A stretch of 64,000 nucleotides of DNA from Dysgonamonadaceae bacterium. Its GTDB lineage: Bacteria; Bacteroidota; Bacteroidia; Bacteroidales; Azobacteroidaceae. This document shows positions 1 to 64,000 of the stretch, piece by piece (within the stretch, counting starts at the first letter, position 1; each line of letters opens with the position of its first letter). Both the position numbers and the translations under genes were made by a program. The notes under the pieces were generated by a model, which saw only the letters and a list, made by a program, of their open reading frames with translations, ran no database searches and was not told the origin of the DNA. The DNA is taken from contig JAISUK010000009.1 in NCBI GenBank assembly GCA_031272075.1, positions 1-64,000 on the forward strand, given 5' to 3'.

Positions 1-1467
1 TATACTTTGCTGATTAATTTCGACAACAAAAAATTCCTGATGGACTACAATACCTGGTATCTGCAATGGCTCGCCGGAGAGGTGAAAAAATACGATACTG
101 AAAGCGAAATCCATGTCAACAGCCATGCCATTTTCAGTAATGCAGCCGAATACAATTTTCCGGCTTGGAGACATTTCTTGACGTCTTTGGGCGGTTCGGC
201 GCACCCAAGTTGGCATTTCGGATATTTCAACCGTTCGCAATATGCGATGGCTTTGGCGGCCAATTGCGAAATCATCCGTTCGGGCGCCGGAAAGCTGCCT
301 TTCTGGATTACGGAATTGCAGGGAGGAAACAATACTTACAGCGGATTCAACGGGTTTTGCCCGACGTCCGAAGAAGCTACGCAATGGCTTTGGACATGCC
401 TCGGAACCGGCGCTGAAGGAATCATCTTCTGGTGCTTCAATCCACGCTCAATTGGAGAAGAAGCCGGAGAATGGGCGATGCTGGACTTTCAGAATAATCC
501 GTCGGACAGGTTGCTGGCGGCACGAGAGGTGATCGCTACTGTCGACGCTCACAAACAGCTGTTTTCACGTATGCAATCTTTCAATTCGCCCATCTCCATC
601 CTCTACACCCGCGAATCGTTGTGGACGGAAAAACAAGTACAATACAACAATTCTTCCGACAATAACTACGAGGGTCGTTTTCCTGGAGGCGTAATGAAAT
701 CGGCGGTCGCTTGCTATGAAATACTGTCGGAAAACGGTATCAAAAGCAACTTCGGCGAAATCGGAGAATTTGACTGGAATAAAAACGATTACTCAGGAGA
801 ATGTATCATCCTTGCGCACCAGATTTCCATCCCTTCCCCTTACTGGGAGCCGCTCAAACAGTTTGTTGCAAAAGGCGGCAAAGTGATTATGGAGGGATTA
901 ACTGCCTATTATGACGAAAATATGCTGAACCTGAATGCTGTCGGTTCGCCGTTGCACGAGTTGTTCGGAGGCGCCCTCAGCGAAGTGGTCTGCATTCCGG
1001 GAGATTTCCATATCCCGTTCGGGAATACGGAGATGCCGACACATCTCTGGAAAAGCCACATCCACCTTACCGAAGGAACGCCATTGATTCGCGAAGGGAA
1101 TCATATCCTTGCCCTCCGCCATCAATACGGAAGAGGGAGTGTCGTGTGGTTGCCTGCCTTGGTTGCTTTGGGAGCTGAACGCAGCAAAAACAAAAAACCG
1201 TTGTCTGATTTCCTTCGGGCAGAATTGCAGGAACAAATCCGACAACTTCCTTTCATTTTCCTTTCGCATCAGGAAGGTGTTTCCATGCTAATACTGCAAG
1301 CCGGAGATGAATACATCAGTGTAATCATCAATAAGGATATCCGTTCGAAGAAAATTAAACTGACCGATCATCCGCTCAGCCCGACAGTCCTGTTTTCAGA
1401 TTCGGAAGTTTCAAAAAAAATGATTAATATTGCACCCGAAGAAACCATTGTCATTCATTGGAAATAA
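1..1467 (+). CDS. GH42-like beta-galactosidase-type glycoside hydrolase, 5'-truncated by window edge
   Basis: Frame is open to base 1 (TAT ACT TTG...), so the TTG at 7 is not a convincing start. WITELQGG around a putative catalytic Glu and a TIM-barrel-like then trimerisation-like C-terminal region resemble GH42. Confidence 0.65.
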   Translation, partial: YTLLINFDNKKFLMDYNTWYLQWLAGEVKKYDTESEIHVNSHAIFSNAAEYNFPAWRHFLTSLGGSAHPSWHFGYFNRSQYAMALAANCEIIRSGAGKLPFWITELQGGNNTYSGFNGFCPTSEEATQWLWTCLGTGAEGIIFWCFNPRSIGEEAGEWAMLDFQNNPSDRLLAAREVIATVDAHKQLFSRMQSFNSPISILYTRESLWTEKQVQYNNSSDNNYEGRFPGGVMKSAVACYEILSENGIKSNFGEIGEFDWNKNDYSGECIILAHQISIPSPYWEPLKQFVAKGGKVIMEGLTAYYDENMLNLNAVGSPLHELFGGALSEVVCIPGDFHIPFGNTEMPTHLWKSHIHLTEGTPLIREGNHILALRHQYGRGSVVWLPALVALGAERSKNKKPLSDFLRAELQEQIRQLPFIFLSHQEGVSMLILQAGDEYISVIINKDIRSKKIKLTDHPLSPTVLFSDSEVSKKMINIAPEETIVIHWK

Positions 1468-1478
1468 TGCCGACTGTC

Positions 1479-1543
1479 ATGAAACGAGCATGATTTTCAA
1501 ACATCCAAATTGAGGACAATAATGATATGCGAGTTCCATACGA
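1479..1543 (+). repeat. Leader repeat copy A (91% identical to 49723-49787)
   Basis: Direct comparison: 59/65 identical bases; sits between the GH42-like stop and the next ATG at 1564. Confidence 0.85.
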
Positions 1544-1563
1544 ACTAAAAAAAATATTGACGT

Positions 1564-2106
1564 ATGAAAAATTACAATCGTCGTGAATTTATCAAAGCTG
1601 CCGGTCTGCTGTATGGAAGTTTGTTGATTATTCCGTCATGCAAGCCGCTCTCCGGAAACAACTACCTGGTCTTTACGGAACAAGAAGCAGCATGCCTGAT
1701 TGCGTTATGCGAGCAAATCATCCCGGCAGATGAATTTCCGGGAGCCACGGATGCCGGCGTCATTCATTTCATCGACAAACAATCGAAACTTCGTTTCCCC
1801 AAAGAACAAATCTTGTTCAAAAACGGCATCGCTTCGTTGCAAGCCTGGTGTCGAGCGACGCACAACCGATTGTTTGAAGAATTGGATGTTCCTACGCAAA
1901 TCGCCATTATGCAATCCATGGAAAAAGACGAAATAAAATCCGACCTGTGGAAAATTGCTCCAAAAGATTTTTTTAACAAACTGCTGGCTCGAACCATGCA
2001 AGGATTTTACGGTTCTCCACGCCATGGAGGAAACAAAGATTATGTCAGTTTCAAAATGTTGAAATTGGATTATCCGTTGTTGATAGGGCAAAACAGGTAC
2101 TTGTAA
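1564..2106 (+). CDS. Gluconate 2-dehydrogenase subunit 3-type protein, TAT/lipoprotein signal
   Basis: N-terminus MKNYNRREFIKAAGLLYGSLLIIPSC (twin-Arg plus lipobox-like Cys); LCEQIIPADEFPGATDAGVIHFID is typical of Gluconate_2-dh3. Confidence 0.85.
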   Translation: MKNYNRREFIKAAGLLYGSLLIIPSCKPLSGNNYLVFTEQEAACLIALCEQIIPADEFPGATDAGVIHFIDKQSKLRFPKEQILFKNGIASLQAWCRATHNRLFEELDVPTQIAIMQSMEKDEIKSDLWKIAPKDFFNKLLARTMQGFYGSPRHGGNKDYVSFKMLKLDYPLLIGQNRYL

Positions 2107-2125
2107 CAGTTGAAAGTTGAAATGT

Positions 2126-2185
2126 AGAGACGGTGCATGCACCGTCTCTGTGAGAGGAAAGTAGAGACGTGGCGTGCCGCGTCTC
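2126..2185. repeat. Two tandem intergenic palindromes (AGAGACGGTGCATGCACCGTCTCT and GAGACGTGGCGTGCCGCGTCTC)
   Basis: 2126-2149 is a perfect 24-nt palindrome; 2164-2185 is a hairpin with a 9-bp stem including one G-T pair. Located between two co-directional genes. Confidence 0.85.
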
Positions 2186-2208
2186 AAAGAGAATAAAAAA
2201 AACGAATT

Positions 2209-3606
2209 ATGAATAGACGAAATTTTGTGAGAAGTGCAGGGGTTGCCGGATTGGCGGCGAGTCTGCCGTTGGCAGGCCTGGCTTCCTGTAAAAAGCAACA
2301 GCCAAATCGGTTGAGCAACCGTGCGATTCCTGTCTACGACGATTGGGATGTGATTGTAGTAGGAGGAGGTCCGTCGGGTTGCACTGCTGCCATCGCCGCC
2401 GCCCGCGAAGGTGCAAAAACATTGCTGATCGAAGCCATGGGCGTCTTGGGTGGTATGGGAACTGCAGGATTGGTGCCCGCCTGGTGTCCGTTTTCTGATG
2501 GAGAAAAAATCATCTACAAAGGCATTGCCGAGAAAGTCTTTCGGGAATCCAAAAAGGGAATGCCCCAAATACCCGAAAGCAAATTAGACTGGGTGCCTAT
2601 CAATGCGGAATATCTGAAAGTGGTGTACGACAACATGGTGAAGGATACAGGCGTCAAAGTGCTGTTTTTCTCTCGATTGGCTGCCGTAGACATGAAAACG
2701 AACGGCGTCGTCGATTCGCTCTTGGTTGCCAACAAAGTCGGCCTGAACAGGTTCAAAGCCAAAGTGTATGTGGACTGTACGGGCGACGCCGACCTGGCAG
2801 CATGGGCAGGGGCCAATGTCTTCATCGGCAACGACAAAGGAGAGACGCAAAAACCGTCGTTCTGCTTCACCTTTGCCAACGTCCATGAAGAAGCGTTCTA
2901 CAAAGCGCCGAAACTGCACTATTCCAACAAAGAAAGCCTGATATACAAAATCATCGCTTCGGGAGAATATCCCTTGATCATTGATGATCATGTCGTTAAC
3001 CCGATGATTGCGCCCGGCATTGTCCAGTTCAACATCGGTCACTTGAAAGGGCTCGATTTGCTCAATCCCGACGACCTGACGGAAGCCATGTTTCGCGGAC
3101 GACAAATGGTCATCCAATACCACGAAGCCTTCAAGAAATTCATGCCGGAGATTTATGGCGATTCCTTTATTGTCAACACTTGCAGCCTGTTGAGCATCCG
3201 TGAAACGCGACGCGTCGAAGGCGATTACATCTTCACTGTCGATGACTGGTTGGCGCGGCGGGACTTCGACGACAGCATCGGGCGAAACAATTATTACATC
3301 GACGTCCACATCGGCGAAATGATGAACGACGAGCGATACGAGCATTACAAGAGAGGCGAAACCCATGGCATTCCCTACCGGACGCTCACACCAAAAGGGC
3401 TGAGCAATGTCTTGGTGGCCGGACGTCCCATCTCTACCGATTCCATGGCTTTCGGCGCCCTTCGCGTCATGCCGCCCTGTCTCGTTACCGGAGAAGCCGC
3501 CGGACTCGCTGCCGCGCTCGCCGCCAAACAATCCGCTCACGATGTTCATCAAGTGGATGTCCAGCAGCTAAGAAAAAGATTGAGGGAGGAAGGACAAAAT
3601 GTTTAA
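2209..3606 (+). CDS. FAD-dependent oxidoreductase (FAD_oxidored family), TAT signal
   Basis: RRNFVRSAGVAGLAASLPLAGLASC TAT/lipobox leader; VIVVGGGPSGCTAAIAAAREGAKTLLIEAMGVLGGMGTAG Rossmann FAD motif. Confidence 0.85.
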   Translation: MNRRNFVRSAGVAGLAASLPLAGLASCKKQQPNRLSNRAIPVYDDWDVIVVGGGPSGCTAAIAAAREGAKTLLIEAMGVLGGMGTAGLVPAWCPFSDGEKIIYKGIAEKVFRESKKGMPQIPESKLDWVPINAEYLKVVYDNMVKDTGVKVLFFSRLAAVDMKTNGVVDSLLVANKVGLNRFKAKVYVDCTGDADLAAWAGANVFIGNDKGETQKPSFCFTFANVHEEAFYKAPKLHYSNKESLIYKIIASGEYPLIIDDHVVNPMIAPGIVQFNIGHLKGLDLLNPDDLTEAMFRGRQMVIQYHEAFKKFMPEIYGDSFIVNTCSLLSIRETRRVEGDYIFTVDDWLARRDFDDSIGRNNYYIDVHIGEMMNDERYEHYKRGETHGIPYRTLTPKGLSNVLVAGRPISTDSMAFGALRVMPPCLVTGEAAGLAAALAAKQSAHDVHQVDVQQLRKRLREEGQNV

Positions 3607-3609
3607 AAA

Positions 3610-3628
3610 GTTAGAAGTTAGAAGTTAG
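3610..3628. repeat. Heptad repeat GTTAGAA array
   Basis: gttagaagttagaagttag in the intergenic gap before the GMC gene. Confidence 0.7.
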
Positions 3629-3645
3629 ACTGACCACTAATTATC

Positions 3646-5283
3646 ATGAAACACGTAAATGCAATTGTGATAGGTGCCGGTGCCGGCGGAGGCGTTGTAG
3701 CCAAAGAACTGGCGGTAAACGGATTTTCCGTCATCCTCTATGAGCGGGGCGGATGGCCTGACTACGACCGGCATATCAACGACGAACTGATCTCGCAGCG
3801 CGTGCAGGCGTTGGGCAACGCCTACGGTCCGGATTGGGTGCGACAGCCGCGTGTCATCGTGCATCCCGACGGACGACGTGAGACAATTTATCCCGACGAT
3901 GGACGCTACGGGCACAATGCCGCCTGCGTCGGTTCCGGCACGGTGAGCTATGGCGCCATGGCTTGGCGATTTATGCCTGAAGATTTCCGTCTGAAAAGCA
4001 TCTACGGCGCCGTGGAAGGTTCTACGCTCGACGACTGGCCGATCACTTACGACGATTTAGAACCCTATTATGTCAAAGCGGAATGGGAGGTAGGCGTCTC
4101 CGGCGATGAGACCAATCCATTTGCGGGATACAGGAGTAAGCCTTATCCGATGCCGCCCTTTGAGCAGAATCGGGAAGGAAAGGTCTTGTTTGACACCTGC
4201 AAACGGATGGGCCTGCACCCGTTCCCGATTCCGATGCTGCGCAATTCCGTGCCGTACAACGGTCGCGCCGGATGTGTCCGCAACCATACTTGTTGCGGCT
4301 ATGCCTGCCCCTGTGATGCAAAAAACGGCAGCCAGAATACCGTCATTCCGGTCGCTATTCGCACGGGAAACTGCCAAGTGAAAACCAACAGTATCGTTGC
4401 AGAAATCGTCATTGACGATAAAAGCCGCGCCACGGGCGTCCGCTATTTCGACGAAAACGGCAAAGGCCATACCCAGACTGCCGACATCGTCATCGTCGCC
4501 GGTGCTGCCACCGAAACGGCACGCCTGTTGCTCAATTCCAAATCCAAGCTGCATCCCAATGGTGCGGGCAACAACCACGACTGGGTCGGGCGCAATCTGC
4601 AAGCCCATGCCTACGTCAGCGCCTGCGGAATTTTCGACTTCGACATTCTTGATCATGCCGGACCCGGTGCTACAATGGCTATCTGTGATTATAGCCATCA
4701 CAATCCCGGAATCATCGGCGGCGGAATGTTGGCCAACGAGTTTTTCCTGCTGCCTTACGATTTTTCCCGCTTCCGTCCGAGTGGAGAGCCGCGCTGGGGG
4801 ATAGGTCACAAAGCCTTTCAGCGCAACAACTACTACCGGATAGCGCGGCTGGTAGGACCAATCCAGGAAATGCCGGTATTCGAATCGCGCGCTACCGTTG
4901 ACCCGTCGGTCAAAGACCACTGGGGCATCCCGGTGGTGGCGCTTTCGGGCGGCAGACATCCGTTAGACGTCGAACATGGACGCTTCCTCGCTACCAAAGC
5001 CGAAGAGATAATCAAAGAAGCAGGCGCCTTGAAGACCTGGATCAACATCCCCGGATTGTCTACAGTCCCCAGCGGCGGGCAGCACCAGGCCGGCACTTGC
5101 CGCATGGGAAACGATCCGAAATCCTCGGTTGTCAACAAGCATTGCCAGGTGCACGACATCGATAACCTGTTTATCGCCGACGGCAGCGTATTGGTCACCA
5201 ACGGCGGGTTCAATCCTGTGCTTACCATCATGGCAACAGCCTTTAGGACGGGGGAATATATCGTGAAAAACTTTAATAGTTGA
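3646..5283 (+). CDS. GMC-family oxidoreductase (gluconate/glucoside dehydrogenase-like large subunit)
   Basis: AIVIGAGAGGGVVAKELAVNGFSVILYERGG FAD motif; C-terminal GGQHQAGTCRMGNDPKSSVVN...NLFIADGSVLVTNGGFNPVLTIMATAFRTGEYI typical of GMC C-terminal domain. No own signal peptide. Confidence 0.9.
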   Translation: MKHVNAIVIGAGAGGGVVAKELAVNGFSVILYERGGWPDYDRHINDELISQRVQALGNAYGPDWVRQPRVIVHPDGRRETIYPDDGRYGHNAACVGSGTVSYGAMAWRFMPEDFRLKSIYGAVEGSTLDDWPITYDDLEPYYVKAEWEVGVSGDETNPFAGYRSKPYPMPPFEQNREGKVLFDTCKRMGLHPFPIPMLRNSVPYNGRAGCVRNHTCCGYACPCDAKNGSQNTVIPVAIRTGNCQVKTNSIVAEIVIDDKSRATGVRYFDENGKGHTQTADIVIVAGAATETARLLLNSKSKLHPNGAGNNHDWVGRNLQAHAYVSACGIFDFDILDHAGPGATMAICDYSHHNPGIIGGGMLANEFFLLPYDFSRFRPSGEPRWGIGHKAFQRNNYYRIARLVGPIQEMPVFESRATVDPSVKDHWGIPVVALSGGRHPLDVEHGRFLATKAEEIIKEAGALKTWINIPGLSTVPSGGQHQAGTCRMGNDPKSSVVNKHCQVHDIDNLFIADGSVLVTNGGFNPVLTIMATAFRTGEYIVKNFNS

Positions 5284-5307
5284 AAGTTAGAGGTTAGAAG
5301 TTAGAAA
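5281..5307. repeat. Heptad repeat (GTTGAAA/GTTAGAG/GTTAGAA) array
   Basis: agttgaaagttagaggttagaagttagaaa immediately 3' of the GMC gene, same orientation as the array at 3610. Confidence 0.7.
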
Positions 5308-5311
5308 TTGG

Positions 5312-8300
5312 ATGGAAGTGAATTTTGGGAATATAAAAATGAAGTTGGTGTGGACGGGGATAACATGCTTTATACTCCCACTATTTTATGCGCCAGTTTT
5401 TGCCCAACATACTTTCGGATTCAACCAATTAACCATCAAAGACAATTTATCCAGCGGATCCATTACTTGCCTGCTGGAAGACAAAAAAGGATTCATCTGG
5501 ATCGGCACTTCCGATGGATTGAACAAATATGATGGATACCAAATAGTGGTATATAAGCATAATCCGCAACAGGAAAATTCGATCGGAGGCAATTTCATCC
5601 GCTGTCTGTATGAAGATTCGGAAAATAACTTGTGGATCGGGTTAAAGGGCGGCGGCCTCAGCCGGATGGATTTGTCAACCGGACAAATCACCACTTTCCG
5701 GCACGAAAAACCTTCCGGCAGCTTAAGTTACAACGACGTATCGGGAATTGTAGAAGACAGAAACGGAAACCTCTGGATTGCAGTCGACCGCGGTGGCTTG
5801 GACATGTTCAGTCCCCAGACGAATACCTTCACAAACTATCCGCTGAAGCACCCCTCGGGCGAACTCCTTAACAACGCCTTGACCGACATCGCATTGGATA
5901 AGCGCAACACCCTCTGGCTTTCTTCATGGGGAGGAGGAATCTACTGCTTCGACATACAAACCAAGACTTTCAGCATTCCTCCGCAATGGGGGAACAGCAC
6001 TTCTAAAAACATTGTAGAGATCAACATCGACAGCAAAGGCATCGTTTGGATCTCCTCCGGCGATAAGGGAATCTATGCATTAGACCCGGAGAAAAATTCC
6101 TGCCGGAACTATTCCAGCGCAACTCCCTCTGTCCGTTCTTCTTTCGAAGACAATGAAGGTAATCTGTGGGTCGCCGCTTCAGTCAAAGGAGGCATTCTGG
6201 ATACCCAAAATGACAAATTCACTTACATCAACGGGTTGCTCTCCGACTTCATCAACTGCGTTTATCAGGATCACAATGGAAACGTGTGGATCGGCACTTC
6301 AGCCGGCGTCAATCTTTACAACCCGCTGACCTCGCAGTTCAGCTGGATTTGCAAAGAAAACGACCTTGTCTCCCTGTCTGACGAGGGCGTCTATGCACTT
6401 TTAAAAGACCGGCGTGACAACATCTGGATCGGAGGGCACAATTGCATCGACAAAATCAGTCCCGACAGGAAATCCATCAATAAATGCGTGCTGCATGCAG
6501 TTGACCAGGAATCGGTCATTCCGATCTTCCAGTCTTTTTGCGAAGCGGAAAACGGCATCATCTGGATTGGCACCTACGCTAAATTCCTGATAAAATACGA
6601 TCCTGCTACCGACCGGTTCTCCCGAATTGAAATTCCGCCACCGCCCGAAATGAACGTCTCTTACCGAAATGTGTACGGCATTTACGAAGATTGGGATCAT
6701 AGCCTCTGGCTGTCAACCGAATTGGGCGTCATCAATTACAATCCTTCAACAGGCGTGTTCACTCCGTTGTTTGAGAGTAAACAAATCATTTATCCCGAAG
6801 AAAAGACCCATGTCATCTACCGCGACCGAAATCTTGAATTGTGGATAGGGACGGAAGCAGGATTGCAGCATTATTCGCGCGACTTGAAAATAAAAGAAAT
6901 ATACACCCAGAACGACAGTGAGGCATCTGTCACCAACAACTTCATCACCACGATTTACGAAGATCTTGAAGGGATATTCTGGATCGGCACCATGGGCGGA
7001 CTGCATCGCTTCGACAAAAACGAGAAAAAGTTTGAATTGGTCAAACGTCCCGGCATGGATTACGGCGATCCGGTTTTTGGTTTTTGTGAAGACAAAAATG
7101 GAATCCTGTGGATGACAACCACCACCGGCATCATCAAATTCAATCCGAAAGACAACACTTTCTACCTTTACGATGAATCCGACGGACTTCACAATAAAGG
7201 ATTCCTGTTAGGCGCTTTCTATCAAGCCAAAGACGGAGAATTACTGTTCGGCGGCAAAAACGGATTCAATACTTTTTATCCCGAAGCGCTGAAAATCAAC
7301 GAACAAAAACCGACGGTCGTCATCACGGATTTCCAGATATTCAATCGTTCCGTCCTCCCCGGCGAGAAAGGGATCCTCACCCGATTGATCAGCGAAACGG
7401 ACAAAATCAAAATCAAACATTCGCAATCGGTCATTTCTTTCCAATTCGTTGCCCTCAATTTCGTTTCTCCCTCCAAGAACCAGTACCAATACAAGATGGA
7501 AGGATTCGACCACGAGTGGATTTCCGCCAATCCGGGTCAACGAACCGTCACATATACCAATTTGAATCCGGGAGAATACACTTTCCTGGTGAAAGCCTCC
7601 AACAACAACGGCGTATGGAACGAAACTCCGGCATCGTTGAACATTACCATTCAGCCTCCTTTCTGGAGAACGGGATATGCTTTCGCCGTCTATTTCATTC
7701 TTTTATGCGGATTAATTTACCTGTTGTTTTCTTATTTCATGATTCGTGAACGTGACAAAAATAACTTGGAAATCGCAAAACTGGAGGCGAAACAAATCCG
7801 TGAACTCGACAACATGAAATTCAACCTGTTTACCAATATTTCGCACGAATTTCGCACGCCACTCTCATTGATCTTGGGGCCGTTGACACAGATCATCGAA
7901 AAAAAGAATTATAACCGCGAAGACGAAGGGTTATTTCAGATGATGTTCCGCAACAGCGAACGACTTCTCAGGCTGGTCAATCAACTGCTGGATTTCAGAA
8001 AGATTGAAGCCGGAAAGATGGAACTGAATATGAAATACGACGACATCATCCGTTTCATCATCGACTTGACTTCTTCTTTTACGTTTTACGCTCAAGAAAA
8101 AAACATCCAATACATCACCACTTCCAGTATTGTCAATTCCTGGATGAATTTCGATCCGGATAAATTGGATAAAATTCTGTACAATCTGATTTCAAACGCT
8201 TTTCAATATACGCCCGAAGGGGGAAAAATTGAAGTCAACCTCTCCGAAACCATCGAAAACAATAAGAAATACCTCCAAATCCAGGTCTCCGATACCGGGA

Positions 8301-9370
8301 TCGGCATTTCAAACGAGGAAAAGGAAAAACTCTTTACAGCATTCTACCAGGGTAAACGAAGAAAAATATTGCGCAATGAAGGCTCCGGCATCGGTCTGGC
8401 TTTGACAAAAGAATTGGTAGACCTCTATCAAGGGAAAATCTATGTGGAAAGCAAAGTCGAACATGGCGCTGTTTTTACGGTATTACTGCCCGTTGCCGAA
8501 CAGAAACCGGAAAAGGAAGTATTGAAAGTGTTTAATGATCCTGCCACGAAAGAACCAGACAAACAAAAAACGACGCCCAAAACGGAAGTGATCGCTTCTT
8601 CCAACCTGATATTGATCGTGGAAGATTACCCCGATATGCGGATGTATCTCGAAAGGATTCTGTCCGATCAGTTCAAGATCCTTTCGGCCAAAGACGGAGA
8701 GGAAGCCCTGAAGATCGCGTCCGAATACATCCCCGATTTAATCATCAGCGACATCATGATGCCCGTCATGGATGGGTTGGAATTGCTGAAAGCCCTGCGG
8801 AAAAATGAATCCACCAATCACATCCCGATCATCTTGCTCACGGCCAAGCACATGGAATCAAACGTGCTGGAGGGATATAAAACCGGCGCAGACGATTATA
8901 TCATCAAACCGTTTTCCGAAGAAATGCTTAAAACAAGGATAGAAAATGTCTTGTCATCAAGAAAAATGATGTGGGAACAATACAAACAATACAAAGACAT
9001 CAACGAATACCGCGAAAAACTGTCTGAAAACCCACAAAAACAAGCTTTTGTAAAGAAAATCAATGAAATTATCATCGAGCATATCGCCGATCCCTATTTT
9101 GGGATAGAATTGTTGGCGGATGAACTGAAAATGAGCCTCAATCAGCTGTTCCGTAAAATGAAAGCCTTGATGGATACCACTCCTTACAGCGTCATTTTGC
9201 AGGTAAGAATGAACCGTGCCGCACAATTGATGACCGAAGGCAATCTCAACACCTCGGAAATCGCTTTTGCTGTCGGATATCAGGAATTGTCCAACTTCAG
9301 CCGAGCGTTCAAAAAATATTATAACCTGTCGCCACGCGACTATCTGAAAAAAGTGACTACTAATCCCTAA
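5312..9370 (+). CDS. Hybrid two-component system regulator (HTCS)
   Basis: Repeated beta-propeller strands (GFIWIGTSDGLNKYD etc.), Y_Y_Y-like domain, His kinase ISHEFRTPLSLILGP, receiver IVEDYPDMRMYLERIL...DLIISDIMMPVMDG, AraC-type HTH C-terminus. Confidence 0.97.
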   Translation: MEVNFGNIKMKLVWTGITCFILPLFYAPVFAQHTFGFNQLTIKDNLSSGSITCLLEDKKGFIWIGTSDGLNKYDGYQIVVYKHNPQQENSIGGNFIRCLYEDSENNLWIGLKGGGLSRMDLSTGQITTFRHEKPSGSLSYNDVSGIVEDRNGNLWIAVDRGGLDMFSPQTNTFTNYPLKHPSGELLNNALTDIALDKRNTLWLSSWGGGIYCFDIQTKTFSIPPQWGNSTSKNIVEINIDSKGIVWISSGDKGIYALDPEKNSCRNYSSATPSVRSSFEDNEGNLWVAASVKGGILDTQNDKFTYINGLLSDFINCVYQDHNGNVWIGTSAGVNLYNPLTSQFSWICKENDLVSLSDEGVYALLKDRRDNIWIGGHNCIDKISPDRKSINKCVLHAVDQESVIPIFQSFCEAENGIIWIGTYAKFLIKYDPATDRFSRIEIPPPPEMNVSYRNVYGIYEDWDHSLWLSTELGVINYNPSTGVFTPLFESKQIIYPEEKTHVIYRDRNLELWIGTEAGLQHYSRDLKIKEIYTQNDSEASVTNNFITTIYEDLEGIFWIGTMGGLHRFDKNEKKFELVKRPGMDYGDPVFGFCEDKNGILWMTTTTGIIKFNPKDNTFYLYDESDGLHNKGFLLGAFYQAKDGELLFGGKNGFNTFYPEALKINEQKPTVVITDFQIFNRSVLPGEKGILTRLISETDKIKIKHSQSVISFQFVALNFVSPSKNQYQYKMEGFDHEWISANPGQRTVTYTNLNPGEYTFLVKASNNNGVWNETPASLNITIQPPFWRTGYAFAVYFILLCGLIYLLFSYFMIRERDKNNLEIAKLEAKQIRELDNMKFNLFTNISHEFRTPLSLILGPLTQIIEKKNYNREDEGLFQMMFRNSERLLRLVNQLLDFRKIEAGKMELNMKYDDIIRFIIDLTSSFTFYAQEKNIQYITTSSIVNSWMNFDPDKLDKILYNLISNAFQYTPEGGKIEVNLSETIENNKKYLQIQVSDTGIGISNEEKEKLFTAFYQGKRRKILRNEGSGIGLALTKELVDLYQGKIYVESKVEHGAVFTVLLPVAEQKPEKEVLKVFNDPATKEPDKQKTTPKTEVIASSNLILIVEDYPDMRMYLERILSDQFKILSAKDGEEALKIASEYIPDLIISDIMMPVMDGLELLKALRKNESTNHIPIILLTAKHMESNVLEGYKTGADDYIIKPFSEEMLKTRIENVLSSRKMMWEQYKQYKDINEYREKLSENPQKQAFVKKINEIIIEHIADPYFGIELLADELKMSLNQLFRKMKALMDTTPYSVILQVRMNRAAQLMTEGNLNTSEIAFAVGYQELSNFSRAFKKYYNLSPRDYLKKVTTNP

Positions 9371-9377
9371 GCAAGCC

Positions 9378-10358
9378 ATGAAAAAGATCGTGTTTTTATC
9401 ATTATTTTGTCTCTTCTCCATCTTGATTGTTGTCGGCTCTTACATCACCTGGAACCGCGTTGATCCGGATTATTCCTGCGCCCAATGTCACGAAATCACG
9501 CCTTCTCACTCCAAATGGAAGTCGTCGGCGCATGCAGGCGTCCATTGCATCGAATGTCACGGCACCGCCATCTCTGAGGGATTCCATTCACTCGCAGAGA
9601 AATCTAACATGGTGCTGACGCATTTCACAAAAGAAAAAACAAGCGATGAAATCCGGTTGGATGAACGACAGATTCTGGCTATTCACCGCCGGTGCATCGC
9701 CTGTCACCAATCGGAATACGCCGGATGGCTTGCTAGCGGTCATGCCGTCAATTATCGGGAAATTTTTATGGATAGCGTTCACAATGCGCTCGAAAAACCT
9801 TATTGGGACTGTCTACGCTGCCACGGCATGTTTTACGACGGCAATATCCATGACCTGATGGCGCTGGAAGATACCTCCTTCATCCATTGGAAAATACGCG
9901 ATGAAAAACAGGAAATGCTCCCTGCCATCCCGTGCCTGGCGTGCCATCAAATGCACACAGATAACCCTGTATCACAACGGTTTGTGACATTTTTCGCTGA
10001 TTCTTTACGGACTAGCACCGCAAGAAATCCGCGAATAGCGCTCTATCTGCGAGCGGATAAACGCTACTTGCGGGCGGATAAATTGCCTCATCCGCAGATG
10101 TATAATGCAGAATCGGAAATCAGCTATGCGTCCGACCCGAATACACGACTGTGCATGCAATGTCACGCTCCCAACTTCAAGCACCAGGCCGGAAGCGAAG
10201 ACGACCGCACCGTTACGGGCGTACATTGGGAACTCAGTTGCACAGCCTGTCATCGCCCTCACTCCGGAGAAACGCGGGAATCCTGTGCGCAATGCCATTC
10301 ATCACTGACGGAAGTGCAAATAAAAAAAGTATTTGAACAACCGCACTGTTATAAATAA
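9378..10358 (+). CDS. Membrane-anchored multiheme c-type cytochrome (8 CXXCH)
   Basis: N-terminal hydrophobic helix; CAQCH, CIECH, CIACH, CLRCH, CLACH, CMQCH, CTACH, CAQCH counted in the translation. Confidence 0.92.
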   Translation: MKKIVFLSLFCLFSILIVVGSYITWNRVDPDYSCAQCHEITPSHSKWKSSAHAGVHCIECHGTAISEGFHSLAEKSNMVLTHFTKEKTSDEIRLDERQILAIHRRCIACHQSEYAGWLASGHAVNYREIFMDSVHNALEKPYWDCLRCHGMFYDGNIHDLMALEDTSFIHWKIRDEKQEMLPAIPCLACHQMHTDNPVSQRFVTFFADSLRTSTARNPRIALYLRADKRYLRADKLPHPQMYNAESEISYASDPNTRLCMQCHAPNFKHQAGSEDDRTVTGVHWELSCTACHRPHSGETRESCAQCHSSLTEVQIKKVFEQPHCYK

Positions 10359-10374
10359 TTCGGGATAATTCGCG

Positions 10375-11488
10375 TTACTCTTCCCCCACCGACTGCATCA
10401 GATAGACTTTGATAAAATCGTCGAGATCGCCATCCATCACCGCCTGGACATTCGAGGTCTGATAATCGGTGCGGTGATCTTTCACACGGCGATCGTCGAA
10501 GACATAGCTGCGGATTTGCGAACCCCATTCGATTTTCTTTTTGCCTGCTTCGATTTTGGATTGTGATCGCTTGCGCCGTTCGAGTTCCAAATCATACAAT
10601 TGTGATTTCAACAGCCGGATGGCATTGTCTTTATTTCCAAACTGCGAGCGGCTTTCCGTATTTTCGATGGTAATTTCTTTCACCTCGCCCGTATCCGGAT
10701 CTCGATAATCATAATGCAGGCGCACTCCTGTTTCTACTTTGTTCACATTTTGACCGCCCGCCCCGCTCGACCGGAAGGTATCCCAGGTAATATCGCTCGT
10801 ATTGATTTCAATCTCGATCGAATCGTCCACCAAAGGGACTACCGAGACGGAAGAGAACGACGTCATCCGTTTGCCTTGGGCGTTATAAGGCGAGACGCGC
10901 ACCAGACGGTGGACACCATTTTCGCTTTTCAGATATCCGTAAGCATAATCGCCTTCTATCTGCAATGTCACCGTTTTGATGCCGGCATCGTCACCGTCCA
11001 ACCAGTTGGTAACCGTGGTCTTATAGCCTTTGCTTTCACACCAGCGCAGATACATGCGATAGAGCATCTCCGCCCAGTCTTGCGCTTCGGTTCCGCCCGC
11101 GCCGGCATTGATTTTTAAGACTGCTCCCAAGTGGTCTTCTTCCGACCGGAGCATGTTCTTCATTTCCAGTTTTTCCAACAGCTGGAACGCATTGTGATAA
11201 GCTTCGTCCACTTCTGCTTCCGAGGTGACACCTTCTTTCTGAAAGTCGAAGGCCAACTGCAATTCGTCGACGGCAGCCTTCAATTCATTGTAGGATTCTA
11301 TCCAGGACTTGATTGAGCGCACCTTACGCATCTGATTTTCAGCTAGTTTGGAATCTTCCCAGAAATCAGGCGCCTGCGTACGCAATTCTTCTTCTTCTAA
11401 TTGGATGATCTTTGCATCGATGTCAAAGATACCCCCTCAGCGCCGACTCGCGCTCCAATACTTCTCGTAATTGGTCTGTAGTTATCAT
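10375..11488 (-). CDS. prfB: Peptide chain release factor 2 with programmed +1 frameshift
   Basis: Downstream ORF 10375-11385 has the GGQNVNK peptide motif (SSGAGGQNVNKVETGVRL). Upstream frame on minus: ATG(11488) M I T T D Q L R E V L E R E S A L R G Y L then TGA; +1 shift gives D I D A K I I Q L E E E E L R T Q. Confidence 0.96.
11423..11437 (-). promoter_or_regulatory. prfB: RF2 programmed frameshift site AGG GGG TAT CTT TGA C
   Basis: Minus strand reads AGGGGGTATCTTTGAC: internal SD-like AGGGGG, slippery CTT, in-frame TGA at 11423-11425. Confidence 0.95.
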
Positions 11489-11523
11489 TGAAATTATTTT
11501 GTATATAAAGGTTGCAAAGGTAC

Positions 11524-12663
11524 TCAATAAATCTCAATATTGAAAACGACCGCTTCCGAACAAGTCGCGATGCGCAAAGGAATCCCGGAAAAACCCAATC
11601 CTGACGATACATAATAATGGGTATCAGCGAGTTTGCCGTCGCCATAAGCCTTGATATACACCAACCGTTCGAGCAGATTAAACGGAAATACCTGTCCTGC
11701 ATGCGTGTGTCCGCAGACAGCAAGGAACACGCCGCACCGTGAGGCATCGGGCAAGTCGCCCGGCTGATGTGCGCACAACACCACCGGTTTTACATCGCCA
11801 TCCTGCTTTACCAAGGCTTCCATCGGGAGGCGGCCAGTACGGCTTCGATCATCGCGTCCGGCTAAAAGAAATTGATTATCGATATTCACAACCGAATCTT
11901 TCAAAATCGTCATTCCCGCTTGTCTGATCCAGTCGAAATTCTGTTGCGGATCGCCTTTGTAGTCGTGATTGCCGGGAATCAGATAGACCCCTTTGGGTGC
12001 AACAATCCGACGAAGCTGCTCGTCCATTCCCGTTTCCAACAGCGGATGGAGCGAATAATCAATCAAATCGCCATCGATTACGACGATATCGGCATGTTGC
12101 TCATGAATCAGGTCGACATACTTTTGCAATTGCGACTCATCGACCATGTATCCCAAATGCAGATCCGAAGCAATAAGCAGTTTATAGACTGCTTTCGGCG
12201 GATGATCGGCGTGCTTGCTCGATTTGTTAAATAGATACGTCCTTGTTTTCACCACCGGATTCACCGCATGCTGATACCCCGAATACAATTGTATCGCAAT
12301 CAACAGCAGAATCATCCACAAAGCGCCGATTTTCAGTCTCCGACCGGTCAACTGTTTCATGCTGATTGAGAAAAGCCTTTTTTTGACGCAAAAATGGACT
12401 ATATCATAAACAATGAGGAAACACACTCCGTAGAAATGACCGATTATCCAGAACCCGTTGATGTACTGAATCAGGGTGAAAAACGCAATCGACAAGCCTT
12501 CACCAAAGGCGAGGCCAAGGAAATAAATGCCTGTCTCCAGCGCATAAAGCACATAAAGCAGTCGCTTCAATCGTCGGGAGAAGAGTTTACTTCGATGGAT
12601 ACGCAAGACGAAATACCCATTCAGAATCAACTGTGCAACAAAGGCTCGCAGAAAAAAAACCAC
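11524..12663 (-). CDS. Metallophosphoesterase with N-terminal membrane helices
   Basis: DLHLGY, IDGDLIDY, PGNHDY, CGHTHAGQVFP calcineurin-like phosphoesterase motifs after a hydrophobic N-terminus. Confidence 0.9.
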   Translation of the reverse strand: MVFFLRAFVAQLILNGYFVLRIHRSKLFSRRLKRLLYVLYALETGIYFLGLAFGEGLSIAFFTLIQYINGFWIIGHFYGVCFLIVYDIVHFCVKKRLFSISMKQLTGRRLKIGALWMILLLIAIQLYSGYQHAVNPVVKTRTYLFNKSSKHADHPPKAVYKLLIASDLHLGYMVDESQLQKYVDLIHEQHADIVVIDGDLIDYSLHPLLETGMDEQLRRIVAPKGVYLIPGNHDYKGDPQQNFDWIRQAGMTILKDSVVNIDNQFLLAGRDDRSRTGRLPMEALVKQDGDVKPVVLCAHQPGDLPDASRCGVFLAVCGHTHAGQVFPFNLLERLVYIKAYGDGKLADTHYYVSSGLGFSGIPLRIATCSEAVVFNIEIY

Positions 12664-12774
12664 AACAATAAATTTATCGAATTTGCGTCGGCGAAGGTAC
12701 TATTTTTATTTAATACTTTCATAGAATCGCAGAATCTATTAATTTTGCACCCTGATAGTTATTATAACAAACGA

Positions 12775-14157
12775 ATGCTTACAGTAGAAAAAATCGGCGG
12801 AACTTCCATGTCGCAATTCAGTGATTGCCTGAATAATATTATTATAGGAAATCACACTCAGGAAAATATGTACAATCGCATCTTTGTGGTGTCGGCTTAC
12901 AATAATGTGACAAATTGGCTTCTGGAACATAAAAAGACCGGAGAGTCCGGAATCTATACAAAATTTCGTTACAATGAGGATTACGACTCCGCATTGGACG
13001 AGTTGTATTATAAATTATTGACTATCAACAAGGGGTTTGAATCGATCGGATTAAGCCAGGACGAAGCCAACGGATTCATCCAATACCGCATCAAACAAGC
13101 GAAAACATACCTCTATTCCATGCATACCGTCATCGCGTCGGGCTATGTGGATAAGGACAATATCTACCTGGCCGCCCGCGAAATCCTGGCTTCCATCGGA
13201 GAAGCCCATTCGGCATGGAATTCGGTCAACATACTGAACAACCACGGCATCAATGCCACTTTCATTGACTTATGCGGGTTCAACGATAACGAACCGTTGA
13301 CCATTGATGAACGGATTCACAATGCTTTTAAGGGCATCGATTTCAACAACACCATCTGCATCGCTACCGGCTATACCAAAGGAACGGAAGGCATCATGCG
13401 GGCTTTCGATCGCGGTTATTCGGAAGTGACTTTCAGCAAGATTGCGGTGGACGTGAAAGCCGACGAAGCCATTATCCACAAAGAATTTCACCTGTCGAGC
13501 GCCGATCCCAACCTGGTCGGGATCGACAAATCCATCCCTGTCGGCAGGACCAATTTCGTCATCGCCGACCAACTGGCCGACATCGGCATGGAAGCCATCC
13601 ATCCCAAGGCGGCCAAACCGCTGGAATTGGCGGGAATCAATATCCGCATCAAAAACACCTTCGATCCCAGTCATCCCGGAACGCTGATATCCAACGATTA
13701 TGTGTCGCCTGAACCCAAGATTGAGATTGTCTCCGGCACCAATCGTGTACTCGCTTTCGAGATCCACGACCCGATGATGGTCGGTGAAGTGGGTTACGAC
13801 CTCCGCATCATGGAAGTGTTGAAAAAACACAATGTGAGTTATATCCTCAAATCTACCAATGCCAACAGCATCACGATGGTAGCTTGGGATAAACCCTACG
13901 TGCACCGCATGTTGGAAGAGTTACGGAAAGCGGTATACCAGTTGACGGTAAAGCCTGTCGCGATGGTGTGCGCCATGGGAACAAACATCGCGCATCCGGG
14001 CTTCTTGTGCCGTGCGGCCAAAGCGTTGAGCGACAAAGGAATCAATATCGAATGTTTCTGTCAGTCATTGAAACAGATCAATATGCAATTTGTCATCGAG
14101 CGGGAACATTATGCGGAAGCTGTCATCGCACTGAATAATATGTTGTGTAACGAATAA
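12775..14157 (+). CDS. lysC: Aspartate kinase
   Basis: MLTVEKIGGTSMSQF start; ATGYTKGTEGIMRAFDRGYSE; C-terminal ACT-type regions. The 12394 start is rejected because it overlaps the metallophosphoesterase. Confidence 0.85.
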   Translation: MLTVEKIGGTSMSQFSDCLNNIIIGNHTQENMYNRIFVVSAYNNVTNWLLEHKKTGESGIYTKFRYNEDYDSALDELYYKLLTINKGFESIGLSQDEANGFIQYRIKQAKTYLYSMHTVIASGYVDKDNIYLAAREILASIGEAHSAWNSVNILNNHGINATFIDLCGFNDNEPLTIDERIHNAFKGIDFNNTICIATGYTKGTEGIMRAFDRGYSEVTFSKIAVDVKADEAIIHKEFHLSSADPNLVGIDKSIPVGRTNFVIADQLADIGMEAIHPKAAKPLELAGINIRIKNTFDPSHPGTLISNDYVSPEPKIEIVSGTNRVLAFEIHDPMMVGEVGYDLRIMEVLKKHNVSYILKSTNANSITMVAWDKPYVHRMLEELRKAVYQLTVKPVAMVCAMGTNIAHPGFLCRAAKALSDKGINIECFCQSLKQINMQFVIEREHYAEAVIALNNMLCNE

Positions 14158-14176
14158 AACATAATACCGACTTTCG

Positions 14177-14764
14177 ATGGATTTCGTTTTTAATTTCAAA
14201 GAATTGATAAGCGCGTTTATCGTCTTGTTTGCCATCATCGACATCAGCGGTTCATTGCCGATTTTCGTGGATTTACAGAGCAAAAACAGGAAATTCAGCG
14301 CTGCAACCGCCTCGGTGTATTCATTGGCGATTTTGATGATCTTCTTTTTTGTCGGCGATTGGATCTTAGGCCTTTTCAATGTGGATATCTCTTCTTTTGC
14401 GGTCGCAGGTTCGCTGGTCATCTTTGTGGTTGCGGTAGAAATGATTTTCGGGGTGGAGATTTTCAAACTCGACGCCCCCGGAGGAAGCGCCACAATCGTA
14501 CCGATTATTTTCCCGCTGATTGCCGGGCCGGGCGCGTTCACCACGCTGCTGTCGCTGAAAGCAGAATACCACTCTTTCAATATCATCCTGGCTTTGATAT
14601 TGAACTTGATCATCGTCTACGCAGTATTGCGAAATGTCAACCTCATCAGCAAAATTTTCGGAACCGGAGGCATCTATGTATTGAGGAAATTTTTCGGTAT
14701 CATCCTGCTGGCCATCTCGGTCAAACTTTTCATGAGCAACATCACGCATTTGCTGGGAAATTAG
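14177..14764 (+). CDS. MarC family integral membrane protein
   Basis: Six hydrophobic segments, AIIDISGSLPIFVDL and PLIAGPGAFTTLLSL MarC-type motifs. Confidence 0.88.
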   Translation: MDFVFNFKELISAFIVLFAIIDISGSLPIFVDLQSKNRKFSAATASVYSLAILMIFFFVGDWILGLFNVDISSFAVAGSLVIFVVAVEMIFGVEIFKLDAPGGSATIVPIIFPLIAGPGAFTTLLSLKAEYHSFNIILALILNLIIVYAVLRNVNLISKIFGTGGIYVLRKFFGIILLAISVKLFMSNITHLLGN

Positions 14765-14774
14765 TCTTTAACTT

Positions 14775-14805
14775 TTTGTTTTTAGAAAAGAAAAACGTAA
14801 CTTTG
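14775..14805 (+). promoter_or_regulatory. Bacteroidetes-type sigma-ABfr promoter TTTG-N19-TAACTTTG
   Basis: TTTG at 14775-14778 and TAACTTTG at 14798-14805, spacing 19, 19 nt before ATG 14825. Confidence 0.75.
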
Positions 14806-14824
14806 TGGAAAGTTTGCGTAGATA

Positions 14825-16453
14825 ATGAAAAGGATTGCTCTTTCTGCTTTGATTCTTTTATCTTGCTCTTGTTATGCCGATAATAAGCAAGATGATATTT
14901 TGAAACGACTCGATCAGACCATCACGCAGCATCAGGTTTTCCAATATCAAAAAGAGCAACAGATCGAGGCGCTGAAATTGCAGTTGAACGAGCATCCGCT
15001 GTCTCTCGAAAAGCGATACAATATCAATAAGTCGATCTGCAACGCTTACTATTATTTTCAATGCGATTCTGCAATCCGTTACACCGAGGAAAACCTTGAA
15101 ATAGCCCTCCGATCCGGCAAGAAGACGCTTATCGATGAGACAAACATGCAGTTGGCCGGCTTTTTCAGTACTATCGGCATGTATAAAGAAGCCAACGAAC
15201 TGCTCAGCGCCATCAATCCCGACAGCCTGGACCAATGGCACAAGATTTTCTTTTACAACAAACAGAAGGAATTGTATAAAAACCTGTCGTATAACAATTT
15301 CTATGAAAAATACTACCGCGAGCTAAGCGACAGATACCGCGATTCGCTGTTGTTGGTGATTCACCCTTCGGAATTTCAATACAGGATTGTCTATGCTGAA
15401 AAGCTGACGGATGCCGAACGTCTGTCGGATGCAAAATCGATTTTGCTTGAATTGCTCGACACGTCCGTCATCAACCACGAATTGGCGCAAGTGGCATACT
15501 CCATTGCTCGCGTCTATTCCAAAGAAGGCAATACGGAGATGAAAAATCGGTACTACGCTTTGTCGGCCATTGCAGATATTGAAAATTCCGTAATGGAAAA
15601 TGTCAGCCTGCAGTTGTTGGCGCTCTCGCTATACGAATCCGGTGATGTTCGGCGGGCTTACCGATACATTGATTATTCGCTGAAAGACGCCATTTTTTGT
15701 AATGCCTACATTCGAACCGTGGCGATTTCCAAGATCTACCCGATCATCGAAGCATCCTTCAATGAAGGAATCAACAAACAAAAAACGCAACTCACTTTTT
15801 TCTTGATTATTACGGGGTTGCTGTCGTTCTTTCTCATTTTGGCCGTCGTATATCTCTATGTGCAAATAAAAAAGGTCATACGCACCAGGAAAGAAATATC
15901 CCTGGTAAACAGCCAACTACAAGAATTAAATCTACAATTGCAGACGTCCAACAACAATCTCTTGGAAGCCAACTTGCTCAAAGAAGCATACATCGGACGA
16001 TTTCTGGATGTGTGTTCAAACTACATCGACAAACTGGACGATTTCAGAAGAACCCTGAACAAGAAGGCCTCCGATCATAAATTCGACGAACTGTCCAAAA
16101 TTTTGAAATCAAAAGACATCATTGAAAAAGAGATTGCTGTACTCTATCACAATTTCGATACGACATTTCTACATCTTTTTCCTTCTTTCATCGACGATTT
16201 CAATGCTCTGCTCCTGCCGAAAGAACGATTTGTATTGAAATCGGACGAGCTGATGAATGTCGAAATGCGCATCTTCGCCCTGATTCGGCTTGGAATCACC
16301 GACAGCTCGAAAATTGCTTCATTCCTGAGATATTCTAATCAAACCATCTACAATTATCGTTCAAGAATCAAAACCAAAGCCCTGGTGCCGCGTGAAGAAT
16401 TTGAGAAAATGATCATGAAAATCGGATTCCAAATCAAAGTAAGGCATCGCTGA
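14825..16453 (+). CDS. DUF6377-type TPR/transmembrane/HTH regulator
   Basis: TPR-like N-terminus, one TM helix, C-terminal ALIRLGITDSSKIASFLRYSNQTIYNYRSRIKTKAL HTH-like segment; common SusCD-neighbour regulator architecture in Bacteroidetes. Confidence 0.8.
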   Translation: MKRIALSALILLSCSCYADNKQDDILKRLDQTITQHQVFQYQKEQQIEALKLQLNEHPLSLEKRYNINKSICNAYYYFQCDSAIRYTEENLEIALRSGKKTLIDETNMQLAGFFSTIGMYKEANELLSAINPDSLDQWHKIFFYNKQKELYKNLSYNNFYEKYYRELSDRYRDSLLLVIHPSEFQYRIVYAEKLTDAERLSDAKSILLELLDTSVINHELAQVAYSIARVYSKEGNTEMKNRYYALSAIADIENSVMENVSLQLLALSLYESGDVRRAYRYIDYSLKDAIFCNAYIRTVAISKIYPIIEASFNEGINKQKTQLTFFLIITGLLSFFLILAVVYLYVQIKKVIRTRKEISLVNSQLQELNLQLQTSNNNLLEANLLKEAYIGRFLDVCSNYIDKLDDFRRTLNKKASDHKFDELSKILKSKDIIEKEIAVLYHNFDTTFLHLFPSFIDDFNALLLPKERFVLKSDELMNVEMRIFALIRLGITDSSKIASFLRYSNQTIYNYRSRIKTKALVPREEFEKMIMKIGFQIKVRHR

Positions 16454-16468
16454 AATATACTTTTTTTC

Positions 16469-16509
16469 AACATGTTTCGTAGTGATTATTGATTAATAAT
16501 CAACATGTT
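16469..16509. promoter_or_regulatory. Dyad element AACATGTT-N6-TGATTATT-GATT-AATAATCA(ACATGTT)
   Basis: Perfect 8-bp inverted repeat with 4-nt spacer flanked by two AACATGTT palindromes, between regulator and susC. Confidence 0.5.
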
Positions 16510-16608
16510 ATTTTATTTCACATCCGATATTCGTCTACATTATTGCGTCGCTCTAAAATTGATATTTAATTTATCCATAATTTTGCAAAAATCTTAAATT
16601 ATTGTTAT

Positions 16609-19605
16609 ATGAGAAAAATCAGATTTGTGATATTGTTACTCTTGTTGAGTTGCGTTTATGCGATACCTGCTGCGGCTCAAAAGATCGAAGTAAAAGGGAC
16701 GGTTACCGATACGGATAATGATCCGCTGATCGGAGTAACCGTAGGAATCAAAGGGACTTCAACCGGCACTGTCACGGATGTAGACGGCTATTTCAAGCTG
16801 GATGTCCCCGATAAGCATGTTGTATTGACATTTTCTTATATCGGTTATAAACCGGTAGAAATCAAATTAGACGGTAAAACGTTTATCTCATTGAAAATGG
16901 AAACATCCGCAGTGGAACTCGAAGACGTTGTCGTGATCGGCTACGGCACAGTGCGGAAAAAAGACTTGACGGGAGCCGTTTCCAGCGTCGGAGAATCGGT
17001 TATAAGCAATAAAGCCGGACGCAGTTTAGGCCAGGCGATGCAGGGACGTATGGCAGGCGTGTATGTGGTTGACAATGGCGGCGCCGATGGTGGCGCCACG
17101 TACCGCATCCGAGGCATCGGCACGGTGAACAACAGCGACCCGCTGATTGTGGTCGACGGCGTGCCTTCGGGCATCTCGCCAAACCCCGAAGACGTGGCTT
17201 CAATCGACGTCTTGAAAGATGCTTCCGCTACCGCCATCTACGGTTCGCAAGGCGCGAACGGCGTCATACTGATCACCACCAAAAAAGGCAACGGTGATGG
17301 AAAAATCAACTTCAAAGCGAGCTACGGAATTGCGCAGGCCGCGAATATTCCGCAGTTCCTGGATGCTTCGGGCTATGCGGCGCTGAGCAACCAGATGCTG
17401 TCGGAAGCAGGGTTGAGCACCAATCCCGAATGGGCGAATCCCGCCAGTCTGGGGAAAGGCACTGACTGGATCAATCTGATGTTCCGCGACGCTCCCTCGC
17501 AAAGCTATACGCTCAGTTATTCGGGAGGCAACGAAAAATCGGACTATTATGTTTCCGGCGGACTTGTCCGTCGCGACAATACTGTCGTTAGTTCCGACTA
17601 CCAGCGAATCACGCTGCAATTCAACGGGAATCATCAAGTGAAGCCGTGGGTAAAATTCGGACATCATGTCTCATTCGCTACCAACCGCTACAGAAGTGGA
17701 AATTACAGCCTGCTGGATGTGTTTCGCTCTTTGCCCACGCAGCGTGTTTACGACGACGAAGGCAATTACGACGGACCTTCCGGCAATGCCGAATGGTATG
17801 GCACCCGTCGCAACCAGTATGCTACGGCAATGCTCGACAAAAACCTCTACGACGGCTATCAACTCGGAGTCACCGCTTTTGCGGAGTTTTCCATCCTCAA
17901 GGGGTTGAAATTCAAGAGCCTCGGCAATGCGAAATTAAACTGGGCGCGGACTTCCAATTTTACGCAGAAATACGCGTATAAACCGACCGAAGTGCCGGAA
18001 AGTTCGATTTACAAAAATGCAGATTATGGTTATTCCTACCTATGGGACAACTATTTCACTTTCGAGAAGACTTTCGGACAAGTGCATTACATCAATGTGA
18101 TGGGCGGATCGAGCCTCGAATGGAGCAATAGCGAATGGTTCAGCGGCACTGCAAAAGACTTCTTGAAAGACGAAGTGCATCAGGTGGACAATGCCAAAAC
18201 CATTGTCGGGTTTGGCGGCAATGTCAGCGACTGGGCGATCGCCTCCTTCATGGCGCGCGTAAACTACACTTACAACGATCGCTACCTGTTTACCGCCACC
18301 ATCCGCGAAGATGGTTCGTCACGTTTCGGACCACGTCATCGCTGGGGAACTTTCCCTTCCTTCGCTGCAGCCTGGCGCCTGAGTGAAGAAGATTTCTACA
18401 ATCGCGAATCCTTCCTCTCGGACATCAAAATCCGCGCAGGATACGGCGTCACCGGTCAACAGAATATCGGAAATTATTCTTTCTCAACCGGCTACGATAC
18501 CGGAGTCTACACTTTCAACGACAATGTGGTCAGTTCTCTGGTGGTATCACGGATGCCCAATCCGAATGTGCATTGGGAAGAAGTGCACCAGACCAACCTC
18601 GGCGCCGACCTCGGTTTTCTGAAAAACCGCCTCAGGCTCACCCTCGATGTCTACGATAAAAATACACAAGACATGCTGGTAGCCATGCAGGTACCGGTGT
18701 CGTCGGGCTACAACGACGAAGCGCCCCCCAGCATCAATGCCGGAAAAGTCAATAACAAAGGCCTGGAAATCAGCGTAAGCGCAGACATTCTGAAGAGCAG
18801 CGACCTGCATTGGACTACCGATTTCAACATCTCGTTCAACAAAAATAAAATCGTTAGTTTGAATGACAGCATCCCTTCGCTCTGGGGGAGTGTGGAAATG
18901 TCGGGCAATACCCGTATCAATGCCGAAGGTCATCCCATCGGCAGTTTCTACGGTCATGTCGCCGACGGACTTTTCCAGACCGCTTCGGAAGTGAACAACT
19001 GGGCGGTACAGGTAGTGGGAACCAACAGCACAAACGGCACCGCGCCGGGCGATTTGCGTTTTCTCGACCTTGACAACAATGGCGTGATCGACGACAACGA
19101 CCGTACTTTCATCGGCAATCCGTTTCCCATTTTTACTTATGCTTTCGGCAATACGCTGACATGGAACAATTTCGACGTTTCATTGTTCCTGCAAGGAATC
19201 TACGGCAATAAAGTCTACAATGCCAACCGCATCTACCTGGAAGCGATGTCGGCGGCGCAAAACCAATATGCTACCGTACTCGACCGTTGGTCGGGCGAAG
19301 GGACTTCCAACGTCATGCCGCGCGCCGTGCTAGGCGACCCGAACAAGAACAACCGCAGTTCGACACGTTTTATCGAAAGTGGATCCTACCTGCGCATCAA
19401 AGACCTGACATTGGGTTATACGCTGCCGAAGAAACTTACAAGGAAAGCGGCGATCGATAACCTGCGGATCTATTTCACCGGCAAAAACTTGCTGACGTTA
19501 ACCAATTATTCGGGCTTTGATCCCGAAATGGGGCTTGGAGGCTTCGACCTCGGCATCAATCCGCCTACGCGGATGTATAACGTTGGCATTGATATCACAT
19601 TTTAA
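16609..19605 (+). CDS. SusC-family TonB-dependent outer membrane transporter
   Basis: CarboxypepD_reg-like N-terminus (KGTVTDTDNDPLIGVTVGIKGTSTGTVTD), plug motifs (VVVIGYGTVRKKDLTGAVSSV; IDVLKDASATAIYGSQGANGVILITTKKG). Confidence 0.97.
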   Translation: MRKIRFVILLLLLSCVYAIPAAAQKIEVKGTVTDTDNDPLIGVTVGIKGTSTGTVTDVDGYFKLDVPDKHVVLTFSYIGYKPVEIKLDGKTFISLKMETSAVELEDVVVIGYGTVRKKDLTGAVSSVGESVISNKAGRSLGQAMQGRMAGVYVVDNGGADGGATYRIRGIGTVNNSDPLIVVDGVPSGISPNPEDVASIDVLKDASATAIYGSQGANGVILITTKKGNGDGKINFKASYGIAQAANIPQFLDASGYAALSNQMLSEAGLSTNPEWANPASLGKGTDWINLMFRDAPSQSYTLSYSGGNEKSDYYVSGGLVRRDNTVVSSDYQRITLQFNGNHQVKPWVKFGHHVSFATNRYRSGNYSLLDVFRSLPTQRVYDDEGNYDGPSGNAEWYGTRRNQYATAMLDKNLYDGYQLGVTAFAEFSILKGLKFKSLGNAKLNWARTSNFTQKYAYKPTEVPESSIYKNADYGYSYLWDNYFTFEKTFGQVHYINVMGGSSLEWSNSEWFSGTAKDFLKDEVHQVDNAKTIVGFGGNVSDWAIASFMARVNYTYNDRYLFTATIREDGSSRFGPRHRWGTFPSFAAAWRLSEEDFYNRESFLSDIKIRAGYGVTGQQNIGNYSFSTGYDTGVYTFNDNVVSSLVVSRMPNPNVHWEEVHQTNLGADLGFLKNRLRLTLDVYDKNTQDMLVAMQVPVSSGYNDEAPPSINAGKVNNKGLEISVSADILKSSDLHWTTDFNISFNKNKIVSLNDSIPSLWGSVEMSGNTRINAEGHPIGSFYGHVADGLFQTASEVNNWAVQVVGTNSTNGTAPGDLRFLDLDNNGVIDDNDRTFIGNPFPIFTYAFGNTLTWNNFDVSLFLQGIYGNKVYNANRIYLEAMSAAQNQYATVLDRWSGEGTSNVMPRAVLGDPNKNNRSSTRFIESGSYLRIKDLTLGYTLPKKLTRKAAIDNLRIYFTGKNLLTLTNYSGFDPEMGLGGFDLGINPPTRMYNVGIDITF

Positions 19606-19617
19606 ATCTACTGTAAT

Positions 19618-21111
19618 ATGAGAAAAATAGTATATTTCATCGTTTCGGCCTTGCTTCTTCTGACAACAGCAACTTCCTGCGAAGACTTCCTGGATAAAAG
19701 GCCACAAGATATGATCGGTTCCGATACGGAACTGAATGAAACCGACGCCGAGGCGTTGATCAATTCCGCTTACCAGCCGCTACAATGGGCAAAACTCTAC
19801 AATATGCGGATGTGGACTACCGACGTGATTGCCAATGACAGCGAGGCGGGAGGCGACATGAGTAGTGCTACCGACGGCATCGAGACCAAAGATTTGGCTT
19901 CGTTTATCGCCACTTCCGCCAATGCCGGTTCGCTGGATTTATGGCGAGGCCCCAATCCGGGCATCCTACGCTGCAATGTCGTGCTGGAAAGGGTTAGCGA
20001 AATGGAAAATATCGACGAGGCGCTCAAAAACCGCATCCTCGGCGAAGCGTATTTCCTTCGCGCGCATTATTATTTTATCATGGTGCGTATCTTCGGAGAT
20101 ATTCCCATGCGTACCGTTCCGGTGGTGGCTGGCGACGAGTTGAAAATCGCCCGCACTCCGAAAGCCGAAGTTTACGAACAATTGATTTCCGACTGCAAAA
20201 AAGCAATTGAGCTGTTGCCTGCAAAAAGCAGCTATTCATCGCTAGACCTGGGACGCGCTTGCAAAGAAGCCGCCATCGCTATGCTGGCCAAAATCTACAT
20301 CACGCTTGGCGAAAAATACGACGAAGTGGTTAGCCTCTGCTCGCAAATCGAATCGATGGGTTACGACCTCAGTTCGATGCGTTATGAAGACAATTTCGGT
20401 GCCGCCCGTGTGAAAAACGGACCGGAATCACTGTTTGAAGTCCAATATACCGGCGATCCGAAATACGACTTCTGGGGAAACGACAATCAATCGTCGTGGC
20501 TGAGCACCTTCCAAGGCCCGCGCAATTCCAACTGGGTTGGCGGCTCCTGGGGCTGGCATCACGTGAAACAGGAATTTGTAGACCAATACGAAGAAGGTGA
20601 TCTGCGCAAGGACGTGACGATCCTCTACAAAGGATGTCCGCAGTTCGACGGCTACGACTACGACCCTTCCTGGTCGTCTACAGGATACAACGTGCGCAAA
20701 TTCCTTGTATCGAAATCCATTTCTCCGGATTACAATACCAATCCCGCGAACTTCGTCGTCTATCGCTTTGCCGACGTGCTACTGATGAAAGCCGAAGCGC
20801 TGAACGAACTCGGACAGGTTACCGAAGCACAAGTGCCGCTCAACAAGGTTCGTGCACGCGCAGGACTCCCTGCCGTAACGACCTCCGACAAAGCCACGAT
20901 GAAGGAAAAGATCATCCACGAACGCCGGATGGAACTGGCTTTCGAAGGACATCGCTGGTTCGACCTCATCCACATCGACAATGGCGATTATGCAGTAAGT
21001 TTTTTCCACTCAATCGGTAAAACCAATGCCACCAAAGAACGTTTGCTCTGGCCGGTTCCGCAGGAAGAAATCGACGACAACCCGTTGATCACGCAAAATC
21101 CGGGTTACTGA
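19618..21111 (+). CDS. SusD/RagB-family lipoprotein
   Basis: Lipobox TATSCEDFLDKRP; FVVYRFADVLLMKAEALNELGQ; ERRMELAFEGHRWFDLIH. Confidence 0.97.
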   Translation: MRKIVYFIVSALLLLTTATSCEDFLDKRPQDMIGSDTELNETDAEALINSAYQPLQWAKLYNMRMWTTDVIANDSEAGGDMSSATDGIETKDLASFIATSANAGSLDLWRGPNPGILRCNVVLERVSEMENIDEALKNRILGEAYFLRAHYYFIMVRIFGDIPMRTVPVVAGDELKIARTPKAEVYEQLISDCKKAIELLPAKSSYSSLDLGRACKEAAIAMLAKIYITLGEKYDEVVSLCSQIESMGYDLSSMRYEDNFGAARVKNGPESLFEVQYTGDPKYDFWGNDNQSSWLSTFQGPRNSNWVGGSWGWHHVKQEFVDQYEEGDLRKDVTILYKGCPQFDGYDYDPSWSSTGYNVRKFLVSKSISPDYNTNPANFVVYRFADVLLMKAEALNELGQVTEAQVPLNKVRARAGLPAVTTSDKATMKEKIIHERRMELAFEGHRWFDLIHIDNGDYAVSFFHSIGKTNATKERLLWPVPQEEIDDNPLITQNPGY

Positions 21112-21159
21112 TTGCAACTGAGAATAGAGAGTTAAATATTCATTATTAGTAAAATAGAT

Positions 21160-22641
21160 ATGCAAAAATATATTGGTTATTTTTTAGCTGTTGTGGCGGG
21201 GATATGCTTTTCTACTGCCTGCAACAACGATGAGATTGAATATAATAAAGGAGAAGAAGCGCTCGCGTTTTCGGTCGATAACACCAATATCACCCTCGAC
21301 GCGCATTTCCCAAATCAAGACGCCTTGACTTTCCAATGGACTTCAGGCACCAACGGCGGCACCAATTCCGCAATCAGCTACATGTTGCAAATCGACAGGC
21401 AGGGCAATGGCTTCAACAACGGCGTATCGCTCGATTTGGGAAGACGTGTTTACAGTCATAAATATACCCATTCGCAACTCAACAACCTGTTGCTGGATGA
21501 GTTTGGAGTCACTCCCGGCAGTTCCATCAATCTGGAAACCCGCATCATTGCATTTGTCGCAAACGAAAACGCCAGCGACCAGGCTTCCGAAGCATTGACG
21601 ATCACTGCGCGATCCTATAAACCGGTATCTTCTACATTGTATTTGATAGGCGACGCTACGCCCGGCGGATGGAGCCTCGACAATGCCACCCAACTCAATC
21701 CGGTGAGCAACAGTCCGGGATCATTCGTAATTTCCGTTGATTTACGCCCGGGCAATTTCAAATTCGTGACTACCCGAAACGACTTTTTGCCGTCGTACAA
21801 CCGAGATGCCACTGCGGCCGAACCGAAACTCATTTACCGCGACGGTGACAACCAGCCCGATGAACAGTTCGGCATCGAGAAAGCAGGACGTTACCGCATT
21901 GCAGTGAATCTGCTCGACTTGACAATCAACATTGAAGAACAAACAGTCGTAGGACCCAAATACAGCAAAATGTACCTCGTCGGCGACTTCACCGGTTGGG
22001 GATTCTGGGAAATGCGGCAAGACGCTTTCAACCCGTTCATCTTCCGCTACGGCGCTGTACTCAACGGCGGCGGCGACCGCGATTTCAAATTCGGTACCGC
22101 TTCGGGCAGTTGGGACAATATGCTTCATCCGACCATCCCAAATGCGCCGATCACGCATACCAACGCCATGTTTGACGACAGCGGCGATTACAAATGGGTG
22201 CTATCGACTGCTCAGAACAATAAGCCCTACAAAATTGCCATCGACATCACCGAAGGCGCCGAACGGATGTATATGACCGAATATACGCCTTACACCACTT
22301 TGTATGTCATCGGCGATGCTTCGCCCATCGGCTGGAGTCTGAACGACCGCGAGCAAACCCGCATGACGAAGGGAGCGGACGATTTCACCTATACTTGGAC
22401 GGGCACGCTCAAAACCGGCGAAATCAAGTTCAAATGCGCTGACGACAGCAGTTGGGACAACGACGAAAATCATCCCTGGTACATGGCGCCGGAAGAAAAC
22501 CTGCCGGTAGTTCCCAATACCGACATGGTTTTGACACCGAGTTTCCGCGCCGCAGGCGACCGCAAATGGATCGTCCAGGAAGCAGGTACTTATACGATTA
22601 CAATCAACCAGCTTACGGAAACCATTAAATTTGCCAAATGA
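21160..22641 (+). CDS. SusE/SusF-like outer membrane lipoprotein
   Basis: Lipobox FSTACNN, repeated LYLIGDATPGGWSLDNA / MYLVGDFTGWGFWEM / LYVIGDASPIGWSLNDR starch-binding-like modules; follows SusCD. Confidence 0.9.
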   Translation: MQKYIGYFLAVVAGICFSTACNNDEIEYNKGEEALAFSVDNTNITLDAHFPNQDALTFQWTSGTNGGTNSAISYMLQIDRQGNGFNNGVSLDLGRRVYSHKYTHSQLNNLLLDEFGVTPGSSINLETRIIAFVANENASDQASEALTITARSYKPVSSTLYLIGDATPGGWSLDNATQLNPVSNSPGSFVISVDLRPGNFKFVTTRNDFLPSYNRDATAAEPKLIYRDGDNQPDEQFGIEKAGRYRIAVNLLDLTINIEEQTVVGPKYSKMYLVGDFTGWGFWEMRQDAFNPFIFRYGAVLNGGGDRDFKFGTASGSWDNMLHPTIPNAPITHTNAMFDDSGDYKWVLSTAQNNKPYKIAIDITEGAERMYMTEYTPYTTLYVIGDASPIGWSLNDREQTRMTKGADDFTYTWTGTLKTGEIKFKCADDSSWDNDENHPWYMAPEENLPVVPNTDMVLTPSFRAAGDRKWIVQEAGTYTITINQLTETIKFAK

Positions 22642-24386
22642 TGAGATTGACCGGAATCATCGCATTGTGCTGCCTGTCGACAGCGTTGTTCTTCTCCTGC
22701 AAAGACGACGACGACGATAACGAAAAAAAAGTGGACAAGATCATTGTCTCCATCGAATTGGCTACCGACAAGGCGCGTTATGCACCCGGCGATGAAGTGG
22801 TGTTTACCCTCGAACAGACACCTCCCGTCGGCAGTATTGCGAGATATCTTTATCTGGGAACCATCGTTGCTGAAGAGCCTGTCGCCGGAAAATCCTGGCG
22901 ATGGACTCCTCCGGCAACGGATTTTCGCGGATACCTGGTCGAAGTATCCGCCGTCGCCGACGGCGAAGAAAAAACCTTCGCTTCCACAGCCGTGGATGTT
23001 TCAAGCGACTGGACAAAATTCCCGCGATACGGGTTCCTGTCGACCTACAATGCCATGCCTGCTTCAGAGATCGAATCGGTGATCGAAAACCTCAACAGAC
23101 ATCACATCAACGGTTTGCAGTTCTACGACTGGCTGCTCGACCATCACAAGCCGCTTCCCGGAACTGTCGCTGCGCCGCTCAGTTCGTGGACGGATCTGAT
23201 CGGCCGACAGAATACCAAACAAACTTCCGACGCCTACCTCGTTGCCGCAAAAAACCGAAATATGGCGCGAATGTGGTACGACCTGTGCTACGGCGCTTTG
23301 AATAATGCCGCCGCCGATGGCGTGGAAGAAAGCTGGTATCTATTCAAAAACACCACCCATACTTCCAAAGACTCGCACGCATTGAGCGCACCGTTCAGAA
23401 GCAGCATCTACCTGGTGGATCCGGCTAACGACGATTGGCTCAACTATTTCTCACGTCAGGTAAGCGATGTCTATGCCGTTTATGACTTCGACGGATTTCA
23501 TATCGATCAACTGGGCAATCGAGGCACTTTGTATGACTACAGCGGCAAACAAGTGAACCTGCCCGAAGGCTTTGCGAAGTTTATCCGACGCATGCACACG
23601 GATTTCCCTGAGAAAAAACATGCTTTCAATGCCGTATCGGGTTACGGACAAGAAGCCATCGCCAATGCAGGCATCAGTTTTATTTACAGCGAAATATGGA
23701 ATGATACCCCCAACTATGCCGACTTGAAAACGATTGTCGACAGATATAAAGGCTACAACAGCAGTCAGAATATCGTGCTTGCGGCTTACATGAATTACAA
23801 TAAAAGTAGCGCAAAAGGCACTTTCAACACACCGGGTGTAGTCATGACCGACGCGCTGATATTCGCGCTGGGAGCATCGCACATTGAACTCGGCGAACAT
23901 ATCCTCGGCAACGAATATTTCCCGAATGACAATCTTCAGCCGGACAAATCGCTGTCTGCGGCGTTGATACGCTACTATGACTTTCTGGTGGCCTATCAGA
24001 ACCTGCTGCGCGACGGAGGCGAATTTAACTCCTTGCCGGTAAGCTCCGGAAACATCGGTACGCCCGTAGTTTCATGGCCTCCGGAAATCGGAAAAATAAC
24101 CGCTCTGACGAAAAAGGCAGGCAACTCGCAGGTGATTCATCTTTTTAACTTCCTGAATGCCGCACATCTGAAGTGGTGTGATACGGACGGAACGCAACCG
24201 GAGCCGCGTCTACAAAAAGCGTTGAGTGTGCAAATCGTCACTTCCACACCGGTCAAAAAAGTATGGGCGGCAACCCCCGACAGCGAAGGGAAGATGTACG
24301 AAGAATTGACTTTTTCTCAGTCGGCCAACACCCTGACAGTCACTGTCCCGGCGTTGAAATATTGGACAATGCTGGTTTTGGAATGA
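22638..24386 (+). CDS. GH66 dextranase/cycloisomaltooligosaccharide glucanotransferase-like
   Basis: FPRYGFLSTYNAMPASEIESVIENLNRHHINGLQFYDWLLDHHKPL, DFDGFHIDQLGNRG, SFIYSEIWND; 4-bp overlap with SusE/F gene. Confidence 0.9.
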   Translation: MMRLTGIIALCCLSTALFFSCKDDDDDNEKKVDKIIVSIELATDKARYAPGDEVVFTLEQTPPVGSIARYLYLGTIVAEEPVAGKSWRWTPPATDFRGYLVEVSAVADGEEKTFASTAVDVSSDWTKFPRYGFLSTYNAMPASEIESVIENLNRHHINGLQFYDWLLDHHKPLPGTVAAPLSSWTDLIGRQNTKQTSDAYLVAAKNRNMARMWYDLCYGALNNAAADGVEESWYLFKNTTHTSKDSHALSAPFRSSIYLVDPANDDWLNYFSRQVSDVYAVYDFDGFHIDQLGNRGTLYDYSGKQVNLPEGFAKFIRRMHTDFPEKKHAFNAVSGYGQEAIANAGISFIYSEIWNDTPNYADLKTIVDRYKGYNSSQNIVLAAYMNYNKSSAKGTFNTPGVVMTDALIFALGASHIELGEHILGNEYFPNDNLQPDKSLSAALIRYYDFLVAYQNLLRDGGEFNSLPVSSGNIGTPVVSWPPEIGKITALTKKAGNSQVIHLFNFLNAAHLKWCDTDGTQPEPRLQKALSVQIVTSTPVKKVWAATPDSEGKMYEELTFSQSANTLTVTVPALKYWTMLVLE

Positions 24387-24442
24387 ATGGCCGCTACACA
24401 CAACTCCGCATCCCAACATAAATAAAAATAATATATTGACTT

Positions 24443-26926
24443 ATGAAACGACTAAATATATTGCTGTCCACACTACTGTTATGCGTGTCGGCAGGCTTGT
24501 ACTCAAACGAATGTGTCTCGTTTTCGCAGAAAGACAACAGTGTGATTTTCAATAACAATGACGGCTCGAAGTTGGCATTGACCTTTTGTAGCCCGTCGAT
24601 GATGAAAGTCTGGTTCTCGCCGGACGGGACATTTTCGCGAAACAATGAATCTTTCGCGGTTGTCAATGAACTATTGCAATCATTCGCCGTCAATGTCAAC
24701 GAACAACCTTCCTGTTACGAGATTTTCACCGGCGAACTGCGCGTCAGGGTGAACAAAAATCCACTTCAACTGCAATGCTTTGACAAATGGCAAAAGCTCG
24801 TCTTCAGCGATTTTGAGGACAAAGGCCATGTTGCAGATGCCAAAGCGGTCAAGGCGTACAAACTGCTGCGAAAAGACGAGGCATTTTTTGGCTTGGGAGA
24901 GAAAACCGGCAGCCTGAACCGGCGCGGCAAAGAATACAAAATGTGGAATAGCGATCGCCCCTGCTACAGTGTGACGGAAGACCCGCTGTATAAGAGCATT
25001 CCCTTTTTCCTCAGCAGCTACCGCTATGGCATTTTTTTGGACAACACCTATAAAACTGTATTCAAATTTGGCTCGGAATCAGATAATTACTACTCGTTTG
25101 AAGCGCCCGACGGGGCGTTTGTCTATTATTTTATTTTCGGGAAAGACTACAAAGAAATCCTGCAACAATACATCCGATTGACCGGACAGCCGGTGATGCC
25201 TCCGAAATGGGCATTGGGATTTGCCCAGTGCCGGGGGCTCTACACCAAAGAAAAACAGGCGCTGGAGATCGCAGCAGAGTTTCGGAAACGCCGGATCCCC
25301 TGCGACATCATTTACCAGGACATCGGCTGGGTGGAAGGACTTCAGTCGTTCGACTGGCGTCAAAATAATTATACGAATCCGAAAGCCATGACGGACTCGC
25401 TCGGCAAACAAGGGTTCAAAATGATTATCTCGCAAGACCCGGTAGTCTCCCAATCCACCGAAGCACAATGGAAAGAAGCCGACAAAGCGGGATATTTTGT
25501 GAAAGACAGTCGCACCGGCAAGTCGTACGACATGCCGTGGCCATGGGGCGGCAATTGCGGTGTGGTGGATTTTACGCTGCCTGAAGTGGCCGACTGGTGG
25601 GGTGCACTGCAACAAAAGCCGTTGGACGACGGGGTGCGCGGGTTCTGGACAGACATGGGCGAACCGGCCTGGAGCAACGAAGAAGACGCCGACCGACTGA
25701 ATATGCAACACCACCTCGGCTCGCATGCGGAAATCCACAATGTTTACGGATTGACATGGGATCAAATCGTTACCGAACAGTTTGAGAAACGGAATCCCAA
25801 CCGACGGCTTTTCCAAATGACCCGCGCGGCATTTGCAGGACTGCAACGCTATACTTTCGCATGGACAGGCGACAGCGGCAACGGCAACGATGTGCTTTCC
25901 GGTTGGGAACAGCTGGAAAACCAGGTCGTAATCGGCATCTCGGCGGGACTGGGCGGAATCCCTTTCTTCACTACGGACATCTCCGGCTATTGCGGCGACA
26001 TCACAGACTACCCTGCCACCGCGGAACTCTACACCCGCTGGATGCAGTTCGGCGTGTTTAATCCCCTCAGCCGTGCACACCACGAAGGCAATAATGCTGT
26101 AGAACCCTGGATGTTCGGCAGCGAAACGGAAAGAATTTGCAAAACAGCCATCGAATTGAAATACACATTGTTCCCCTACCTTTATTCGTATGCCCGCAAA
26201 GCTTACGACACCGGTTTGCCGATTCTTAGAGGCTTGTTTTTAGAATATCCGAATGACGGACAGGCGGTGAAAACAGAAAACCAGTTTCTTTTCGGAAGGG
26301 AACTGCTGGTGGCGCCGGTACTGAAAAAAGGCGAACGGGTGAAATCAGTCTACCTGCCGGAAGGAGAATGGATTGATTTCAATGATCAACTGACCACATA
26401 TCACGGAGGGCAAACGATTGCTTACCAAGCGCCGCTAGACGTCATCCCGATTTTCGTAAAAAAGGGATCGGTCATCCCTCAAATGCCTGTCATGCAATAT
26501 ATTCACGAAAAGAAAGACTACCCGTTGATTATAGCGATCTTCCCTGCCGCCGAAGGAGAGAAAGCCGAGTTTGAAATTTACGAAGACGATGGAGAAAGTC
26601 TCGATTATAAAAATGGACAGTGCGCGAAAACCGCCATTTCGTGCCTGACGGAGCCGTCGACATATACCACCGTTGTCCGCGTGGACGATCATCTTTACAA
26701 ACCATCTGATCATCGGAACTTCATCCTGGAATATCATCTCGATTCCTGTCCTAAAAAGGTATTAGTCAACCACAAAGCGGTAAAGAAAGTCAATAACGCC
26801 ACCCTGACCCAAATCCGAGAATCGAACTTCCAATCTACCGTCTGGTCTTGGGACGCGCATCAGCGTATCTGCCGGGTGAAAATTCCAGATACCAGAACGG
26901 GACTGGAGGTGAAGATGGAAATATGA
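24443..26926 (+). CDS. GH31 alpha-glucosidase
   Basis: GFWTDMGEPAW nucleophile region, RYTFAWTGDSGNGNDVL, FFTTDISGYCGDI, FNPLSRAHHEGNNAVEPW. Confidence 0.95.
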   Translation: MKRLNILLSTLLLCVSAGLYSNECVSFSQKDNSVIFNNNDGSKLALTFCSPSMMKVWFSPDGTFSRNNESFAVVNELLQSFAVNVNEQPSCYEIFTGELRVRVNKNPLQLQCFDKWQKLVFSDFEDKGHVADAKAVKAYKLLRKDEAFFGLGEKTGSLNRRGKEYKMWNSDRPCYSVTEDPLYKSIPFFLSSYRYGIFLDNTYKTVFKFGSESDNYYSFEAPDGAFVYYFIFGKDYKEILQQYIRLTGQPVMPPKWALGFAQCRGLYTKEKQALEIAAEFRKRRIPCDIIYQDIGWVEGLQSFDWRQNNYTNPKAMTDSLGKQGFKMIISQDPVVSQSTEAQWKEADKAGYFVKDSRTGKSYDMPWPWGGNCGVVDFTLPEVADWWGALQQKPLDDGVRGFWTDMGEPAWSNEEDADRLNMQHHLGSHAEIHNVYGLTWDQIVTEQFEKRNPNRRLFQMTRAAFAGLQRYTFAWTGDSGNGNDVLSGWEQLENQVVIGISAGLGGIPFFTTDISGYCGDITDYPATAELYTRWMQFGVFNPLSRAHHEGNNAVEPWMFGSETERICKTAIELKYTLFPYLYSYARKAYDTGLPILRGLFLEYPNDGQAVKTENQFLFGRELLVAPVLKKGERVKSVYLPEGEWIDFNDQLTTYHGGQTIAYQAPLDVIPIFVKKGSVIPQMPVMQYIHEKKDYPLIIAIFPAAEGEKAEFEIYEDDGESLDYKNGQCAKTAISCLTEPSTYTTVVRVDDHLYKPSDHRNFILEYHLDSCPKKVLVNHKAVKKVNNATLTQIRESNFQSTVWSWDAHQRICRVKIPDTRTGLEVKMEI

Positions 26927-26930
26927 AAGA

Positions 26931-26944
26931 CGGTGCATGCACCG
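26931..26944. repeat. Palindrome core CGGTGCATGCACCG (same core as 2126-2149)
   Basis: Shares the 15-nt GACGGTGCATGCACC core; directly after the GH31 stop. Confidence 0.75.
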
Positions 26945-27081
26945 CCAGTGACGCCGACACCATCGAAGTGCTCCAGGCGTTCTTCGTCAGACCCATCGGC
27001 GTGGCCGGCACCGAAGTGGAGATCCTCTTCACCAAAGACATGTCGATCACGCGCAGCGGGGCTGTGATGCAGTTGAGGTAG
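26945..27081 (+). pseudogene. Orphan GC-rich coding-like tail, no start codon of its own
   Basis: In-frame SDADTIEVLQAFFVRPIGVAGTEVEILFTKDMSITRSGAVMQLR* with strong G/C third-position bias; follows palindrome. Confidence 0.4.
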
Positions 27082-27160
27082 TAGCTAGTGGTTAGTAGCT
27101 AGTGGTTAGTGATTAGGAATCGTTGACTTCTAACTAACCACTAACCACTAATCACTAATT
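27081..27160. repeat. Degenerate TTAGTGG/TAGCTAG heptad-like array with inverted copy (hairpin)
   Basis: TTAGTGATTAG 27106-27116 complementary to CTAATCACTAA 27148-27158; further TTAGTGG/CCACTAA units. Confidence 0.75.
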
Positions 27161-27226
27161 TTCGTCCTGTAAAACAGGGGTTTTGTTTATAAAGAAGCGA
27201 ATAACGAAAATAAAATGCCAATATTA

Positions 27227-27259
27227 TTTGGAAATAAATATTTTTCTTTGCTATATTTG
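27227..27259 (+). promoter_or_regulatory. Putative sigma-ABfr promoter TTTG-N21-TATATTTG
   Basis: TTTG 27227-27230, TATATTTG 27252-27259; implies ~140-nt 5' leader to ATG 27408. Confidence 0.6.
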
Positions 27260-27407
27260 TAGTCAAAATAAATTGTTTCACTCTTAAAATTGAATTGCCT
27301 ATAGCAACATCATTACTCTTAAACCCTCGTTTTCGATAAGCAAACGCAGAGGCGGCACGTATGTGAAGCCCTGTCGGGTGCGGGAAGCGACTTAAAATAA
27401 AATAGTA

Positions 27408-28001
27408 ATGAACTTATTAAGAAACATGACCGACGAAGAATTGGTCGTTGCTTATGCTGAAGGTAATAATTCTGCTTTTGACATTTTATTAAACCGTCAT
27501 CGTACGAATGTATATTCCTACATTTATTTTATCGTGCGCAGCAAAGAGTTGGCGGAAGACATTTTTCAGGAAACATTCATCAAAGCGATTGTGACGATCA
27601 AACAGGGCAGGTATACCGAAAACGGAAAATTCCGTGCGTGGATCAACCGGATTGCCCACAACCTGATCATTGACAATTTCCGTCAGGAAAAGAATGAACA
27701 CACCATCTCGAACGACGATTTCGAAGTCGATTTGTTCAACAATGCCCGATTGTCCGACGAGACCATCGAAGACAGCATGGTGAAGACGCAAATCCTTGCC
27801 GACGTCAGAAAGCTGATTGACTATCTCCCCGACAATCAAAAAGAAGTGTTGATGCTCCGCTATTACCGCGATTTGAGCTTCAAAGAAATCGCTGACATCA
27901 CCGGAGTCAGTATCAATACCGCTTTGGGACGTATGCGTTACGCCATCCTCAACATGCGCCGTATCGCCGAAGAAAAAAGCATGATACTGACAGTAGAATG
28001 A
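27408..28001 (+). CDS. RNA polymerase sigma factor, sigma-70 family (ECF/SigW-like)
   Basis: EDIFQETFIKAI region 2 and LPDNQKEVLMLRYYRDLSFKEIADITGVSINTALGRMRYA region 4. Confidence 0.93.
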   Translation: MNLLRNMTDEELVVAYAEGNNSAFDILLNRHRTNVYSYIYFIVRSKELAEDIFQETFIKAIVTIKQGRYTENGKFRAWINRIAHNLIIDNFRQEKNEHTISNDDFEVDLFNNARLSDETIEDSMVKTQILADVRKLIDYLPDNQKEVLMLRYYRDLSFKEIADITGVSINTALGRMRYAILNMRRIAEEKSMILTVE

Positions 28002-28768
28002 AAATCATCTCCTATAATTTAAACGGTATCCGTTCGGCGGAAGGGAAAGGATTGATACAATGGTTGCAAGACGCGAATCCGGATGTGTTTTGTGTGCAGG
28101 AAACAAAAGCGCAACCTGAACAGATCGGACTGCTTCCGTATCAGGAGCTGGGTTACGGGACTTGCTTGATTCATTCCGCTCAGAAAAAAGGCTACAGCGG
28201 GGTTGCTTTATTCAGTAAAAAGGCCCCCGATCATTATACAATCGGCATGGGCAATGACTTCTTCGACGCAGAAGGGCGGGTGATCCGCGCCGATTTCGGC
28301 GATATATCGGTGGTTTGCGTGTACATCCCTTCGGGAACCACCGGCGACGTACGACAGCAATTGAAGATGGAATTTCTGGATTTATTTACCGACTACTTGC
28401 AACAATTACGCATCGAACGACCCAATCTGGTGATTTGCGGGGATTACAATATATGTCGTCAGCCCATCGATATCAATCATCCGGAGCGACATGCCAAGTC
28501 TTCCGGTTTTTTGCCGGAAGAACGCGCCTGGTTCGATAAGTTCGTCAATCTTGGCTATGTAGACACGTTTCGCCTTTTTAACCAAGAGCCCGAACAATAC
28601 AGTTGGTGGAGCTATATGGCAAACGCCCGGGAGAAAAACCTGGGTTGGCGAATCGATTACCACATCGTCACGGATGCGTTGAAACCCCGTGTCACTTCGG
28701 CCTCCATCCTTCAGGAAGCGCGACATTCCGACCATTGCCCGGTGGAGGTGAAAGTCGAAAATTATTAA
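27998..28768 (+). CDS. xth: Exodeoxyribonuclease III
   Basis: ISYNLNGIRSAEGKG, DVFCVQETKAQPEQ, GDYNICRQPIDI, RIDYHIVTD, HSDHCPVEV. Confidence 0.95.
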   Translation: MKIISYNLNGIRSAEGKGLIQWLQDANPDVFCVQETKAQPEQIGLLPYQELGYGTCLIHSAQKKGYSGVALFSKKAPDHYTIGMGNDFFDAEGRVIRADFGDISVVCVYIPSGTTGDVRQQLKMEFLDLFTDYLQQLRIERPNLVICGDYNICRQPIDINHPERHAKSSGFLPEERAWFDKFVNLGYVDTFRLFNQEPEQYSWWSYMANAREKNLGWRIDYHIVTDALKPRVTSASILQEARHSDHCPVEVKVENY

Positions 28769-28992
28769 GCAACAAGATATTACAATTTAGTGATTCGCAG
28801 TATAGCACCTCCATCGACTGCTAAAGGCAATTCAATTCTGTCTTTACAGGTTACTGTACGTATTTCCTTTGATCAAACGGGATCAACGTAAATTTTGTCT
28901 GAATTTGTTCCGCATTTGTGTGTAATACGGAGTTTTTATGCTAACTTTGCAGCATCATATTGAAAAATATTAACATTATAATAATCGAAAAA

Positions 28993-29124
28993 ATGAGAAA
29001 AGCAACTGGAAATCCGCAGAGAAAAAGAATTTCAACAAGGACGGAAACCCGGAATAAGCGGCTGAAACTGGCGGTCGAAAATGGAAACATAATAAAGGAA
29101 CTTCTGAGTAAAGCGAGTGAATAA
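28993..29124 (+). CDS. Small basic protein, 43 aa (MRKATGNPQRKRISTRTETRNKRLKLAVENGNIIKELLSKASE)
   Basis: Clean ATG-to-TAA ORF in an otherwise empty gap; TAACTTTG -7-like box at 28942-28949 about 43 nt upstream. Confidence 0.45.
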   Translation: MRKATGNPQRKRISTRTETRNKRLKLAVENGNIIKELLSKASE

Positions 29125-29356
29125 TACATATCATCTCCGAATGATATGAGCAAACGCCTGTCTCGTCATCTTCGACCGTCGCCCCCAAGCAAAAACAACA
29201 CCCTGGAATGACCGCCTTGGTTATGAAGTCGTCGATGGCATCACGGTCGTGAAATGCAGAATGGTCAAAGCAGACCGGCGACGAGGTTCTTTTTGAAAGC
29301 AAAATTTACATTATTCTCCATCCCCGGATTTTGACTCATCACCTTTGATGATATAC

Positions 29357-29403
29357 GAAAGGTTAGGCGAGACGTATGTGCGCTTTGTCTCGACTAACCT
29401 TTC
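29357..29403. terminator. Hairpin 3' of the minus-strand SusCD operon
   Basis: GAAAGGTTAG...CTAACCTTTC plus inner CGAGAC/GTCTCG; no strong U-tract on either strand. Confidence 0.5.
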
Positions 29404-29429
29404 ATAAATATGCTGAAATCCGTTTCTCC

Positions 29430-30968
29430 CTATTCCGGCTTAGCGACGTAAGAAGTATTATCCGGCGAAAGCCCCCAATCGGGATTCAACGTAATGATAC
29501 CGTTGTCGATAGGAACGTTGAAATACTGGTCGTTGACCGGCGCAGAATAGGTTTTGTCACCTATGGTATGCGTGATGGTTGTTTTTGACCAGGGTTTTCC
29601 CGTATCGAGCGTATACCGTTTGATGTCCACGGTGCGTAAAAATGATTCAAAAGGCTGTTCCAGTCGCCGTTCTTTCAGGATTTCCACGAGCAATTGGTCG
29701 GCATTGAGCGAAGCGCCGTTCGTTAAGTCTGTTGAAGAGGCGTTGTCATAGCGGTATTTCCTCAAAAGATTCAGGTCGGCGAGTGCACTGGCCGGTTGTC
29801 CATTGCGGGCATAGGCTTCGGCGCGCATAAGCAGCAAGTCTGGATACGAAAGACCTTCATTGTAAATCAGTTTCGATCCGCGATAATTAAATTTCCTGAT
29901 TCCATCATTTCCCCAACCGTTATAGTTCAAGATAAAAAGTTTAAACCTCAGGTCATTTTTTGTATCAAACAATGAAAGGAAATCGTCCGAAACATAGTGA
30001 TTTTGACCTGTTACCGGGCTTACCCTGTACAACAGACTTTCGCGATTGTAAGCCTGACGGAAATTCAGGTCGCCGCCTTTATGCCGCAGATTCCAATAAT
30101 ATGCAGAGTCAATTCCTTCAGCCACAGTGACCGTTGTTTTGCTGTATTCAAAATCATTGAAATTATATATCAGATTGTCAACGCTGCCTTCCAGATTCAA
30201 AGCCAGGTTCCACGCCTCATCGGCATACTTGAGCATATTTTGCCAGTCGCGTTTGAACATGTAATACTGAGCATGCAGGGCTAACACCGCCGTTTTTCCT
30301 GCACGAGTGGGATTCCCTACCATTTCCGGAGCATCAAGCGCAGCGGTCAGATCCTGAAGCAGGAAATCGTAAATTTCGGCCACGGTATGCAAAGGAGGAT
30401 TGGGGGCAAGCGGAGATTCGGCTGTACGGTACGGAATCACTTTTTGATCGTTTGCTCCTGCCGGATTGTAGGGAGGACCATATACAAGCACCTGTTGCAA
30501 GTATTGCCATGCCCGTCCTGCTTTGGCTTCAGCAATCACTTCTTTGGCATGGTCGCTGTTTTTTTCGGCAGCCGAAAGATTGTCAATTCCTGCAATAACA
30601 TTGTTGAAATAACTGATCGCCCGATAGTTGTATGTCCAGAAATACTGTGCTGACACCGGATTGGAATAGGGCAGAGCGAAAATATAAGCGTGATAACGGT
30701 TGATGTTGGGATGCGTCGCATAATAAAGCGTTTCCGACAATCCCGTATCGAAAGTAATATTATCACCTAATAAAGCATAAAAACAGCCGCGGTTATTATC
30801 GAGAAAAAGATAATCATAAGTGTTAGAGTTATTCAGAAGATTTTCAAGTTCTACCACTTTCGTAGGAATCAGTTTACCTACCGGATCAACATCGAGAAAA
30901 TCCTGACAGGAGGTCTGAAACAGGATCAGACAAACCGCAATTATACTCGTTAATTTATTTGTTTTCAT
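29430..30968 (-). CDS. SusD/RagB-family lipoprotein
   Basis: LFQTSCQDFLDVDPVGKLIP; LSYPDLLLMRAEAYARNGQP; ILKERRLEQPFESFLRTVDIKRY. Confidence 0.95.
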   Translation of the reverse strand: MKTNKLTSIIAVCLILFQTSCQDFLDVDPVGKLIPTKVVELENLLNNSNTYDYLFLDNNRGCFYALLGDNITFDTGLSETLYYATHPNINRYHAYIFALPYSNPVSAQYFWTYNYRAISYFNNVIAGIDNLSAAEKNSDHAKEVIAEAKAGRAWQYLQQVLVYGPPYNPAGANDQKVIPYRTAESPLAPNPPLHTVAEIYDFLLQDLTAALDAPEMVGNPTRAGKTAVLALHAQYYMFKRDWQNMLKYADEAWNLALNLEGSVDNLIYNFNDFEYSKTTVTVAEGIDSAYYWNLRHKGGDLNFRQAYNRESLLYRVSPVTGQNHYVSDDFLSLFDTKNDLRFKLFILNYNGWGNDGIRKFNYRGSKLIYNEGLSYPDLLLMRAEAYARNGQPASALADLNLLRKYRYDNASSTDLTNGASLNADQLLVEILKERRLEQPFESFLRTVDIKRYTLDTGKPWSKTTITHTIGDKTYSAPVNDQYFNVPIDNGIITLNPDWGLSPDNTSYVAKPE

Positions 30969-30985
30969 ACGTCAATAATTTGTTT

Positions 30986-33900
30986 TTAAAATCCGAATTG
31001 TAAACCAAAATAATATTCTCGCGGGAAAGGCAGCGAAGTAAATGCCTGGTCAATATATCCACCGCTCGTACGGGCAAGATTGTATTCAAAACTTTCAGGA
31101 TCGATGTCTGTACCTTTCGCCGTAAAGGTGAGTAAATTACGTCCCTGCAAATAGATTCTGGCCCCGGACAACCCCAATTTGCCGGTCACGGATTGGGGCA
31201 GATTATAGGATAGTGTCAGGTCGCGCAGTTTGCAGAAACTGGCATCACCCACGAGCACATCGACAAACGGGAAATAGAATGCGTCCATATTCCAAGACGA
31301 TAACACGGGATAAATGGTCGTTGCTTCATCGCCGGCTTGGCGCCAGCGTTGCGATACGAAGCGACTTTGTATGTTTGATCCGGTGAAAGCGTCTTTGCGA
31401 TAGGAATGTCCAAGTTTAGCGATAAACATGAACGACAGGTCGAAGTCTTTATAGGTGAAACTGTTTGTTAATGAAAGGTCGAATTTCGGACGGGTAGTGC
31501 CTTGATAAACAACATCCGCAGTTCCCAAGTTTGCGATGGGGACAATTGTGCCGTCGGCTTTATAAGCTTGAGCGGCTCCTTGATCATTCAGTCCTGCGAA
31601 CCGTCCTCCCCAAAACGAAGCGGCGGGATATCCCGCAACGTGTACCGCGCCCGGATCGCCTGCTGTCCCTTGATAATAGTAGGAAGCATAATTGCGTGTG
31701 GCATTGTAGGTCAGTACTTTGTTGTCGTTGTATGCGAAGATGTGCGTGATGTTCCATCTGAAATCGCCATGACGCAAAACATTGGCGCTGATTGCTATTT
31801 CCAATCCTTTGTTCGACATACTTCCGATATTTTTTGTCACACTCGTGAAGCCGGTTGTAGCATCAACGATATCGGGAGCGAGCAGGTCGGTGCTCTTTTT
31901 GCTGTAGTAATCGATGGAAATTTTCAAGGCATTATTGAGCGTACTCAGGTCCAGGCCAAGATTTGTCGTTTGTGTCTTTTCCCAACGCAATTCATCATTC
32001 GGAGGGGAAGAGATGCCGTAGGAAGTCCCCTGGGCAGTCGTGTTGTACGAACCTGCGCTCAATATCATAAAAGGACCCTGATTCAGTGCGATATTTCCGC
32101 TGACGCCAAACGATCCGCGCAAATGCAACCGGTTTAGGAAATCCACGTCGAAAAAACTTTCTTCACTCACTTTCCAAGTTCCGCCGACCGACCAGAGCGG
32201 ACGGTAACGGTATTTCGGACTTGTTCCGAAGAAATTGGTAAGATCGAGGCGAATGCTGCCGCTTAAGATATAACGGTTGTTGTATTCGTAAGAACCGTTT
32301 CCGTAATACGACTCAAATCGGTTGTCCAGAAGGCTGTAACTGCCGTTGCTTGGCGAAAAGCCTTGCCAGGTATACATGTCGCTGTAATACGTGTAGGCGT
32401 TGATACCCTTTATATCTACCGGTACAAATGTGCCGGCAGTCGGATTGAACCCCATGCGAGTAGCATAAGTATTGTTATTATATGTCATACGGCGCATTTC
32501 GTAACCTGCAAGCAGGTTGACGCGATGTAACCTGTCTTGAAAATCCTGATTGTAATTGACTTGCCCGCGAAGAGTCCAACTTTCGTTGATATTTCGGCGT
32601 TCATTAATGATCGCTCCTTCAGGGATATAATGGTTTATGGGATTTGACTTCGATGTAGATGCGTTATAGGCATAGCGTACCGTGTATGAATCTTCGTCGG
32701 AAACCTGCTTCCATACAAAATTGCCGCGTTGCCAGTTGCCGCCTATTTCCGCAGTTAGCCCGTCGATGATGTTGAATTTGAGAAATCCGGTGAGTCGACT
32801 TTGAAAGTCTTCGGAAGTAGTACGTTCTCGATCCATTTCGTCAAGCAACACGTAATCTAAATTTTTAACGCCGGGGATGGTGCTGAATAATTGTTCTTGT
32901 GCTTGCCAGCCGGGTATCCAGAGTTTTGTACGTTTGCCGGAGGCGTCCACAATCTGGGTATAGGGAGTAAATTGCGACTGCTCTGTTGTGAAAGTAAACA
33001 ATCCCGAAGTATTGCCTGCAAGCATATCGTTTGCATTGTTTGTCGGTTCAAAGGTGGTGGAATAGGCGATATTCACGTTGGCTCCAAGGGTAATATATTT
33101 ATTCAGCTTCCATTCATCTTTGAAATCGACAACCGCACGGGTATTGCCGGAATTGATGAAATGATCTTCAGTATCGACAATATTAAAAACCATGTTGTAG
33201 GTATGCTTGGCTGTGCCGCCATTGAGCGAAACATTGTGCTGGTGACTGAGTTTCGGGCGAAATAAATATTCTTGAGCTTGACCGATATAATCCCTTTTTC
33301 TGAGCGCATCCAATTGCGCTTGCGCTTGTGCGCTTGTGATAGCGCCCGCTCTTTCTTGAATAAGAATATACGCGGCTTCCGTAGCGGCTGAGTTCAGGTC
33401 TGAAACAGGATTTTGATTGAACAAGTCGATTTCGGCATCGATATAATCTGAAGCACTGGACTTGTGCAGGTTGTGCAAGTCGGGTTCCGAAACGATACTG
33501 AAAGTTCCACGGTAAGAGATCTTCGGATCGCCTTCTGTTCCCTTTTTGGTTGTGATAACAATTACGCCGTTGGCAGCACGCGAGCCGTAGATTGAGGCGG
33601 CCACAGCATCTTTCAGAACGGTAATGCTTTCAACATTGTTGGCATTGATATTTTCAAAAGTTCCGTCACGATAAGAAAAATAAGCATCGTTCATGGTGGC
33701 GTCAACGGGATAACCGTCGATAACCAAAAGCGGGGTTTTGACCGCGGCAAAGGTTGATACGCCACGAATTTCCAAGTTTCCGTTGTTGTCCATCGTCAAT
33801 CCGGCAACCTGACCTTCGAGCATTGATTTCAGGTCGCGCTGGAGTTTGTTGTCGATGGTCTTGGTAGGGATGATCCCAAAAGCGCCGGTCGCCCTTTCGC

Positions 33901-34594
33901 GACTGACGGTGCGATAGCCGGTTACCACGACCTCTTCAACGTCCGTTTCAATCGGTTTTAGCTGGACTGTGGGCAATTGCGTTCTCCCATTGGCGGCAAC
34001 TTCCCGCGTTTCATAACCGATATACGAGAAAATAAGTATTGGATTCTTTTGATCGGTGGCCAATGAAAATCTTCCGTTTATGTCTGTAATTGTCCCTGTC
34101 GAAGTTTCTTTTACAAGTACCGTTACCCCCACCAGCGGCTCTCCCGCCGCATCAATCACGCTGCCTGAGATGTTGTTTTTCTGTTCGGTCTCGGCATTCC
34201 CGTTGATGGTTTCGGCAGCAACTTCCGGTGTGTCTTTCGACATGATGGCGATCTGTCGGTCGTTGATCTCGTAGTAATTCGGTGTTCCTTTGAACAGGTG
34301 ATCCAAAATGGTCATGACCGATTGGTTTTTCACATGCAGGTTCACCCGGCGGTTCACATTCAATGACTTCTCGCTGTACAAGAAGATAAATTCGCTGTTG
34401 TTTTCTATTTCCTGGAATACTTGGCGCACGGAGACATTGTCCAGATTCAAGTCAAATTTTGTCTGTTGAGAATAGCTGCGTGCTGTTAGCGATATTCCTG
34501 ATACAAAGAACAATAAAGCCAATAATTTCATTTTTAAAAGATATTCACACATGCATTTTCTCGAATAGCATGTATCAATTCGGTTTTTTTTCAT
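30986..34594 (-). CDS. SusC-family TonB-dependent receptor with N-terminal STN (FecA-type signalling) domain
   Basis: STN-like FDLNLDNVSVRQVFQEIENNSEFIFLYSEKSLNVNRRVNL before CarboxypepD_reg and plug motifs. True start may be MKLLALLFF rather than the most upstream ATG. Confidence 0.95.
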   Translation of the reverse strand: MKKNRIDTCYSRKCMCEYLLKMKLLALLFFVSGISLTARSYSQQTKFDLNLDNVSVRQVFQEIENNSEFIFLYSEKSLNVNRRVNLHVKNQSVMTILDHLFKGTPNYYEINDRQIAIMSKDTPEVAAETINGNAETEQKNNISGSVIDAAGEPLVGVTVLVKETSTGTITDINGRFSLATDQKNPILIFSYIGYETREVAANGRTQLPTVQLKPIETDVEEVVVTGYRTVSRERATGAFGIIPTKTIDNKLQRDLKSMLEGQVAGLTMDNNGNLEIRGVSTFAAVKTPLLVIDGYPVDATMNDAYFSYRDGTFENINANNVESITVLKDAVAASIYGSRAANGVIVITTKKGTEGDPKISYRGTFSIVSEPDLHNLHKSSASDYIDAEIDLFNQNPVSDLNSAATEAAYILIQERAGAITSAQAQAQLDALRKRDYIGQAQEYLFRPKLSHQHNVSLNGGTAKHTYNMVFNIVDTEDHFINSGNTRAVVDFKDEWKLNKYITLGANVNIAYSTTFEPTNNANDMLAGNTSGLFTFTTEQSQFTPYTQIVDASGKRTKLWIPGWQAQEQLFSTIPGVKNLDYVLLDEMDRERTTSEDFQSRLTGFLKFNIIDGLTAEIGGNWQRGNFVWKQVSDEDSYTVRYAYNASTSKSNPINHYIPEGAIINERRNINESWTLRGQVNYNQDFQDRLHRVNLLAGYEMRRMTYNNNTYATRMGFNPTAGTFVPVDIKGINAYTYYSDMYTWQGFSPSNGSYSLLDNRFESYYGNGSYEYNNRYILSGSIRLDLTNFFGTSPKYRYRPLWSVGGTWKVSEESFFDVDFLNRLHLRGSFGVSGNIALNQGPFMILSAGSYNTTAQGTSYGISSPPNDELRWEKTQTTNLGLDLSTLNNALKISIDYYSKKSTDLLAPDIVDATTGFTSVTKNIGSMSNKGLEIAISANVLRHGDFRWNITHIFAYNDNKVLTYNATRNYASYYYQGTAGDPGAVHVAGYPAASFWGGRFAGLNDQGAAQAYKADGTIVPIANLGTADVVYQGTTRPKFDLSLTNSFTYKDFDLSFMFIAKLGHSYRKDAFTGSNIQSRFVSQRWRQAGDEATTIYPVLSSWNMDAFYFPFVDVLVGDASFCKLRDLTLSYNLPQSVTGKLGLSGARIYLQGRNLLTFTAKGTDIDPESFEYNLARTSGGYIDQAFTSLPFPREYYFGLQFGF

Positions 34595-34650
34595 ACTTTT
34601 GACATGTTTATAATTTTATTATCTACTTTAGTAAACTGTAAACGTGATTA

Positions 34651-34682
34651 AAAACCAGTGGAACTCCCAATTCCCTGGTTTT
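34651..34682 (-). terminator. Bidirectional-looking hairpin between FecR gene and susC
   Basis: AAAACCAG-N16-CTGGTTTT stem with T-runs on both strands. Confidence 0.55.
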
Positions 34683-34718
34683 TTTTGGAATTGTTTTATT
34701 CTTCCATAGGCAAACAAA

Positions 34719-35825
34719 TTAGGGTTGTAGTATCGTTATTTCGTTATTCCCAGTTGTCCGGTATTGAAATTTTGCCACTTTCGACAACATTTTCAATACC
34801 TCATCCAGCGATTCTTTCAAATCCAGCTTCCCGGAGATGGGCAACAGGCCGGAAATCGTCTGTTTGTCGTACCGGAACTTCACATTGTAGTACCGCTCCA
34901 GTTTTTTGAATACATGCTCGCTGTTTTCGTTGGCAAACTGATACCAGCCCTGCACCCACATGATGTGCATCTCAGGCGACGGATCGAATGTCAAGTCAAG
35001 CGCATGCTGCGACTCATCGTAGGTGGCTTTTTGGCCGACATTCATCACAATCCGGTTGCTTGCAGGTTGATGCTTCTCGCGGATGGCGATGCCGCCTTCC
35101 AGCAAGACGGTTTCGCTGTAATGATCGTCGTGGTACGCCAAAACATTGAATCTGGTGCCGAGCACTTCTACTGTCACACTGCCGGTGGTGACGACAAACG
35201 GCTTGTGTTCGTTTTTCGCCACTTCAAAATAGGCTTCTCCGTCGAGGTGCACGACACGTTGTTTGCCGGTGAAGGCTGTCGGGAAAGCGAAACGGCTCCC
35301 GGCATTGAGCCACACTTTACTGCCGTCTTCCAGCACCAGTTGCGACCGTTTGCCGTGCGGAATCAGCACTTCGTTCATTTTCGTGTCGGAAGTTGTGACG
35401 TCCGTTTTCACAATGTTGTTTTGATCTATTTGTATCGCATTCTCGTTTGCTAAAACAGCAATCTGCGATGCTTCTTTGAGCAATTCAATTCGCTCGCCAT
35501 TAGAAAGAATCAACACCGGCTTTTCCGCATCGGTATACGATGTAACCTCTGAAAACCGATATTCCTGCTGATCCGAGCCTGCGGAGTGATGAAAGTAATA
35601 AAACAGGCCACCCAGCAAAAGCAATGCCACGCAAGCAGCAGCGCCCGACAGGAGATAAATCCATTGACGCCGCTTTCGGGTTGCCGCAAAAGCAGCATTG
35701 AAATGGCGAATCTTGTTCCAGAGCCTTTCTTTTCGCTCCGGATCCAATTCCTGCGGTTCATCGCCCCACAACCCGATGAGTTCTTCGGGTTGAAATTCGG
35801 TCTCTAATTCTTTTTTGTCGTTCAT
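34719..35825 (-). CDS. FecR-family anti-sigma factor
   Basis: FPTAFTGKQRVVHLDGEAYFEVAKNEHKPFVVTTGSVTVEVLGTRFNVLAY; one TM helix; start taken as MNDKKELETEF (ORF open to 35900). Confidence 0.93.
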   Translation of the reverse strand: MNDKKELETEFQPEELIGLWGDEPQELDPERKERLWNKIRHFNAAFAATRKRRQWIYLLSGAAACVALLLLGGLFYYFHHSAGSDQQEYRFSEVTSYTDAEKPVLILSNGERIELLKEASQIAVLANENAIQIDQNNIVKTDVTTSDTKMNEVLIPHGKRSQLVLEDGSKVWLNAGSRFAFPTAFTGKQRVVHLDGEAYFEVAKNEHKPFVVTTGSVTVEVLGTRFNVLAYHDDHYSETVLLEGGIAIREKHQPASNRIVMNVGQKATYDESQHALDLTFDPSPEMHIMWVQGWYQFANENSEHVFKKLERYYNVKFRYDKQTISGLLPISGKLDLKESLDEVLKMLSKVAKFQYRTTGNNEITILQP

Positions 35826-36043
35826 CGAAAATTCGTTTTCAAATTCCCACATTTTTGGGAACAAAGATAGCTTTGGGGAAGACAGGTTGAAATACCGCAT
35901 TTATAGTATTTTTTGATATTTCGGTGCTTCCCTGTTATAATTAAAAGGAATTATTCGACGTTTTGTGACGAAAAAAATGCAGTTTTAAAAAAAATGGCGA
36001 TTCTACTGGGCGTTTATTTCACCGCACAAAGGGGGTGAGCGCC

Positions 36044-37789
36044 TTACTTCTGTTTTATTATCAATGGTTTGCCGTCTTTATCCAAAAAGCCCTTCTTTTT
36101 GTTGTATTCCACACGCGAAAAGCCAAACCCCACCCGATTGTAGGTCGAGATATGCACATGCGTGTCCAGCGCCCCGTAAGTGATGTCCGACAGCGTCTTG
36201 TCGAAGTTAAAAATGCCGCCTCCAAGAGAGCGGTTGGGAGACGGTATTTTGTAAACTACAGGGACGACAACGTTTCCCAAAGTGTCAATCACGCCCCATT
36301 TATCTCCTTGACGCACTTCTGCAAGACCGTTGTGGAATGGTTTCGCGTCATCATACGCAGCAGGAAACGCCTCCACCGTCTCGCCCGAAAGGTAGGATTC
36401 ACCCACCAGGAATTTGTATTTTTTGTTGTGCAGACACAGCAACAGGCCATCGTGAATTTCATTCGCAATCACAGTTTCATTGGAGACTCGCTGTCCTGAT
36501 TTGTCAATAAGTAGAAATTCTTTGTCACGACTGAGGTAGACCCAGGCAGTTCCATCCACAAAACGATACAAATTATACCACTCAGGTTTAGCAATTGGCG
36601 TATATGCTTGCTTGGATTTTGGGTCATCCTTGATTGCACAACTTATCTCTCTTGTATAATCAATGATCTTAATGTCCTCTTCGTTAATTTTGTTATATTG
36701 AGGAGGAATCACTTCTTCACCTTTTTCATTGACGAATCCTATTTTATTGTCTTTGATGACAGCGGCCAAATGTTCGGAAAATTCACTGATTACGTCGTAA
36801 ATGAAAGGGACGACCACTTCGCCTTGTTTGTTGATAACGCCCCATTTCTTTTTTAACATCACACGCGCCAGTCCATTGGAAAAAGGCCTGGAATCCTCAT
36901 ACTGCGGTGGAATTACTTCGTTGCCTTCGCGGTCGACATATCCTAACAAAAGTTTCCCCATTTTTTTATCTGAGTACGCCACTTCGGTCAATCCTTCCGA
37001 AAAGTCGCTGAAACCGACCATGAAATATTTGCATGGAATCACTTCTTTTCCGGTTTTATCTATATAACCCATTTTTTTGTCCAACCTTACTGCCGCCAAT
37101 CCGTCCTTGAAGGTAAAATAATCCAAATCAACACTAAAAGTAGTCTCAACATTCCACCTTTGTATGAGAAACGCATTTTGGCTTATAGAAAAAAGTCTGT
37201 CGTAAATACACGGGATTACGATCTGTCCGGCAGTATCGGCAAATCCGATTTTTCCGCCTCCGGTTTTGAACTCATTCACCACGGCCAATCCTTCGTAGAA
37301 TTCGGAAACGCCCGAACCTCTTGATCCATATTGGCAAGGGATTACTTCTTCTCCCTGTCGGTTGATGATGCCCCATTTGGTGTTGCGAACGACCCTGGCA
37401 TATCCGTCATAAAACGGGAGTGCATAATCGTAGATGGCGGGGACAACCATATTGCCTTCGCGGTCGATGAATCCCCATTTTCCTCCCAACCGCGCGGCTA
37501 CCAGTCCTTCGGAAAATTCATAATTCGCCTTCCTCGCATTCATGAACTCACTCAATCCCCCCATTTCGTATATGCAAGGGATGACTTCCCGTCCTTCGGT
37601 ATCGATAAAACCGACTTTGCCATCTTTTTTCACCGCACACAATTCCTCACTGAAGTCATAGATGTCGTCGTAGATAAATGCCTGTTGCATAACTGTTTCG
37701 TCGATGCCTTGCGCTGACGCCAACAATGCAAATACCGCCAATGCAAGGACGCACATACAGCTCCTTTTCATTTCAATCAATTTGTTCAT
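36044..37789 (-). CDS. Secreted WG-repeat protein
   Basis: Signal-like N-terminus and many repeats of the type GKWGFIDREGNMVVPAIYDYALPF / KKWGVINKQGEVVVPFIYD. Confidence 0.92.
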   Translation of the reverse strand: MNKLIEMKRSCMCVLALAVFALLASAQGIDETVMQQAFIYDDIYDFSEELCAVKKDGKVGFIDTEGREVIPCIYEMGGLSEFMNARKANYEFSEGLVAARLGGKWGFIDREGNMVVPAIYDYALPFYDGYARVVRNTKWGIINRQGEEVIPCQYGSRGSGVSEFYEGLAVVNEFKTGGGKIGFADTAGQIVIPCIYDRLFSISQNAFLIQRWNVETTFSVDLDYFTFKDGLAAVRLDKKMGYIDKTGKEVIPCKYFMVGFSDFSEGLTEVAYSDKKMGKLLLGYVDREGNEVIPPQYEDSRPFSNGLARVMLKKKWGVINKQGEVVVPFIYDVISEFSEHLAAVIKDNKIGFVNEKGEEVIPPQYNKINEEDIKIIDYTREISCAIKDDPKSKQAYTPIAKPEWYNLYRFVDGTAWVYLSRDKEFLLIDKSGQRVSNETVIANEIHDGLLLCLHNKKYKFLVGESYLSGETVEAFPAAYDDAKPFHNGLAEVRQGDKWGVIDTLGNVVVPVVYKIPSPNRSLGGGIFNFDKTLSDITYGALDTHVHISTYNRVGFGFSRVEYNKKKGFLDKDGKPLIIKQK

Positions 37790-37861
37790 AATAGATCATT
37801 TTAGTAATAATATGTAAAGGTACAATGCTTTTTCGTTCTTCAAAACGATTTTAAAAAAATT

Positions 37862-38431
37862 TTATGCACTCACCCCTGTTTCACCTTGCTTATTCACGTA
37901 TGTTTTCAGTGTACTGAGGCCGCGCGAAACCAATTGGCGAGCCGAATCGTAGGAGATCGACATCAATTCGCAGATTTGCGGGTAGTCGTAACCCAATGTA
38001 AATTTATAGTAGAAGAGTTCGCGTTGTTTAGCGTTTAATTTCCGTAAGCCTTTGCGCAGCAGGACGTGTTGTCGTGTCGATTCTTCCGTTTCGATGAATC
38101 GTTCTTCAGCCGAAAATGTACGGTCATCTTCCGTGTCGAACTCCTGATCGTCGAGCTCCGAGAGCCGTTTCTGTTTTTCAATGGCTCGGACTAGCGTTCG
38201 GCGGAAAGATTTCAGCAGATAAAACCGGATATTGTCCGTCTCGCCCAGTTTTTCACGATACCGGATCAGATCGTAAAACAAATCCTGAATGCTGTCCAGC
38301 ACCATATTTTCGTCGGAAGTAAATTTCTTCCCGTAGGAAAAGAGCAGATCGATATTTTGATGATAAATACAAGACAGCGCAGATTCTGCTCCGTCTTTAA
38401 AGCTTTTCCATATCAATCTATCTTCATCCAT
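37862..38431 (-). CDS. ECF RNA polymerase sigma factor
   Basis: MDEDRLIWKSFKDGAESALSCIYHQNIDLLFSYGKKFT...LRKLNAKQRELFYYKFTLGYDYPQICELMSISYDSARQLVSRGLSTL; start trimmed from 38545. Confidence 0.9.
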   Translation of the reverse strand: MDEDRLIWKSFKDGAESALSCIYHQNIDLLFSYGKKFTSDENMVLDSIQDLFYDLIRYREKLGETDNIRFYLLKSFRRTLVRAIEKQKRLSELDDQEFDTEDDRTFSAEERFIETEESTRQHVLLRKGLRKLNAKQRELFYYKFTLGYDYPQICELMSISYDSARQLVSRGLSTLKTYVNKQGETGVSA

Positions 38432-38556
38432 TGGTTTATAACTAACGATTCGGCAAATATAAAAAATATCTGCGATTGAACATACAATCCGAACGAAATC
38501 CCTTATCTTTGCAACTCCAGAAACAATAATGCAAACAAAACACAATCATCCTGAAT

Positions 38557-39837
38557 ATGAAACGAGATACTGTGATTTTTGATATTATCGATAAAGAATA
38601 TCAACGCCAACGGAGAGGCATTGAATTGATTGCCTCCGAAAATTTTGTCAGTGAACAAGTCATGCAGGCCGCCGGTTCCTGCTTAACCAATAAATATGCC
38701 GAAGGCTATCCCGGCAAGCGCTATTACGGCGGTTGCGAGGTCGTCGACCAAAGCGAACTGGTTGCCATCGACCGACTCAAACAATTGTTCGGAGCCGAAT
38801 GGGTGAATGTGCAGCCGCATTCGGGTGCGCAAGCCAACATGGCGGTTTTTATGACCTGCTTGAAGCCTGGCGATAAATTCCTCGGGCTGAACTTGTCCCA
38901 CGGCGGACACCTGAGCCACGGATCGCCGGTTAATTTTTCGGGATTGGTCTACCAAGCGTTGGCATACAATGTGCTGGAAGATACAGGCTATATCGATTAC
39001 GACCAGTTGGAAGCGACTGCCTTTGCCGAAAGACCCAAATTGATCATCGGCGGCGCTTCGGCTTATTCGCGAGAATGGGATTATGCCCGCATTCGTCGGG
39101 TTGCCGATGCCATCGGCGCCATCTTCATGGTCGATATGGCGCATCCTGCCGGACTGATTGCCGCCGGGTTGCTCGACAATCCGTTGAAATATGCCCATAT
39201 CGTCACTTCCACCACCCACAAGACCCTTCGGGGCACCCGCGGCGGAATCATCCTCATGGGGAAGGATTTCGAAAATCCATGGGGGAAGACCACGCCGAAA
39301 GGTGAAATCCGGATGATGTCGTCGCTGCTGGATTCCGCCGTCTTTCCCGGCGTTCAGGGCGGACCGTTGGAACATATCATTGCCGCCAAAGCCGTCGCTT
39401 TCGGCGAAGCCCTCGATCCTTCCTACAAAATTTATCAGCAGCAAGTCCGCAAAAATGCCGATGCGATGGCGCAAGCATTGATGGATAAAAGCTATAAGAT
39501 TATTTCCGACGGAACAGACAATCATCTGATATTGATCGACTTGCGTTCCAAGTTCCCGGAACTCACCGGCAAGGAAGCAGAAAAATCGTTGGTGGCAGCC
39601 GATATCACCTCTAATAAAAATATGGTGCCGTTTGATAGTCGCAGCCCGTTCCTCACTTCCGGCTTGCGGTTTGGGACGCCTGCAATAACCACCCGCGGCA
39701 TCAAAGAAACTTCCATGGGCGAAATCGTCGAACTGGTTGATACCGTGCTCTCTAATGCCGGAAACGATTCGGTGATTACTGCCGTCAGGGAAAAAGTAAA
39801 CCGCATGATGAGCGATTATCCATTGTTTGCCTGGTAA
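38557..39837 (+). CDS. glyA: Serine hydroxymethyltransferase
   Basis: [62 protein letters not shown] Lys. Confidence 0.98.
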
Positions 39838-39860
39838 TCTTTCTGTTGCCGCAGGTGTGG

Positions 39861-40991
39861 TTATTCTTTCATATTGACATAGTATTTCGGCGTATATCCT
39901 GGGATCAGGTCGGGATGAAAAATCCGGATCAGGTCTTTAAGCACATATTCCGGATGAATCAATAGTTCCTCATAATAGCTGGCTTTTTCCGTATTGCAGA
40001 CAAAAATATTCCGGTGTCGAAAAGCGTCGAACGAGGCATACAACTCGTATTCCCTCAATAAATCGCTGTAAGTCGGGTCGTGCTCTCGGAAACATTTGAT
40101 CAGCCAAAAGTCGGCATGTTCGGCTTTGTCCAGCACCGTTTCGAATGCCAGCGCCAATGATCCGGTGGCGTCGTCGTTTTCCCATAAATAGGCGGCTCCG
40201 GCATCTTTCAACAAATGAGCGGCATAACTCTTTCCTCCCGGCAAATACCAGGTGTTTCGGTAGGGCGTTTCGGTGAGGACGGTTGGCCTGTCGGTGACGG
40301 AAGCTGCAAGCGATTTCAGTGCTTCATATTCATCGACGATGGTGCGGAACAGCGAGTCGGCAAAGGCTTCGCGGTTGAAAAACAGGGCATAGAAGCGGAT
40401 CCATTCTGCACGCGCCAGCGGAGTGGCCTCCATGTAGTCCACACAATCGACAAACGGCAGATTCATCTTCTCCAGTTGTCCGTAACCGGCTTCTTTCAGC
40501 GGGGAAGTGAAGATCACTTCCGGTTCCGACGACAGGATTTTTTCAATATTCGGGTTGGCAGCCACGCCGAGGTCAGTCACCCGTCCGGTCTTCAGTCCTA
40601 GACCGATCGACGGGAATTTGCTAAAATATTCCGGTTCGCAGACACCGACGACCGTCCCAATTCGGTCGAGCTCGTTCAATACACCGCACTGAACGGCGGA
40701 AAAGCAGACTACGCGTTCCAGCGGTGTGCGGATGAGTTCGCCTTCGGGGAGGTTGTCGGGCACGGCAGCCCCTTTGTCCACCAGGAGGTAGCGTTGCAGC
40801 ACTTTCCCATTCGTCCACGGGTTGAAAACACAGACTTCCGTATATGATTCCGTCTTGCGGAAAGTGAACCCCTGTGCATATTTTATGGCGGCACTGTCGG
40901 CCGGTTGGTCTCCGACATTCCGGGCGGTGTTCCTGTTGCAGGCAAACATTGCAAGCATCAGCAACCACAAAGGAACGCAAATCTGTTTCAT
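39861..40991 (-). CDS. Periplasmic substrate-binding lipoprotein, cobalamin/BtuF-like
   Basis: MKQICVPLWLLMLAMFACNRN lipoprotein start; RVVCFSAVQCGVLNELDRIGTVVGVCEPEYFS; PBP2-type fold motifs; downstream of B12 riboswitch and btuB. Upstream start 41132 rejected. Confidence 0.82.
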   Translation of the reverse strand: MKQICVPLWLLMLAMFACNRNTARNVGDQPADSAAIKYAQGFTFRKTESYTEVCVFNPWTNGKVLQRYLLVDKGAAVPDNLPEGELIRTPLERVVCFSAVQCGVLNELDRIGTVVGVCEPEYFSKFPSIGLGLKTGRVTDLGVAANPNIEKILSSEPEVIFTSPLKEAGYGQLEKMNLPFVDCVDYMEATPLARAEWIRFYALFFNREAFADSLFRTIVDEYEALKSLAASVTDRPTVLTETPYRNTWYLPGGKSYAAHLLKDAGAAYLWENDDATGSLALAFETVLDKAEHADFWLIKCFREHDPTYSDLLREYELYASFDAFRHRNIFVCNTEKASYYEELLIHPEYVLKDLIRIFHPDLIPGYTPKYYVNMKE

Positions 40992-41008
40992 GGCGGGCGG
41001 GTAGGGGA

Positions 41009-42079
41009 TTAATAGAACAAAAACTGCGTAGCATTGAGTCCGGCCTCGATGCTCGTTTGCTTTTTTCCTTGCGGGTTGAAGACCTGGATGGTTGCCGGAT
41101 TCTGATAGTCGGTATCGGAGATATACACCCATTTGGTGAACGGATCCACTCCTATCCCGTAAGCAGTATTGATTTTGGTGCCGTCGGTGATGACCGGATC
41201 GGAAAGCAGCGCTTCGGTCTTCACATCGAAAATGCCGAAATTACACGCCGTCGCCCAGTTCTCATCATATTGCACACCATAGAAATAACACGAATCGCCG
41301 ACAATCGTAAAATTGCTCGCCTGTATTTGATCCATCGGATAGACTGAATGGGTTTTTGTGTCGATCCGTTGGAATCCGGACGGGATATCGAAATAATTCC
41401 CGTTGTATGTCAGGTAGATATCTCCGTATTGATCCGCTTTCAGGACAACAGGGTTAAGTCCGACGGTGATCGTGCGCTCTTCTTTGAACGTGGCGAGATC
41501 GACTACCGACACCGTGTTGTGGTAATTCGGGAGGTAGCCGCCGCTGTTTGCCACATAGAGTTTGCCTTGTGCCACCGCGATTCCTTCGGGATTCGGGCCT
41601 ACCGCAACAGTCGCTTCCACCTGATGATTGGTCGTATCCATGCGCAATACATGGCCGTCGTAGGTAGAGACGAAGAGTTTCCCCTCGTGACATGCCAGGT
41701 AGCGCGGATTGCGCGGATTGCCGCTTTCGTCGTTGAGGCTGATCCTCCGGATCACGGTTTTGTTTGCGATGTCCATGACTGTCAACACGCTTGATTCAGA
41801 GACCGTCACATACAATTTCGATCCGTAGTGCAGCATGTCCATCGCATTGTCTCCCAGGCTGCCTTTGGTCAGATCAAAAGTCGTTTCCTTTGTTTCAAGA
41901 TCGTAATACGTAATCCCGGCATTGTTTTTACCCCAGCTACCCTGAAATAAAATAAAAACGCCACTGTTCGAGGTTTTCGGAACGACCGTTTCTTCCACTG
42001 TCGGGTCGTCGCAGGCAAAAAAAATACCAACCACCAAACCCAATAACCCCCACTTCACTAAATTCACCTTCATTTCCAT
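41009..42079 (-). CDS. Beta-propeller surface lipoprotein, BtuG-like
   Basis: Lipobox IFFACDD; blade-like repeats VTVMDIANKTVIRRISL, VSVVDLATFKEERTITVG; position between btuB-like and btuF-like genes. Confidence 0.8.
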   Translation of the reverse strand: MEMKVNLVKWGLLGLVVGIFFACDDPTVEETVVPKTSNSGVFILFQGSWGKNNAGITYYDLETKETTFDLTKGSLGDNAMDMLHYGSKLYVTVSESSVLTVMDIANKTVIRRISLNDESGNPRNPRYLACHEGKLFVSTYDGHVLRMDTTNHQVEATVAVGPNPEGIAVAQGKLYVANSGGYLPNYHNTVSVVDLATFKEERTITVGLNPVVLKADQYGDIYLTYNGNYFDIPSGFQRIDTKTHSVYPMDQIQASNFTIVGDSCYFYGVQYDENWATACNFGIFDVKTEALLSDPVITDGTKINTAYGIGVDPFTKWVYISDTDYQNPATIQVFNPQGKKQTSIEAGLNATQFLFY

Positions 42080-42134
42080 AACTTCTAACTTCTAACTTCT
42101 AACTTCTAATTTCTAACTTCTAATTTCTAACTTC
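42080..42134. repeat. Heptad repeat array (TTAGAAG on minus strand)
   Basis: acttctaacttctaacttctaacttctaatttctaacttctaatttctaactt; fills the btuB/btuG-like intergenic gap and the last codons of btuB-like gene. Confidence 0.85.
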
Positions 42135-44143
42135 GCTCCCACCCGAAATGTCCTGCCCGGCATCGGATACGACCGCACCACCTCATATTGTGCATTAAAA
42201 AGATTCAGACATTCCGCCGTGAGTCTCCATTTCATTTTCCCTACAGCGATGGTTTTAACCAACGAGATGCCCTGATCGGCATACGCTTCCATGTGGTATT
42301 CCGGGCGGTTGATTCGCTCGTAATATCTTTTCCCGCAATACAATAGCGTGTAATTCGCCTCCAGCCAGGGCGTTTCGATTCCCAATATGCCCGACAGTGA
42401 ATGAATGGGCGTGTAAGGCAGTTGTTGGTTATACATTTTTGTATCCGGCAACGTTCTGTCTGTCACTCGCTGATAGGTATATACGCTTTTCAGATGCGCT
42501 GAAAAATCCGCGAAAACCAGCCGTGTCTCCAGATTAAGGTCTGCGCCTTTTATCAATACCTTACCGTAGTTCTGAACCGACCAGAGGAACATGCTGTTGA
42601 CCGGCAGGGCGACGATTTTATTTTCGATGCGGTTGAGGTAAGCGTCCAGCGAAATGCCAATGGTTTGCACAATCGATTTTGCGCCGATGATCCAGGTCAG
42701 TCCCAAGTCGTATTGATCGGCATTTTCCGGCTTCAGGTCTGCGGGTGGCACGCTGGAATAATAGAGATCGCCAAAAGTAGGCATCCGGAAGGTATGCTTG
42801 TAATAGCCGCGAATCCGCAGCGGCAATTTGTCCGACAGTTGCCACGAGAATCCGGTATATGGCGAAATCCGGCGTTGCGTGTCCGAGCGATTGTCCAGTT
42901 TTGCTTTGTCGGTGGTGGAATTTCCCGTAATACTGGTCGTCAAAACCAGATAGCTACATTCATATTTTGCCGAAAAAGAATTTAACCAAGTGATGCGATA
43001 CGGGAAAACACAGTTGCTGAGGTTGTTGCTCAGGTTGCCGTAGGCGTAGTCCGTTGCCCATGCCAGCGAGAAAACAGGCGAAAGCGAGTAGCGGAAAGTC
43101 GCGTTTGTGTAGTATTCCCGTTGGAAATATGCGTTTTCTTTGCGTCCGTTGGGGTAGATCGACCGTATATCGACATAATCCATATCCGAGTAACTGAATT
43201 TGAGGTTGGTCATGAAATCCAGCCGGTCGGTCAGCGACTGTGTATAATTTGCCTGGGAGAACACATTCCTGACGTCCAGCCGCTCACCGGAATAGGAATT
43301 GTAATAGGTGGCAGGACCCGGAAGACCCCGGTCGTCATGATGATAACAGGCTTTCAATGCCAACGATCCTCCGTTTCGGAAGCGTCCGTACAGGTTGGCT
43401 TCTAATTTGCGGTTGTCCACGTCCGAATTATTCCGTTTTTCGACTGAACTGGAGTCGTTGTTATAGCCATAATACTGTCTGAATTTGTAGTCGCCGTTGG
43501 TTTTCAGCCATTCGGCGGTAAGTCCGAGCGACCAGGACCGATTCAGGTTGTGCGCGATTGACAGCGAAGGATTGATCAATCCGAGCGACCCGGTTTTGAG
43601 CGAGGCTTTTATCCGGTTGCGGCTCGCAGTGTCCGGACCGTTTGCTGTGATGATTTGCAATGCGCCGGCGGATGCCATAGCGTGCGCTGTCCGGAAGAGG
43701 TCGTCGCTTTCGCCGGTATTGAGTTGTATCATCGAGACATTGTCGAGCGAAAATCTGCCCAAGTCGATCTGTCCGGTTTGGTAGTCGGAAACGGGAATCC
43801 CGTCGTAGGAGATGGAAATGTAATTCGCCCCAAGGTTCCGCACGGAGATGGTTTTCAAACCGCCGATTCCGCCGTAGTCTTTTACCTGAACGCCGGAGAA
43901 AAATTTGACGGCATCGGCGACTTCCAGCGCGTTGATTTTCTCCAGTTCACTGCTTTGCAACAGTTGCAACGGAGCGGTAGACCGCGAAAATGATGGTCGC
44001 CCGATTGCCGACACCTCCACCTCCTGCAGATTCCGAACGATTTTTGAGGTATCTGCAGTCTCCTGCGCCGTCACGCCTGCCGACGTACAATACGCTAGGA
44101 AAAGAACAAGGCTGTTTCTGAAATATTGATTTTGAAATATCAT
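42113..44143 (-). CDS. TonB-dependent receptor, BtuB-like
   Basis: Plug motif VEVSAIGRPSFSRSTAPLQLLQSSELEKINALEVADAVKFFSGVQVKDYGGIGGLKTISVRNLGANYISISYDGIPVSDYQTGQIDLG; riboswitch directly upstream. Confidence 0.9.
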   Translation of the reverse strand: MIFQNQYFRNSLVLFLAYCTSAGVTAQETADTSKIVRNLQEVEVSAIGRPSFSRSTAPLQLLQSSELEKINALEVADAVKFFSGVQVKDYGGIGGLKTISVRNLGANYISISYDGIPVSDYQTGQIDLGRFSLDNVSMIQLNTGESDDLFRTAHAMASAGALQIITANGPDTASRNRIKASLKTGSLGLINPSLSIAHNLNRSWSLGLTAEWLKTNGDYKFRQYYGYNNDSSSVEKRNNSDVDNRKLEANLYGRFRNGGSLALKACYHHDDRGLPGPATYYNSYSGERLDVRNVFSQANYTQSLTDRLDFMTNLKFSYSDMDYVDIRSIYPNGRKENAYFQREYYTNATFRYSLSPVFSLAWATDYAYGNLSNNLSNCVFPYRITWLNSFSAKYECSYLVLTTSITGNSTTDKAKLDNRSDTQRRISPYTGFSWQLSDKLPLRIRGYYKHTFRMPTFGDLYYSSVPPADLKPENADQYDLGLTWIIGAKSIVQTIGISLDAYLNRIENKIVALPVNSMFLWSVQNYGKVLIKGADLNLETRLVFADFSAHLKSVYTYQRVTDRTLPDTKMYNQQLPYTPIHSLSGILGIETPWLEANYTLLYCGKRYYERINRPEYHMEAYADQGISLVKTIAVGKMKWRLTAECLNLFNAQYEVVRSYPMPGRTFRVGAKLEIRS

Positions 44144-44177
44144 CGCTTTTTTCCTCGAAAGCTACTGAAATCAGTAT

Positions 44178-44392
44178 CATGCGACGGCAGGTCTTCTGAC
44201 TTACTTCATCTTCGAAACGCCCTTCCCGCCCTCTTCGGAGCAGTGGATTTGAGTATTGTTTCTCCAATTTTCAAAAACGATTCGTCATTCGTAATTGAAC
44301 GAAGTTCACAGCAGCGGGACTGTCCGGGATTTGCACCCGGTTCCCTTTTAATTCTTTCCCGGAAATGGGAAAGAAGACCGTTACGGCGACAA
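44178..44392 (-). ncRNA. Cobalamin riboswitch
   Basis: Minus strand: GGGAACCGGGTGCAAATCCCGGACAGTCCCGCTGCTGTGAAC ... AAGTCAGAAGACCTGCCGTC, the canonical cobalamin-element conserved boxes; precedes btuB-like gene. Confidence 0.95.
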
Positions 44393-44476
44393 AGGTAAAA
44401 ACTTTTTTTGTATTCCATGCGTCAATTGAAAAGATTTTCTTATCTTCGCAGGAAGGAAAGCAAAAAATCATTACGT

Positions 44477-45409
44477 ATGAAGCTCATAGACAATATTGTT
44501 TTTAATCCGGATGTTTATTTGTTGCCGCATTACAAAATAAGCCCGTTCCGGACGGAGCATGCTTTTGCCAACCGCAAGATAGCGGAAAAGCACTGTCCGG
44601 CATTGGATTTTTTTCTTGAGGATGATTACGATTCCATCGTTACGGTCAACGCCCGTAAAGCCATTGCCCTGGCTTTGGAGTCGCTGGGCTTGCAGCCGGA
44701 CGATGTTGTCACCATACTGACCACATCGGGCAATTTCTATATCAGCAGTTGTGTCACCCGCACCATCGAGCAATACTGTCAATGGGACAGGGAGATGCAA
44801 CCGAAGACCAAAGTCTTGCTGGTAAACCATGAATTTGGGTTCCCGTATGAAAATCTCTCTCAACTCAAAGAATACCGTTTGCCGATTATTGAAGATTGCG
44901 CCCATGCTTTTTTCTCACAAAATAAAGAAAACTCGGTAGGTCGGGTCGGGGATTTTGTCGTTTACAGTCTGCCGAAGATCATGCCGATGCAGCTGGGAGG
45001 CATTTTGCGTGTGCGCAAAAGCGCCAATCATAAAGCGATCACCTATCGAGAGCCGGAACCGGTGCGCAATTACATCACTGCCTGCTTCAATCATTATTTG
45101 CAGGATAGAGATGCGATAATCTGCAGACGCATAGAAAATTACGGCTATTTGTCAACAATTTTCAGCGCTTGCGGTTTGACGCCCCGCTTTGCGCTCGAAG
45201 CGAATCAGGTGCCCGGCGTTTTCATATTTAATATAGATAACGTCGATATAAATGGTGAAAATATAAAGCATCTCTATTGGAATAACGGCATTGAATCGAG
45301 TGTATTTTATAAAGAGAACGCCGTATTCATCCCCGTTCATCAGTATCTGACGAAAGACGACATGGATTTCTTTCTGCGGGTATATCAGAGTTTCCTCATT
45401 CGGGAATGA
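44477..45409 (+). CDS. DegT/DnrJ/EryC1/StrS-like PLP aminotransferase-fold protein
   Basis: LPIIEDCAHAFFSQNKENSVGRVGDFVVYSLPKIMPMQLGGILRV (PLP Lys context); start at ATG 44477 with ttacgtATG context. Confidence 0.75.
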   Translation: MKLIDNIVFNPDVYLLPHYKISPFRTEHAFANRKIAEKHCPALDFFLEDDYDSIVTVNARKAIALALESLGLQPDDVVTILTTSGNFYISSCVTRTIEQYCQWDREMQPKTKVLLVNHEFGFPYENLSQLKEYRLPIIEDCAHAFFSQNKENSVGRVGDFVVYSLPKIMPMQLGGILRVRKSANHKAITYREPEPVRNYITACFNHYLQDRDAIICRRIENYGYLSTIFSACGLTPRFALEANQVPGVFIFNIDNVDINGENIKHLYWNNGIESSVFYKENAVFIPVHQYLTKDDMDFFLRVYQSFLIRE

Positions 45410-45434
45410 TCTCCATACACATCCGGGCGTTGTG
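45407..45434. repeat. 28-bp direct repeat, left copy
   Basis: tgatctccatacacatccgggcgttgtg, identical to 60322-60349. Confidence 0.97.
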
Positions 45435-45449
45435 AATTGCGAGTATTGT

Positions 45450-48400
45450 TCATAGCGAGTCGTCGCTCAACTTATTTCTTGTGCGGTATTCTTTGGGTTT
45501 TAATCCGTGTCGTTTGGAAAATTCATTATAGAAATGAGAGCGATTGGAAAATCCGGTTTTATACATAATTTCCTGAATGGTTTGGTTGGAAGTTTGCAAC
45601 AGTTTGGCTGCATGAATGAGGCGTTGTTCCTTGATAAAATCTTTTGGAGACGGTTGTCCAAGCGTTTTTAATTTCCTGTATAAATTTCGGACACTGATAT
45701 TCAGACATTCAGCCATATTTTCCGGCAGAAATTCGGTTTTGTCTAGATTTTCGTGAATTATTCCGATAGCCGCTTGCAGAAATTCTTTGTCCTCCTTTTC
45801 CAATAATTGTCCGCTGCTGTATTCGTATGCGCTCGCCGATGAGTTGTAGTATTCTTCCATGCTTTTTCGGTTGATTATCAGTCGTTTGATAACAGTTTTC
45901 AGGTATTTTTCATCGAAGGGTTTGGAGATGTAGGCGTCTGCGCCTGATTCAAATCCTTCGATTCGATCGTTGGTCATATTTTTGGCAGAAAGGATGATCA
46001 AGGGGATGTGCATCGTGTGGCGATTTTGTTTCAGTTGTTGAGTCAACAAAATTCCGTCCAGATGGGGCATCATAATGTCGGTAATAATCAAGTCGGGCAT
46101 GGACTGTTTCAGCACCTGCAAGCCTTTTTCGCCGTCGGAAGCAGTGATTATCGTATATTCGGCAGAAAGCGTCTCCTTAATCATATACAGCAGGTCCTTG
46201 TTGTCGTCTATAACCAAAATCCGCATTTTGCCTTTTTCCGGTGCGGCAAATTCTTCTTGAAACTCATCACTGACACTTTCGGTTTCTTTGATAAACTCCG
46301 ACGGGTTCAACAGGTTGGTTGAGGCAGGTCGATCTTCACCGGTTCCTTCTGTTACCTCCAGGTACGGGAGTGATACGGTAAACCGCACATATTTGTTTAT
46401 TTCGCTGTCGACTTCGATTGTTCCTTGTAGTAATTCCGTCATACTCAAACATATAGCCATTCCTAAACCATTGCGGGAAGAAAGTTCTTTGATGGCATTT
46501 TCCTTGATATTATCCAAAACCGTATAACGGTTGAATATCCGAGGAATATCCTCTTGCCTGATACCTTTTCCTGTGTTGTAAACCGTCAGTTTCAGGATAT
46601 TTTCTGCAATATTTACCGACACGACGATTTGTCCTTCTGTCGGCGTATATTTGAAAGCATTTGAGACAAGGTTGTTGATGATTTTCAGGAAACAATCGCA
46701 GTCGGTATTCCAGATAATCTCCTGATCATATAAAAGTTGAAAAGAAATATGGTTGCGTTCAGCCAATTCGTTCAGCGATTCAGCGATTTCCGATAATAAT
46801 CGGCTTATATTCAGACGCTGAATGTGACAGATTTTATTCCCGGTTTCCATTCTTCTGAAGTCTATTACTTCCTGAATCAGGTTGTTGAGGCGTTCGGTGT
46901 TTGACTTGATGATTTTGGCGTATTTCTTTACGAATGAATCGCTGCCGTCGTGATTGAGAATACGCTCACAAGGGCCGTAAATCAGTGTAAGCGGCATACA
47001 AAACTCGTGTGTAATATTGGTAAAAAAACGAAGTTTTCGTTCTTGCAATTCTTCTTTGTATTTTTCATCCAGAAACCGTGTCATATTCCGCTTTTTTTCT
47101 TCATATCTGTTTTTTATCAAAAGCCAAACAAGAAAGAGCAATCCTGCCGCAATGAGAGTATAAATCACTTTGGCATACCAAGTTATATACCACGGCGGTT
47201 GGATAACGATTGCAATTTGCTGCACCGGATTTTCGCCTTTTGTTATTCCGTCCTGATATTTGACTTTGAGCGAGTAACTGCCCGGTGGTATATTGGTAAA
47301 TTGCGCCTCGTTGGAAGAAGTATTGATCCACACGTCGCTGAAATTTTGCAATTGGTAGGAATAGTGGCTGTTCCCGCCATTGATAAAATCCATTGCCACA
47401 AAAGTGATAGTGAAAAAATTCTGTTTGTGGTTTAATTCGATGTACGGTTTATTATTTTTTACTTTTTCAAAATCGTGGATATTGTAATTTTGGTTAAAAA
47501 CACGAAGTCCGGTAAAATAAATATCAGGAACAAAGTGTTTTATCTCATTTTTTTCCTGCTGTATCTCAACAATTCCGTCCACACCGCCGAAAAAGCAAAC
47601 GCCGTCGGATTCGTTTTTGAAATAGGCATTATCGCAAAATTCGATGATTTTCAAGCCTGTTTTTTGGTTGAAGCGGCGGAAAGTTTCTTTACTCGTATCA
47701 AACAGCATAATGCCCGTATTGCTGCTCAACCACAGTTCACCCTTGCTGTTTTCCAAAATACCGTGAATGGTGTTATTGGGCAATCCACTGTTTTCGTTGT
47801 AGTTTTTGTATTCATAACTGCCGTCAGGGCGCATCTGGAAACGGATCAACCCGTAACTTGTCCCCAGCCATAAGCATTTGTTTCTGTCCTGATGGATACA
47901 AAGGATATCGTTCATCGGCGCGATGCCGTTTTCGTCGAAAGTGAACAGTCGGTAGCCTTCCGTTTGCGTGTTGAAACGAATCAGTCCGTTGCCTCGCATA
48001 CCGATCCACAAAATAGAGTCGTTTTCCATTTTCAAAGCGAATATCTGGTTGAAAATCTGGTTGTTTATTACATTGAAATTAAATCTTTTACTCGCTATGG
48101 CTTCCAACTCGTTTCCCCGTCTTTGGATAAAGATTTTCAACAGGGAATTTCCTGTGCCCGCATACAGCGCTGAATCTCCTATTTCAAGCAGTGAATGGAT
48201 ATATGAAAACTGGGTGGCCATATTTTTCTTTAAAGTATGGATTTTTCCGTCGGAGTAGGAATAATAATTGAGGTCGGGACCGTCGGAGCCTATCCACATC
48301 ACCTGTTTTTTATTGCTGCAAGTCAGGGCAAAAACCGCATCGTTACTCAACCCCTCGTTGGTTGTAAAATGTTCAACATTGGCGGGCGTATAATCGGTTG

Positions 48401-49526
48401 AATTTTTGTATTTGCCAATTCTGATCACACCATTGTCTTTTGTACCGAACCACAAATTATCGAAAGCATCGGTAACAATGGCTCTTACAGGACGTTCTTT
48501 TTTTACCGGCAATTGGTTTAATGTTATGCTTTTAAAAGAGTAATTGTCCTTTGTCCATTCGTATACTCCCTGTCCGTCGGTTCCTATCCACACAATGTTT
48601 TGCCTTTCGTCTTTCAAAAGAGAGAAGACGCCGCAATTGATTTTCATTTTCTCCGGCTCGAAATGCATTTGTGAACGAAGGCAAAACAGTCCGCTTGTCC
48701 GGAATCCAATCAAAATATTGGAACCGTCGAAAATCATCGCGTCGATTACGCCATTATCTTCTATTAGCGCATGTATATTTCGTATAAAAACAGTTTGCTC
48801 TAAATCAGAGACAAATAAGTCGCCGAGACTGTCGATAAACAATATCTGTTCCTTATCGTAGAAGGCATAATCAATCCGATAAGGGTGACTAAAATTGGGG
48901 TGTTGCAGGATTATTGGACGGTCGGGATGATCGGTATTGACCGTATATCTTTCAATTTTTCCGTTGTAGGTGATGTAAATTGTATCCTTTGGGTCTATAA
49001 AAAAAGCTGTACGGACGGATTCGATTTCGCTGTTCACCGGCAGATCGACGAAATGGCGTTTATTCTTATCGTATAGCGAAATAAAGCCCTTTTTGCCCAG
49101 GACAAAGATATTTCCTCGACTGTCGCTGGCAATGCGCGAATCGTCTTTAAATTCATCGTAATATTCTTCGATGCGGTTGTTGCGTTGCGACAGTTTGTTC
49201 AATCCCTGTTTTGTGCTAATCCAAAGGTAATTGTTTTCTGTTTCAACAATATTGCGGATCACATTGCTCGACAGGCTGTTCTGATTGTTTATATCCGGCT
49301 TGTAAATATGGATGTCTTTGCTGTCGTAGCAATTCAGTCCATCGAAAGTTCCGACCCACAGGAAGCGTCGGCTGTCTTGAAGCATACAGGTAATCGAACT
49401 GTTAGAAAGCCCTTCCTTGCTGCTGATTTGACGAAAATTGTCGGCATAAGCGTTGATGCAGACCAGACAATACGTAAGGAAACAAAGCATTTTGTGATTC
49501 ATTGGCATTGTTGTTTTAGGTTGCAA
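45450..49526 (-). CDS. Hybrid two-component system regulator (HTCS)
   Basis: Propeller repeats, NITHEFCMPLTLIYGP kinase box, IDDNKDLLYMIKETL...DLIITDIMMPHLDG receiver, AraC-type HTH C-terminus. Confidence 0.97.
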   Translation of the reverse strand: MQPKTTMPMNHKMLCFLTYCLVCINAYADNFRQISSKEGLSNSSITCMLQDSRRFLWVGTFDGLNCYDSKDIHIYKPDINNQNSLSSNVIRNIVETENNYLWISTKQGLNKLSQRNNRIEEYYDEFKDDSRIASDSRGNIFVLGKKGFISLYDKNKRHFVDLPVNSEIESVRTAFFIDPKDTIYITYNGKIERYTVNTDHPDRPIILQHPNFSHPYRIDYAFYDKEQILFIDSLGDLFVSDLEQTVFIRNIHALIEDNGVIDAMIFDGSNILIGFRTSGLFCLRSQMHFEPEKMKINCGVFSLLKDERQNIVWIGTDGQGVYEWTKDNYSFKSITLNQLPVKKERPVRAIVTDAFDNLWFGTKDNGVIRIGKYKNSTDYTPANVEHFTTNEGLSNDAVFALTCSNKKQVMWIGSDGPDLNYYSYSDGKIHTLKKNMATQFSYIHSLLEIGDSALYAGTGNSLLKIFIQRRGNELEAIASKRFNFNVINNQIFNQIFALKMENDSILWIGMRGNGLIRFNTQTEGYRLFTFDENGIAPMNDILCIHQDRNKCLWLGTSYGLIRFQMRPDGSYEYKNYNENSGLPNNTIHGILENSKGELWLSSNTGIMLFDTSKETFRRFNQKTGLKIIEFCDNAYFKNESDGVCFFGGVDGIVEIQQEKNEIKHFVPDIYFTGLRVFNQNYNIHDFEKVKNNKPYIELNHKQNFFTITFVAMDFINGGNSHYSYQLQNFSDVWINTSSNEAQFTNIPPGSYSLKVKYQDGITKGENPVQQIAIVIQPPWYITWYAKVIYTLIAAGLLFLVWLLIKNRYEEKKRNMTRFLDEKYKEELQERKLRFFTNITHEFCMPLTLIYGPCERILNHDGSDSFVKKYAKIIKSNTERLNNLIQEVIDFRRMETGNKICHIQRLNISRLLSEIAESLNELAERNHISFQLLYDQEIIWNTDCDCFLKIINNLVSNAFKYTPTEGQIVVSVNIAENILKLTVYNTGKGIRQEDIPRIFNRYTVLDNIKENAIKELSSRNGLGMAICLSMTELLQGTIEVDSEINKYVRFTVSLPYLEVTEGTGEDRPASTNLLNPSEFIKETESVSDEFQEEFAAPEKGKMRILVIDDNKDLLYMIKETLSAEYTIITASDGEKGLQVLKQSMPDLIITDIMMPHLDGILLTQQLKQNRHTMHIPLIILSAKNMTNDRIEGFESGADAYISKPFDEKYLKTVIKRLIINRKSMEEYYNSSASAYEYSSGQLLEKEDKEFLQAAIGIIHENLDKTEFLPENMAECLNISVRNLYRKLKTLGQPSPKDFIKEQRLIHAAKLLQTSNQTIQEIMYKTGFSNRSHFYNEFSKRHGLKPKEYRTRNKLSDDSL

Positions 49527-49594
49527 GGATAAGGGTTTATTTTAATAAATTCAAATTTTTTCATTTGTTTTTTCAATTTTACAGGGTGCTCATC

Positions 49595-49660
49595 TTTGCC
49601 AAAAGTGTATTATTGTTAATTATTTTTTGATTTGCGCATATATTTGGCAAATTTTGGCAC
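49595..49660. promoter_or_regulatory. Cluster of TTTGGCA boxes in HTCS/susC divergent region
   Basis: TTTGCCAAAA 49595-49604 (inverted), TTTGGCA 49643-49649, TTTTGGCAC 49652-49660. Confidence 0.4.
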
Positions 49661-49722
49661 TTGCCGGTTGGGATAAACCCATTAAATTAGCGGCAAAATT
49701 AAATATCATTTTTATTTCACGT

Positions 49723-49794
49723 ATGAAACGAGCAAGATTTTCAAACATCCAAGGTGATGACAACAATGACATGCGAGTTCCATACGACCAATGA
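49723..49794 (+). CDS. Short leader ORF, 23 aa (MKRARFSNIQGDDNNDMRVPYDQ); leader repeat copy B
   Basis: ATG with cacgtATGAAA context, TGA stop 18 nt before the susC ATG; 91% identical over 65 nt to 1479-1543. Confidence 0.5.
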   Translation: MKRARFSNIQGDDNNDMRVPYDQ

Positions 49795-49812
49795 AAAACA
49801 AATTATTGACGT

Positions 49813-52800
49813 ATGAAAAAAATCTTTTTTGTAATTACATTGTTCTGCTTGGTTGTAGCTCATATTCAAGCAGAAGTGAAAACCACGGAGTCCGTACAGC
49901 AGCGCGAAGTGACAATTAGGGGCGTAGTGACGGATTCTTCCGGAGAACCCATCATTGGTGCGATCGTAACTGTCAAAGGCACGACTTCTGCTACCATAAC
50001 GGATGCAGAAGGACAATTCAGTCTGGGGACAAAGGCGGCAAACCCGGAAATTACAGTTGCTTACCTCGGTTACAAGACAGAAACCGTGAGCGTTGTCGGC
50101 AGCGACCCATTAAGTATCGTCCTGATGGAATCCGAGCAGTTGATTGATGAGGTGGTCGTGGTCGGTTACGGCACTCAAAAACGCCTCACAATGACTTCGG
50201 CGGTTGCTTCCGTCAAGGGAGCGGAATTGACCGTATTGCCCGCCCCGCGTCTCTCGACCAATATCGGCGGTAAAGTTGCCGGAGTGATTACCTTTCAGGC
50301 AGATGCAGCGCCGGGCAATGATGGCGCTTCCATTTATGTCCGAGGCTCATCACCCCTGATTTTGGTCGATGGCGTAGAGCGTCCGGGCGATCGGGTTAAT
50401 CAGGAAGATATAGAATCGGTATCAGTCCTGAAAGATGCCGCTGCAGTCGCTCCTTACGGATTGAAAGGCGCTAACGGAGTGATCCTTATCACAACCAAAC
50501 GCGGCTCTGCCGGTAAAATTACAGCTACCTACAAAGGCGAGTTGAGTTCACAAAAACCGATGAGTATCCCTGAATTTATGGGTTCAGCAGATTATTTTGA
50601 ATTTCGCAATAAAGCATTGGAAATGGACGGTCTGACGGAGCAAATGATGCCTGCCGAAGAAATAGCCTTGTACCGCGACGGCACTGACCCGGATCGTTAC
50701 CCCAACACCGACTGGATAGGAAATTATATGAAAACATCCAAAGCCACGAAACACAATGTCACCATTTCCGGCGGTACGGACAAGATTCAGGCGTTCGTTT
50801 CTTTGGGCTATGTTTTCCAAAACAGTATGTTCGGCGGACAGGATTATCGCCGTTATACCGTGCGCTCCAATGTCGATATTCAGGCGACATCTACCACGAA
50901 AGTCTCATTGGATAATTCTTTCATGAGGGATATTTTAAGTATGAGCGGACTGGGGGCAAGCCAAATTATGGAGCGCCTCTACCGCGCCGTTCCCGAAGAA
51001 CCTGATGTTTACAGCAATGGACTTTCGGCATTCCAATCTTCTCTTGGAATCAGTATGCACGAAGCGATGTACAATCGCGGCATATACGACGAACAGAACG
51101 AAATCTCGACATCGAACATTACCGTCGAACAGCAATTGCCTTTTGTCCAGGGACTCTCGGCAAAAATAGCCTTCAATTACGATAAACAGCACAAGGATTT
51201 GAAAAATTGGATATTGCCTTTGTCGTATTATAATCTGACGCCGTCGGGCGAATACGAAAGGATCGATTTGTCGGAAACAAGCAGTCCTACACTGGGACAG
51301 GAATACAAACGCTGGGATTGGTACACTTTCAACGGCAGTTTGAACTACAACCATGTATTCGGCAAGCACGCCATTACCGCTTTGGCGCTCTTTGAAGCGC
51401 GTTGGACGGAATCTTTGACAACCACCACCGGCAAAACGGAATTTGATTTCCTGATTCCGGAACTGGATAGGGGCACTTCCGACAAAGAAAAATGGACAAT
51501 GAGCGGAAATTCCGGCGAAACAGCCCAATGGGGCGCCGTCGGACGTGTCAGTTACAATTACAATCAAAAATATTTGCTGGAACTTGCCGGACGCTACGAT
51601 GAAACATATCTGTATGCACCCGGTAAAAGGGGCGCATTCTTCCCCTCAGCTTCCCTTGGTTGGCGCATTTCTCAAGAACCCTTCATGGCATTTTCTCGCG
51701 GCAGTATCGATAATCTAAAATTACGGTTCTCATACGGAAAATCGGGTAATCCTGTCGGCTCGGCATTCTCATATATGTCGTCTTATACGCCCGCCAACAG
51801 CTATGTCTGGGGAACCGGCAGCACCGAAACCCGCGTGCAAGGCATCTATGCTACATTGGAGGCCAATCCCGATTTGACTTGGGAGACTGTCTGGAAAACC
51901 GATGTGGGGTTCGACCTCAATATGTGGAGAGGCCTCTTTGGGTTGGAATTTGATTTTTATCGCGAAAAACGCAGTGACAAGATTGTAAGCCCTACGGCTG
52001 TGGTTCCTGCGGAATACGGTATCGCCCTGGCACAAGAAAATGCCGGCGAAGATGTTCGTTGGGGTACGGATATCACGCTTACAAACAATACCAAAATTGG
52101 TGAAAATCTAAGGCTTTCCAATTCATTTATTTTTACCTATACCCGCCACCAAATTATCGAGAATCACGAAAATCAAGGTACGCTCTACAATCCCCGACGC
52201 CGTACCACCGGCTTGGCGTCTTCGCAGATTTGGGGATACCGTTCGGCAGGCTTGTTCAAAGATGAAGAAGAAATAAAAAATTGGGCATTTCAAGATGCAA
52301 GTACTTTGCCGGGCGATATAAAATACGTCGACATCAACGGCGACGGCAAAATCGACAGCGAAGATATCGTACGCATCGGACTTTCGAGTATTCCGCAAGT
52401 GATGTGGGGATACAATCTGAAAGCCACCTGGAAAAATTTCGACTTGGCGCTGTTTTTCCAAGGTACAGGTCGTTCAAACTATTATCTTGGAACGGCAGAC
52501 CGCGGCGTCCGTCGTCCATTTGCAGACGGCAAGGCGCGAGTCGATCATTACAAATCCTGGACAACGGATAATCCTGATCCCGATGCGCCCTATCCGCGCT
52601 TGCGTTCGACAAATTTTGCGATGAATTATGTAGCCTCAGATTACTGGGTGATCAATTCTGCATATACAAAACTCAAATCAATAGATATAGGCTATTCAGT
52701 TAATCCCAATTGGATTCGCAAAGTCGGCATGTCAAATCTGCGCCTTTCGGCAAATTTCTACAATGTTTGGACAATTTATACCAATGCTCACAAGGATTTC

Positions 52801-52875
52801 GACCCCGAAGCGCAACAATTCACTGCCTATCCGCAGCAATTCATTTCAACGATTGGTCTAACAGCAACCTTTTAA
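49813..52875 (+). CDS. SusC-family TonB-dependent outer membrane transporter
   Basis: VTIRGVVTDSSGEPIIGAIVTVKGTTSATITDAEGQFSL; VVVVGYGTQKRLTMTSAVASVKG; VSVLKDAAAVAPYGLKGANGVILITTKRG. Confidence 0.97.
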   Translation: MKKIFFVITLFCLVVAHIQAEVKTTESVQQREVTIRGVVTDSSGEPIIGAIVTVKGTTSATITDAEGQFSLGTKAANPEITVAYLGYKTETVSVVGSDPLSIVLMESEQLIDEVVVVGYGTQKRLTMTSAVASVKGAELTVLPAPRLSTNIGGKVAGVITFQADAAPGNDGASIYVRGSSPLILVDGVERPGDRVNQEDIESVSVLKDAAAVAPYGLKGANGVILITTKRGSAGKITATYKGELSSQKPMSIPEFMGSADYFEFRNKALEMDGLTEQMMPAEEIALYRDGTDPDRYPNTDWIGNYMKTSKATKHNVTISGGTDKIQAFVSLGYVFQNSMFGGQDYRRYTVRSNVDIQATSTTKVSLDNSFMRDILSMSGLGASQIMERLYRAVPEEPDVYSNGLSAFQSSLGISMHEAMYNRGIYDEQNEISTSNITVEQQLPFVQGLSAKIAFNYDKQHKDLKNWILPLSYYNLTPSGEYERIDLSETSSPTLGQEYKRWDWYTFNGSLNYNHVFGKHAITALALFEARWTESLTTTTGKTEFDFLIPELDRGTSDKEKWTMSGNSGETAQWGAVGRVSYNYNQKYLLELAGRYDETYLYAPGKRGAFFPSASLGWRISQEPFMAFSRGSIDNLKLRFSYGKSGNPVGSAFSYMSSYTPANSYVWGTGSTETRVQGIYATLEANPDLTWETVWKTDVGFDLNMWRGLFGLEFDFYREKRSDKIVSPTAVVPAEYGIALAQENAGEDVRWGTDITLTNNTKIGENLRLSNSFIFTYTRHQIIENHENQGTLYNPRRRTTGLASSQIWGYRSAGLFKDEEEIKNWAFQDASTLPGDIKYVDINGDGKIDSEDIVRIGLSSIPQVMWGYNLKATWKNFDLALFFQGTGRSNYYLGTADRGVRRPFADGKARVDHYKSWTTDNPDPDAPYPRLRSTNFAMNYVASDYWVINSAYTKLKSIDIGYSVNPNWIRKVGMSNLRLSANFYNVWTIYTNAHKDFDPEAQQFTAYPQQFISTIGLTATF

Positions 52876-52887
52876 TTCAACACAACA

Positions 52888-54708
52888 ATGGAAAAAATTA
52901 ATTCATATCCAGCAATAATCCTACTGACCGTATTATTTGTGTCATGCAGTGATTTTTTCGACATCACGCCTACCGACAGGATTGCCGACAGCGGCGTATG
53001 GGACAGCCCCCAAAGTATTGAACTGTATGTCAACGATGTTTATCAAAGCATCAACGGACCGCTCTACGTCTGGTCGAGTCGTGCCAGCCGCGACAATATA
53101 GGAGGTGCGCCTGCCATGTTCGACAATTTTATGACAGGCGATATGTGGTACAATGCAGGCAATCTCTACACCTATTCACAATGGGGCAAGGCTTCTTCAC
53201 TTGGCGCTTTGCTACGGTGGGAAGACAGCTATACCAATATCCGCAAGGTAAACAATGCGATCGAAGGATTGAACGGTTCCACCGCCCTCCCGCAGGATAA
53301 AAAAGAACGGTATCTAGGTGATATGCACTTCTGGCGGGCTATGTTATATTTCGAACTGTTTCGTTTTTATGGGAAAGTGCCGCTCATTGACAAACCGCAA
53401 AATCGCTTTGAAGAGGATATTTTCCTGGCTCGTGACAACGAGATTGAGGTTGTAAACTTTATCATAGCCGATTTTGAGAAAGCGGCCGCCTATCTGCCGA
53501 AAGATATTCCCAATGCCGAACTCGGGCGCGCTACCAAAGGCGCGGCAGTGGGTATGCTGTCCACTGCTTATCTCTATTTCGCAGGCGTAATGCCTGAGAT
53601 CATCGGCGAATCGCAAGCCCGCGAGTATTATAAAAAAGCATACGAAACTGCCGATATTTTGATTAATGGCGATCTGAAAGGCAAGTATGACCTTTTCGGC
53701 AAAAATGCCGCCGACAAGGTGTCGTCTTATCATTCGCTTTTCCTGGAGGCCAATGAATACAATGTTGAAGTCATTTTCGATATCCAATATATGGTGGATG
53801 GCATTGATTATACTTCCGCTACCGGACGGAGGCAACACGACTTGATGGGCGTGTCGCATCCGGGCAGTTACGGACAAAATACCGACGGCTCTTATGGTGG
53901 TTGGGGACGCAATACGCCCACTCAAAATATTGTGGATGTATTTCGTATGGCCGACGGCTCCGCTTTCGACTGGAATAACCCGCAGCACGCGGCACACCCG
54001 TTCGAGAATCGCGAACCGCGTTTCTATGCCGATATTCTCTACGATGGCGTGGCGTGGCGCGGTACGAATCTCTACACAGCGCCTACGTATTTCATTAAAC
54101 AGGTTAATTCAACAACCGGCGAAGAGAGATGGGTGGAACAGAACAATTCAGCGATGAAACGCGGCACCAATTCCTACACGATGACCGGTTATTATATCAA
54201 AAAACACATCGACCCGTCGAAGCGCGGCGGCACTCCCAATCGTTATGCCCCGTTTGAAGGCGCTGGTCAAAACCTGATTGTCTTGCGCTATGCAGAAGTT
54301 CTCCTGACCTACGCTGAAGCAAAAAATGAATACCTTTCGGCTCCCGACGAAAGTATTTACAATGCTTTGAACGAAGTGCGCAACCGTGGAGGACTTCCCG
54401 GCATCACCGGTCTGAATAAAGACGCTTTGCGCGAACAAATCCGTACGGAACGGCATGTCGAACTTTGCTTTGAAAATAAGCGCTATTTCGATATCATGCG
54501 CTGGCGCAAAGGACCTGAAATTATCGGGAAAGATGTTTACGGCATCGACGTGGCTTGGAGTTTGGTCAATAATGTTCCTGTGGCAAAATATACGCCAATA
54601 TTACTGACAAAGAAGACTTTCGAAGCTCCGAAAAACTATCTGATGCCGATTCCGGATGCAGTAACAGGGCGAAATCCCAATTTGCTGCCCAACAATCCTG
54701 ATTGGTAA
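52888..54708 (+). CDS. SusD/RagB-family lipoprotein
   Basis: FVSCSDFFDITPTDRIADSGVWDSPQSIELYVNDVY; LIVLRYAEVLLTYAEAKNEYL; RHVELCFENKRYFDIMRWRKG. Confidence 0.97.
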   Translation: MEKINSYPAIILLTVLFVSCSDFFDITPTDRIADSGVWDSPQSIELYVNDVYQSINGPLYVWSSRASRDNIGGAPAMFDNFMTGDMWYNAGNLYTYSQWGKASSLGALLRWEDSYTNIRKVNNAIEGLNGSTALPQDKKERYLGDMHFWRAMLYFELFRFYGKVPLIDKPQNRFEEDIFLARDNEIEVVNFIIADFEKAAAYLPKDIPNAELGRATKGAAVGMLSTAYLYFAGVMPEIIGESQAREYYKKAYETADILINGDLKGKYDLFGKNAADKVSSYHSLFLEANEYNVEVIFDIQYMVDGIDYTSATGRRQHDLMGVSHPGSYGQNTDGSYGGWGRNTPTQNIVDVFRMADGSAFDWNNPQHAAHPFENREPRFYADILYDGVAWRGTNLYTAPTYFIKQVNSTTGEERWVEQNNSAMKRGTNSYTMTGYYIKKHIDPSKRGGTPNRYAPFEGAGQNLIVLRYAEVLLTYAEAKNEYLSAPDESIYNALNEVRNRGGLPGITGLNKDALREQIRTERHVELCFENKRYFDIMRWRKGPEIIGKDVYGIDVAWSLVNNVPVAKYTPILLTKKTFEAPKNYLMPIPDAVTGRNPNLLPNNPDW

Positions 54709-54750
54709 ATGCTTTTATTATAGATTATTATTTAAACAAATTATTCACGT

Positions 54751-55119
54751 ATGAAAAAGATATTGTATTTTTTGATAACAATTTGCCTGCTTCCGTTTTG
54801 GAGCTGCGACGAAAAAGTCGACATCGAAATCCCGGAAACGGTGGATTTGGCAAATATTACAGGTGTAACGGTTTATGGTTCAGACCTCAAAAGTATTACC
54901 GCAACAACGGTTTTGGATGCCGACGCGCTCACGGCTACCGTTACAACAAAAGCGGGAACGGACATAACAAATCTGAAAGTTTCGCTTACAATCTCATCGG
55001 GAGCGACAGTGACACAATCTTTTGGAACCGAATTTAGGGATTTTACCTCACCCCAATCGGTTACAATCGTTTCTCCGAGCAAAAAGATAATAAATGTCTG
55101 GACTGTTAATATTAAATAA
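54751..55119 (+). CDS. Small PUL lipoprotein (DUF5018-like)
   Basis: Lipobox LLPFWSCDEK; short beta-rich domain with ITGVTVYGSDLKSITATTVLDADALTATVTTKAGTDITNLKVSLTISSGATV. Confidence 0.6.
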   Translation: MKKILYFLITICLLPFWSCDEKVDIEIPETVDLANITGVTVYGSDLKSITATTVLDADALTATVTTKAGTDITNLKVSLTISSGATVTQSFGTEFRDFTSPQSVTIVSPSKKIINVWTVNIK

Positions 55120-55126
55120 ATTTCTG

Positions 55127-56503
55127 ATGAATTTTTATATTGTAAAATCCGGAATATTGTTGTGCCTGGTGGCGATCTGCAACCTGACGGCTTGTAGCGG
55201 AAATGGAAATGAAAATGCGGATAAACAAAAACTTATCGGCGATGGGAAAACCCTAAACACAACCGCATTACAACTGGCAATTGATGATTGTTCGGCCAAA
55301 GGTGGGGGAACAGTTTCCCTGTCTCCGGGCGAATATCTGACAGGAACAATCTTCCTGCGAAAAAATGTTTGCCTGAACCTCGAAAAAGGCGCAACACTTT
55401 CGGGTAGTCGTAACGAAACGGATTACCCCGGAACCGGGCGCCGTAAAGCCTTGATTTTTGCGGAATACGCTGACAATATTTCTATTACCGGTGAAGGTGT
55501 GATCGATGGCAACGGCGATGCTTTTACACAAGAAAACAATGCTCCTAACCGCCCTACGCTCGTTCTTCTGCTCGATTGCAACAGCGTTAACGTCAGCGGC
55601 GTAACGATGAAAAATTCGGGTTTTTGGACATTTCGCTTCGTGCGGTGCGACGGGGTTGATATCCGGAAAGTCATGGTCAACGGTCACGCCAATTGGAACA
55701 ACGACGGTTTTGATATTGAAAGCCGTAATGTCACAATCTCCGATTGCGTGTTGGATACCGACGACGATGCAATCTGCTTTAAGAGCGAAGATGCCAACTA
55801 TGTGGTAGAAAATTGTACTGTAACGGATTGTAAAATAAGCTCCAACTGCAATTTTATCAAATTCGGGACGGCAAGTGCCGGAGGATTCCGGAATATCAAG
55901 GTCTCGAATTGCCAGCTTTCAAAATGCAGCAAATCGGTTTTCCGCTTTTGGGAAAAAAGCGTGCCTGGCGTTACCAACCCTGTCACAGGCATTTCCGGTA
56001 TTGCGCTTGAAGTGGTAGACGGTGGATTTATGGAAGATGTTACTGTTTCCGACATCGAAATGAACGACGTACAAACGCCGGTTTTCATTCGTTTAGGGAA
56101 ACGGCAAACATCGAACAATTCTTATCTGAAAGATATTCTGATTGAGAATATTAAGGCTAATACTGTTTCGCTGATAGCATCTTCCATTACAGGTGTTCCA
56201 GGACTGCGCGTTCAGAATGTCGTTGTGCGCAATGCCGATTTGCATCTGAAAGGGGGAGGAAAGGCTGCTGATACACAAGTTGTTGTGCCTGAAGCAGAAG
56301 CAAGTTATCCCGAAAACCGTATGTTTGGCGTCATGTTGCCTGCCTACGGGTTTTATCTCCGGCATGCCGATAATATCGTGTTCGACAATGTTAAACTGAC
56401 TATCGAGGGATCCGACGAACGCTATGCGTATTTTGCCGACGACGTGACCGGATTGCAAGTCATTAATTCTTCGACAAAAGAAGAAGAAATACAAATCAAA
56501 TGA
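55127..56503 (+). CDS. GH28 polygalacturonase-like
   Basis: NNDGFDIESRNVTISDCVLDTDDDAICFKSE catalytic Asp motifs, beta-helix repeats, N-terminal lipoprotein signal (start trimmed from 55094). Confidence 0.9.
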   Translation: MNFYIVKSGILLCLVAICNLTACSGNGNENADKQKLIGDGKTLNTTALQLAIDDCSAKGGGTVSLSPGEYLTGTIFLRKNVCLNLEKGATLSGSRNETDYPGTGRRKALIFAEYADNISITGEGVIDGNGDAFTQENNAPNRPTLVLLLDCNSVNVSGVTMKNSGFWTFRFVRCDGVDIRKVMVNGHANWNNDGFDIESRNVTISDCVLDTDDDAICFKSEDANYVVENCTVTDCKISSNCNFIKFGTASAGGFRNIKVSNCQLSKCSKSVFRFWEKSVPGVTNPVTGISGIALEVVDGGFMEDVTVSDIEMNDVQTPVFIRLGKRQTSNNSYLKDILIENIKANTVSLIASSITGVPGLRVQNVVVRNADLHLKGGGKAADTQVVVPEAEASYPENRMFGVMLPAYGFYLRHADNIVFDNVKLTIEGSDERYAYFADDVTGLQVINSSTKEEEIQIK

Positions 56504-56510
56504 TTGCCGA

Positions 56511-59500
56511 ATGAACAAGTTGTTGTATTCCGTCTGTTGTTTTATTTTCTTTCTCAATGCGGCAGCAATGATCGCTCAAGAGCCAGTTGCTTTAGATTCG
56601 CGCGATGGACATCAAGGAAATTACGAATGGAAAATGATGCAAGCAAACCAACTCAATGCGTCAGGCGAAAAAATATCGCTGCCTGATTTCAATGTCGACG
56701 AATGGTTGCCGGCCATCGTTCCCGGAACGGTTTTAAATTCGCTTGTATATAACGGAAAATATCCTGAACCTTATTACGGAATAAACAATAAGTTGGAAAC
56801 AGGATTAATCCCGGATATTTCATCAGCAGGACGGGATTTTTATACCTATTGGTTTCGTACGGAAATAATTATCCCCGAATCGTTTACCGGAAAAACTGTA
56901 TGGCTGCAACCCGACGGGATCAATTATCGGGCGGAAGTGTGGTTTAACGGCAATCTGACGGCGACAATCAACGGAATGTTTGTCCGTACCCATATCGACA
57001 TTACCGAATTTGCCCATGTGGGTGGAAAGAATGCACTTGCAATCAAGGTTTATCCAGTCGATATGCCCGGAACTGTCAAACCCAAACGCTGGGGCGCTAT
57101 CGGGGAATTTCAAAATGGCGGAAACGGCGATATTGGACTGAATACCACAATGTTGATGTCTGTTGGCTGGGATTTTACTTTTATGGACGGTATCCGCGAC
57201 AGAAACACCGGAATTTGGAAGCGCATTTTTTTATACGCCACAGGCAGAGCGACTCTGCGCAACCCGTTTATCAAATCGGAACTTTCCAAACCCGGATACG
57301 ACAAAGCGCGTGAAACGGTATCGGTAGAAATCGTCAATCCTTCGACTTCTACAGACACACTTTTTTGTACCATAATGGGCGAAATAACAGGTGAGAATAT
57401 TGTTTTTGAAAAAACTTTGCCTGTCTTACGCGGCGAAGAATTAACTGTTCGCTTTACACCCGACGAATTCCCTCAACTGAATATGGATAATCCGAGATTG
57501 TGGTGGCCGGTAAATAAAGGTTCGCAGGAACTCTATGAATTGAAATTGAGCATTTCTGTTGATGGCATCGTCTGTGATTCTGTAAAGACCCGCTTCGGTA
57601 TTCGGGAAATCACTTCCGACACCAATACGCCCGACCATTCAAGGGTGTTTTATATCAATGGGAAACGGCTTTTTATACGGGGGTCAAACTGGATTCCCGA
57701 AGCAATGCTGCGAAATTCCGACGAACGAACTTATGCAGAACTGCGTTATACGCGACAAGCGGGTATCAATCTGCTGCGGATGTGGGGTGGCGGAATCGCC
57801 GAATCGGACTATTTTTTTCAATTGTGTGACGAATGGGGTATCCTGGTTTGGCAAGAATTTTGGATGACGGGCGATACGCGTCATCCGCAGGATAAAGGAC
57901 TTTACCTCAATAATGTGGCTTCAACCGTTAAACGAATCCGCAATCATCCTTCTTTGGCCTATTACGTAGCATCAAACGAAAGCTCTGAAGTTACAGGTAC
58001 TCGCCAATTAATCGATGCGTTGGATGACACTCGCGGCTATCAGATGCAATCGGAATGTGAAGGAATCCACGACGGAAGTCCCTATAAACAGGTCAATCCT
58101 ATGCAGCATTACGAAAATACCGCTTCGGCGCGCGGCAGCCGCATCGACGGGTTCAATCCCGAATATGGGGCGCCTACTTTGCCGCTTGCGGAATCTTTGC
58201 GGGAAATGATGGACGAAGAAGATTTATACCCCATCAACAAGGAAGTTTGGGATTACCTCGATGGCAACGGATTTCATCTGATGACTACACTCTACAAGGA
58301 TTTGGTAAACCAATACGGCGTCTCGTCATCCATCGATGAATTTGCGCAGAAAGGACAGTTGGTAGGCGCAATCAATTCAAAAAGTATTTGGGAATCGTGG
58401 AATTACAACAAACTGGATTTTGGCGATCGGTTTACTTCCGGCTTGCTTTTTTGGTACCATAATTGTCCTGTAAAACAGGTGGCGGCGCGATTTTGGGACT
58501 GGTTGCTTGAGCCTACCGCATCGCTCTATCATACAGCCAATTCACTTGAACCGCTACACATACAGTTCGATTATCTGAAAAATACCGTTTCTGTGGTAAA
58601 CGATTATTACGAGGCGTTTAACAATTATATGGCAATCGCACAAGTTTTCGACATTAACTCAAATAAAATCTGGGAAAAATCCAAAAATTTGAGTATTCCT
58701 GAAGATGGCGTGGTTAATGACGTCTTAACTATCGACTTTCCACGAAATATCTCACAAGTGCATTTCATCAAACTGTACCTGATAAATGAAAAAGGAGATA
58801 CTGCCTCAACAAATTTTTATTGGCGATCTAAAGATAAATACCGAGGGAAAGAAACGCTGACAGGTCCCGCTACCTCCGGATTTGATGATTTGGCCAAAAT
58901 GAAACCCGCCAGTCTCAAAGTAAATTTTCAGTCGCGAGAACAAGAAGAGCGATGTTTTTTTGATGTAACAATGGAAAATACATCGGCTTACATCGCTTTT
59001 TTTAATCAGTTGCAGTTGCTTGACGAAAATCTCAAACCGGTGCGACCGTCGTTTTATTCCGATAATTTCTTTTCCCTGTTGCCGGGCGAAACCAAGTCGG
59101 TGACGATAGAAACAGATAATAAAAATTTATGTGGGCGAAAACCGGCAATAGTTGTGAAAGGTTGGAATGTGGAGCGACAACAATTTGTTGTTTCAGAGTG
59201 GCAAAACAAAGATGTTACACCAATTTTACAAAGGGCGGCATCGCAATATCTGTACATGAAAGAAAAATTGGGAAAATCCGATCGTTTCCCTAAAACGTAT
59301 AACCATGATAAGGATACTTTGCAAACGAGCGCTTCCGATTGGTGGTGCAGCGGTTTTTATCCCGGAACATTGCTCTATCTCTATGAAGAAACTGGTGAAA
59401 AAGCGTTGCTTGACGAATCAAGGCGTATGCTTTCACTGCTCGAAAAAGAACAGTTCAACACCGATACTCACGATGTGGGATTTATGATGTATTGCAGTTT

Positions 59501-60314
59501 TGGAAATGCATACAGGCTTTTCCGGAATCAAAAGTACAGAAATATATTGCTCAACAGCGCTCGCTCGCTTGCTACACGGTTTAACCCGAAAGTAGGCTGC
59601 ATCAAATCACATAATCGCAGCGACGATGATTTCGTGGTTATTATCGACAATATGATGAATCTGGAACTGTTGTTTCGCGCAACCGAAATGTCGGGCGACA
59701 GTGCGTATTATCGGATCGCGGTCGCCCACGCGAACACTACGCTTAAAAATCATTTTCACTCTGACGGAATGGCGTATCATGGCATCAATTACGATCCTGA
59801 AACCGGCAAAATCAAGCATTATCAGGCAGGACAGGGCTGTTCCGAGCAATCGGCATGGGCGCGGGGACAGGCATGGGGCATTTATGGGTTTACCATGGCG
59901 TATCGCTTTACCAAAAATGCCGATTATTTGGAGAAAGCGATAAATCTGACTAATATTATCCTCGAACACCCCAATTTGCCGCAAGACAGGATTCCTTATT
60001 GGGATTTCTACGCCCCGAACATTCCTCACGCGCAGCGCGATGCATCGTCTGCTGCAATTATCTGTTCTGCTCTGCTCGAATTATCGCAATATGTAAACAC
60101 CGAACTGTCGACAAAATACATTCGCTACGTTGAAAAAATGCTTGAAACGTTGGCCTCTCCCGCCTATGCTGCACCACTGAAAACAAACGGCGGATTTATC
60201 CTTACACATTCGGCAGGAAATATCCCTGCAATGACCGAAGTGGATGTTCCCTTAACTTACGCCGACTATTACTATGTAGAGGCATTAAAACGGTATAAGT
60301 CCCGAAAATTCTAA
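56511..60314 (+). CDS. GH2-GH88 fusion: N-terminal beta-mannosidase/exo-glucosaminidase-like GH2, C-terminal GH88 unsaturated glucuronyl hydrolase-like
   Basis: GH2: YYVASNESSE acid/base region, FNPEYGAPTLP nucleophile region. GH88 from about residue 895: SASDWWCSGFYPGTLLYLYEETGE, HDVGFMMYCSFGNAYRLF, GCSEQSAWARGQAWGIYGFTMAYRFT, DASSAAIICSALLEL. Confidence 0.9.
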   Translation: MNKLLYSVCCFIFFLNAAAMIAQEPVALDSRDGHQGNYEWKMMQANQLNASGEKISLPDFNVDEWLPAIVPGTVLNSLVYNGKYPEPYYGINNKLETGLIPDISSAGRDFYTYWFRTEIIIPESFTGKTVWLQPDGINYRAEVWFNGNLTATINGMFVRTHIDITEFAHVGGKNALAIKVYPVDMPGTVKPKRWGAIGEFQNGGNGDIGLNTTMLMSVGWDFTFMDGIRDRNTGIWKRIFLYATGRATLRNPFIKSELSKPGYDKARETVSVEIVNPSTSTDTLFCTIMGEITGENIVFEKTLPVLRGEELTVRFTPDEFPQLNMDNPRLWWPVNKGSQELYELKLSISVDGIVCDSVKTRFGIREITSDTNTPDHSRVFYINGKRLFIRGSNWIPEAMLRNSDERTYAELRYTRQAGINLLRMWGGGIAESDYFFQLCDEWGILVWQEFWMTGDTRHPQDKGLYLNNVASTVKRIRNHPSLAYYVASNESSEVTGTRQLIDALDDTRGYQMQSECEGIHDGSPYKQVNPMQHYENTASARGSRIDGFNPEYGAPTLPLAESLREMMDEEDLYPINKEVWDYLDGNGFHLMTTLYKDLVNQYGVSSSIDEFAQKGQLVGAINSKSIWESWNYNKLDFGDRFTSGLLFWYHNCPVKQVAARFWDWLLEPTASLYHTANSLEPLHIQFDYLKNTVSVVNDYYEAFNNYMAIAQVFDINSNKIWEKSKNLSIPEDGVVNDVLTIDFPRNISQVHFIKLYLINEKGDTASTNFYWRSKDKYRGKETLTGPATSGFDDLAKMKPASLKVNFQSREQEERCFFDVTMENTSAYIAFFNQLQLLDENLKPVRPSFYSDNFFSLLPGETKSVTIETDNKNLCGRKPAIVVKGWNVERQQFVVSEWQNKDVTPILQRAASQYLYMKEKLGKSDRFPKTYNHDKDTLQTSASDWWCSGFYPGTLLYLYEETGEKALLDESRRMLSLLEKEQFNTDTHDVGFMMYCSFGNAYRLFRNQKYRNILLNSARSLATRFNPKVGCIKSHNRSDDDFVVIIDNMMNLELLFRATEMSGDSAYYRIAVAHANTTLKNHFHSDGMAYHGINYDPETGKIKHYQAGQGCSEQSAWARGQAWGIYGFTMAYRFTKNADYLEKAINLTNIILEHPNLPQDRIPYWDFYAPNIPHAQRDASSAAIICSALLELSQYVNTELSTKYIRYVEKMLETLASPAYAAPLKTNGGFILTHSAGNIPAMTEVDVPLTYADYYYVEALKRYKSRKF

Positions 60315-61489
60315 TACAAATTGATCTCCATACACATCCGGGCGTTGTGGTAGGGGCATTTCCAAAATCCGGCTTTGTCTTCTTCGCGGTTAGGGATTCC
60401 GTTGGAATCGACGCTCCAGAACCATTCGCCGTTCACACGGTCGATCATCCGTTCGTAAATATATCGCCAACACGCTTCGGCTTTCGCAAGATAGCGCTGG
60501 TTGCCGGAATTTCGGAAAGCGTGAAACAGCCCGACGACGGTTTCGGCTTGCACCCACCAGTGGCGTTCCATATCGTAATGACTCCCCCGGGTTTCATAAA
60601 TCATGCTTCCGTCGGGTTGCAGGCCTTGCAAAGCCGCATCGACGATTTTGAACGACACGGATTGAACGATGCGCTGCAATGACGGGTCTTCCAAGATTTC
60701 GGCAGCCTCGTTCAGTAGCCAGGCGGCTTCGATGTCGTGACCGAATGAAATGCCGGTAGATTTCGGATTCCACTGTTCGTCGAAGAACAGGTTTAAGTGG
60801 GATGTTTCCGCATTCAATATGTTATCTGTGAAAATTCTGATGAGTTTTCGCTGAGCGGCCTCCAGTTCCGGGTCTCTCCAAATCCGGTAGAGGTTGGTGT
60901 AGGGCTCCAGAATATGCAGGTGTGTATTCATGCTTTTCTTTTCGTTGGCGTCTTTGGAGCTCAGTCGCATGTCTTCGATGAGGTTCCAATCGCGGGAAAA
61001 CGCTTCCAGATAGCCGCCGTAAAGCGGGTCGCAGGCGTGTTTTTCTATCAGGCGGAAAAACGAAACAGCCAATTCCAGGGCCTCCGTGCTTCCGGTGGCT
61101 CGGTAAAATTCAGAAATTCCATATAATGCAAACCCTTGAGCATAGGTTTGTTTTTTCGTATTGACGGGATTTCCCAGGTAGTCTACTTCCCAATAAACGC
61201 CACCGTATGTCTTGTCGAGAAAAATGTCGCACAGGTATCGGTAAGCCCGTTCAGCCATCTTCAGGTATTCCGGATTGCGGAACATCCGGTACGCTGCCGC
61301 AAAAGTCCACAATAAGCGGGCATTCAGGATCGCGCCTTTATTGGCTTTTAGATGAATCACCTCATTCCCATCGATCCGGCCGTAAAAACCGCCGTTTCGG
61401 TTGTCCGGCATTTTTTGCATCCAATAGGGGAGGATGTTTTGCAACAACTCCTTTTGCAGCGCGCTCTTCAATTGTATCGGATCTGTCAT
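60311..61489 (-). CDS. Cellobiose 2-epimerase (AGE family)
   Basis: NARLLWTFAAAYR, NTHLHILEPYTNLYR, SFGHDIEAAWLL, MERHWWVQAETVVG, FWKCPYHNARMCME. Confidence 0.92.
   Translation of the reverse strand: MTDPIQLKSALQKELLQNILPYWMQKMPDNRNGGFYGRIDGNEVIHLKANKGAILNARLLWTFAAAYRMFRNPEYLKMAERAYRYLCDIFLDKTYGGVYWEVDYLGNPVNTKKQTYAQGFALYGISEFYRATGSTEALELAVSFFRLIEKHACDPLYGGYLEAFSRDWNLIEDMRLSSKDANEKKSMNTHLHILEPYTNLYRIWRDPELEAAQRKLIRIFTDNILNAETSHLNLFFDEQWNPKSTGISFGHDIEAAWLLNEAAEILEDPSLQRIVQSVSFKIVDAALQGLQPDGSMIYETRGSHYDMERHWWVQAETVVGLFHAFRNSGNQRYLAKAEACWRYIYERMIDRVNGEWFWSVDSNGIPNREEDKAGFWKCPYHNARMCMEINLY
60322..60349. repeat. 28-bp direct repeat, right copy (inside 3' end of cellobiose 2-epimerase gene)
   Basis: tgatctccatacacatccgggcgttgtg, encodes HNARMCMEI on the minus strand; identical to 45407-45434. 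Confidence 0.97.
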
Positions 61490-62886
61490 TGCGTTTTGCC
61501 TTTTCTGTTCTCTTCCAAAGCTTCGGCAATGTCGGTGATTTTTGTTTCCGATAGTGGATAGAGGGAGATAAAAAATACCGACAGGAGGGTTCCGATAGCC
61601 GGGAGTAGGCTCATCATCAGGCGAATGCCGGTTTTAGCCAATTCGGTCTGCTCCATATTCGGACGAAAGCCGTAAAATCCCAGTATCCAGCCAGCCAATG
61701 CGCCGCCTAGCGCCCAACCGAATTTTTGCGACATTGAAGAGGAAGAAAAAATCAGTCCCGTAGCGCGGCGTCCGGTTTTCCATTCCGAATAGTCGGCAAT
61801 ATCGGCATACATTGACCAGAGCAATGGGAAGATGCTTCCTGCGCATGCGCTGATCAATACTTGCAAAGACATCATCAGCACAATATCGTCTTTACCGAGA
61901 AAAAAGAACAAAATACTGAAGACGGTGGCGAACGCCATCGCCAGGAGATAAGTCCGCTTTTTCCCGATTTTGTTGGAAACAGGGGTGACAAAAAGGATTC
62001 CGATGATGTTGGCCGCTTGTCCCAATACCAGGAAAATGGTGGTCAGAGAAAAAGAACTGCCGATGAATCCCAGGTGTAACGTATCGATGTCTTGTGCAAA
62101 ATATTTGAAGTAATAGGCGGCAGCGCCGTCGCGTATGGAATTGAAAATCAGTGCGGAAACCCCTGCGCCAAGCAGAATCCACCAAGGACGGTTTTTCCAC
62201 AGGTCGCGGATATCTTCGCGAAAACTGTTTTTCCCTTCCTTGAGGGGTTTTACCCGTTCTTTAGTCCAAGAGAAACAACCGATAAAAAAGAGTGCTGCAA
62301 TCAGGGCGAACACCGTCATTGTCAATGTCCAACTGTGTGCAAAATCGATTGTGCTTGCATTATCGGGACTAAAGAAGCGGAGCAGCGGTTCGACGAGGAT
62401 CAAAACCAGAATACTGCCGGCGAAGGCAAAAATCATGCGATATGATGACAGTTCCGTGCGGATTTTGGGGTTCCCGGAAATGACGCCCAACAAAGAAGCA
62501 TAGGGCACATTGATCAGGGAATAGATCATCATCATGAGCGAATAGGTGATGTAGGCATAGCAGATTTTTCCGCTGATGCTTAGATCTGGAGTGGTGAAAG
62601 TCAGGATTCCCATGATGCCGAATGGGACGGCGATCCAGAGGATGTAGGGGCGGAATTTTCCCCAACGGGTTTGCGTTCGGTCGGCAATCACCCCGACCAC
62701 CGGATCGAAAAACGTATCCCATACCCTGGTAATCAAAAACATGGTTCCGGCCACTGCGGCCGGGATTCCGAATACATCTGTATAGAAGATGAGCAGATAC
62801 ATCCCGAACAATTTCCAGAACATGGAGGAAGCGGCATCTCCCAAGCCATAGCCGATTTTCTCTTTTAGTCGAATTGTGTCTTTCAT
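61486..62886 (-). CDS. GPH-type MFS sugar transporter
   Basis: About 12 hydrophobic segments; RVWDTFFDPVVGVIADRTQTRWGKFRPYILW motif; 4-bp overlap with epimerase gene. Confidence 0.93.
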   Translation of the reverse strand: MKDTIRLKEKIGYGLGDAASSMFWKLFGMYLLIFYTDVFGIPAAVAGTMFLITRVWDTFFDPVVGVIADRTQTRWGKFRPYILWIAVPFGIMGILTFTTPDLSISGKICYAYITYSLMMMIYSLINVPYASLLGVISGNPKIRTELSSYRMIFAFAGSILVLILVEPLLRFFSPDNASTIDFAHSWTLTMTVFALIAALFFIGCFSWTKERVKPLKEGKNSFREDIRDLWKNRPWWILLGAGVSALIFNSIRDGAAAYYFKYFAQDIDTLHLGFIGSSFSLTTIFLVLGQAANIIGILFVTPVSNKIGKKRTYLLAMAFATVFSILFFFLGKDDIVLMMSLQVLISACAGSIFPLLWSMYADIADYSEWKTGRRATGLIFSSSSMSQKFGWALGGALAGWILGFYGFRPNMEQTELAKTGIRLMMSLLPAIGTLLSVFFISLYPLSETKITDIAEALEENRKGKTQ

Positions 62887-62889
62887 ACG

Positions 62890-64000
62890 TCAATGATTTG
62901 TTGCTTTCAGGAAAGCCTTGTTTTTGTCGATCAATTGGATGATCTGTCGTACCGAAGCCGACGAACGGAGTCCGTCTTTCGGGGTGTTCATGCAATAATC
63001 CACCAATTGCTTGATGGTAGAAGTCGCCACATGCAGCCGGGTGTCGGAAGAAGCATAGTAGATGAATACCCTCCCGTCGTCTGCTATCCATCCATTAGCA
63101 AACAACACATTGGAGACATCTCCGACGCGTTCTTCTTCTACCGACGCCATGAAATAGCCGCCAGGTTCCGCAATCGGCACCGAAGGGTCTTCCAGTGCGG
63201 TCATATACAAATACAATACATAGCGCAATCCGGCGGCGCAACTGCGTACACCGTGCGCCAGGTGCAGCCAGCCCTTGTCTGTCTTGATGGGCTGGGGGCC
63301 TTCGCCGTTTTTCATCTCCTTGATGGTGTGATAATAGCGTTGGTTAATGATTTTTTCTTCTTTGATTTCGGCATGGCAGATGTCGTCGATCAGCGACCAT
63401 CCGATTCCTCCGCCGTTGCCGGCAACGATAAAGCCGTCTTGCGGACGGGTATACAAGGCATATTTTCCATGGACAAATTCCGGGTGAAGCACCACATTGC
63501 GTTGTTGACTGTGCGCTTTCAGGTCGGGAAGCCGATCCCACCGAATCAGGTCTTTCGTTCGGGCGATTCCGGCCGAGGCGATTGCGGAAGACAAATCTCC
63601 CGGTTCGGCATTCGGATCTCTCTTCTCTACGCAGAAAATGCCGTAGACGTAGCCGTCTTCATGCGCCGTCAGGCGTATGTCGTAAAGGTTCGTTTCTTGA
63701 TCGTCGTTTTCCGGCATGATCACCGGATAGTCCCAAAAACGGAAGTTGTCGATGCCGTTTGGACTTTCGGCGACGGCAAAAAAAGATTTTCGGTCTACAC
63801 CTTCCACACGCGCCATCACCAGGAATTTGTCTTTCCACTTGATAGCGCCGGCGTTCATGGTTGAGTTGCATCCGATTCGTTCCATCTGCAGCGGGTTGGT
63901 TACCGGATTCAGATCATAACGCCATGCAATCGGAACATGTTCGTGGGTCAATATCGGATTTTTGTAACGGGTGAAGACGCCATTGCTTTTTTTAATGGGG
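62890..64000 (-). CDS. GH130 mannosylglucose phosphorylase-like, 5'-truncated by window edge
   Basis: [77 protein letters not shown]. Frame is open to base 64000 ([20 protein letters not shown]). Confidence 0.92.

What the first reader, a model, noticed from the sequence alone, without database searches (positions are those of the whole stretch)
30960..30995. Near-identical start-codon context AAACAAATTATTGACGTATGAAAA reused before unrelated genes on both strands
Read directly: SusD on minus (start 30968) aaaaacaaattattgacgtATGaaaac; SusC (49813) aaaaacaaattattgacgtATGaaaaa; small lipoprotein (54751) aaacaaattattcacgtATGaaaaa; MFS on minus (62886) aacaaatcattgacgtATGaaag; Gluconate_2-dh3 (1564) aaatattgacgtATGaaaaa; GH31 (24443) atattgacttATGaaacg; leader mini-ORF (49723) atttcacgtATGaaacg; aminotransferase (44477) ttacgtATGaag. 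Several sites are internal to operons, so it is not simply a promoter. Bacteroidetes rarely use strong Shine-Dalgarno sequences, so a conserved 20+ nt initiation element is notable. It may be a translation-initiation enhancer, a post-transcriptional regulator target, or a microhomology joint for assembling gene cassettes.
Basis: partly seen in the sequence, partly recalled or inferred. Interest (0 to 1): 0.72.

Follow-up and report, generated by a model that had tools for sequence, protein, structure and literature searches.

The report
Repeat element inserted at start codons
The repeated sequence in front of many genes is the end of a roughly 90-base repeat that has copied itself well over a hundred times in this Bacteroidales genome, mostly landing exactly on a gene's start codon and giving the gene a new translation start region; related repeats occur in many genera of the order and were not found in the public RNA family library.

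Summary
TTGACGTATGAAA (at most 1 mismatch) occurs 227 times in this 3.0-Mb genome, against 2 for the reversed control. It is the 3' end of a dispersed element of about 90 nt: ATGAAACGAGC - variable hairpin - GCGAGTTCCATACGACC - A/T-rich linker - TTGACGT|ATGAA. The genome holds about 140 copies; two full copies lie in the window (1479-1568, 49723-49817). The other convincing window sites are short, element-less forms.

It behaves as a mobile element. Orthologs of element-bearing genes rarely share it (1 of 20). One ortholog pair shows a clean empty site at the ATG. Copies cluster by genome and form exact tandems. Of 125 near-full copies, 93 supply a called gene's start codon, and 120 of 123 point at a same-strand gene.

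Relatives occur in 71 of 294 sampled genomes of the order. The three bases before the ATG covary with an internal triplet (ACG/CGT, ATG/CAT, CTG/CAG, CCG/CGG, GTG/CAC). So an internal guide is complementary to the start-codon target, as in IS200/IS605 elements. However, no Y1 transposase, reverse transcriptase or IS110 transposase was found here. The mobilising enzyme, and any effect on translation, are unknown.

The parts
49723..49817 (+). Full-length element copy in front of a SusC-type TonB-dependent receptor gene (49813-52875); its first ATG (49723) is the 'leader mini-ORF' start, its last ATG (49813) the gene's start codon
49727..49733 (+). 5' arm AACGAGC of stem 1; pairs with 49773-49779 (GCGAGTT) through tandem G.A; AACCCGC/GCGGGTT and AACCGGT/ACCGGTT in relatives
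49781..49786 (+). Internal guide CATACG, complementary to CGTATG at 49810-49815; its last three bases covary with the three bases before the start codon
49810..49815 (+). CGTATG: last three element bases plus the gene's start codon, partner of the guide (stem 2)
49716..49722 (+). TTCACGT just before the element's first ATG: short form present before insertion, or left by an earlier copy
1479..1568 (+). Second full-length element copy, in front of a Gluconate_2-dh3 gene (1564-2106)
30969..30985 (-). Short form AAACAAATTATTGACGT between the SusC stop and the SusD start (30968); equals the last 17 bases of the element
   Evidence: (20.6 bits)
54734..54750 (+). Short form AAACAAATTATTCACGT before the ORF at 54751 (no Pfam match)
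62887..62903 (-). Short form CAACAAATCATTGACGT before an MFS sugar transporter gene (start 62886)
24431..24442 (+). Weak short form ATATATTGACTT before a GH31 gene (24443); one mismatch in the heptamer

Best explanation
The motif is the 3' end of a non-autonomous mobile element of about 90 nt that inserts in front of ATGAA, most often a gene's own start codon, in sense orientation. Shown by sequence: the old 5' leader now ends at the element's first ATG (a tiny upstream ORF), while the gene keeps an ATGAA start behind a new A/T-rich leader brought by the element, so the gene is not disrupted. Shown by covariation: an internal guide (CAT+NNN) is complementary to the element's last three bases plus the ATG of the target. 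Inferred: recognition of the target ATG(AA) works by this base pairing in single-stranded nucleic acid. Read on the antisense strand the order is target TTCAT | linker - guide ATGGAA - hairpin - TTTCAT, the order used by IS200/IS605 elements. Also inferred: the mobilising enzyme acts in trans and has been lost, or lies in the unassembled part, in this genome. The same pairing would place the start codon in a weak 6-bp helix of the mRNA; whether that tunes translation is unknown.
For: About 140 copies in one genome, 135 in the 1.8 Mb read. 93 of 125 near-full copies give the start codon of a called gene, against 385 start and 623 intergenic ATGAA sites outside elements; 120 of 123 have a same-strand gene downstream, against 66% for random intergenic ATGAA. 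Clean empty site: element-bearing G024 gene versus own ortholog, cut exactly at the ATG; element absent at feoB in three congeners. Only 1 of 20 orthologs shares it. 124 of 125 own copies have their nearest relative in the same genome; distance 0.144 within, 0.378 between. Exact tandems. Guide and pre-ATG triplets complementary in 120 of 145 copies from other genomes, shuffled mean 69.8, maximum 83 in 2000 shuffles; stem 2 is 98.6% paired with 3 pairs changed on both sides, 0 of 500 shuffles reach its covariation score. Found in 71 of 294 genomes of the order. Guide-directed targeting in IS608: PMC5934647; guide 5' of the hairpin foot in IS200/IS605 and REP: PMC6006769.
Against: No Y1 transposase (PF01797), reverse transcriptase (PF00078) or IS110-type transposase (PF02371) was found in this 93%-complete genome; two nearly complete element-bearing genomes, G200 and G078, also lack Y1. 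No copy carrying a gene was found. Movement was not observed directly and only one empty site is fully clean. Stem 1 covariation is weak in the formal count. The 42 short, element-less forms are not explained.
Confidence: 0.78

Rival explanations
1. It is a cis-regulatory RNA leader (translational switch) kept by selection at a regulon: the internal CAU pairs with either the first AUG or the gene's AUG, so that translation of the upstream ORF controls the gene.
For: Sense orientation and fixed position at start codons; stem 2 covers the start codon and covaries; predicted RNA folds of two subfamilies are more stable than shuffles, z -2.75 and -4.14.
Against: Not conserved at orthologs, 1 of 20; upstream ORF not conserved in frame or length; target genes unrelated; signal-peptide enrichment not significant, p=0.059; the own consensus does not fold better than shuffles, z -1.29.
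Confidence: 0.12
2. It is an optimal non-Shine-Dalgarno initiation context reached independently by many genes.
For: The A/T-rich linker fits Bacteroidota starts; 42 short forms occur without the element.
Against: The letters are specific to this genome while congeners prefer TGTACGT or TTATCGT; the heptamer needs ATGAA (42 of 385 against 2 of 774); position -3 is C, not the favourable A (PMC6847099).
Confidence: 0.03
3. The repeats spread without a dedicated enzyme, by template switching or annealing of single strands at ATGAA microhomology during replication or repair.
For: No candidate enzyme in this genome; partial copies anchored at one end (L192, L179), short forms, an internally deleted copy (L131); tandem copies.
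Against: Guide-end covariation across many genera and one shared structure argue for a specific recognising factor; near-full copies far outnumber partial ones (125 against 10).
Confidence: 0.15

Closest known systems
IS200/IS605 family (Y1 HUH transposons) and non-autonomous derivatives
   Same: No terminal inverted repeats; hairpin with an internal guide complementary to the short target; element sits next to a fixed short target in one orientation
   Different: One hairpin rather than one at each end; pairing of six or more bases, three of them inside the element; target is mostly a start codon; no Y1 gene in this genome and none found carrying these ends
REP sequences (mobilised by TnpA-REP)
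   Same: High copy, genome-specific subfamilies, imperfect hairpin with a guide at its 5' foot on the antisense strand
   Different: Guide is ATGGAA, not GTAG; copies sit at start codons in sense orientation; not linked to a TnpA-REP gene
MITEs (DDE transposase)
   Same: Small, non-coding, high copy, identical 5-6 bases (ATGAA) at both ends
   Different: No terminal inverted repeats; the repeated flank is always the same sequence rather than a variable target duplication
Cis-regulatory leader RNAs (Rfam)
   Same: Structured 5' leader in sense orientation
   Different: No Rfam match to the element in the window or in 11 related loci; positions are not conserved between orthologs
Kozak-like initiation context of Bacteroidota
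   Same: A-rich leader upstream of the start codon
   Different: C at -3 and a possible helix over the start codon

Membership tests
IS200/IS605 (Y1 HUH) | Y1 transposase (PF01797) resident or carried between the ends | tested here: not met
   None in own genome or G001, nor in G200 and G078; 22 of 26 element-bearing genomes do have one, but no Y1 was seen with this element at both ends
IS200/IS605 (Y1 HUH) | Guide 5' of a hairpin foot, complementary to the target flank | tested here: met
   Antisense order TTCAT-linker-ATGGAA-hairpin-TTTCAT; covariation of guide and end
IS200/IS605 (Y1 HUH) | Insertion next to a fixed short target without duplication | tested here: inconclusive
   ATGAA at both ends; the clean empty site cannot tell a retained target plus an equal end from a 5-base duplication
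IS200/IS605 (Y1 HUH) | Subterminal hairpins at both ends | tested here: not met
   One hairpin stem plus the guide-end pairing
REP | GTAG-type tetranucleotide before the hairpin | tested here: not met
   Guide is ATGGAA
REP | Extragenic dispersed position | tested here: not met
   93 of 125 copies provide a start codon
MITE | Terminal inverted repeats | tested here: not met
   Ends ATGAAACGAGC and ...TTGACGTATGAA are not inverted copies
IS110 / bridge RNA | IS110-type transposase (PF02371) | tested here: not met
   Absent in own genome and in 8 of 10 other genomes tested
Retroelement | Reverse transcriptase (PF00078) | tested here: not met
   Absent in own genome
Cis-regulatory RNA family | Conserved association with orthologous genes | tested here: not met
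   1 of 20
Cis-regulatory RNA family | Effect on expression of the downstream gene | not testable with these tools
   Needs reporter or expression data
Kozak-like initiation context | A at position -3 | tested here: not met
   C at -3 in 55 of 59 aligned copies (PMC6847099)

The most novel reading that the evidence does not exclude
A Bacteroidales-wide class of start-codon-homing elements: an internal guide base-pairs with ATG(AA), so each copy lands on a translation start, is harmless to the gene and swaps in a leader whose start codon is held in a conserved, covarying helix. Such elements would rewire translation initiation of hundreds of genes per genome, moved by an enzyme not yet recognised.
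Probability: 0.45. Interest if true: 0.88.

Novelty: new variant of a known kind. Interest (0 to 1): 0.77.

Why it matters
No matching family was found in Rfam 15, and none of five core sequences occurs in the searched open literature. An element that targets start codons without disrupting genes would be a new way to combine mobility with host tolerance, and it would change initiation regions on a genome scale in a phylum that does not rely on Shine-Dalgarno sequences. It also warns that start-codon motifs in Bacteroidota may be repeat ends rather than initiation signals. The guide-end covariation makes the targeting idea directly testable.

Tried and rejected
(1) Generic initiation signal or pairing with ribosomal RNA: rejected because the heptamer changes from genome to genome and covaries with an internal partner. 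(2) Promoter: rejected because the distance to ATG is fixed and sites occur inside operons. (3) Paralogy of downstream genes: rejected. (4) Conserved leader peptide: the upstream ORF differs in frame and length between copies. (5) 5'-truncated reverse-transcription products: copies of intermediate length are almost absent and no reverse transcriptase was found. (6) Y1 gene with an element at its start in G002 (L068): looked like the mobiliser, but that transposon has its own REP-like flanks and the element sits there as at any other gene. (7) IS110-type enzyme. (8) Viral carriers: 6 exact hits in viral contigs, none in element context. (9) Palindromic element junctions at contig ends in G128 looked like ends of an autonomous copy but share one identical tail and look like assembly artefacts. 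(11) Literature searches for the sequence and for start-codon repeats in Bacteroidales gave nothing relevant.

Full report
Observation. The start-codon motif is real. In the window TTGACGTATGAAA with up to two mismatches occurs 10 times against 2.55 expected; in the 3.02-Mb genome it occurs 227 times with at most one mismatch, the reversed control 2 times. In 60 relatives, three congeners included, the same pattern gives only 1-31 hits per genome, so the exact letters are specific to this genome. The downstream genes are unrelated: Gluconate_2-dh3, GH31, SusD, SusC-type receptor, MFS.

What it is. Aligning the genomic contexts showed that most sites are the right end of a longer dispersed element: ATGAAACGAGCATGATTTTCAAACATCCAAGTTGATGACAATAATGACATGCGAGTTCCATACGACCTTTTAAAAAnAAATTATTGACGT|ATGAA. 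Sequence 5' of the first ATG is unrelated from copy to copy. A sequence-only model finds 144 matches in the genome; nhmmer finds 135 in the 1.82 Mb that were read, 125 of them near full length. The window holds two full copies, 1479-1568 and 49723-49817; the 'leader mini-ORF' at 49723 is the left end of the second. Rfam has no match to it in the window or in 11 related loci.

Position. With a simple codon-usage gene caller (1352 genes in 1.82 Mb), 93 of 125 near-full copies end at a gene's start codon (68 exactly at the called start, 25 in frame close to it), 31 are intergenic, mostly 14-215 nt in front of a same-strand gene, and 1 overlaps another gene. Outside elements there are 385 ATGAA gene starts, 623 intergenic ATGAA and 5045 inside genes. 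The downstream neighbour is on the same strand for 120 of 123 copies, against 384 of 585 random intergenic ATGAA. The gene caller is crude, so these counts are approximate.

Mobility. (a) Of 20 own-genome orthologs of genes that carry the element in relatives, one carries it and two were scored as carrying only the short form. (b) Removing the element from a G024 gene (L049) and aligning with the own ortholog (L141) gives a continuous junction, GAATT|ATGA, with nothing lost or added; other pairs are too diverged to be as clean. feoB lacks the element in three congeners; there the own leader between promoter-like box and ATG also differs, which the comparison cannot explain. (c) Own copies are nearly always closest to each other (124 of 125; mean distance 0.144 within, 0.378 to other genomes); in congeners G001 and G003 the copies are mixed subfamilies. 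(d) Exact head-to-tail tandems occur here and in a single-contig genome, G245, three units of 131 bp.

Distribution. That named search required an exact core, so it also returned a few chance hits in unrelated bacteria. G128 holds 76, G200 27, G245 11 and G226 5 matches (some of the G128 matches are the contig-end foldbacks). Judged from N-terminal sequences, copies sit before essential genes such as those for ribosomal protein L36 and adenylosuccinate synthetase, so the supplied initiation region must work.

Structure. Stem 2 pairs CATACG inside the element with CGTATG, the last three element bases plus the start codon. In 59 aligned copies it is 98.6% paired, with three pairs changed on both sides in 29 cells; sliding the partner by 1 to 3 columns in either direction lowers pairing to 0.3-58.2%. 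Without any alignment, the triplet after CCAT and the triplet before ATGAA are fully complementary in 120 of 145 copies from other genomes (ACG/CGT, ATG/CAT, CTG/CAG, CCG/CGG, GTG/CAC, ATA/TAT), against a shuffled mean of 69.8 and a maximum of 83. Related copies are not independent, so the shuffle overstates significance, but the number of distinct compensated types does not depend on it. Stem 1 (AACGAGC/GCGAGTT, AACCCGC/GCGGGTT, AACCGGT/ACCGGTT) is suggested by the replacements, but the formal count exceeds its shuffles only for percent paired. The apical part is interchangeable between subfamilies. Single-strand folds of the own consensus are not clearly more stable than shuffles (z -1.29 RNA, -1.27 DNA); two other subfamilies are.

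Mechanism. The fixed target ATGAA and a guide complementary to it suggest base-pair-directed insertion. On the antisense strand the element reads TTCAT | linker - ATGGAA - hairpin - TTTCAT. IS608 inserts 3' of a tetranucleotide chosen by pairing with a guide (PMC5934647), and in IS200/IS605 and REP the guide lies just 5' of the hairpin foot (PMC6006769, PMC8266576). This is the closest working analogy. Membership is not claimed: no Y1 gene is found in this genome or in three other element-bearing ones, there is one hairpin rather than two, and no gene-carrying copy was seen. Reverse transcriptase and IS110 transposase are also absent here. The genome is 93% complete, so an unassembled or lost enzyme is possible.

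Short forms. Beside full copies, 42 of 385 element-free ATGAA-start genes carry a TTGACGT-like heptamer, against 2 of 774 other ATG starts; 22 of 125 full copies have such a heptamer just before their first ATG. Relatives have short forms with their own letters (L105, L106, L126), and queA and the mannose-1-phosphate guanylyltransferase gene have the short form here but not in congeners. No left-end remnant was found within 80 nt of any of the 42. They look like partial products or remnants of the element, but how they arise is unexplained.

Function. In Bacteroidota, initiation does not use Shine-Dalgarno pairing and is favoured by A at -3 and low structure (PMC6847099). The element puts C at -3 and can pair the start codon in a 6-bp helix closing a large A/T-rich loop, so it is not an obvious enhancer; it may be neutral or tuning. 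This was not testable here.

Noticed in passing
window 44169-44397 (-): Cobalamin riboswitch, 93.9 bits, upstream of the minus-strand gene starting at 44143.
   Followed up: no
window before starts at 3646, 5312, 42079(-): Tandem seven-base repeats (GTTAGAA / AGAAGTT) directly upstream of several start codons, a different repeat from the finding.
   Followed up: no
L068 1-1155 (G002:C210): Y1 transposase gene with an element at its start codon, next to a second copy of its flanks without the transposase gene: a REP-like transposon with a non-autonomous derivative.
   Followed up: partly
L384-L391 (G128 contig ends): Many contigs end in the same foldback made of an inverted half element and a full element ending ATGAAAGATAGGTT; probably an assembly artefact caused by the repeats.
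   Followed up: partly
L217, L232, L237, L255: Copies whose apical loop carries an extra insert (about TTACGAAGTAATCGACGTAGTCAACAATGA), suggesting a second repeat nested in the element.
   Followed up: no
L192 13054-13085 (-): First 32 bases of the element supply the N-terminal codons (MIFKHPR) of a 785-aa ORF that starts at an internal ATG of the element.
   Followed up: partly
L042 (G032:C53): A single copy close to this genome's own subfamily (87 bits) in a genome with no other detected copies: possible transfer between species, or binning contamination.
   Followed up: no
L285 875-1075: Match to Bacteroides sRNA BTnc060 well below its gathering score (62.4 bits) in a Dysgonomonadaceae MAG.
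   Followed up: no

Follow-up and report, generated by a model that had tools for sequence, protein, structure and literature searches.

A probable new family of short, hairpin-bearing mobile elements that occupies start codons in Bacteroidales genomes

Two look-alike leaders in the window analysed here (a stretch of 64,000 nucleotides from a Dysgonamonadaceae genome) belong to a repeat family with more than 100 members in that genome. It is probably a new family of mobile elements, short, non-autonomous and with hairpins, which settle on start codons and supply a replacement ATG. Mobility and target are established on comparative grounds, by copy number, edges, target, orientation, empty sites and the covariation of the right end. 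In the proposed mechanism, the element would insert in one orientation directly after ATGAA(A), mostly at the first two codons of a gene, and its own right end would be ...CGTATGAAA. The old start codon would then lie at the left end of the insert, the last ATG of the element would become the new start codon, and the gene would acquire an additional leader of ~90 nt. Because the element would bring a new start codon, the gene would keep its frame and its protein, and a gene that is landed in would be kept instead of broken.

The original prediction described a duplicated leader of ~65 bp, and direct reading of both copies returned the 59 of 65 identical bases between positions 1479–1543 and 49723–49787. 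The duplication is real and far above chance, but the unit is longer than 65 bp, as it spans the left ATGAAA through to the gene's own ATGAAA, and the two copies are not a simple pair but two members of the large family in their own genome. Copy A (1479..1569, forward strand) ends with the terminal ATGAAA that starts a Gluconate_2-dh3 gene (ATG at 1564), and copy B (49723..49818, forward strand) with the one that starts susC (ATG at 49813). The downstream genes are unrelated, as had been proposed: PF13618 Gluconate_2-dh3 for copy A and a TonB-dependent receptor with CarboxypepD_reg and Plug domains for copy B. Both copies carry the conserved right arm ATGCGAGTTCCATACGA on the forward strand (1527..1543 in copy A, 49771..49787 in copy B), and in both of them CATACG pairs with CGTATG at the gene start (49781–49786 with 49810–49815 in copy B).

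In the window's own genome (G000; 3.0 Mb, 93% complete), this core 17-mer had 123 matches with up to two mismatches, 65 forward and 58 reverse, while its reversed control had 1. With copy B as query, at least 42 matches with 86–100% identity were obtained in the same genome (40 of 177 candidates scored). From 860 kb of this genome, picked for holding copies, 87 two-ended copies were recovered, with an element length of ~90 bases and the consensus ATGAAACGAGCATG-[variable]-CATGCGAGTTCCATACGACC-[A/T-rich]-TTATTGACGT-ATGAAA-gene, or in letters ATGAAACGAGCATGATTTTCAAACATCCAAGTTGATGACAATAATGACATGCGAGTTCCATACGACCTTTTAAAAACAAATTATTGACGT, followed by ATGAAA and the gene. Copies of the same length are on average 92% identical over their first 69 bases. 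Both edges are sharp. Where the left ATGAAA begins, with its first A, the information content rises from 0.57 to 1.39 bits, and just past the second ATGAAA it falls from 1.43 to 0.49 bits. ATGAAA is thus present at both edges; since the right end reads ATGAAT or ATGAAC in some copies, the segment common to both ends is ATGAA, give or take one base. Terminal inverted repeats are absent (left CGAGCATG..., right ...TTGACGTATGAAA, with ATGAA(A) alone in common), so a DDE-type MITE was rejected. In tandem pairs, the second copy begins at the terminal ATGAAA of the first, and no cargo-bearing long copies were seen.

One of the ideas initially raised for these leaders was a conserved leader peptide or attenuator ORF. 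Copy B can indeed be read as MKRARFSNIQGDDNNDMRVPYDQ*, ending at 49794, 18 nt upstream of the susC ATG, and it and one related subfamily are open over at least 23 codons. Substitutions are also in slight excess at third positions (34/38/58 by codon position, p = 0.02, for copies that are related and not independent). Copy A has the TGA reported at codon 5, and copy B, with AGA there, is an exception in the family: the first stop falls at codon 5 in 68 of the 87 copies from the same genome, the exact TGA is found in 47 of 61 same-length copies, and different subfamilies read identical conserved DNA in different frames. The codon-5 stops and frame changes outweigh the weak third-position excess, so selection on the peptide was rejected and this explanation is now very improbable.

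In the 860 kb sample, 67 of 87 copies end exactly on an ATG that opens a reading frame of 60 aa or longer, another 18 have a gene start within ~200 nt, and all 85 copies with a called gene share the direction of that gene. The remaining two lie at a contig edge and before a short frame below the length cut (MKKIINYIKESAKELVY), which we took for SecE. Occupancy of ATGAAA sites in this sample, in classes that rest on crude gene calling, was 52 of 167 at gene starts (31%), 17 of 243 in intergenic sites (7%) and 6 of 532 in the coding sense (~1%). The deficit within coding sequences can be ascribed to selection, which removes harmful insertions. Selection against harm does not obviously account for the excess at starts over intergenic sites, and 31% vs. 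7% counts against an element that is simply selfish and targets a bare hexamer, for which such a difference would not obviously be predicted. The genes downstream are functionally mixed and include core genes (fabD, aroA, a proC-like gene) as well as polysaccharide-utilisation genes. Genes for proteins with signal peptides often start with ATGAAA, hence susC and susD are frequently hit.

The start of fabD is filled in G000 alone and empty at 29 other loci, three of the same genus among them, where a plain start is found (e.g., ACGAATGAAAGCATTT). At a biotin-carrier gene, G000 and G003 carry insertions of different subfamilies (L059 in G003), and the site is empty in G001, G002 and the other relatives with readable starts; this looks like two independent insertions at the same start codon. 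Since orthologous genes are empty in sister species, the element moves. In the JAUZOX01 records, a minimal copy is nested within another at a non-start site, CGATGAA|AAATC, and this composite recurs at several loci (L105, L106, L118, L120, L151, L154, and L158), from which it follows that the outer ends set the unit that is copied. Among the candidates raised at the outset, a mobile leader cassette placed before operons is therefore well supported, by the number of copies, their sharp ends and the empty sites in orthologous genes, with further copies both in the genome itself and in relatives.

At the filled fabD locus of G000, the promoter-like box GTATTTTTGCAG has been retained ahead of the element with roughly its usual spacing, and the insert should therefore lie, judging by position, within the transcribed leader. 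The gene may still be expressed, from the A-rich tail of the element and its new ATG. Pairing within the element was analysed in 109 representatives less than 90% alike. In the left hairpin the two arms (ATGAAAC-GA-GCATG and CATGC-GA-GTTCCAT) hardly vary, tandem G.A/A.G occurring in 79 representatives, and no covariation was seen in this hairpin among the 109; rare arm variants restore full pairing (CCCGCAT/ATGCGGG in L045, CTCGCATG/CATGCGAG in L072, and CGAGCATG/CATGCTCG in L128). The right end behaves differently. Here the box CATxyG pairs with Cy'x'ATG, the ATG of which is the start codon of the gene, and both variable pairs covary (82 paired vs. a shuffle maximum of 71, and 95 vs. 89, in 1000 shuffles that ignore the kinship of copies), whereas the left flank showed no covariation with the box. 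The combination is CATCCG/CGGATG in G352, G414, G331, and G394, CATATG/CATATG in G117, G222, and G388, and CATCTG/CAGATG in L103, L106, L108, L266, and L376, so that the change of pairing recurs in separate lineages. The box and the partner strand of the left ATGAAAC overlap, which makes the two pairings mutually exclusive.

These features lend partial support to the earlier suggestion of a structured 5'UTR, to which conserved hairpin arms, covariation over the start codon and, for fabD, a box resembling a promoter ahead of the left end all point. They would also fit a cis-regulatory RNA switch that spread by its usefulness, in which more than 100 genes would be controlled by a single trans factor or by ribosomes at the left AUG. 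GUUCCAU would pair with the left AUGAAAC when the gene start is open, and as CAUxyG with the start codon of the gene itself when it is closed, the CAU being common to both pairings, and the preference for starts over intergenic ATGAAA would agree with such a role. Equal covariation would, however, be expected if an enzyme required the right-end hairpin as DNA, the genes downstream are of mixed function, and their orthologues manage without the element. Folds of single-copy RNAs were not consistently more stable than shuffles (the L098 slice was without the element and the L029 slice fell short of the gene start). We regard a switch as rather unlikely; it must moreover also be mobile, and would thus add to the mobile-element explanation and not replace it. 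On the other hand, a pairing over the new start codon looks odd if the element leaves genes expressed. A known structured RNA family was rejected, as searches of six loci against Rfam covariance models gave no match to the element reaching the gathering score, with E-values up to 10.

Under the mobile-element explanation, we consider the chances about even that an enzyme acting in trans recognises the ends in the form of folded single strands (the hairpin and the pairing at the right end), much as in IS200/IS605 and REP elements. Y1_Tnp is present in some carriers and was not found in G000, G001, G388, and G292, all of these being draft MAGs whose incompleteness limits what an absence means. 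Among 50 Y1 loci examined, one (L187) had an element copy, on the 5' side, and none had flanking copies on both sides. In this case (L187 183–720, G002:C210), a Y1 gene bears the element at its own start codon and has the YxxNQxxHH motif, given in PMC6006769 for a subclass 1.2 that occurs in Bacteroidetes and Cyanobacteria and has no known repeats. Similar Y1 genes in other genomes had no copy nearby, and this single case is suggestive, the gene being a candidate mobiliser or the placement due to chance. With Y1_Tnp missing from four carriers and a copy at one of 50 Y1 loci, Y1/RAYT as a general mobiliser is not supported.

Short pieces of the right end also occur on their own. In the window, TTGACGTATGAAA is found at the start of a susD-like gene (30963..30975, reverse strand) and of a transporter gene (62881..62893, reverse strand), both element-free, and we read both as possible scars of lost copies. 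The same sequence is present at 22 of 115 element-free ATGAAA starts in the G000 sample, and within these 860 kb there are 35 occurrences of TTGACGTATG without the element, of which 7 adjoin the left side of a copy. In the other carriers sampled, the tail does not stand out at starts that lack the element. G001 and G002 have no such tail in manC, with the leader length about unchanged. An ancestral translation motif was thus rejected for manC, and from this one set of orthologues it seems that most solo tails are remains of deleted copies, the element-free TTGACGTATGAAA starts being deletion scars. Alternatively, such tails might be truncated copies left by a retroelement-like spread, where a transcribed leader would be reverse transcribed and primed at ATGAAA targets, and the identity of the element's right end with its target would suit this. 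Against it, the tails match the last 7–33 nt alone, lengths between tail and full element were not found, and the manC tail adds no length, a combination that fits deletion better than truncated retro-copies. RVT_1 was missing from the six carriers searched (G000, G352, G292, G414, G331, and G394, where MAG incompleteness limits the absence), and we judge this route improbable.

The family extends well beyond the genome of the window. Within the order Bacteroidales, 21 of 394 genomes contain core matches, with 1 to 222 copies each, and the public records with matches include, among those listed, termite-gut Dysgonamonadaceae MAGs, Paludibacter MAGs, and other Bacteroidota MAGs, as well as Marinilabilia salmonicolor and Parabacteroides sp. 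PF5-9 with one match each. Outside the class, two genomes of the phylum sample matched, G570 with five matches, two of which were read and have the same architecture, and G438 with one. The latter (L374) is nearly identical to the subfamily of G414 (L247–L250), a genome placed in a different class, which may reflect transfer or MAG contamination; the family is present in at least one genome from another class. The middle sequence is specific to each genome, while the arms and the right end are common to all. A longer version of ~140 bp, with extra internal sequence and tandem copies, was observed in G352 (L239–L246), which has 70 core matches. Separately, some copies have their left part adjoined or replaced by another short repeat, ATGCTTACGCCTAAACTTGAACC (L088, L150, L160, and L164; JAUZOX01 and similar records). 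Phage and plasmid collections yielded no match to the element, one exact match in a viral contig having been rejected as the element structure was absent.

Several known systems share parts of this organisation. ERIC, Correia and BOX/RUP elements (with a known pneumococcal example) are short repeats in transcribed leaders that can fold in mRNA, and to our knowledge none of these or similar repeats is tied to the ATG of a gene or supplies a new start codon. The palindromic elements of Rickettsia and Wolbachia are tolerated inside gene boundaries, inserted in frame within coding sequences, whereas the element described here replaces the start instead. RPE families are also discussed in PMC3733652. 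REP elements (GTAG- and CGTC-tagged; RAYT/TnpA_REP) are likewise short, hairpin-forming, non-autonomous and present in many copies per genome (PMC3733652, PMC6006769), and CGTC REP families without a dedicated transposase have been reported (PMC3733652). In contrast to them, the present element is ~90 bp long, with two pairing regions, fixed ends, a fixed target ATGAA(A) and a fixed orientation at start codons; the foot of its hairpin is ATGAAAC in the copies read, with no GTAG/CGTC tag, and neither Y1_Tnp in G000 nor a cognate RAYT flanked by copies was found. IS200/IS605 elements and their non-autonomous derivatives resemble it in lacking terminal inverted repeats, in oriented insertion by a short fixed motif, in subterminal pairing regions and in an element end resembling the target (mechanism in PMC6006769). 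They differ in that the present element is without an internal transposase gene, that Y1_Tnp was not found in several carriers, and that the target pairs here with the far hairpin arm and not with a 5' guide tetranucleotide. Keyword and sequence searches of open-licence papers did not turn up any account of the element; the family is widespread and, to the extent of these searches, undescribed.

The usual way for short mobile repeats to persist is to land between genes. This family seems to survive by taking over start codons and providing the gene with a substitute, and would thus invade a highly conserved spot cheaply. The leaders of more than 100 genes have been rewritten in one species, while its sister species are without insertions at the sites compared. 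The missing mobiliser offers a concrete search for transposition activity, and if the covarying start-codon pairing acts in mRNA, the copies would form a ready-made regulon. We tentatively entertain, at appreciably less than an even chance, that these elements represent a start-codon-specialised mobile class with its own replacement initiation region and mutually exclusive RNA pairing over the new start codon, moved by something other than a recognised host Y1 enzyme or reverse transcriptase; if so, every insertion would put a gene under a common translational leader.
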